Shown: positions 1 to 49,931 of the stretch, one piece after another
Position numbering within the stretch: position 1 is the stretch's first letter
Layout of the letters: the number at the start of each line of letters is the position of its first letter
NCBI RefSeq assembly: GCF_000344685.1
Contig: NW_006920424.1
Location: forward strand, 14,607 to 64,537
Length of the DNA stretch: 49,931 bases
Direction of reading: 5' to 3'
Source: Gloeophyllum trabeum ATCC 11539
Taxonomy: Eukaryota > Basidiomycota > Agaricomycetes > Gloeophyllales > Gloeophyllaceae
Translations under genes and position numbers: made by a program
The notes under the pieces: model-generated
Told to the model about the DNA's origin: nothing
The model's database searches: none
The model's input: only the letters and a program-made list of their open reading frames with translations

Positions 1-1
1 C

Positions 2-229
2 GGTGACAACCAAGGATCTATATTCCTTGCATCTAATCCAGTCACCGAGCGAAGGTCTAAACATATTGACATTCGCTATCACTATATCAGGGAAGTCATC
101 GAGCAGAAGAAAGTTGAAGTATTCTACATCGATGGCGAGAATAACCCTGCAGACATGTTCACTAAGAACTTAGGACATGTCAAGTTCCTGCGCTTCAGAG
201 CGCAACTTGGACTTAGGTTCTACAAGTAA
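2..229 (+). mobile_element. Ty1/copia retrotransposon, 3' end of Pol (RNase H)
   Basis: This is an open frame entering from the left edge and ending at TAA 227-229, 75 codons. It has the C-terminal Ty1/copia RNase H pattern: a segment on short DNA ends and matching hosts (Ser-Lys-His-Ile-Asp-Ile-Arg-Tyr-His), then the Asn-Pro-Ala-Asp-Met-Phe-Thr-Lys signature and a closing helix. In a complete element this domain removes RNA from the RNA-DNA hybrid during reverse transcription. No stop or frameshift is visible in the part present, so it could belong to a fairly young copy, but everything upstream lies outside the window. The LTR starting at 287 belongs to the same element. Confidence 0.9.
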
Positions 230-286
230 TCTAAGTCAGCCCAACGCTTGCATGCGCGATTATCCGCGGCATTTAGCGAGGGGGAG

Positions 287-619
287 TGTTGAACCAGGCG
301 CTGACTTAGCTGCCAGGTTCTACAGCGTACCAGAACGTACCGGAACCCTCTGGAATATTCTGGTATATTCCATTATTGTACAAGGCACGGAGCTCATGTG
401 GGTCAGTGACATCATAGGTGGAGCGCAGTAGGATTATAGATGTTCCGCGTAGCTTAGTCAGCCTATGGGCCACAGTGTATATAAACCCTGCAGCTCTGCT
501 GCCTAATGACAAGGGGTCGTTTATACGAGCTTTACCAGTAGCTACAGCATCCAACCAATACAGGTGAGTTGTGTAGGGCGCACTGTGCGTGCTGCTGCCT
601 CCATAACTCTTCATCAACA
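287..619 (+). repeat. 3' long terminal repeat of the copia element (333 bp)
   Basis: A purine-rich tract (GCGAGGGGGAG, 276-286) lies directly before TGTTGA at 287. The repeat closes with TCAACA at 614-619, a perfect 6-bp terminal inverted repeat of the TG...CA type. A TATA-like box (TATATAAA, 478-485) sits inside, as expected for a U3 promoter. The 5' LTR and the target-site duplication cannot be checked because the left end is outside the window; a duplication would begin at 620 (ACCCA). Confidence 0.85.
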
Positions 620-1824
620 ACCCATTATTTTCTCACATAGTATTACTCCACCTTAAAAACACACTGTTCACCCCACCATGCACCAGCTGGTATGGAATCC
701 AGCCTGTAAAAAAGTCCCACTACATCCCAGAGTGTGCCCCAGTAGTGTGACATCCTGTCCTGAGCACCCCAGGTACATTCTCCTTTGAGGGGACACTGAA
801 ATGTGCCCCGGGCCATTTTCAGATGACTTTCGCACAGATCTCGGACAGGCAAGCCTTGCAATGAGTGCTAAAGCTGCCGAAGTTCGGGTCACGAACCTCT
901 GAACCGAGGTCGACCTTTGACCCGACCCTCCTGACCCGGACCTTTGTTGGCCCGGCCCTCAGGTTCAGTGGTGGGCCAGGTCGAAGGTCGAGCAACGTCT
1001 GAGAGGTCCAACCCTGGACTGACCCAGGGTCGACCCGACCCTTCTTCCTAAAAACACAAGCTGGTTATGGTTATATGGCAGTTGGAGTGACGGAGTCTCA
1101 ACCATACTAGATAGCATAACATAAAAATGTGGATAGATTTATTTCACCATTCTTCATGGCTGGCCCTCCTCGCCCGACATCTACCATGGTATAGTTATTT
1201 GTAGCAGCAATGTATAACCATCTGATCTTATGTTCCATATACAGCCTTCGACTCGCTGGCACCATCCCAAGATACCCCCCTTCGTGGTGGAAATAGTTCG
1301 CGAGTGGCAGCAAAATCATACAAGCTCGCAGCTGCACACCGAGCTCAAGTATATCGCGAACTTTATGCTTGCTACGGACTTTGACCATGGCAAATATCCT
1401 GACTTCTCCTTGTACCTCCTTCCGCTGTGCTTCTGGTGGACAGAAGGTAGCCGGAAGGAGATTGTCAGGGCCGTGGCTGCAATCAAAACAAAGTACCCAG
1501 TAAGTGCCACACACACTTGGTATACCCACAGTGGTACTGATGTGACAAGCTTAGCAAATTGTGGCAGTCAGCCTTACCGTAGACACCAGTGCATATGTAG
1601 CAGCCTCTTCGGATGAGGCTGACGATGAGATGCCGGCGCTGGAGTCACCGACAGACTAATGCATGCCTAGCAAAGGCACGCGAGTATTCAAGTCAGTAGC
1701 AGCTAGTTTAGCAGTACAATAGCACATATCTTGTAATGCAAAGCTGGCGTATACAGCTGCTACGAAATCCGCAACAGGTCGGAGGTTGAAACATCGAAAA
1801 TTGAGTCTTGAATGATATACAGAC
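620..1824. other. TE-rich stretch with one possible unidentified ORF
   Basis: Positions 860-1050 are low-complexity, built from many GACC/GGTC-like words on both strands. At 1230-1500 (+) there is a coding-looking stretch rich in Trp, Phe and Leu that ends near a GTAAGT donor at 1500. A short acidic open stretch ends at TAA 1657-1659. I could not join the two in frame with confidence and do not recognise the product. It may be a host-gene fragment or part of a mobile element. Confidence 0.35.
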
Positions 1825-2952
1825 TTGAGCACGGCTATACCAATGCCTCCCAGGAACTGGCAACCGTCATTCAGCATGGCCCTGGATCACCCTGATGAAT
1901 CACCCACTCTCAACCCTGATGGCAGCTTCAAGGACGCCAGTGAGATATCATGGGTTAACTCACCGACAGACGAGCTTCCGCCATTTGACTTTTCAGTTCC
2001 TTTTCCGCCTTGTGCAACCTTGACTGGCACTCTGATGAGTCCCGATCCCTCAGGCTTCGTCGGTGGCCACGTACAGGCAGCAGCCCCAGCTGCACCATCT
2101 GGTGAGAGACTGGATCCAGCCGCAAAGCGGTCCTTCAACTTTGTCATGGACCCTCATTGCTCTCTGCGCACTGAAAGACCTATCAAACGACAGGCCACAC
2201 TGGAAATGACTGGTACCTTGGCTGCTGGAAGTATGACAAAGCCGAAAGCATCAACAGCGCCAAAGGGAAAGGTCAAGACGACAGGAAAAGCGCCTGCAGT
2301 CAGCCGCATCAAGCCGTAGCCAAATGAAGGGGACCCACATGCCAAAACATCTGAGGTTCCTAGCCTTGGTATTTCCATTACGCGCAGCGACAGTCAGCTT
2401 TCGCAAGCAACGTCTACCTCTACACCATCCAGGGCATCTTCTGATGTGCCTCAGGCTGACGCTGCCAGTGAGAGCATCAGTCTTAGGACCAGAAAGTGGA
2501 GGAATGCTGACCCCGGCGCCGATGTGTTCACAATATTCGAGGTGTTAGAAGAGGATGATGGATTTGACGAGAAGGGTGAACCTAAGACAAAGACTCGGTA
2601 TCGCTGCAGGGTCCGCACGTAAGCTCCATCTTACTCGACCTACCTGGTATCTGCTAATAGCCTTTCTGTATCTAGAAACTCCAAGGAGACAAAGCAGGTA
2701 TTCGACGGGAACCTGACAACGTGTCAGAATCACATCGCACAAAAAGGACTGAGTCATTACAAGCCGTACCACGATACATGCATCGAAAAGGATATCAAGA
2801 TGCACATGCGGTGCATCCCCACTGAGGAGAAGGCAAGGTTGCAGCGGGTCCAGGCTGGCGACGAGGTACCTGCTGGTTCAAAGTATGCAACCTCATGCTT
2901 CTGGTTCTATACAGTGCTGAGTTCCTATGTCCGTAGACAACAATCAATTTAG
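1825..2952 (+). pseudogene. BED-like zinc-finger protein, transposon-associated relic
   Basis: One reading frame runs from 1825 to 2618 and is broken only by a TAG at 2317-2319. It then crosses an excellent 57-nt intron (2619-2675, GTAAGC donor, TGCTAAT branch, CTAG acceptor) and continues to TAG 2950-2952. The N-terminal half is Pro/Ser/Thr-rich and low in order. Around the intron lies a BED-type finger of the kind found on fungal hAT and related transposases: Tyr-Arg-Cys, then Asn-Leu-Thr, His-Ile and a His-Tyr/Cys end. The second zinc Cys seems replaced by Arg. The internal stop and the lost ligand suggest a decayed DNA-binding protein. I do not know the parent family. Confidence 0.5.
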
Positions 2953-3299
2953 CTGGGCTTGCACTTTGCCTGCTTGCATATCACCCGTGCGCCAGGCATC
3001 CCTGCTATGCTTGGTAAGTCGTCCATTTTGGCGCTCCAAGTCTATGGCAGGCACCTTGGCCATAGCTGTCGGAACCACGGGCTTGGGGGTCTGACGGAAG
3101 TGGTGCGGGATGCTGGGCCGAAGGCTGTCGCGCTGCACCTGCAGAGCTTCTGGCATCACAGCCATAGGCTTCAGGACCTCACACTGGGGCAATGTGGTGC
3201 CCCTCTGGCTCTTTTGTATGCCCCGCATGCTGGGAGCTCCCCTGACCAGATTTTGTTCTGCGCGCCTTTCGATGCACCTGCTCTGGTCGAGAGTATTCC

Positions 3300-3833
3300 C
3301 TGTACTCGCAGGCAGAGCTGGTGGTGGTGGAGGTGCCGTTTGATGTCAAGGCAGCAGCCGAAAGTGCCGATGCCTGGGCTTATGAGGAGGACCTCGCCAA
3401 TGAATTGGTAAGCCCACACGAGGATAACTGCGAGCTTACAGAGCTTTCTCCCTATCGCGCTGAGCATTTGGAGCCGCCCTGCCACTGCCCTCTTCCTCCA
3501 GCCGATCCTGTGCTGGCGCCGGCCGCTCCAGCCCCCACGGGCCGCTGCATGAAGAATCGGAAGCGCAAGAGGGATAACTACCGGAACAAGAGGAGGGAGC
3601 AGCGGCAAGCAGAACAGAGGGAGTCCGGAACGTCCCAGAAGAGGGTGGCCCGGGAGAGGAGGCGTGCTGTGGGGGAGCAGGTGTGGGTGGAGGTGAGCCT
3701 GGATGGGCTACATGGCAGCACGTCAGGATATCAGGCCCAATGCCACCTGGTGAAGGAATCTGAGAGGCGCCCGCTGACCCTTGAGAGCCCAGAATTATCT
3801 GGGTTTCGCCTGATTCCATGGGATGGCTCATGA
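3300..3833 (+). pseudogene. TET/JBP-type dioxygenase, N-terminal fragment
   Basis: The open frame holds an acidic stretch, a strongly basic Arg/Lys segment (about codons 78-120 of the 3321-3833 frame) and then a segment ending in Phe-Arg-Leu-Ile-Pro-Trp-Asp-Gly. From memory of the family, basidiomycete TET/JBP proteins carry a similar basic N-terminus followed by a Trp-Asp-Gly segment before the catalytic core. The frame stops at TGA just after that motif. The +1 frame continues for about 20 codons, suggesting a small frameshift. The catalytic part resumes about 1.2 kb downstream at 5036. The true start is not clear. Assignment rests mostly on pairing with the downstream domain. Confidence 0.55.
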
Positions 3834-5035
3834 GTCCAAAGTGCATCTCCTTGTTGCGATTGTGCTAATAAATTTGAAGCACAATCAGGCCTATTGCACT
3901 CGGCTCGTCCAATGATTCTTTGGTTGTTGGGGCTCTTGTTGGAACGCCAAAGAACCGGTGATATGCACTGACACACAACAATCACCAAGGACCAAAAGAA
4001 ATAAACCTAAACCCTGTGATATCAGTGAAGGCGGTCCGAGACAACTGAGGGGTATTTAATAGTTCGAGGGGGAAAGGAGGAGTAAAACGCCGTAGGGTAG
4101 TCTGTAGGAAGACCTAGAAAAATAAAACAAACAATTTGACACCTGAAATAAACGCTAGTTGATGCTCCAGAGTATTTATCTCCGAAAAGTCGCAATCAAA
4201 GTCGCAAGCAACGACACCTGCTGTAGGATCGTGCACGCGGTGGTAGAATTTGCTGGAGAGACTTGGTTAATTTTATTTCACTATGTAGGACTCACCGGAG
4301 CTAATTAAATCGATGGCGGAGATAATTCACTCGATGAGTCAGGCCTATTGGCAAAGCTAGGGTCGGTTATAATTCGCTAAGTTCGACGCTTTCGAACTTC
4401 TCGGGTCGCTGAGATCGTAACGCTAATTCTCTGAGATGGTGAAGTCGAAACTTGTTTTTCTGTACGCTACTTTGTACAATTTATACTACAGGAATGGCTT
4501 TGCGACCGTACGGAGATAAATAACAAATAAACGCCGCTACCCACAGGATTGCTCAGCACTTGCCGCCGTTATACCATACACCATATGACTCTCTTGCACT
4601 CCCACTTGCTCGTCCCAGTCCCTAGAGGTCGCCTCAACGCTCCTCCACCTGCCCTAAGCGGTCCCATCACTCCGTGCGACGCGCCGGTCATGTGGTAATT
4701 ACCTCCGGCCGCTTGCTGAGTGATGCTGGCCTCATGGTGACTCGTCTGCATCTGCACCTTCGGTAGTTTGATGGAAACGAGAGGGGGAGTGTGCTGGAGG
4801 GTGGGCATGAGGATGACGCCCCTCGATGGAAGTGTCCGCGGGCCCCGGAGCAAATTCACCTAGAAGTCGCATAAATTAAGTCACCCCGGAGCTTGCGTTT
4901 GCGGAGATAAATCGTGGAATGGGTCCGTGTATGTCTTGGGGATGCGAGGAAGTCCGGAGCTAAATAGAGCAATTCTTTAGAGCCCATAGAAGCCTAGAGG
5001 CATGTGAGCGCTGTGTCGAATAAGCTCCGGAGGGC
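3834..5035. other. Non-coding stretch splitting the TET/JBP relic
   Basis: About 1.2 kb with no recognisable coding sequence. It contains a 9-bp perfect hairpin (GATTGTGCT 3858-3866 with AGCACAATC 3878-3886). The word CGGAG(A/C)TAA occurs at 4296, 4317, 4511, 4902 and 4955 on + and at 4176-4184 on -. A 12-bp inverted repeat joins 4173-4184 to 4511-4522. Repeated short words of this kind resemble transposase-binding subterminal motifs. The segment may therefore be an inserted non-autonomous element, but I could not define its ends. Confidence 0.4.
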
Positions 5036-5979
5036 TTGTACGATGTGCTGAGTCCGCATTTTCGGGAGTCAGACGATCCTGAGGCTTATCACTGGGAGGA
5101 GTGGAAGTGCATTACTGAGGGGGCCACTGATGCAATGGCCGTCACCCAGGGCTCTTTTCACTTCCACGCCTCTCGCAGTAATCATCGGCGCAGGGATTTT
5201 CCTTCAGGAAGCTTTGACATATCATATGGGGGCGGCCACAAGATGCAGCTGCTCTGCTTTCTGCATCTTCTTCATCCTGACGTGCCTATAGGAGCCCGGA
5301 AATATTGCAGTACAATCCGTCGTCAATTTGGCGGCCCTTCATTCCCTTTTCTCGGATCCATACATTCAGCAAATCCTGAATTTTACTGGCCGTGAGCAGA
5401 TCTGATCCTCTATGTCCATGCACCTGACCTGTATTCTACTATGAGGGCTCCCTGGACTTGCTGGCTCCGGGCCTTTTCCAGTACTACCAGGCTGTGCTAG
5501 ACGGGATATGCAGCTTTTATCCAAGGCTTGCTCACTTCTGGGAATGCTCTCCCTTTGCATGCTGCTGCTTCAACCTCAGGCCGCGGGTATGGGCATTTAT
5601 ACACACGGACCACTTCAACATTCCTTTTGGCTGGTGTTCCATAACAGCCCTGGGTCGCTTTTGCCCCCAGCGCAGTGGCCACTTGATCCTCTGGGACTGG
5701 GGGCTGATCATCGATTTTCCCCATGGATCAACCATCTACATTCCCTCCGCATTAGTTCAACACTCCAACATTCCAGTTCAAGCACATGAAACCCGCTTCT
5801 CCATTGTACAATGGATGCCCGGCCCACTGTGTCTCTGGTTTGATTATGGGTTTAGGTCCTCCAAAAGCTTTCTGGCAGAGCATGGCAAAGCTAAGGTGGC
5901 AGATGCTAATGCGGCGCACTGGGCTGAAGGCCTGAAACTGCTCTCCAAGCTCAGGGACTTCCACCAACATGGGCAATGA
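5036..5979 (+). pseudogene. TET/JBP-type 2-oxoglutarate/Fe(II) dioxygenase, catalytic region
   Basis: The double-stranded beta-helix core is in the 5458-5979 frame. It has His49-Thr-Asp51 (iron ligands), Gly-Trp-Cys, Gly-His-Leu-Ile-Leu-Trp-Asp, distal His102 in Gln-His-Ser-Asn and Arg113 in Glu-Thr-Arg-Phe-Ser. These are the metal and 2-oxoglutarate ligands of TET/JBP enzymes, which oxidise 5-methylpyrimidines in DNA. Upstream, the 5036-5395 frame carries the family's Ser-Tyr-Gly-Gly-Gly segment. The frame then shifts (the Pro-Gly-Asn-Ile continuation is in another frame), and the candidate intron 5392-5445 leaves a 1-nt phase error. The copy looks broken although its catalytic residues survive. 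It converges on the MULE transposase that ends at 6439. Confidence 0.75.
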
Positions 5980-6438
5980 CATCTCAGAGGCTAGGCTAAT
6001 AGGATAGGCTATATTGGCATCTAATGGAATACAGTAGGATGTAATAAGAGCTGAATCTATAATGTGGCATATGACTTGTGCCGCTTCTGCTTGAGTTCTG
6101 GGGAGGGTGACAGTAATCCCAGTCCTCGGTGGCACTTGCTGTAATGGGTGGCACTTGGCTCTGGCGGTGCAGGGAGGCTGGAGCCAGCCTCTATTTGCCC
6201 TGACAGGGATAAATGCAGTCGTGACACCACTTCACGTATCTCAGTTATCTGGGATGACTCTGATAGTTTTGACTCTTGCATGATCAGGGCCAGCCCACGC
6301 AGCTGCGGAAGGACGCTCTGTATGATTTGCTCTGCACGCTGCTGGACTTGTATTGCAACCAATGAGGGACCTGCACCGAGAAGGCCCATCTGGTCATCTC
6401 CATCAGCTTCGTCGTACATACAAGCAACCAGCTGCCAC

Positions 6439-8655
6439 TTACTGCTCTCCCAGCTGCTCCACTCCCCATGGCAGCATCGACTTGTGCGCCTCCAAGATCC
6501 TCATCAACTCATTCTGGCATGCAGATTTCTGGCTCTTCGTCTGAACACAACGGCTGAGGCGTAGCTTTGGTCCCCTGGAGCTCTGACCGCCGCCATATCT
6601 TGTAGCATGAGCATGCTGCTGATGATCGCAGCAGCCTGTGGGCGTGGCTCAATGGGAGGAATCACTGGGATGGTGTTGATTTGGCGTGCCTCGGGAAGTG
6701 AGGATGGATAGTTGAAGTGTGGTACGTTCCCAGCTGCCACCCACCCGTCAATTATCATTTGCATAGCTCTCAGATGTTTACAAGCCCCCCCTCGGTGCAG
6801 GAAGTCAGGGCAGCTACATCTTGCTCCGCCATTTTGGCAGATAGTAAGCCGGTAGCGGACGTGAGTAGGGTCATCAAAATTGGCAGCGGTTGATGAGCAC
6901 AATGCCTCAAACTGATGCCCGCTACTTCCGCGGGTGATGGAGGTGAGTAGTCCTGCATGGAGGATAACTCTGGCAGCCTGATCATGCAAAGTATCGGCCT
7001 CCCACCAGCAACATGCCTTTGCAGCTTTTGCCTGCCTCTGATCATCGAGAGAGCTACAGAGATGCTCGCCCCCTGTGAACTGCTGGAATCTCATGTCAAT
7101 CCATCTCTGCAGCCACTCCCTTTCACGCCGGCTGGCGAAGAATTCGGGAATGAACTCTGTGATTAGAATGTGGATGAGGAAGTCAAAACGAAGACGTGCT
7201 CCAGAGTGCTGCCATTGCGGTAGGCATTTGTTTTTCAAAACATGATTGAATGACTCCAGGTGATTTGTCGTAGTGAGAATGTCGTCCACTGGAACTGAAA
7301 GAATGGCAGAAGCCCTGATCCTGGCCTGCCGTGACCAGCCTAGCCACAGTGGTTCAGGCATCCACATTGTCTTTAGGTAGTCCAGGTACTTTAGACCCGC
7401 CTGTGCTGCCGGTGCAGCTCCTGCACCCCCAAGCTTCTCTAGGGCTCTGCAATTGCTACGCTCCTCCTCAATAAGGGCACATGCGGCGCCATGCTCCACA
7501 CTGTTCAGCAACCTAAGCTGCTAGTCAATGCAAGAAGTGGTAGAAGATATGGCTATGCACGAGTCTTCAATACAAAGCATCCGAGTACGTATATGTGACT
7601 TCCATGGGTCTTGGTCTCTTCCCCTCACAAGCTGCTCACGTTTATTGGTCCAGCATTGACGAACGTGAAACTTGCACAGAAGCAGCCATATCTCTGGCCA
7701 CACAAGAAGCAATGCCCTGTGCCCCTTGATATCGGTATTGGTGATGGCTACATATGGACAGAAGGCAACCCCCTTTCTCCCCGACAAAGAGTCCCTCCAG
7801 TGCTGTAATAGCTCTGCGAGGATGCTGGTGCTATATCCAGCATGCGTGGCACGACTGCCGGTTGGGGCAGAGAAGAGGAAGAGTGCAAGCGGAATGCCCT
7901 TTCGCCTGGCGTCCACACCCATTACCACGAAGAGGAGTAATCGGGATGTGCATATGCCAAAAGTGCCATCCAGGAGTATGGTGGATTGGTGTACGTACTG
8001 CCAAGCACTTTTCTCCATGTCCTCGGTGCAGATACAGACCTTCAGTTGCTCACCAGCATCTGCATGCTTGGAGTAGTAGAACACTGACTCCTGGATATCA
8101 TTTCGAAAGTTTGGCGAGGTTGGGTCCATCCATTCATCCAGGTTGCGCTCCAGTGGTATATGTGTATTGACACCCTGTTGCTTATTAAAGAGATGGTAGA
8201 GCCGGACTGCATCTTTGGGTAGAAAGTGGTAGCAGTGGTTTGCAGTCAGGGGATTGTACTGTGGCATATCCCTGTAGCTCTGAGTCTCTAGCATCTGTAT
8301 GTTTTTGGACTGGACAGCTGCAAGGCTGTGATTCCCAGTGAATATTTATGCCACCTTGAAATGACCGAGACATACCTCACACCAGATTTCAGCTGTTCCA
8401 CTGCGACTTCATATACGTGTGGGTGTAGTGGTATTGCTGGGACATGCTCCAAGACGGCAGATGCTCCAAGACGGCAGACAGGCACTCCTCATTATGATGT
8501 AAGTATCCCATGATCCGAGATACTGCACCGTCACTGTCCCGCTCAGTGATGTCAACGTGGGCCAAGCATCCAGTGAAATTATAGGGATTACGGCGTGGAT
8601 GGCTGCTGTCTGTGGGACTGCACTTTGTTATGATTTTCCCATGCTTATCTCATTC
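6439..8655 (-). pseudogene. MULE transposase with SWIM zinc finger, frameshifted
   Basis: Exons read right to left. The N-terminal part (from about 8655) is joined by a 50-nt intron (8375-8326) to the catalytic region. That region has Leu-Leu-Asp-Gly-Thr-Phe-Gly, Thr-Asn-Thr-Asp and a Cys-Lys-Phe-His-Val segment, then, after a likely 48-nt intron (7560-7513) that removes an in-frame TAG, Asn-His-Leu-Glu-Ser-Phe-Asn. This gives the Asp/Asp/Glu triad. A SWIM finger (Cys-x-Cys...Cys-x-His) lies near 6755-6830. A 47-nt intron (6587-6541) leads to a Leu-rich tail ending at TAA 6441-6439. Two breaks are visible: a 17-bp tandem duplication (8444-8477) that shifts the N-terminal frame, and a TGA near 8660. 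The enzyme would cut and insert its element; this copy should be dead. Confidence 0.85.
8444..8477 (+). repeat. 17-bp perfect tandem duplication inside the MULE gene
   Basis: ATGCTCCAAGACGGCAG occurs twice in direct succession (8444-8460 and 8461-8477). Each copy encodes the same residues on the minus strand. With one copy removed, the upstream frame (ending in a Glu-Cys-Leu-Ser-Ala-Val-Leu-Glu-His stretch) would run straight into the downstream frame. Seventeen is not a multiple of three, so the duplication is a frameshift. Confidence 0.9.
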
Positions 8656-9109
8656 CATTTCCATTCCGAGCATTGCTATTGGACAGTACCTTTCTCTGAG
8701 TAGAACTTCCCATGGACGCTACCTTCTTCCCACACGATATCTCCCTTGACTCACCTTCTACCAATGGGTGCCCTTGTATTTCTCATTTCTCTGAGTTACG
8801 TTCTCACAGGATAGCTTACGCGTCCTTTCTCATTGTTATCTTCTTTGGGTATCAACCCCTATACCAGTTACTATATATACTGTAGGGAAACCCATGTATT
8901 CCTTAGTTCAACCTCCTGTTGAATACTGCGATTACCTGGACTCTTGACTTGACCGTTGGCATTGGCCCGGCCAGACCTACCTTTCAGTACGCTTACTGAG
9001 GTAGTGACGACATAACTGTTGGCATGTGGCCCAGTTATCTCAAGACGACTAGTTAGGACATCGCTTCCTAACACACTTGGTGGGATGTGGCTTTGACCCC
9101 TTGGCAGCT

Positions 9110-9670
9110 TCAGTCACACATCGAGCAGATGTGCTGTAGCCACACGAACTTCATGTAATTCAATAAATATGATATGTGATATTGCAAGATCCTGGTATAC
9201 CATTGTGACAAACTTCTACGGTGTACATCCCCAGTAATCTCCCAGGAAACCCCCCACTGGCTACTCCACCGACTCTCCAACTGCGCTCGAGAGGCATGGT
9301 CCAGCCCAAGAGCTTGTAGAAACTGTGCTACAGCCTGTTGTTCCACAGTATCGTCTGGATTGTATTGCTGGGTGAAAAACTGATCTTGCTCATATAGCAT
9401 ACGTAGACTCATCCGCTGAGACTCGTCAAGAGAGAGCTTGTTCAGCTCCGGCTAAGACTCAGGTTCAGTCTTCAAGCCCAACCAGGCGATGCCACTGGAA
9501 TACACCTTGGCATGCAGTTTCCGCAGGGTGCTCATGAAAGGCGATGCAGGCAACAATGCAGAGAAGGACAAAGGGGGCAGAGCGGAGGAGGGGGAGTAAG
9601 CAGGTAGTAGGGGGTAGGGGGTAGGGGTGGTGTTTAACTGGGACACGTCATGCCCCATTGGCACCAGCAT
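9110..9670 (-). pseudogene. Unrecognised coding relic upstream of the MULE
   Basis: One minus-strand frame is open from 9670 to 9110 except for a single TAG at 9454-9452. The sequence after the stop reads like real protein (charged, Gln-rich, helical, with an Asp-Glu-Ser-Gln segment and several Leu/Met). Before the stop it is Pro/Ser/Leu-rich. A second exon may begin at the Trp-Glu segment near 9230. It lies on the same strand as, and upstream of, the MULE transposase, so it may be a second product of that element or an unrelated host fragment. I recognise no domain. Confidence 0.35.
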
Positions 9671-11774
9671 GCGCGAACTAGCCGCAGATCAGCTGCAAGG
9701 CATTCCAGCCAAAGAGGAACAAGCAAAAGGACGTACAAAAGCAAATGGATTGGCAGCAGATCAGACACAAGGCATTTCAGCCATAGAGGAAAGAGGAAGA
9801 GGGCGTACAATGTGAGGTGGCCAGGCAGGCAGGCAGGGAAGCAGATGGATGGGCAGATCCACTCGAGGCTAGCCAAATGATATGGACCACTGGTAGAGGA
9901 ATTGCGCATACTCTGAGTTGATAATCATGAGGATGTCCAAAACATTGGGGAGAGCTAGAAGGAGATCATTGCTCACCGACGATCAGTACATCTCCGAAAT
10001 GAAAACCCTGGACCCAGGAGGACGATCCACCAGCGGGTACTTTGCAACGAAAGGGGTAGGCTGGCTGCAGAATGGAGAAGGCAGGATGGCCTTGACAACG
10101 GGCACACTGAAAGAGGGAGGCGCCCAAAGCAGCAGAGATTGGCATGGTTTGATGACCGAATGTGTCAGTTCGAGCAGGAAGACCATCAAGCGAAGCATGG
10201 CGATGCTTCTGCCGTTGATGGACAGCGTGTGATCTTTGGGCAGTCATCAGCAAATGTCCCGTGGCTGGTAGTGGCTGGCGCATATTCCAGTTATTTTAGC
10301 ACGTCTACAATCGCATTACCAGCCGAATACCAGACTTGTATTTATGATAAGCGAAGCACCTGCTGAGATACACTTACCCGAGGATTATCTTATCATTCTA
10401 TATATATACCCTTAGCAACGAAGCAATCACCGGCGCCTGACTGATGCGCGTCGCCTCACGTGCTAAGTTCAACATGTCGGACTTTGAACTTGACTTAAAA
10501 GCGCGCCGCAGTTCGACTTCATCGCCAATCCCCTCTCTCCCTTGTATCACAACTACGTCCTCTCTACAGCTCTCACATGGCTAAGTCCTAACAGCGGCGC
10601 CTACGTCGCCTCCTGTACCTCTCCGGGGGTAAGTTCTTTTTGTGAACCCACTGCCTCTTGTCGAACTCCCCCTGAGTACCTTCCTACAGCGCGTGTATGG
10701 CGCGACCTAGATGAGGCCCTCATTGTGTCTCGACGCGTCTCTGTTGCAGGTAAGCCATTTCTCTGCATTACTGTGTGCACATATTAATAGAGGTTCTTAG
10801 ATTGCCGGAGGAGTCTGGGTCTTGCTCGCTAGGTGTGTCCCTCACATTTAGTGACTGAGCATTCTGATTTGTTTTGCAGGTTTGATTATGGTACTGCTGC
10901 CGGGTTCTATGCATACAGGATGACTAGTGCATTAGGTATGTCCCTAACATCCCACCTGTTGGTATACCCTGATGTAGTTTGTTGTAGTGATATGGTTTGT
11001 TTTCTATTGATTAGGGTGGGGGTTGATTCCCGGATAGTATTGCATTGAGCATGTAGCCATAGCAAACCCCGTATTGTAGCTAGCCTGAGCAATCATATGT
11101 TGTACTGTGTTCATCAGCCAATGTGTTGAGTCTGTATTTCATTCTGGGATGTAGAATACCAAGCAAAACACAGCTGATAGTGTGATTATGGGTCAAAGCA
11201 AGCTGGCCTGAGCTTGCAATATGTGTAAGTCTGGTGCATATTGTACTTCTTGCGGGAGTCTTACAACATGTGCCATCCGAATATAATGGCTGGCCCAGCT
11301 GTCCACAAGTCTGGTACATATTGTAATACTGGTATTTATTTTAATTGATTATATGGAATTATATTCAGACACCAGTTATGGGAAAATTTGCTGATGGTCA
11401 GGCTAGCCGAATAGACGCCACTGGGACCGCTGGGAAACTGAGGACCAAGCTAGCCCTACCCTACCCTACCCTACCCGCGCAACCGAACAGGCCCTAAATG
11501 TCCGGTGGTGGGACACTGGACCTGGTCCTTGCCCGCTGTGCAGAGTTTGGCAGAACCCGGCATGCAATCGAAATCGACCCAACTGATCACGTGCTTAGTG
11601 GTAAAGCAGCACCGCCACTTCACACCTAACAGTACTACGGAACGTAGCGCAAGCTGTAAGAACTTGAATCCAACATTGCGTTCCGCTTTTCCTGAGCTGG
11701 CTTTACCCATCGTTGCAGGACATAACACGATTACTCTGGCTATGCAACACTCCTGATAGACCGACCGAACGACA
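9671..11774. other. Spacer with repeats and a possible unplaced gene fragment
   Basis: 9690-9890 holds imperfect tandem words (AAAGGACGTAC, GCAGATCAG, GCATTC/GCATTTCAGCC). At 10,470-10,920 there are several good splice-like signals and a TATA-like run (10,400-10,410), which would suit a small multi-exon transcript. I found no frame that stays open across them. A 19-bp near-identical direct repeat (AAGTCTGGTRCATATTGTA) occurs at about 11,227 and 11,307. The right end is the presumed promoter of the BEACH gene. Confidence 0.3.
11454..11476 (+). repeat. CCCTA pentamer tandem repeat
   Basis: Four perfect CCCTA units plus CCC. It is telomere-like in composition but five, not six, bases long. It lies about 300 bp before the BEACH gene start. 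Confidence 0.9.
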
Positions 11775-19579
<7,805 letters not shown>

Positions 19580-21017
19580 GGGCGGGTGAAAGTGGCCTTT
19601 GTGGCTCTGGATTCGAGGGTCACTCCGTGGAAGGATGGAAGGGTTTCTAGCGTATATGGACGAGATCGCAGGGATTTTCTGTCGACATTACTGTTCTTTT
19701 GGGGTGGTCCGTGCTGTTTATTCATCTTTGAATTCCGGTACTTGCATGGTTCCTGTGAGTCTTCGGATGTGCCTCGCCACTGCCTGAATCTCCTCAATAT
19801 CAAACGGGCGGATACACTTTGGTGATCTCACTGCGCCGTGAGGTATTTACATACGTGATATCACTGATATGACAATGTTGGTGTGTATCATATGCAGTCC
19901 GCTCACGCTTACGCTATGTACACAGCCTTCGTGAATTGGGAGTGCTTCGGTAACGATTGTCCGAGAAGCACTTCTCGTAGGTACCTCCAGCATCCAGATC
20001 TCCTGGCCTCTGTCAATGTATATGTGTCACATTGCAGTTTTAATCATCATAGCGCGCCGGCCGCACACAACTCACGCGTCGACCCTGGTCGGACGTCTTT
20101 CCGGCGTGAACCCTCGTGTACCTCGCCACGATGACCGGTCGTCGTGGGTCAAGACACTGCAGCTCGAGGCTCATCTTTCGCCAAGGCGCCGGCGGCAACC
20201 TCGGGCCTCTACCCTGAGTGACGAGTCATGGTACCGTGCGCTTGTCTGGCGAAACTGCGAATCCTTCGGGCATATGCAGCAGTGAAGGTAGTTATACGCC
20301 GACTGTCCGCTCTCCTACCAGAAAGACAGGCAATACGGTCTGCCCTGGTGAGGGTGGACTGAGAATCCGATTATTCGCAGCCGTTTAGTTATGCTCCACC
20401 TCATAAGTAACTGCAAGAAACCGTGAATGCGCATCTGTCTCGAGCCAGGCAAGCCTGAACGTCACGATATACCGTCTGGGATTGATGCCGTCAATGATTC
20501 TAGCCTGTAGGTCACTTGTAGGTCACCGCTGTATGTACAGTAGGCAATTTCGATTCGAGCTTAGGGCGAATCTCAGATCCGGATCCGCATCAGACGTTAC
20601 TGTATACACTGTGATAGGCTTCTCTAAGTACTGCCACTGAGTGCTTCAGACTGCGAGGCCGACATGCAGATGATGTAGACGGATGTAAGTACAAATGCCA
20701 ATTCACCTGTGTATTAGCTACACGTTGACCATCACACAGACGAAATGTCGCGGGTGCGGTGAACACGCGGTCTCGTGTGCGATGTCTCCGAGCCGTATAC
20801 ATATTCGCATACATAGCTGAAGCTTACCGAAGCTGCATGAGATGTCGGCAACATTACTTGACAACACTAAGCAACAATCAGGGATTTTCGTCGGATCCGC
20901 TGACCGGGCGCTTCCTCAGAGTACAAAACCAGGTGTTCATGTCCTTGGAGCACCAGAACTCCACACCCTCGTTCGTTCTTTTACAAGTTCACCTACACCC
21001 GCGCCTGGGTCCCCAAT
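19580..21017. other. Intergenic region, no gene seen
   Basis: About 1.4 kb between the BEACH gene and the first six-hairpin glycosidase. Open frames are short and unlike protein. An imperfect hairpin (AGTGCTTCGG near 19,940 with CCGAGAAGCACT near 19,960) is the only structure noticed. The right end presumably holds the glycosidase promoter. Confidence 0.5.
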
Positions 21018-22512
21018 ATGCTTCCATTCTTTACGACTGTGCTAGTTGCGGCCACCTACGGCTCGTGGGCGGCTGCCAGCCCCGTTCACGCACGAGGGGA
21101 CTCTTACAGCGACCTGGTGACCAAAATCAAGTCTGCTATGGAGGCGTCTATCCGGACCAGGTAAGTGTCTTCGTGGCCATCTAGGGCGTATCACCCTGAA
21201 CCCAAGTCAGCTGGGAGCAGGGAACCGCCGCTGGTGCAATCATCGAGGTGGAGAACCCGGAGTACTCTGTCTTCGCGGACACCCCTTTCCAGTTCAACGG
21301 ACAAGTGCCCATCGCGTCCCTGCAATTCGCATTAAGCGCAGCCGTCCGCCAGACTGCGGACGGGCGTCTCAGCCAGAACATCAATGACGCGTTGGACGGT
21401 GCGGCACTCGATGGCGCGTCGGCTGGGTCTGCAGTTCTCATGGGTTAGTACTTTCTTGGGCATCTGTCGAGGACACTTAAATTGAAGCTTTTAATAGGGT
21501 CATTCACCCACACTGAGAACGCGAGTTTCTGGCAACAGTCAGCTGATGCCGAGTTGAACTATGTAAGTCGACGCTACAGACTTGGGATTTAGTCCTGACA
21601 TGTCTGCGTCGGAAGATCCTGACCAAGGTTCCCCGGACCTCCACCGGCGCACTGTCTCACCGGGCCGACACTAAGCAATACTGGTGACTCCCACTCACGC
21701 ACTTTGTATAGCTTTGTACTCATTGCGTGTGAAGGGCGGATGCGGTGTACATGGGTCCCCCCTTCCTGGCTTACTACGGCGCTGTGGCCAAAAACCAGAG
21801 CCTCGTCCAACTTGCCTACGACAACTGCCGCTTGTACCGCGACGCGCTGTTGTTGCCCGGCCCGACGGGGAACCTGTGGGGACACTTGTACGATGACGAC
21901 AACCAGGCGTGGTCTGACAAGGGCCTCTGGGGTACCGGTGAGTGACACTGGTGCATTCACCACATCCATGGGTGTATGTCTTATATGTACTTCGGTAGGC
22001 AACGCGTGGGCTGCCCTTGGGATGATTCGCGTTGCCGCGACTATCGAGAAGTCCAATTTTGCGGACTCTATGAAGAACGAGACCAACAACCTCCTCGATT
22101 GGGTGAAAGAGATCTTGGACGGCGAGTTCGCGGCTCTGGTACCTGCCTCCCTGGCATATACGCTCCCCATACTCATCCCAGACGCACTTGGCAGACGTCC
22201 GACAACCTTGTTCCGGACTACGTGATCGGCGGCGCAAGCTTTGGCGACGGCTCCGCCTCCGCCGCGCTCTCCTCGGTCGCTTACCGCGGGGCGAAGCTCT
22301 GGCCCGCCATGTTCGGCTCCAACTACACGACCGCTGCCGATAAAGTCCGCGAGGCGGTCGTCTCCGGGATCACCGAGCTCGGCCTGCTCTCCCCCGTGGT
22401 CGACCCCCTAAACTGGGGCCAGGTCGGTACCCTGTCCACGGAGGGGCAGGCGTTCGGGTTGATGATGCTCGCGGCGTGGAAAGACTTCCTGGGGTATGAG
22501 CCTACCCTCTAG
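21018..22512 (+). CDS. Secreted six-hairpin glycosidase (GH105/GH88-like), copy 1
   Basis: Seven exons fit with phases intact: 21018-21160, 21211-21443, 21498-21562, 21616-21683, 21735-21937, 21999-22138 and 22195-22512 (introns 50-61 nt). The start gives a signal peptide (Met-Leu-Pro-Phe-Phe then a hydrophobic stretch to Ala-Ala-Ala-Ser). Motifs of the six-hairpin glycosidase fold are Ser-Trp-Glu-Gln-Gly-Thr, Pro-Arg-Thr-Ser-Thr-Gly with Ser-His-Arg, Ala-Asp-Ala-Val-Tyr-Met-Gly-Pro-Pro-Phe-Leu, Gly-Thr-Gly-Asn-Ala-Trp and a final Pro-Val-Val-Asp-Pro...Glu-Gly-Gln-Ala-Phe. Known relatives include unsaturated glucuronyl and rhamnogalacturonyl hydrolases acting on pectin-derived oligosaccharides. 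The substrate of this branch is uncertain. A paralogue follows 1.2 kb downstream. Confidence 0.85.
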
Positions 22513-23676
22513 GTTGGACGGGCCTGCGTACTTCGTCACCCTCCAAATTGCTTTGCCGGCTGTGGCTCCTGCTGCCACATGCCGCGATAGCCGACACTCG
22601 TTTGTCCTACGTTCCTTTGCTTGTCCCTCGTACTGTATATTCGCGGTGTTAACTTATTTATGATTTGTGCTTCAACATGCTGCGTGAACGGACTCGGACG
22701 GCTTGTCTACGTCTAGTGCACTTTGCAGAGTGCTTGAACGAGCTGTACGCGCCACGAACAGGTCGGCATACATAAGCTACTTCGAACGCGTGCAATCCAA
22801 ACCGTCCGGCAAAGTGCGACTCACATAAGACATCCTCCGCCGAATGAATCGAATGCGTTACTATCTCTGTACATGGGTAAAGTGAGTGTTAGGGCGGAAT
22901 TTTGCGCAGACTATGTAGACCTCCTGTCCATCACAAATATTTGTCGGCGAGAACTAGTCCTCTCAAAAGCGTCGCTAACCGGTAACAGGGCCTAAACTTT
23001 CGCAACATTTATACTGGACAGGTTCTGCTTCCAATCCCGTTTTGAGCAGCATCTAGCTCCGGGTGCATAGGTTCGGCGGCCCGGGATCCAAGAGATCCAA
23101 AAAATACCCGAGTATATCGGACTATGTATGTCAGAATGCTGATTCGCCCAGCCGGTCCCTCCCGGTACCCAATGTCGCCTACATGGGATCGAGATTGCAT
23201 CAATGCATGTGCAGGTTCTTATGTGGTATGTTCACTGTCTCGTACGAGAACGTTGACACTGCTCCAAGCACGCGTTCAATGTCACTAAGTCTCTTGAAGC
23301 CACTTTAAACGCACCGCGGGAGAAAATCAGTGCATTCTGCGCTATTTACTATAGTGTTTGGACAACTCAGTGAGTCTTGCCCCCGCAGTTGAACTACTGA
23401 ACCCATAAATAGACTGTGGCCTACCATAACGAGGTCAGGATTGTCCTTGCGCTGGTATATATATCGACATTGCTTCTTCCAGTCATAAAACTCCGCCGAG
23501 ACCGCGCCGCGGCGTGCGAGGGTATCGTAACATGTAGTGTCATGGGATCTATATCACTCGGGAGAACACACTCCAGAATCCCCTTCTGCCAATCCTCTCA
23601 GTGCTGAGCTCGTAAAAGGAGGGTCTGCGCCGGCGGCGCCGATGTGGCGCAGGGTCCGTGCCCTTGCTCCGCAACC
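22513..23676. other. Spacer between the two glycosidase copies
   Basis: No gene recognised. The start of copy 2 shows little resemblance upstream of the ATG to the start of copy 1, so promoters appear to have diverged or been separately acquired. Confidence 0.5.
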
Positions 23677-25192
23677 ATGTTCGTGGTCCTCACAAGTGTC
23701 CTGTTGTCTCTGTCCTGCTGGACATATGTAAGTGCTAATCCTATTCGCCCTCGGTGGGCCTCGTATAGCGACCTTGTCTACAATATACGGTCTGCCATGC
23801 AAGCATCTATCCGGACGAGGTACGGGGTATACAAGCTGTACTCGCCCACAACTCATTCGAGTCTAAACTACCCGGTACGGTAGCTGGGAGCAAGGAACAG
23901 CTGCGGGTGCTATCATCGAGGTGGATAACCCGGAGTACTCAGTCTTCGCCGATAAACCGTTCGAATACAATGGAATGCTGCCCGTAGCAGCTCTGCAATT
24001 CGCTTTTAGCGCCGCTGTCCGTCAGACCATCGATGGTCGCCTCAGTCAGAACATCAACGACGCTCTGGATGGCGCGGCGCTCGACGGCGCATCGGCTGGG
24101 TCTGCAGTCCTCATGGGTACATCCTCTCGTTGATAGAAGCCCATATGAAGCGTGTTGCGATTGTGCTTGACAGGATCATTTACACATACCCATAACGTCA
24201 CCTACTGGGAGCACGCAGCGCAAGCGGAACTTGACTTCGTAAGTTTAGTGTCAATGTCTTGAATTCCATTCTCCTAATAGAGGTTGATTGATAGATCTTG
24301 TATGACGTACCTCGCACTTCCACTGGTGCGATCTCACATCGAGTGGACACTAAACAATACTGGTAAAGCATCTTCCTACCTGATCCCACCGCCCTGTACT
24401 CACGTCTCGAAGGGCTGATGGGGTGTATATGGGTCCTCCTTTCCTCGCCTATTATGGCGCTGTGACGAAGAATCAGAGCTTACTGCAATTAGCATATGAC
24501 AACTGTCGGCTGTACCGAGATGCTTTATTGCAGCCGGGGCCGACAGGGAAACTATGGGCTCATATTTATGACGACGGCAATAAGACATGGGTTGACCTAG
24601 GACTCTGGGGTACAGGTTAGTGACGGTCAATACCACTTTGTACAGTTTTGAGAAATGTTTATCTGTTCCCTGCTGCCAAAGGAAACGCTTGGGCAGCCTT
24701 GGGCATGATACGCGTCGCAGCCACTATCGAGAGATCCTGCTTTGAAGGATTCATGAAGAATCAAACAAACAATTTGGTAGCATGGGTGAAAGAAATCTTG
24801 GACGGCGAGTTTGCAGCCCTGGTGAGTTCCCTCCTCTCATAGGAATCAAGACCACCTGAGCGAAAGTGTGTTAGACGCCTCAAGAACTGGTCCCGGACTA
24901 TGTGATCGGCGGACCAACGTTTGGCGACTGCTCCTCTTCCTCGGCACTTGCCTCGGTGGCTTACCGAGGAGCGAAGCTATGGCCTGGCGTATTCGGTTCC
25001 AATTATACTTCTGCTGCCGATACAATCCGGAAGGCAGTGATATCTGGTATCACCGAACTAGGCACCCTGTCTCCAGTAGTAGATCCTCTGAACTGGAACC
25101 AGACTGGCATTCTCTCAACGGAAGGACAAGCCTTCGGCTTGATGATGCTCGCGGCATGGAAGGACTATCTAGGATACGAACCAACAGTCTAA
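23677..25192 (+). CDS. Secreted six-hairpin glycosidase (GH105/GH88-like), copy 2
   Basis: A tandem paralogue of the gene at 21018. Exons 23677-23819, 23884-24116, 24174-24238, 24295-24362, 24413-24615, 24682-24821 and 24875-25192 match copy 1 exon by exon, with all seven lengths equal. The same motifs are present. Differences include Ala-Asp-Gly-Val-Tyr-Met for Ala-Asp-Ala-Val-Tyr-Met and a different signal peptide. The open frame is complete with no stops, so both copies look functional. Exon 1 has a hydrophobic signal peptide after ATG 23677. Codon choice is less GC-rich at third positions than in copy 1, which points to an old duplication or different expression. Confidence 0.85.
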
Positions 25193-25375
25193 GGACCGCA
25201 CCTTTGCTTGCGTTCTCTCGTTATAATCATTAATTGATACCTACACGACGGAAGGAGTGCACATATTGTCCCCAGCAACAGTATAAAAGACATACAAGCA
25301 ACTTATCGAAAGCTGGATCATGCCACACCTCCCGTCCTGCGGACATCTTTATGCCGGGAAAATGTGGACAGTTAG

Positions 25376-27047
25376 CTATCTTCCACACTTAGTATATGTA
25401 GGCGAAGACACAATACTCACGAAAGCCGGCTCGACGATATAACCATTAGGGATGACCACGTTCCCCGACTCAGTGATATACCACCTTCTTGGCGTAGCAC
25501 TGTAGATCGCTACTTCAGCAGATGGCAGGCTGATTTGCTTAGTCCTGGATTGCAGCATCTCTAATACTGCCTGGCTTTTCGGAGTGACGACCCAAGACTT
25601 CGGGGGTTTGGCGTCATTCCACCCAACCAGCAGTGACAGCTCTCTCAGATCGGGAAGAAGAACTTTCTCAACCTTTCGAGGCGACGCATCGTATGTTAAC
25701 ATCCGAAAGACATTGTTGGGCCAGCACTCGCGGCCGCGAGGATTGACAGACCACATTCGAAAACCTTTCAATGAGGGCATGTCTCGAGCAAGGGGTGCGA
25801 ACTCTTGATATTTGTGGAAAAATGTGGACTTGAACTGGACCTGCAACGTTCGTAATGGGCAGCTCGATCTAAGCAGCATTGCTGTAATGGTAGACGCTTC
25901 CAATGCCCCACCGCTAACAATCGAGAGTTGACAGACAGTACAATGAGGTCCTGACGGAGTGGTTCCATACTAGACCTCGTCTTGATGACCAAGGTGTGGA
26001 GACTTAACAGTTTGATAATGGGATCACCATCCATGTCAAGGCGAGGAAAATATAGATAGTCGTCGAGGATGCAAGTCGCCAGAGCCGGACAGGCTCGCAG
26101 TAACTCCATAGCCTGGGACAGCAGGAATCCTCCACTAAGAGTTAACGCAGTGATTCGAGAGCGGAGAAGCAGGACTCTGAATACATCACGGCGCCTAATT
26201 TCCTCGACATACCTTTATTCAAGCCAGCGCATTGTGAAAGAGGGAAGAAGTGAAGCCCTCCGTAAATCAATGTCAACGAGTGGCGTGCCCGGGTAATAGC
26301 GGCGGTCGAGACCCAACTCCAATGTCTCCAGTTCCGGGAATAAATCTTTGGTGTAAGCAGCTTGAGTAGGTATTCGCAGATATCCAGATGCAATTGTCGG
26401 CACCGAGGCATGAGCTGGACCACAAACTCCATGTATTGTCCGAAATGGTCGTAGCATTGGTGAAGATGTAATGACAAGGGGAGGGCACCAGCTCTTGATA
26501 CCCATAATCTCATCAAGGAAGTGATGCGCGTCGCGTAACGGCCGTTCCGTACGAGGAAGGCAGCAGAATTCCAGAGGCGGGGCGTCGCCAGCGCTATATC
26601 TCGCCATTTGTGACAGACCGCGCATACAAGGAACGGAGACGACTTTACACGCGGTAGAACGTATTCGTCGTCAGGCAGACAGCGGAAGAACACTTCTGAC
26701 AGAAGTTCGTCGGGAAGCTTGCGAATAGGAGATAGCAGTGCAAGATGGTCTTTCAAAAACCTTGACGCGCAGTCGCGTCGGATTCTGGCCATAGTGAGCT
26801 GTTCTTCAAGTCTACTGACTTCCGCCTGGGCAGTCGCGAATACGGCCTTGGCGTGCGAGACGACAGCCGAGATTGCGTCTCGCTCTTCAGCAGAGGGCGT
26901 CTTGTTGCTCCCTCTAATTAAGGGAACAGGAGATACAAGTTCAGCGGACTCTATTATGAGCATCAGTGGCGGGAATTCGAAAATGGGTGGTGAGTTCAGA
27001 TATATGCGTACTTGCTGGCTCTGCATCACGTATCCGCGGCTTGTCAT
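25376..27047 (-). pseudogene. F-box/LRR protein, probably broken
   Basis: The first exon (27047 leftward) has a short coiled coil followed by an F-box (Leu-Pro-Asp-Glu-Leu-Leu-Ser-Glu-Val-Phe) near residues 109-150, with the Cys/Trp-rich Val-Cys-His-Lys-Trp-Arg-Asp-Ile-Ala segment typical of basidiomycete F-box proteins. Intact members are substrate receptors of SCF ubiquitin ligases. The leucine-rich remainder is present but spread over different frames. There is a shift near 26,370, an in-frame TAA just before a good donor near 26,215, and another shift near 25,920. No intron placement I tried repairs all three. It could still be a gene with unusual splicing. Confidence 0.6.
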
Positions 27048-28358
27048 TTTATGCGGCAGGCGAAAACTATTCTAAAGATTCAGCATATCCGCTGGAATAT
27101 GGGGAAAAGAAGCAATAAATACTGGCCTGTAAATCTAGTCCTCAACAACGGGGTCTTGGGATCCCGGCTCGATAATGATACCACTGCAGTAAAAAGAAAA
27201 GAAAAAGAAAAAATAACAAGGGGTAGGCCATGTGGCCGCTCCAAATATGGTTGCATGTGGCTGAAAGCATGCTTCTTCCCTAGCGAGCGGGTTATACATT
27301 GTACAACCTCTCGCTGCTCCCGTATGTTGCACTAGATGTATCCTAGGGTGCTGATCCTTCAATTTTTGAGGTGTAGTTCATTTTTTCTTCCCGGTCTTCG
27401 ACCGGGTATCTAAGTAAATATGTGTCCGGCGGGTTCATGATACTAGCACCCGCGGGTCTCAAGTAGCTACAACTAAACAATACCTATTGGCATTCTGGTG
27501 ACAGTAGTACTACCGGGGATTTTGTAATCGTTCACGCTCAAGTTGAAACGCTGAAGTCGTCTATGGTCCGCCTGCGCGAGACGCTGAGTGAGCGGTTCCC
27601 ACGATTAGAACCCCGCACAATATCGAGGGTGGCTGCGACCGGGACTATGGGTGCACAATGCCCCATGAGATGGCGCTTGCTTTGTGGTTAGTATCTCCTA
27701 TATGTACAACATGCTAGAGTACTCAAACAAAATCTTTGGATTTTATTGTTCAGGAAATCCCGATATACAAGTCACTCATGATATTGAGCTGAGTTTGAAC
27801 CGTGCTAATGGTTCGGCAACTCCCGCCTCACGCTCGCAATACCATGGCTGATACGCCCGCGCCGACACAAGTTCAGGAAATTTACATTGTATAACTGCTA
27901 CTATAATATTAATCCTAGAAGCTCCGTAACGACTTAGACGAGATATCCCTGCCCCAGAGTTCCCCAAGCATCTGTCGCGAGCCACGCGAACTTGCCTCTT
28001 ATAGATTTGAAACTCCGCTCAATATCAATATCATGCCTGGGAGTGAGTAACGCCCCGGGATCCCTGTATGCAGGGGGCTTGGCAGTCGGGGGTTCCCTGG
28101 GCGAAAGCTACAATTGCCACAGCATCCAAGAAACCGAGGTTATGTAATGTCACGTGATATTGAACCCCGATGTGGACCCGGACCGTCTTACATAACTCGT
28201 TTGAGATTGAGGACATTCTGCGGTGTAAGCTGTATTTACCTATTTCCCCGCGCATCTTTACCTGCTGCACATCTACGCTGAGCGTCCCTTACGGCTACGA
28301 GCCTAAGCTGGATTACTAGGTCGACCGGACAGGTTCTGGGATAAGTTATCGCTGATCT
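27048..28358. other. Intergenic region with an A-rich tract
   Basis: About 1.3 kb. An A/G-rich run lies at 27,188-27,218. An open stretch without a start codon at about 27,531-27,690 (+) is basic and ends at a possible donor, but I could not extend it. The right end carries the Kre9-like gene promoter. Confidence 0.4.
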
Positions 28359-29201
28359 ATGATGATTCTCCCCGTTGTCTTGTCTTTGCTTGCTCTGGGA
28401 GCGACAAATACTGTATCTGGGTCCCTGTATGCTACTAAGCCGACTGCGGATACTATCTATCGTGCTGGGCACAATGTCTCTGTAACCTGGATTGACGACG
28501 GTCTCAAGCCTCATATCAGCAACATGGGGAAGTTCATTATTGATTTGTACGCACGTAACGGACCCTACGACGTAAGTTGTACTCGAGGAACAAGATTCTT
28601 GCTACTGAGCTAGGCTATCAGGAACACGTAATGACACTGGCCAAGAATGTGTCGCCGCTCAGCAAGTCTCATAGAGTTTACATCCCTCACAGTTTAGGCA
28701 CGAATCGATCAGACTAGTAAGGCTTCCCCCATTCTAACATTGGATATCTGCCTGAAGCTTGATTTCAGTACCTTGCGGTTTATATGCAAAGACCCGCTTT
28801 TAACTGTATACACCGCCGACTTCACTATTTCCGATGGGCGACCGCCCATATCGACCAGATCTCTTGAGCTCGACTCAGCGACACCGACCTTGACTACCCC
28901 GCATCTTCCAGTAGCGCCTACCAGCAACATGCAACCTTTCTTCCTAACTCTAGTGATGCCAGACTTGACTCTCGTTTCTCAATTACCACCTCGGCCGACG
29001 CCTACCCCTGTGACGACCTTCTACGCTGGCCAAGAACAAGAAGACCAAGGCTCAGACAGCTCATCTCGACTTGGCCCCGCTAAGAGCAGACCTACCAGTG
29101 CAAGCTGGAGCCGGTTTGCAGTGCTGGATATCGAGAAGATCAAGTTCAGAATCGTTTTCATTCTTTGGCCTGCGCTTATGGGTATCACTATGGCTATCTA
29201 A
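28359..29201 (+). CDS. Kre9/Knh1-type GPI-anchored wall protein
   Basis: Three exons: 28359-28571, 28622-28716 and 28769-29201, giving 246 residues with phases intact. The introns are 50 and 52 nt; the second has a TTCTAACAT branch point. A signal peptide (Met-Met-Ile-Leu-Pro then hydrophobic to Val-Ser-Gly) is followed by the Kre9/Knh1 N-terminal domain. Its pattern is Thr-Lys-Pro...Tyr-Arg-Ala-Gly...Val-Thr-Trp-Ile-Asp-Asp-Gly, an Ile-Asp-Leu-Tyr strand and a Phe-Thr-Ile-Ser end. A Ser/Thr/Pro-rich stretch and a short hydrophobic C-terminus suggest a GPI anchor. In yeast, Kre9 and Knh1 support beta-1,6-glucan assembly in the wall. The precise role in basidiomycetes is not known to me. Confidence 0.8.
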
Positions 29202-29432
29202 CACACTCACATCCACAATTCTATAGCGATTATTGACAATGTATCCCAGCCTGACTTGCAATGTAATATCATATACTACGAATGTGTGAACGCATCAAGG
29301 CCATTAAAGCCAACATTCAACGGACATAACACGTCGACCCTATGTTACTCAGACTGTGACTATGTATACATCCGATACTGGTAACGTGATTGATCCCGAA
29401 TAGCGAATAAAATCAAGAAATAATAACAATGT

Positions 29433-32400
29433 TCATCCGGATACCGTTCCCCAGTGTCCAGCAGATGCAAAGTGCTGCCGCAATTCCTGAGAGAAACGGA
29501 GCACGGGTAAGAACAGAATAACACAATAGATATAGGCGTACCTCTTGGGTCGTCACGAGCGCGTTACATCGTTGCGCAACACCGTCGACAGCCCACTTAC
29601 ACATATAGACCAGGTCTTCATCTGAGGCACTGACATTTGTCTCATTCTCCTGCAGCTCCTCTTGGACGTCCCCATTGTCCTCCTGGTCGTTCTCTTCCTC
29701 CTCGCTCCCCTCGCTCTCGCTACCATCGGTATTATCCGGGACCCAGTCGCCGTCCTCATCTTCGTCCCATTCCTCCTCGGCAGCCTTCTCCTGAGTCTCC
29801 GCTGACGCGGCAGTCAGTTCCGCTGCCATGTTCGCCATTTTCTCTTGGAGGAGCTCCGTCTCGCGCTTGTACAACGCGGCGTCCGACGACAGCTGGTCGT
29901 TCTCCCTCTCCAAGACCCTGCACTTCGCCAACAGCTTCTCGGTCTCCACGCCCCTCTCCTCCCATTCCGCTGCCTTCTTGGTGACCTCGCTCGACAGCAT
30001 CCTCTTCTGTGTCTCCTCCAAGAACCGAACTCGCGTGTCGTATTTGTGCAGTTCCGCTTGGAGCTTATCTATCCGCACCTGATATGTCGACCGCACCGCG
30101 TTGAGGCCGGCTTCGAGCTGTGACTCCAGCACCTGAACGCGCGCCTGGAGCTCATTATTCTCCGTTTGCATGGAACTCGCGAAGTCCGATGCCTTCCCGT
30201 ACTGTTCCCTGAACAAGTCCCTCTGACTCTCCAGGTCTCGTTTGGCGTCCGCCCACTTCGCCTCCTTCTCTGCCATAGCCTCCCATTCAGCTTCCCGCTT
30301 CCGCCACGCCTCTTCCTTCTGCCTGGTCTCCCTGTCCTTCTCATCAGCTTCTGACCGCCATCTCTCAAGCAGATCTGCATGCTCTTCAGTCAACTGTCTC
30401 TTGGCCGCCTCGATCTTTTGGCTCTCTTCTTTCTTCAGCGATTCGGCCTCGCGCTTCGCAGCAACGAGCTCACTCTCTAGCCGAGTGATCTCCCGTGACT
30501 TCTTGTTCAGCAGTTCCACAGCGTTCTCTAACTGTTCTCGAAGATCACGATCAGGAGGAACCTATAGACAGATCAAAGGAAATATGTGAACGTTTATTCC
30601 AAGATTATATGAAGGTCCATCAGAAAAGCTGTGAAAGAAATGCGCGACGTACTTCTTGACTGTTAAACGCGGAAGACGGGCCATTAGTGCTTAGAGTCGG
30701 AGGGACTTCTTCCGGAGCAGGAGATACTCCTGGGCCGTTCCCTTCATCCTTCTTTGCTCCGAGATCATGCGTCTCCAGCATGGAACCGTCGTCCGCTAGA
30801 TCAGGCGAATCCGCGTTGGCCACAACACCGCTCGAATAATCCACATATGCGTTTTCCATCTCCTCAAGTAGAGCAGTCTGGTCCACTTCCGGCAGTGCTT
30901 CAGGCACACGTCTGCTACTGCTCGCGATGATATCGCTCAGCCGTCTCTTCCTGGTGGGATTACCGCTCAACTCCTGTGATATAAACAGAGACTTGCGCAG
31001 CTCCACCGTGCGCTGGCTCGATATTGCTTCACTGCTCCGGCCCTTCTCCGGTGAGCTGAATTGGTCGATTGTCTCCTCTGCGTCATCCTGCGACAAGAAG
31101 GGCTTGAAATGAGACGGCGTCATCGCTGGGATAGGTCTGAGCGGACGTGTGCCGGGGGTCTTCTTACTCGCTCTGGGGGATGTCGTGGCTGAGACAGGTA
31201 AGCCATGCCCATAAACCCGCGACGCTTTCATGCGGGACCTGACAGGGCTTTGTTGAATGACCTTGGCCGAAGTGCTTCCAGCGAGCTTATTCGGCGTAGG
31301 TTGTGTTTCCGGAACTAGTACTAGGGACTCGCGCGGCCCCTTGCTGCTTGGAGGCTTCCAATGGGGAGGCTCGGCGGCATCTTCGTTGTCCAGGAAATCT
31401 AACGGGTCTTGCTGCTCAAAATCATAGGCGAGGTCGTCTTCGATCGGGGCGAGATCGATGCCGGGTGGTACGAGTCGAGATGGGCCTGCGCGGGGAGGTG
31501 ATGACTTGCGAGGAGTCTGCGGAAGATCGGCCTGGTTTATTATCTGGCTCTCTTCTTCCTCCTCTTCCCGCAGAGCGATTCGGTCAATGTCTTTGGCCTT
31601 GGCCTTACCCTTTTCCATAGTAGTAAATGAAGCAGGCAGCGCTCTTTTCTTCGGAGTGCTCGGATTAGGATGCCCATCGTCTGACTGAGTTTGAGACAGA
31701 TCATTTGAAGCATGTTCCGCGCGCTGTGTCGAGGGCACCGGCTTCGAAGGCACGATCTTCGTTCTCTCAGCTGACTTCTTCTTAACACCGCGGGGTGGAC
31801 CTACTTTCTCGACCGCTGGGATGTCGAAGGGTAGAGAGACACTGTTTGAAGGTAGGACTTTCGTCTTCTGGGGGAGTTGCTTCTTTGCCCCTCTCGGGGG
31901 ACCTACCTTCGTTGATACCGGAATATCTACGGAGACGACAGGCTGCGCTTTCTCCTTCGCTTTACTTTTCCGAGGGGCGGTTTTCGTTGGCTCGTTAGAG
32001 TAGTCCGTCATCCAATGCTCCTCGTCTTCATGCTTAGGGACAGCTTTGATATTACTCTTCTTTTTACTCGGCGGTTCTTCTCCTGCAGAGTCTTTGTCGT
32101 CATGAACCCTCCGCTTCTTCCGTGGTCGAGGTGCTTCGTAGTCATCCGAATCATCATCCTGCGCCCTGTTCTTAGAGTTCTTTGTAGGGCTTCTACTTGC
32201 AGTGCGAGCTCGTTTACCGTCACGCGAGACGGGATGGTCTTCCAGAGGTAGGGACCCGGTATGAGATGACCGTGCAATCCTCTTCGTAGTTGTCGACACA
32301 GTTGACCCCCGCTTTGATGCCCTTGAAATTGTGGACGACCGCCCGTTGACTTCCGCCACAAACATCACTAGTTTGCCACCAGGATAGGTAGATACGCACT

Positions 32401-32722
32401 CACCTTGTTTCCCGTTGGCGTTCCCATTTCGCCTCTTCTTCTTCTTCTCCTCCTCCTCCTCCTCCTCTCTCTTCTTCCTCGCCTTCTTCAACTTCCAGTC
32501 CTCAACCAAGTCATCCGTACAATCGTGCTTGTCCACCCAACTCTGTGGCCACGCCTTACCGGTTTTCGGATTGGTACCCGCCCATTTGACACGATACTTT
32601 TTCTTCTTCTCGCCCGTGATCTCAATAACTTCCCATAGAGCGTCTGAGTCGCCCTCCTGCGGCTCAAATTGCGTCTCGAAGTCTGATATTTGAGTCGTAG
32701 GTCCCTCCTCGCCATCGGACAT
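29433..32722 (-). CDS. Chromodomain protein with coiled coil and C-terminal C2H2 finger
   Basis: Exons 32722-32404, 32349-30653, 30561-29542 and 29486-29433 give 1,029 residues, all in phase. The first intron (54 nt, GTGAGT donor) is a multiple of three and has no stop, so its retention is possible. An N-terminal chromodomain lies at residues about 30-80 (Trp-Glu-Val-Ile-Glu-Ile, Tyr-Arg-Val-Lys-Trp-Ala-Gly, Trp-Val-Asp). A long basic, Ser/Pro-rich disordered region follows, then about 250 residues of coiled coil (Glu/Lys/Arg/Gln heptads), an Asp/Glu tract, and a final Cys-x9-Cys-x12-His-x5-His finger split by the last intron. Chromodomains bind methylated lysine on histone H3. The arrangement suggests a heterochromatin or DNA-linked scaffold. 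The chromo cage has Trp at the usual Tyr position. Confidence 0.85.
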
Positions 32723-33134
32723 GATGATTGGCGCTGTACTTCAAGAAGATGCAAAGCGAGCAGACAGCCTCTCAAGGTTGGTTAGACCACTGTGTGTGGC
32801 CGAGGCCCGCCACCGTGACTCGGACAGGACGTTCCCGCCGTGAACGACGGATTATTGGTTCGGTAAACAGTAGAGTGGTGGCGTGGGAATAATTGCCTGG
32901 ATTGTCTAGATCTGTGGCTGCCCGCTTCACCTGCCATCCTACTACGTACATGGTCGATGCGAGCACTCTGGGACCAGAATCCTGTTTCAAGTACGTCGGA
33001 AATATGTACGGCCGTATATGAAATCTACTGCCTTTGCTATCGAGCAGCCGAGCTTGAGGCCCCCGTCAGTGTTGTTATGCCGCATACACTGCTTTCCCCC
33101 TGGACCCACTGGCAGATCTTGCAGAGTATATATA
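32723..33134. other. Upstream region of the chromodomain gene
   Basis: No gene seen. It contains the presumed promoter for the minus-strand chromodomain gene and a TATATATA run (33,127-33,134) whose last TA is the target duplication of the adjacent TIR element. Confidence 0.5.
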
Positions 33135-33576
33135 CCAAACTAGTGGAAGTGGAACTCGCGCGGGATATTCCGACTTCCACCAGATTGCCCTCGCTGCCAC
33201 ACACGCGGCGTGCCACATCGGTGAGTCCGCCCGATCAATGCCTCATATGGGATGTCCCGGACCCTAACCACCCGGGGGATTGCCCCCCCGGACCTCCCTT
33301 TGAAGATAGCCTGTAACCCTCACCCTAACCGCGTACCCTAACGCGAACCCTAACCAAACCCTGGGTGTAGCCCCCCGGACCCCCCCTAACCCAAACCCTA
33401 ACCGTCGGGCGGGCGCAATGCTTGGTGGAAGGGCACTGTGGCAAGCACTTAGACTCACCGGCACCGGCGGGGGTGATGGGACGGGCGAAAAATGTGGCAT
33501 GACCCACTGGCAGGTCGAACTAGTGGAAGTCAGATACCGGGCCACCTAACGCCGAGTTCCACTTCCACTAGTTTGG
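33135..33576. mobile_element. Non-autonomous TIR element (MITE), 442 bp, TA target duplication
   Basis: The ends are perfect 24-bp inverted repeats: 33135-33158 begins CCAAACTAGTGGAAGTGG, and 33553-33576 is its reverse complement. Both ends are flanked by TA (33133-33134 and 33577-33578), the target duplication of Tc1/mariner-type elements. There is no transposase. The interior carries six CCCTAA hexamers in one orientation (33262, 33323, 33336, 33348, 33384, 33396), several C-runs and a partial internal copy of the TIR core (ACTAGTGGAAGT near 33,517). The terminal repeats are undecayed, so the insertion is probably recent. Confidence 0.9.
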
Positions 33577-33976
33577 TAAATGCCTCATCTTGCACGACTA
33601 TCAGAATTTCCATCCATATGTCCTAGCTCGAGAAGGGCGCAACATCCCAGCCGTGCTACTACTATATAAGCAGACGTAACAATTTGATCGTATTCTATCT
33701 GTTCGGTAAGATAATCAAAAGGCCCCGATCGCGAACTCCCGGAGCCCGCCTATGCACGAAACTGTAATCATGGCCCTTCTCTGCCATAATACTCTGTGGA
33801 CCAGAAGGGCCATGATACGACCTGCATCTTTCCTTTAACCTCTCAGCGGTTCAAAAATGGGAAGGCATGCCGGGACTGTGATTAAAAATACAGCTCACCG
33901 GTTGGAGATGCTGTCCGAGCCCCCATTCGGACGACATAACGCGAACGCTAGAGAGCTGACAACTGTACCTGCGACG
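33577..33976. other. Promoter region of the SDR gene with a long hairpin
   Basis: A perfect 14-bp inverted repeat (ATCATGGCCCTTCT 33767-33780 with AGAAGGGCCATGAT 33803-33816, 22-nt loop) lies about 160 bp before the SDR start codon. A TATATAA-like box is at about 33,663. Otherwise nothing recognised. Confidence 0.6.
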
Positions 33977-35124
33977 ATGAACGGGCACAAGGATAATAAG
34001 GTCTGGCTCATCACAGGTAAACCCTCCTAGTAGTCGCTACGCACGACTCGTGCTATACAGAACTTCACGCGTAGGCACTTCCTCCGGGTTGGGGAAACGT
34101 ATGGTCATAGCTGCCCTTGCTCGGGGAGACCGAGTCATCGCCACGGCGCGCAAGCTCGCCAACCTCGAAGAACTTCAATCCAGATATTCAGACTCGTCGG
34201 AGCGCCTTCGCTTGCTGGAGTTGGACGTGACAAGTCCATTCGAAGTCATCAAGAATACAGTTGACGGGGCCATCAATATTTGGGGCCACATTGACGTCGT
34301 CGTGAATAACGCCGGCATTGGCTTGCCTGGACTCGTGGAGGAGATGGGGTATATCTCCTGCTCTTATCTATTTGCAGAGCCAAAGTGTAACCTTTTCTTA
34401 GTGATGAAACGCTCAGGAAGCAGTTCGAGCCTAATGTCTTCGGCGTAGCAAAGGTAAACACTGCAGTGCTACCCAATATGCGCGAGCGCGGCTCGGGTAC
34501 TGTAGTTGTTATCGGTAGCCGATCAGCTTGGAAAACCGAAATCGCGGTGAGCCCAGGCAATGCCCATCACAAACGGTTGTAAGCTAATAGAACGGTGCAG
34601 GGAATCGGTGAGTGGATCAACCGCAATTAACTTGCAAGGTGTGACTGAGGCGTCGCAGGTGCGTACGCCGCCTCGAAAGCTGCAGTACACGGTACGCTCC
34701 TGTCAGATAATAATACGAATACAACATACTCAAATGTTGGCTAGCTTACACCGAGACCCTCGCACACGAGCTCAAGTCCTTTGGAGTCAAAGTCATGATT
34801 GTGGAGCCAGGAGGCTTCCGCACTGAGAACATCTACACTTACCCTTGGACGCATCCGTACCACTCTCCATCCCTAGATGCGTTTCGCGAGAAAGCACAGT
34901 CCTTCTGGCGCACCATCGATGGAAAGCAGCCAGGGGACCCGGATAAGGCTGCCAACGCTATCGTAGACGTTGTAAGAGGCGAAGGTCTTGCACTGGGAAA
35001 GGAGCTGCCGATGTGGTTGGTACTGGGTAAGGACGCGGAGGTGAACATTAGGGATAAGGTGGCGAGGATCTTAGCAAATCTCGATGGATGGAAAGACGTG
35101 ACTAGAGCTACTGACTTCGACTGA
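33977..35124 (+). CDS. Short-chain dehydrogenase/reductase
   Basis: Six exons: 33977-34016, 34075-34348, 34402-34546, 34601-34607, 34659-34691 and 34745-35124, giving 292 residues. The Rossmann motif Thr-Gly-Thr-Ser-Ser-Gly-Leu-Gly is at residues 13-20, a Thr-Ala-Arg segment indicates NADP preference, Asn-Asn-Ala-Gly follows, a catalytic Ser lies in Gly-Ser-Arg-Ser, and Tyr158-x3-Lys162 is the active pair. This is the classical SDR family, which oxidises or reduces alcohols and ketones. Exon 4 is only 7 nt (GGAATCG), flanked by a CAG acceptor and a GTGAGT donor. It is needed to keep the Gly-Ile-Gly-Ala-Tyr sequence in frame. The substrate cannot be told. Confidence 0.9.
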
Positions 35125-35411
35125 GCAAAGTTTGGGGATGTAATGTAGGGAATAAGGTTGACGGATGGGCGTACGTGAAATTTGAATGAATGTGTAGATG
35201 ATCTTACGAAATCCAGCACTGCGCACAAGAGCAAGTCAGTGCATGATCTTGAACCAAAGTTATTCTGAATTCTGCATAGATTTTGTTTCTATATTCGATC
35301 GTGATTGCAGATGGCAAATCAGATGTGATTGTATTTGACCATCATATTCTCTCAATCCCAACAGCATGACACAAAAGTCGGACCAATTTGGTCAGGATCG
35401 TCGCAGACCGT

Positions 35412-38164
<2,753 letters not shown>

Positions 38165-39101
38165 GACGAAGGGCTGCCGCAGCTTTTGCTGGACAAGGGG
38201 CGCCAAAACGACATTCCCCATATTGTCGCTTCATATATCCGATACCAGGGTCGGACAGACTGATACCGTCATCAGGGTCGCTGTCTGGACCAGCGGCCCG
38301 GGTGTCGTACTCGTACGAATGGATTTCCCGTAAGCAGGGACGGCTCTCCGGAGAACCAGCGGTGAGTCCTGTGCAAAAGCTTGTACAAACGTCGCAAGAA
38401 ATCGAACATCGATGTTCCGCGAAGGCGAGATGTGCTTCTTTGGAGCGCACGTGAGTGTAGCATCCGAAATATACCCGAGAACAGGATTGAGGGACAGCAG
38501 CGTAAGGGATCCTGCTCTTCGCGCGAATAAAGCCCTTCAACTTACGGGTTACGGGTTAGCACGGCCAACGCACGGTGGCATTCAGCCTCGGATTTCGGCG
38601 AAGAATTCTCCGCTTCAAGTCTACGAAACATCAAACATAACATCGACATGGATTAGACGGCACGACTTCCATACCTGCATTACAAAACGCCCGGAGTTAA
38701 TCCCTCCGAATGGGATGAAGTGCCAAGGTGTAGTGTCCCACTTTTATGCACGCGAGACTCAGTTGGCCGCGGCCTGCGAGCTTGTAGAGTCGCAATGCCA
38801 TGCTAGCATGTTAGCGCTCAATAAGACCTGACAAGCCTGAACAGAAGAATGTCACGTACATTCCTTCACTTCCTCGCCAGAGCTTCATGGACCCCCAGAG
38901 TGGATTTGGTTTGGGATGCAACATGTCAGCATTCACGGTTTAGACACAGACCCCAACGTTCAAAATGGCGGTGACCACAAAAGAGCATACTTGATGCTGA
39001 AAGAAACAATAACATTATATCCACAATATATCCCCGCGACTCCATAACCCAAACGTGCCGGTAGTCGTACATAAAAACCTGTAACCAAAACCCCGAAACC
39101 T
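38165..39101. other. Intergenic region upstream of the GH1 gene
   Basis: About 0.9 kb. No gene recognised; short frames only. It holds the GH1 promoter (minus strand) and the 3' flank of the coiled-coil gene. Confidence 0.5.
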
Positions 39102-40624
39102 CTACGGCGACAAACCTTTAGTCATCGACTCATCGCTCAACTTCGATATATCCATGAACGCGCGCAACAAAGCCGGGACGATAAAGGGCTCCCTGCACTC
39201 CCTCTCGACGTCCCGCAGCGCGCGCTCTGCATCCTCTCTCCTCGCCTGCTCCTCGAGCAGTCGCGCCTCGGACAGCTTACGCAACCGGATCTCCTCGCGG
39301 AGCGTCGCTTCGATAGCTACGCGAGTATGGTCAGAAGAATACCCGAATGCCCGAAATTGATACGACCCACCGGCGACGTCGTTGCGATTCAGGTCCTCTG
39401 CAGCCACCCTTACTTGTGGAAGTTTGGAAGCGCCCAACTTGGCAAGCTCCTCTACGAGCACCATCGAGCGGGCGTTGGCTGCGGTGGCCTGGCGCCTGGT
39501 ATCCCACAATTCCCGCGTCAAGCGCGCAATTTCCGCTGCCTGCGACCGGCCCTCTACTGTGCGCGGTATAGCATTGGCTGCAGATGCGGCAGCTCGGGGT
39601 GCAGAAGGAACGGCGGCAGGAAGAGCTGCAGGCGGCTGACTCGGAGCAAGAGGTAGCACAGAAGTTGTGGCCTACAGTTAAGTGCCAGGTGAGCGGTTGT
39701 CCAATATTATGGAGTGTGCACAATGACCTGAGGTTCTGTCCCAGCGATAGTGGAACTCAGCCTGCGTAGAGCTGCCAATGACTTGTCCAAATTCTGTATA
39801 TGTTCGTTTTGCTTGATGCGTATGGACCGCCGGAGGGGCTCTTCTTCATGACCAACGCGCCGGATGATCGTTGATGTGCCCGAAGGGGTCGGTTCTGCCG
39901 CATGAGGAAGACGCCTGTCGATTGTGACAATGCGCGGACGGGTGGGTGTTTCTTCATGACCAGCATTCCGGATGATCGTGTACGGACCGAAAGGGGCAGG
40001 AAAGGAGTTGACTGATGTAGGGGCTGGACGCGGGGGAGGAGAAGCGGATCTAGTACGAGGTGGAGGAACGGGGGCGGCCTCGCGACGATCGGGAATAGGG
40101 GAAGCTCTAGTACGGGGCCGACGATGAGTTGCTTTGGAACTAGCCCTACCAGATGGTGAATACGTCTTGAGAATATAACCGAAAAGACGCCCTCACACTA
40201 CCGAAGCCTTAATCATAACACTGACCCATCGCACGCTCTCAGTGCCACTGGCGAGCAAGAAGCACGGGTCGACTTACATAGACTGCGCCGCTTTCTCTTC
40301 TTGGGTCAGATCCACGAGTCGTTTTTTTATTGACGCCAATACGCCAGCGCCTGTCGCCTGCCAACGAGAGCCAGTTTAATTCCATCACGGACGCAAGACT
40401 TAGAGACGGTCACGCACGGCCCTGCCATAATTCAAATCAGGCCAGAAACCCAGAACCATGTCCTCGCTCTCTTTATAACAGTTAACGACTTTCGGGTAGG
40501 GAAAACCCAACTCGGCAAGATCTTTCCTAACAACATGACTGGCCACTTCGTTCGAAGTCAACCGCGCCGCCTTCTGAGGGGTGTACTTGACACGAATAAC
40601 CACGTCGACGAGAGACACCGGCAT
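39102..40624 (-). CDS. Unrecognised coiled-coil protein
   Basis: Exons 40624-40418, 40357-40278, 40145-39728 and 39671-39102 fit with phases intact and give 424 residues (introns 60, 132 and 56 nt). The N-terminal 70 residues look folded. The middle is Pro/Arg/Thr/Ser-rich and disordered, with two copies of a motif reading Thr-Ile-Ile-Arg-x-x-Gly-His-Glu-Glu-x-Pro. An Ala/Pro-rich linker follows, then a C-terminal coiled coil (two helices of Arg/Glu/Leu heptads). I recognise no family. Long introns and good phases argue that it is a real gene. Confidence 0.7.
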
Positions 40625-41256
40625 GGGGTGCTATGGGCAGTAAGCACAGCACAGGCGGGAAAGGAGAGCAGGTCAGCGCTACCAGCATTTCAGAACAAGT
40701 TGATGATCGTGTATGTAATTAGAGCGTTCTGGAGGAGCGGATAATGTGGCACTGGCACCGTGCTATGTCACAGTCACCTGACGCGAACGCGTCAATATCG
40801 GCCGTTGTGGCAGTCTTGCCTGCTGCCAAACTCACGCGTCTGCATTCATGTTACGCCCCCTATATAAAGCTTTGAGCTACACTGAGCCATTTAAATAGAG
40901 GTAATTCATTTCTCAAGACCTGAACATGGCGTGATGTGATTTGAAACGACTGAAAGTCAGGCCATCCCTCGGTATGTGCTAAACGCCATCGACGTAACGT
41001 AACAGTGCCCTATCAAGCCTCAATCTCAGTATGCTAGATGAAATATGTCACCTGAAGCGCAGAACATCTTCCCGTTCAGAGCCACCTGGGGCAAGGTCCT
41101 ACCGTAGAAGCGATGGGCGTACCCGCATTGGATCGGACTGGATGATTATAGTGAGTGCAGAGCAGAAATTGTTTATGAATATGCTATGCAGAAGATGCAG
41201 ACCCAGAAGTACATTGATGAAGCGCTACTCCGCGATTCGTATTCTTACATGTGCGA
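40625..41256. other. Intergenic region between the coiled-coil gene and profilin
   Basis: About 0.6 kb, the promoter side of the coiled-coil gene and the 3' side of profilin. A TATATAAA-like box is at about 40,860. Nothing else seen. Confidence 0.5.
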
Positions 41257-41833
41257 TTAATACCCGACGCCGATAAGGTAATCAGCCAGCCCCTCCACCA
41301 CAGTGGTCGCCTCTCCGGCCTGTATAGGAGCGGCGTACTCCGTGACAAGCACGGCCTGTTTGGTCTTCACGATGACACACCCGTCAGCCTGGCACGCAAG
41401 CGCGTAAGTTATCCTGAGCGTATCGGGACAGCGGACGCGCTCACCCCCTTCTTCCCGTAGATACTCCGATCGTTCACTTGTAGTGTGAAGAACTTCTGGC
41501 CAGCGAGACGGACTCCGCTAGCCTGAGTTGCCTCGGGGTTGGAGAATGCCTTGACTATCGCACTCTGCTCCTCTGGGGATAGCTGTACCGATGCGATTCG
41601 CCGATAAGTAAGAGGGTGTGCATGTGAGTACTGATCCAGCACCCTCCGAGTATTAGGAGCAGCGTACGTTGTATCCGGGTGACGCAGCCCAAACACCGCC
41701 GGCCTGGCCGAGGATAGCAGCTTTCGTGACCTTGCCGCTTCCGACGAGGTTCGTGTCGACATACGCTGTGCACGCTTATGAGTATCCTATTTGGACAGAG
41801 AGACCGAAGACAGAACTTACCTTGCCAGGACAT
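41257..41833 (-). CDS. Profilin
   Basis: Exons 41833-41821, 41765-41668, 41582-41445 and 41388-41257 give 126 residues, the usual profilin size, with introns of 55, 85 and 56 nt. The start Met-Ser-Trp-Gln-Ala-Tyr-Val-Asp is the poly-proline-binding N-terminal helix. The middle has Leu-Ala-Gly-Gln-Lys-Phe and Tyr-Gly-Lys-Lys, and the end has Ala-Asp-Gly-Cys-Val-Ile-Val-Lys-Thr-Lys and a closing Gly-Val-Gly-Tyr. It binds monomeric actin and proline-rich partners such as formins, and controls actin filament growth at hyphal tips. A 13-nt first exon is typical of small fungal cytoskeletal genes. It is an essential housekeeping gene and looks intact. Confidence 0.96.
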
Positions 41834-42535
41834 CGTGAATCGTCACTTTAGTCGTGCAGGAAACAAGATAGATGAAGAAAGGTGGGCTGTGATGTCGAGA
41901 GAGGGGTCCTGCGCCCTAAAACAGATCCAGCCGGAGATCGCCATCAGATAAATCGCCGAACGGGACAAGTCGTACAGACCCTGCCCTAAGCCATTCACGT
42001 GACCACTCTTGCTCTCCTCCTCAGTGCCACAGGGATCCCACAGATCACCCTGTCCGTTGCCGAAACTATGCTTAGCACTACTGTTCTTTACCTTGGCTCT
42101 GGTGCGAGCTTTTTGAGTTGTAAGTTTCTCCAGGCAACTGTCGTTGCAAGCCCACCATGGTTCCGACCTTAGTTCCAGAATGATGCACTCTGGATCGGCT
42201 CCGATAAATACGCTCAGTCAGTCAGTGCTGATTATCCGCGAACGACCAGGGCCAACGCGGGCTACAGAGGTTTGGTTGCATGAAGGTTCTCGCCAAGTCA
42301 ATAAAGTCCCGGGCTTACTGTGATGAGGGCAAGATTTGGTGTCCCTGCAGCGACGGTCTTGACGCGCCCTCACGTGCCCGAGCGGTCTTATGTCTGGATG
42401 ATACCGGACCGCCGGACGCGTCTATATCTAGCGTGTGTATGTACGCCACAGCGTGGATATAACAACATGCAAGCGTGAGGGCGCAGTCCTCACGCCCGCC
42501 GTCTTACACTTCCTTGTACGCCGCACTTGCTAACA
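41834..42535. other. Divergent promoter region, profilin / aldo-keto reductase
   Basis: About 0.7 kb between two genes transcribed away from each other. CT-rich tracts (42,008-42,024) and a small inverted pair (CTCACG near 42,370 and 42,488) were noticed. No coding sequence. Confidence 0.5.
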
Positions 42536-43850
42536 ATGCCTTGGGATCTCGTCAAGCTGAACGATGGTAAGTAACTGACGGTGTACCGTTGCTGCGGCGC
42601 GTCGCTGATAACGGTATCGGGTTGCCAGGCCACACAATGCCGTCCATCGCATTTGGTACCTGGACCTTGGGTAACGGACAGGGCCCAATTGACCAGGTCG
42701 AGCAAGCTTTGTCCGTAGGTTTTGAGCACGTAGGTATGCAGGATGCAGTCGCTAGCGTCACGTCGAAGCGTCTAAGGCATGGGAGCGATGTAGATACTGC
42801 TCAGGCATACAGAAACGAGGCGGAAGCAGGCCAGGGTATCAAGGAGAGCGGCCTGTCCCGCTCGGACGTCTTCATTACCACGAAATACTCCGGTACTGGT
42901 GGGCTGGATGTCGAGACTTCCATTGACAACAGCTTGAAAAATGTAAGTCTGTATGCGTGGTATGTGGATAGATCCCTCGCTGAACACTATTGGTATAGCT
43001 CGGGGTATCATATGTCGACTTGTACCTGATCCACAGCCCCCGCCTTGCGACCCCGGATATTCCGACTATCTGGAGCAAGATGGAAAAGATCAAGGCGGAC
43101 GGGAAGGCGAAGAGCATCGGCGTCAGCAACTTCCAGGTCCAGCACCTGGAGACACTTCTGAACTCTGCGAAGGTCAAGCCGGCCGCTAATCAGGTACGGG
43201 AACCTATTGTCAGTGCCCCCGGAATCCCGAGACCAAAGTCCGCCCGCAGATCTTGCTGCATCCTTATGTCTACAAGTCGCAAGCTCCTTTGCTTGAGTAT
43301 TGTGCGAAGAATAACATCGTCGTCGAGGCTTACAGCGCCCTTATGTGGGTAGTCCCCGCTGTTCGATCACTGCTCTCTATCTGATGCGTGCGGTGTATGT
43401 AGTCCTCTGACGCACCAACCCGGCGGGCCTGTCGACAAGCCAGTCAACGCTATCGCATCCCGCCTCTCCGCGAAGCCTGAGCAAGTTCTCCTCGCGTGGG
43501 TGAAGGCTAAAGGCGCGGTCGCCGTGACGTAAGCGAATTCCGTGGAGTTCCTGTTACATTCAAGCCTATTATTCTCCACAGCACGAGCTCGCGGAAAGAC
43601 CGTCTTCAAAGCTATCTGTCTGCTGCTGACCTTGGTACGCTATGTTTCTGATGTCCACGTTCCAATGCTGATATCTTTCCGTGCACAACCAGAGCTGACG
43701 AACGAGGATATCGAGTCCATTGACAAGGCAGGGGCGGTAGGTGCTCGTCTGTATACCGCACGGAAGGTATTCAGGGGCTTGGCTATTGCCGGCATTGTTG
43801 TAGCGGTCGTCCTGAGGGTATGCTCGGCTTATGGTGTCGAGGTGTTATGA
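42536..43850 (+). CDS. Aldo-keto reductase with a hydrophobic C-terminal tail
   Basis: Eight exons: 42536-42566, 42629-42733, 42794-42942, 42999-43193, 43250-43344, 43403-43528, 43582-43634 and 43693-43850, giving 303 residues in phase. The catalytic tetrad of the AKR family is complete: Asp46, Tyr51, Lys76 and His107 (in Leu-Ile-His-Ser-Pro). Gly-Val-Ser-Asn-Phe lies on the expected strand. Such enzymes reduce aldehydes and ketones with NADPH. After the barrel, the last about 28 residues form a Gly/Ala/Ile/Val-rich helix bordered by Arg/Lys, a likely tail anchor into the endoplasmic reticulum or outer mitochondrial membrane. This is unusual for AKRs. The tail is within exon 8, whose frame is fixed by the preceding splice. 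Confidence 0.9.
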
Positions 43851-45297
43851 GTGTCTCGTGGTAGGGCCCGGACGCCTGTCTCGGTGTATACGACTGATTC
43901 CTTCGACTGTTTTGTATTGAGACTTTCGATAGGTGTGGTTGATCGTTCAGGAGAATTTCTTACGCTTCGACGACGTCGACCTGATCGTTTGAATTTCTGA
44001 TTACAGCACACTGCCGCTTGTCAACGGGTTCCATGCATAGCGTGCTTGCGTAGCACAAAGAACACACCTCAAGGACAAAGGGTCGCGTGACGCCACGCGT
44101 CTCCCCTCCCGTAATATAAATCACGTCGATCCTCTTTCTCTTGCTTGATATCTCTTCATCCCCCTCGAGAACTCTCGAATGCCGTTGCTCCCCATCGCTT
44201 CATGCTTCCACCACGACTGATCTCTGCCATGTCTCCGTCCTGAGACAAGGACCGACACGTGCCCCTCGATTCGTGCCCATAGTCAACCGCTGCTCGTCTC
44301 TTTCATCTCTCATGTGTCACCGGCTCCCAGGTACTGTGTTCCGGCTCAGGTAGTGTACCTTGGCTCTCTGGCCGGACTGCACAGTCCGGATGCCTGTGGA
44401 GGACAGAATCAGTTCGTGTCCGAGTACCGAGTATGTTGAGGCGATACGATAACTTTTCCGTGCGGCGAGATCGCTGCCGGAGCCACACGTTCCTCGCCAT
44501 TCAGGGACTGTAATAGACTGTAATCGACAGAGAAGCCAACGGGAACTTCTCGCCGTCGGGGACAGTGGGTGCTTCCTCTTACACAGCACTTCGATGTTCT
44601 GGGGAGGACATCTCGCTCCGCTATCGCCTCACATATGTATCTGGAAAGTGCGATGGCTTGGCTTGGCTTGCACCTGTGTGGCGATCAATATTCCGGAAAA
44701 ACTTGGCCCATCGGATAGCGATGTTACTGGGAGCTGTCGACAGCTCTGTCGACTCCCTTTATCCAGTGATAGCGTCCGATGCTCAAAATTCAAGGCATGG
44801 CTCTTCATTCCGGGGTACGTCGCTCGCTTGTTCCCTACCATCGCTCACCGTCTTGTGGTTCTCGACACCAGCGCCCCACCATGGGCATCCAGGCTACAAA
44901 CGCAGGCGCTGGCACTGCGCGCTTCATGTATAAAATTCTGCATGCCAGTGGAACCGTCGCATTTCTGTTACGTGCACTGCCCTCTCTCTTCGCGCCCTCA
45001 GCTCGATCCTACGTCCTGGGGCTATATCGTGTGCGAAGAGCATTTGTGCGTTTTGGTGGGGCGGCATACAGGTCTGTACAGCCCGCGGGCTGCGGGGGCC
45101 TGTTGGTCTCCTCGGATTCTTAAAGCCTATACCTGTAAGAGTCGAGCTCCGTCCGAACATTGACGTCTGACGAGATGGGAGGATACGTTGGTTGTCCGTT
45201 CGAGGCTTAGAATTCGCCATCCATTAGGAGCATACTTGATTATGATACACCACCCATTCCCCTTACTCACATTCACCATGCCCCACCCCACCCCTAC
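43851..45297. other. Intergenic region, no gene recognised
   Basis: About 1.4 kb. Overlapping open frames at 44,560-45,160 on + are long for chance but have odd composition (Cys/His/Ser-rich, no motif) and poor splice context. A non-coding transcript or a short unknown gene is possible. Confidence 0.4.
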
Positions 45298-46420
45298 CTA
45301 CGCGCCCCACTCCGGTACTTCCTCCCCCAGCTCCCTCATCACGCCCTCCATCACCTCGTCTGTACTTCCCCCGATCCTGAGCGCCGCGACGACGTCCAGG
45401 GGCGTGCGCTGCATGTTGACGATTACCAGCGGCCTGCGCGCGCGCGCGAGCGAGCGGGGGAGGGTGGTGAAGGGGGCGACACGGAGGGAGGAGCCTTCAA
45501 GGGGGTCTGGTCAGCGCTTGCCGAAGGGAAGGGGAGGAAGGCAAGGGAAGGGAAGAGGGGAGGGAGGAATGGGAAAATGGGGAGAGAAGGGAAGACACAC
45601 CTAGGACGATACCCAAATCCGCCTGAGCGGTGAACCGCGAGGCCTTGGCGAGCTCGGCGGCTGGGAGGGCGTCGCCGAAGGCTACGACGCTGGATCTGAG
45701 CCGACCGCCGCACGCCGTGCAGCTTCTCTCTGTCTGCTCTAGTTAGCTTCTCTCCCTAGACACAGGTAAGGGCGAGGTAGGCGTACCTCAAGATTTGATG
45801 GACCCGGTGGATCCAGAGCGCAGGATAAAAGCTCGATGAGTCTCGCAGCGTCTATTCCGGTGTTCTGGTACCTCTTCTCACATCCTGTACAAACATCAAC
45901 ACCCACACTCCCATGCACCTCCGCGAGCCTCGCACTCGGGATCCCGGAGCGGCCGTGCAGCCCGTCTATATTCTGCACACACCTATCTATCAGCCACATC
46001 CCCCTCGCGGTGAGATAGTACTGTACCTGGGATACAACGCAGCTGAGCTTGCCGAGCTTTATGAGGCGCGCGATGGCCATGTGCGATAGCGTTGGGGTGG
46101 GGGATACGTGGAGGAGTGGGAGGGGTGATTTTACGCCTTGGGATTGGAGGGTCCAGAGGCCTTGGGGGCCGCGGAAGTCCGGGATGCCTGCGCTACGTTT
46201 CAGTGAGGATCACGAGTTGGCAGGAAAGCCAATAGAGTACTAGGAAAAGGTAGATGAGAGGATAGGCAACGCACCTGGTGGATATACCCGCGCCGGTGAA
46301 CACGACCGCGCTGTGGCTCTGCTTTACGAGCCGCGCGAGGGTCTTGATCTTGGCTTGGAGGACGTCCGGCGGGTCGGGGTGTTCGTCCTGGCTTGTGGTG
46401 CCACATTTATTGGATATCAT
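45298..46420 (-). CDS. Sirtuin (class IV-type, SIRT6/7-like)
   Basis: Exons 46420-46275, 46192-46027, 45972-45787, 45733-45601 and 45494-45298 give 275 residues. NAD-binding Gly-Ala-Gly-Ile-Ser-Thr-Ser-Ala-Gly-Ile-Pro-Asp-Phe-Arg-Gly-Pro-Gln-Gly-Leu-Trp is intact. Gln-Asn-Ile-Asp-Gly-Leu-His, catalytic His124 and two Cys-x2-Cys pairs (132/135, 171/174) for zinc are present, as is Leu-Gly-Ser-Ser-Leu. It would remove acyl groups from lysine using NAD+, on histones or other nuclear proteins. The exon layout matches that of the divergent sirtuin at 47002 (first and fourth exons equal in length), so the two are paralogues from an inverted duplication. Confidence 0.9.
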
Positions 46421-47001
46421 TCTTGTTGGTTGGGTTGCTGGAGAGGAAATGTGGTTCGTGCCACACGTCCAGATCGGGGAGAGAAACACGCGCTCGCGAG
46501 GGGGCGCGTGACGTCACGCTTAGTAGCGCGCGTCCGGGACGGGCGGGCCGGGCACGTATCGTGTACAGCACACTACGCAGCAGTATGAAAACATCGACTG
46601 AGGAGTACGCCTCGCAGGCGGCTTTACAAGATACGCCCGTGCGTAGCCTTGTATGCACCCGACCATCCGCAGTGGTATCCACCCGACACTCCCAGATCAG
46701 CTCCAGTCATCTCCCAGCTTGAAGCTAGCAAGGACACAACCACACATGGCCAGCGCCGTCCCCGACCGAGGAGTGGAAGAGGCGCATACCCGCGGGCAGG
46801 GCGGGGATCTTGAACGAGGGACTTGTGTCATTGGCGCTGTTTCGGACATGCGTGTAGTACTAGTGATGAACATTCGTCTGTATTATTGTCTGTGTCATAT
46901 TCCATAGCTGGTACAGACTGCAGCCCGTGTATATTCTGTGTACACCCAGGCTCGTGGTGAGATGCAAGACGACGTTCCCACCACCTTCAGCACAACCATC
47001 C
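46421..47001. promoter_or_regulatory. Shared promoter region between the two sirtuins
   Basis: 581 bp between two start codons pointing away from each other. It contains a perfect CRE/ATF-type palindrome TGACGTCA at 46509-46516 within a longer GCGTGACGTCACGC. No coding sequence seen. Bidirectional control is an inference. Confidence 0.55.
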
Positions 47002-48412
47002 ATGGTAAACAACTTGAACGTCCCGGCCGACAGCGCAGAACACCGCGATCCGCCCGCGCTCATCCAGTCCAAGATCCAGGCGCTGGCGCTGCTCATCCGC
47101 GGGGCGCAGCGCGTCGTCGTGTACACCGGCGCGGGCATATCCACCTCGTACCTTCGCTCTCCTTCTTCCCTCCTTCTCGTTGCTGAGTACACGGAGCAGT
47201 GCAGGCATCCCCGACTTCTGCGGCCCGCAGGGCGTGTGGACGCGCCAGGAGGAGGGCATCGACGCGCGTGTGGCGATCCCCGACACGACTAGCCCGACGC
47301 CGGCACACATGGCGCTCGTTCGCTTGGTCGAGCTCGGCAAGGTCTCTCTTGTCGTCTCCCAGGTACGCCACGTCCTTCCTCCAGCGAGAGCCAAGCGTCA
47401 CAGGGTCCCCGTTGTGCAGAACATGGACGGCCTGCACCTCCGCTCGGGCATCCCGCCCGCGCGCCTCGCGGAGCTGCACGGGAACAGGAACGTCGAGGTG
47501 TGCACGCTGTGCGGGATGGGGTATTTTCGTCGGTTCAGTTGTCGTTCCGAGGCAAAGGATCATCAGGTGCGCTCCCCCTCCCCGCCTTCCTTTCCTTCGC
47601 CCAGCACCCCTCCCGGCGCGCAGACTGATGAGCAGGCACAGACAGGCAGGAGGTGCGACGTGTGCGCGGGCCCGCTGCGCGACAGCATCGTCCAATTCGG
47701 GGAATCCCTCCCGCACGACGCGTGGGCGCGCAGCGTGGAGGAGAGCAAGCGCGCGGACTTGGGGATTGTACTAGGTGCGTTCTCGTCTCGTTCCGTTCCG
47801 TCCTTCCCCTCCCTCCCCCCTTCCCCGCGCCGCGACATCAGCTCACATGCCCCAGGCTCCTCGCTGCTCGTCTCCCCCGCAAGCGACGTCCCCCTCGCCC
47901 TCGTACGCGCCGGCACGCCGCTCGCGATCGTCAACCTGCAGCGCACGCCCCTCGACGCCAGCGCCGCGCTCCGCCTCGGCGCGCCGACCGACGCGGTCAT
48001 GGCCGGCGTGCTGCGCGCGCTGGGGGAAGACGTGCCCGCGCCGCGCGATGTCAGCGCGGAGCTGGAGGAGCGGACGCGCCGGGCGGTGGGCCTGGCGGCG
48101 GCGCGGGCGGACGCACCCCACGACCCGGCCAAGTGTGCCTCCACGCGTCCCGGTCCCTGCACAGCGGCTGACTCGGACGGGCCCGATTTGTTCCTCGCGC
48201 GCCGCTGGCGCGGGCCTGCGCCGGTCGTGGCGCCGGGCGGAGGGGAGGAGTGGGCCGTCGAGAAGATCGTCGATGCGCGGCGCCGCGGCCGCGGATGGCA
48301 GTACCGTGTGCGCTGGGCCGGCTACGATGAGGACGACGACAGCTGGCTGCCGCGACGCGACCTCGAAGATACGAAGGCGTTGGACGACTGGCTCGCGGTG
48401 CATCCGCACTAA
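47002..48412 (+). CDS. Sirtuin fused to a C-terminal chromodomain
   Basis: Exons 47002-47147, 47200-47362, 47420-47566, 47642-47774 and 47856-48412 give 381 residues. The sirtuin core has Gly-Ala-Gly-Ile-Ser-Thr (43-48), Gln-Asn-Met-Asp-Gly-Leu-His, catalytic His123, and zinc Cys at 131, 134, 157 and 160. The usual Asp-Phe-Arg-Gly is Asp-Phe-Cys-Gly (Cys56, codon TGC 47219-47221). After the core and a helical linker, residues about 327-381 form a chromodomain (Glu-Trp-Ala-Val-Glu-Lys-Ile-Val-Asp...Tyr-Arg-Val-Arg-Trp-Ala-Gly-Tyr...Trp-Leu-Pro), with an aromatic cage Trp/Trp/Tyr. It could target deacylation to methylated H3. The linker lies in one open frame with the sirtuin's last segment, so the fusion does not depend on a guessed splice. 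The acceptor of intron 3 is ambiguous (47635 or 47641). Confidence 0.88.
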
Positions 48413-49931
48413 CTCGGACTCGACTCGAGACCGCCCCCCCCCCCCCCCGGCCATGCTCGATTTACATATCTGTCGGCGGAGGAGTGATTGCATATGACCA
48501 TGCGCCACCCGTCCGACACGATTTTTGTTCTTGTTACTCTTAGGCACTTCATTCTGACACCGGCACTCGCGCGTGCTTATAACTTAGCCGATGAGCTTCG
48601 AACGTGTCCCCCTCTGCAATACAGCGAAGCCCTGCGCTGGCCTTTGAGTGTTGTCCGGCTTGTACTTTTTGCCGGAGGAGGGGGACAGGACATGAGGGGT
48701 TGCTGGGGCGTGTGCTAATAACTTTACAGAATGTCACAGAACATAAGCGTGTCTGTATAACTGTTACCAGACAACCCGAATCTGCACGTCCACATGTACA
48801 GTATGCGGCTCCCATTGGGAGTAAGTACAGTGAACGCGTGACGTCACGCGCTTATTGCCGATGCTACGAGTAAACAGATGCACCATGACTAGTGACTACT
48901 AGTACCGACCAAGCACCCGTGCCAGACATCTAGCACAAACACACATGGCCAGCACCGACGAATAGGTCATACCAAGGGTTGGCCGGAAAAGGCGCCGCCG
49001 GAGGCGGCGCCAGGGTTTTTAGCGAGGGCTTCGCCCGAGGCGCCCAGGGTTTTCCGGCCATCGAACACCGGCGCAGAGGCTTCTCTCCGTTATCTCACCG
49101 GGACTGTTCGGTTCGCTCAGCCCTCGAGCAATAGGAAGACCTGCTGCAGCCTGCAGGCTTTATCACTGGTTCCTCTCCTCAAGTCCTACGGCGCTCTTCT
49201 GTCTTCGCGTGTTTTCGTTCACGCTGAGGTGGTCAGCTGCATGCATTAGCGATTCGTCGCCCAGGTCGGGTGTAGAGGCTGCAGAGTGGGTTCCCTGAAG
49301 TTGGTACTGGGGAGGCGCAACGCCCGGTTCCGGTGCGAGTTGATTTGTCAGCAGATTGTGGCTGAAAGGTGGTCGCAAGTATCCCCTCGTATTCTTGTGC
49401 ATTCCTCTGCTCCATTCTCACCTTATGCATGCATCAGCAATGTATATCACTATTGTAAACCAGAAAGAAGGGTATTCTACCATTACAGACTGTAGTAGAT
49501 ATAAACATGTCTGTCTCTTCTTATTCCTGAGCTGACCACCATCGGGATGAAATGATGGTCAATTTCACCGAGGTCGGCAAAGGAGTGCTTAGGGAAGTTA
49601 TGTATTGTCCTTAGAAACATTTGGAACATATCTATGTGCACACCAGTGGGTGCATTCCCTATCCTTGATACAGATGAGCTTGATTTCCAGGAAGCACAAA
49701 TCTGTGTAATTAATGGACAAAGCAAGTACTGGATCACAGCTGTAAAAGGCTGAATATATATCTCATGTACTATGTTGATTTTACAATTCTAACATAGGGG
49801 AAGGGACCTGCTTCTGCTGCGGCAGGAGAGCCCGGACAGTGACCAGGATATTTGGTGTGACACTTTTTGCGATGGTGTCACAGCTTGTCACGTCCGCGAC
49901 GCGTTCGGACGCGTCGTTAATTGCTCTTTAC
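48413..49931. other. Intergenic right end with structured repeats
   Basis: No gene recognised. It holds a run of about 16 C (48,433-48,448), a second GCGTGACGTCACGC palindrome (TGACGTCA at 48839-48846), the GC-rich folded structure at 48981-49059, and two small palindromes near the end (TGTGACAC/GTGTCACA near 49,856-49,882; CGACGCG 49897-49903 with CGCGTCG 49910-49916). Confidence 0.5.
48981..49059. repeat. GC-rich three-way-junction foldback
   Basis: Outer arms GGCCGGAAAA (48981-48990) and TTTTCCGGCC (49050-49059) pair perfectly. Inside are two further hairpins: GGCGCCGCC (48991-48999) with GGCGGCGCC (49003-49011), and GGGC (49026-49029) with GCCC (49033-49036). Confidence 0.8.

Follow-up and report, generated by a model that had tools for sequence, protein, structure and literature searches.

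A single gene on the forward strand of the Gloeophyllum trabeum ATCC 11539 genome joins a sirtuin (SIR2) to a chromodomain, and the fusion is confirmed on the DNA (47,002-48,412 of the window, i.e., of the whole stretch of 49,931 nucleotides that was analyzed). G. trabeum is an agaricomycete basidiomycete, a wood-rotting mushroom of brown-rot habit. We posit that the gene encodes a sirtuin that is addressed to chromatin by a reader of chromovirus origin and that has impaired deacetylation, and we put the probability of this reading at about 0.6; the confidence figures attached to it and to its rivals overlap. Both the fusion and the cysteine (Cys56) that sets its sirtuin part apart are known from this one strain.

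Spliced over five exons with GT-AG ends on all four introns (Table 1), the gene yields a protein identical to P0002, the database model of the fusion in this strain (381 aa; PF02146 and PF00385), which matches the gene over its whole length. For intron 3, an acceptor at 47,623, which would give 387 aa, was dropped in favor of 47,641 because the homologs P0003 and P0004 lack the six added residues. In the spliced protein, Pfam scores SIR2 at an E of 3.4e-28 and Chromo at an E of 2.2e-9 (37.5 bits against a cut-off of 25.1), and the last exon holds the sirtuin end and the chromodomain in the same frame. A sequence-only reading of this DNA had placed both domains in one polypeptide, with the sirtuin end Leu-Gly-Ser-Ser-Leu in frame with the chromodomain, and this is borne out by the continuous frame of exon 5, which starts with Gly-Ser-Ser-Leu, intron 4 splitting the sequence after Leu-Gly. 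The same reading began the fusion at 47,002; this is the correct start of the gene, but only exon 5 makes up the fusion in the strict sense. Genome-wide profile searches listed 20 SIR2 pieces at E up to 1, which we count as ten loci (a lower bound), and Chromo at at least 18 places; among these matches, themselves lower bounds, the two domains lie inside one gene only here.

Could the fusion nonetheless be an artifact of the gene model, with separate sirtuin and chromodomain transcripts or a tail that is spliced out? Splice-like strings do occur inside exon 5, three of them resembling weak donors (47,990-48,300) and four resembling acceptors (48,030-48,412), but the frame is continuous and the annotation of the same assembly gives the identical fusion; we consider an artifact quite improbable, and the sequence predicts translation of the fusion as modeled. 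The open frame as such was discounted as evidence, since in 2000 dinucleotide shuffles of 48,032-48,409, the frame stayed open over 126 codons 263 times. Elsewhere in the window, a GC-rich stretch at 48,981-49,059 is bounded by GGCCGGAAAA and the reverse complement TTTTCCGGCC; a DNA search of the genome matched only its own place.

Table 1. Features of the fusion gene and its neighbor, in window coordinates
Feature	Position	Strand	Content
Exon 1	47,002-47,147	+	Start codon, NAD-binding GAGIST motif; spliced model equals P0002
Exon 2	47,200-47,362	+	GIPDFC-GPQGVW motif to VVSQ
Exon 3	47,420-47,566	+	NMDGLH, catalytic HG (His123), zinc CxxC (Cys131, Cys134); invariant columns, codons checked
Exon 4	47,642-47,774	+	Second zinc CxxC (Cys157, Cys160); database acceptor 47,641
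Exon 5	47,856-48,412	+	End of sirtuin fold, linker, putatively retrotransposon-derived tail with chromodomain, stop
Cys56, codon TGC	47,219-47,221	+	Near-invariant Arg elsewhere (SIRT6 Arg65 site)
Chromodomain PF00385	48,251-48,391	+	Residues 329-375
Putative captured segment	48,173-48,409	+	pol linker of about 20 residues and chromodomain; left edge approximate
Inverted paralog P0006	45,301-46,420	-	275 aa, SIRT6-type sirtuin, GIPDFR intact, no chromodomain

The sirtuin part is of class IV (SIRT6/7 type), as the sequence-only reading had held: it has the SIR2 fold, and the best PDB matches of the gene product are SIRT6 (191 bits) and SIRT7 (172.5), with the next at 122.3 (best 60 of 122 matches). 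SIRT6 (PDB 8i2b, 3zg6, and others) shares with the fusion protein the whole sirtuin fold, the zinc cysteines, the catalytic His, and the order of the motifs; it differs in that the best matches cover the sirtuin part only and in that its Arg65 is Cys in the fusion protein. The best 120 of 2897 matches to the fusion protein were aligned; in this alignment, His123 and the zinc residues Cys131, 134, 157, and 160 occupy invariant columns, and P0002 keeps all of them, together with Asn104 and Asp106. The Arg of GIPDFR, found in 118 of the 119 other aligned homologs (all but P0053, whose sequence is disturbed near the motif), is Cys56 in P0002, its sole departure among columns in which at least 100 rows are filled and conservation is at least 90%. 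The codon differs by one base from that of the paralog (TGC versus CGC). In the PDB match, Cys56 aligns with the GIPDFR Arg of SIRT6, which we take to be Arg65, as the spacing to the Ser56 and Gly60 of the published work fits.

What would such a change do to catalysis? The R65A mutant of SIRT6 is reported to be devoid of deacetylase activity (PMC3812651, PMC5115890, PMC7498349) and to show only mono-ADP-ribosyltransferase activity (PMC7498349); these data concern Ala, not Cys, in mammalian SIRT6. P0002 lacks the GIPDFR Arg of class IV sirtuins, a lack that weakens any claim of an active deacylase and that leaves the fold assignment untouched. The earlier suggestion of a self-targeting histone deacylase becomes doubtful, because the equivalent of Arg65 is Cys and R65A SIRT6 is reported to be without deacetylase activity. 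An ordinary deacylase of this kind, which tolerates the Cys and removes acyl groups from histones near H3K9me, would be in keeping with the retained His123, Asn104, Asp106, and four zinc cysteines and with a confidently modeled fold (AlphaFold2 on the 120-protein alignment gives residues 11-280 at 84-99 pLDDT by blocks). Given the reported loss in R65A and the Cys at the only well-filled, at least 90% conserved column from which P0002 departs, we regard this explanation as unlikely.

Judged by descent from transposable elements, the chromodomain comes out as retrotransposon derived, an origin that the sequence-only reading had missed and that would explain how the fusion arose. A protein search of the same genome with the 58-residue tail found 19 places. 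At four other loci, the matching chromodomain is 64-74% identical and lies in what we take to be the pol-type C terminus of a Ty3/gypsy (Tf2-type) chromovirus; a fifth locus is a broken copy in two pieces (63% and 61% identical to the tail), and 12 of the 19 places reach 29-42%. Two of the four nearest copies end open frames of 254 and 445 aa, both of which carry SH3_Tf2-1 and Chromo, and one of these frames adds a sub-threshold integrase zinc-binding match. Upstream of the third copy (C15:536 kb), SH3_Tf2-1 lies in a different frame, with two weak zinc-binding pieces beyond it, and the fourth, of which the downstream part was analyzed, sits in a 1684-aa open frame. SH3_Tf2-1 therefore lies upstream of the chromodomain at three of the four nearest loci and is absent at the sirtuin locus. 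What identifies the four copies as pol is their frame layout together with SH3_Tf2-1, Chromo, and weak matches to H2C2; the rve core model matched none of them (35 matches in the genome, a lower bound), a reason for caution about their anatomy. By eye, the 445-aa frame resembles an integrase. The locus around the C15:536 kb copy (L026, C15:534915-538082), a fragment of this chromovirus family, shares its contig with the sirtuin gene at a distance of about 0.47 Mb, with stops in frame upstream of its 86-aa chromodomain piece and an SH3_Tf2-1 match in a different frame.

Similarity at the protein level continues upstream of the chromodomain, through the pol linker (DLF..R....P.P.V); in tests against three copies, 0, 2, and 8 of 5000 shuffles aligned as well as the linker itself. 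DNA similarity to the copies is confined to about 48,246-48,394. The sirtuin locus has no match to SH3_Tf2-1 (17 found in the genome), Integrase_H2C2 (20), or rve (35), counts that are lower bounds with the best candidates scored. Given the shared linker, the absent integrase and SH3 domains, and the limited DNA similarity, we infer that some 240 bp were captured, with the end near the pol stop. A whole retrotransposon at the locus was rejected on the same domain searches and because DNA similarity stops at 48,394. A single 15-nt direct-repeat pair near the locus is probably due to chance. Compared with the known integrase C terminus of chromoviruses (Ty3/gypsy, Tf2-type, MAGGY-like), the gene has the chromodomain and linker in common with copies in its own genome, and it differs in that the reader is joined to a host enzyme, with DNA similarity restricted to the chromodomain. 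Exon shuffling from a host HP1-like or chromo gene would account for the HP1-like cage and fold, but the nearest matches in the genome are the pol-type C termini, the 12 other places fall far below their identity, and the pol linker is common to gene and copies; we hold a host origin to be highly improbable. A protein search with the tail alone returned only P0002 itself among 68 candidates (about 210-667 aa, sharing exact words); because long pol proteins were excluded and could not appear, this says nothing of the abundance of the element.

Within the gene, the captured segment has host-like codon usage. Its GC3 is 0.84 (56 codons), whereas the four copies have values of 0.55, 0.63, 0.54, and 0.51; GC3 is 0.88 over codons 1-260 of the fusion gene and 0.56-0.89 in the exons of the paralog. 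Where third positions differ, an A/T of the copy faces a G/C of the gene more often than the converse (21:5, 17:5, 22:5, and 15:1), and positions 1 and 2 lean the same way more weakly (10:4, 13:4, 11:4, and 9:4), so the amelioration may be partly regional. The segment contains no stop or frameshift. In a codon model written for the purpose, omega on the gene branch is 0.04-0.05, and fixing it at 1 costs 2 delta lnL of 6.1, 4.8, and 5.3 (3.1, 2.4, and 2.7 log units) on three topologies; the fits cover 56 codons (45 for one copy) with one start each and synonymous sites near saturation, and the gene branch includes time spent as a retrotransposon before capture. By NG86, gene and copies differ by dN of 0.18-0.27 and dS of 1.6 to saturated. 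Changes private to the gene number seven nonsynonymous to three synonymous, which at face value speaks against constraint; third positions make up 12 of the 93 agreeing sites in this count, which was given no weight because it is biased toward conserved positions. As a whole, the comparison lends modest support to protein-level constraint on the captured segment.

These data bear on a second alternative, namely, that the gene is decaying: it would have lost the key Arg by a CpG transition (CGC to TGC) and run into an old retrotransposon fragment, so that the chromodomain is useless read-through and the paralog does the work. The codon is indeed one base from that of the paralog, and an open frame is not rare by chance, as the shuffles attest. 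However, P0002 departs at no other column that is at least 90% conserved, all four introns retain GT-AG ends, the chromodomain and its cage are intact, GC3 is host-like despite near-saturated synonymous sites, an omega of 1 on the gene branch is disfavored, and the fusion copy is nearer than the paralog to four of five outgroups. We judge decay to be somewhat unlikely.

Is the captured chromodomain fit to read histones? The complete aromatic cage that had been noticed from the sequence is present, with W329 (48,251), W350 (48,314), and Y353 (48,323) at the cage positions given in PMC3350952. With PF00385 and all three positions filled, the domain is a classical chromodomain (HP1/class-I chromovirus), and its PDB relatives are MPP8, CDY, and HP1. 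The chromodomain of MAGGY, which belongs to the same broad type, is reported to bind H3K9me2/3 (PMC3350952), and by analogy with MAGGY and HP1, the captured domain would be expected to bind H3K9me2/3 as well. AlphaFold2 gives the linker (289-326) low confidence and the chromodomain strands and final helix about 56-71 per block; the tail modeled alone has a mean pLDDT of 66.7. Foldseek matches to this tail model (best 50 of 616) are nearly all chromodomains, with MPP8 first and none below an E of 0.001. Ranked third is an HP1 Y24W variant bound to trimethyl-lysine H3, and the fusion gene has Trp at that cage position.

The paralog P0006 lies 0.6 kb from the fusion gene and is 52.9% identical to it over the sirtuin part; one source names it a "zinc finger protein," though it is a SIR2 protein. 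Among the five outgroups compared, four are closer to the fusion copy than to P0006 (for P0003, 57.6 versus 54.9%). In a tree of 40 of the 120 alignment rows, with P0002 cut to its first 280 residues, P0002, P0006, Gonapodya, and P0003 cluster with support of 91/85, and the first three cluster at 93/92, below the starred level and on long branches. The two sirtuins of the window are placed with early-diverging fungi and apart from the SIRT7-like group of ascomycetes, again with support below the starred level. No other basidiomycete appears among the named matches listed (best 120 of 2897; best 120 of 6931), a distribution that may reflect either patchy retention with loss in other Agaricomycetes or horizontal transfer. 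The fusion appears only in G. trabeum among the matches listed in both searches, where no other Gloeophyllum is named; sister species may be absent from the database. The architecture had been thought undescribed for a class IV sirtuin, and the searches agree: none of the other 119 proteins of the alignment carries Chromo at E up to 0.001, leaving P0002 as the 1 in 120, PF00385 occurs only in P0002 among the paralog-search matches (best 120 of 6931), and the matches listed include no second SIR2-Chromo protein.

Several near relatives carry a different module at this end. SAP-type C-terminal matches occur in four of the six scanned (P0004, P0005, P0007, and P0008, at about residues 287-338), above the cut-off in P0007 and below it in the other three, though PF22968 is annotated for those three. 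These SIRT6-like proteins, which include P0007 of Paraphysoderma and P0008 of Quaeritorhiza (early fungi), resemble the fusion protein in having a small C-terminal module and differ in that it consists of SAP-like helices, not a chromodomain, and in that their Arg is intact. P0003 and P0009 gave no SAP-type Pfam match in the same scan, so a tail swap is not sure. By eye, the P0003 tail resembles that of P0004.

In the mechanism that we propose, the 3' end of a SIRT6-type gene would have been extended by some 240 bp of chromovirus pol (Ty3/gypsy, Tf2-type). This piece would comprise the linker that follows the SH3-like domain of the integrase, then the chromodomain and the pol end. The fused protein would most likely dock on H3K9-methylated chromatin via the captured reader, because the donor chromodomain has the full cage of the H3K9me2/3-reading type, and would present the sirtuin fold there. 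Because several near relatives have an SAP-like tail at the same position, the capture may have replaced an SAP-like DNA-binding tail, exchanging one chromatin tether for another. Poor or no deacetylation would be expected, because the Arg65 equivalent is Cys while the equivalents of Ser56, Gly60, His133, and the zinc cysteines are kept. The protein may be a sirtuin with weak or ADP-ribosylating activity, or it may serve on chromatin as a scaffold that binds NAD/substrate; the unfused P0006 keeps the ordinary deacylase residues. Targeting, tail replacement, and altered chemistry are what we infer from these comparisons. We speculate further, and regard it as distinctly unlikely, that this is a natural separation-of-function sirtuin, given a heterochromatin address by a retrotransposon, with deacetylation lost through the Arg-to-Cys change and NAD chemistry kept; it would then be an ADP-ribosyltransferase or NAD sensor directed to heterochromatin, and it might act on the chromatin of the donor retrotransposons.

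Fusions of a reader to an enzyme are familiar, in that Clr4/SUV39 and the chromomethylases each combine a chromodomain and a chromatin enzyme in one chain; those enzymes are methyltransferases, in contrast to the sirtuin here. Clr4, SUV39H1, and a plant DNA methyltransferase are among the chromodomain-search matches. A screen of 1237 fungal genomes reports more than 1000 candidate Chromo host-transposable element fusions, discusses SHREC, and notes that Chromo is not exclusively derived from transposable elements (PMC10799480). Fusions of the SHREC/Mit1 type join a host protein to a transposable element-type chromodomain, as here, and the words sirtuin, Sir2, and Gloeophyllum have no occurrence in the main text of that paper (PMC10799480). 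Among open PMC papers, judged by titles and the starts of abstracts, none on a SIR2-chromodomain fusion or a G. trabeum sirtuin was found; the fusion is visible in databases via its Pfam domains, under a generic name. Chromodomain fusions of host and transposable element sequences are an already described class in fungi.

If the fusion is translated, a chromatin enzyme would have acquired a preformed histone reader from a mobile element, possibly at the cost of an SAP-like tail. The gene would also be a natural variant at the very residue whose mutation serves experimentally to uncouple the deacetylation of SIRT6 from its ADP-ribosylation. The unfused, Arg-bearing paralog 0.6 kb away offers an internal control and, because it has the normal residue in the same genome, would make targeting and chemistry separable in tests.
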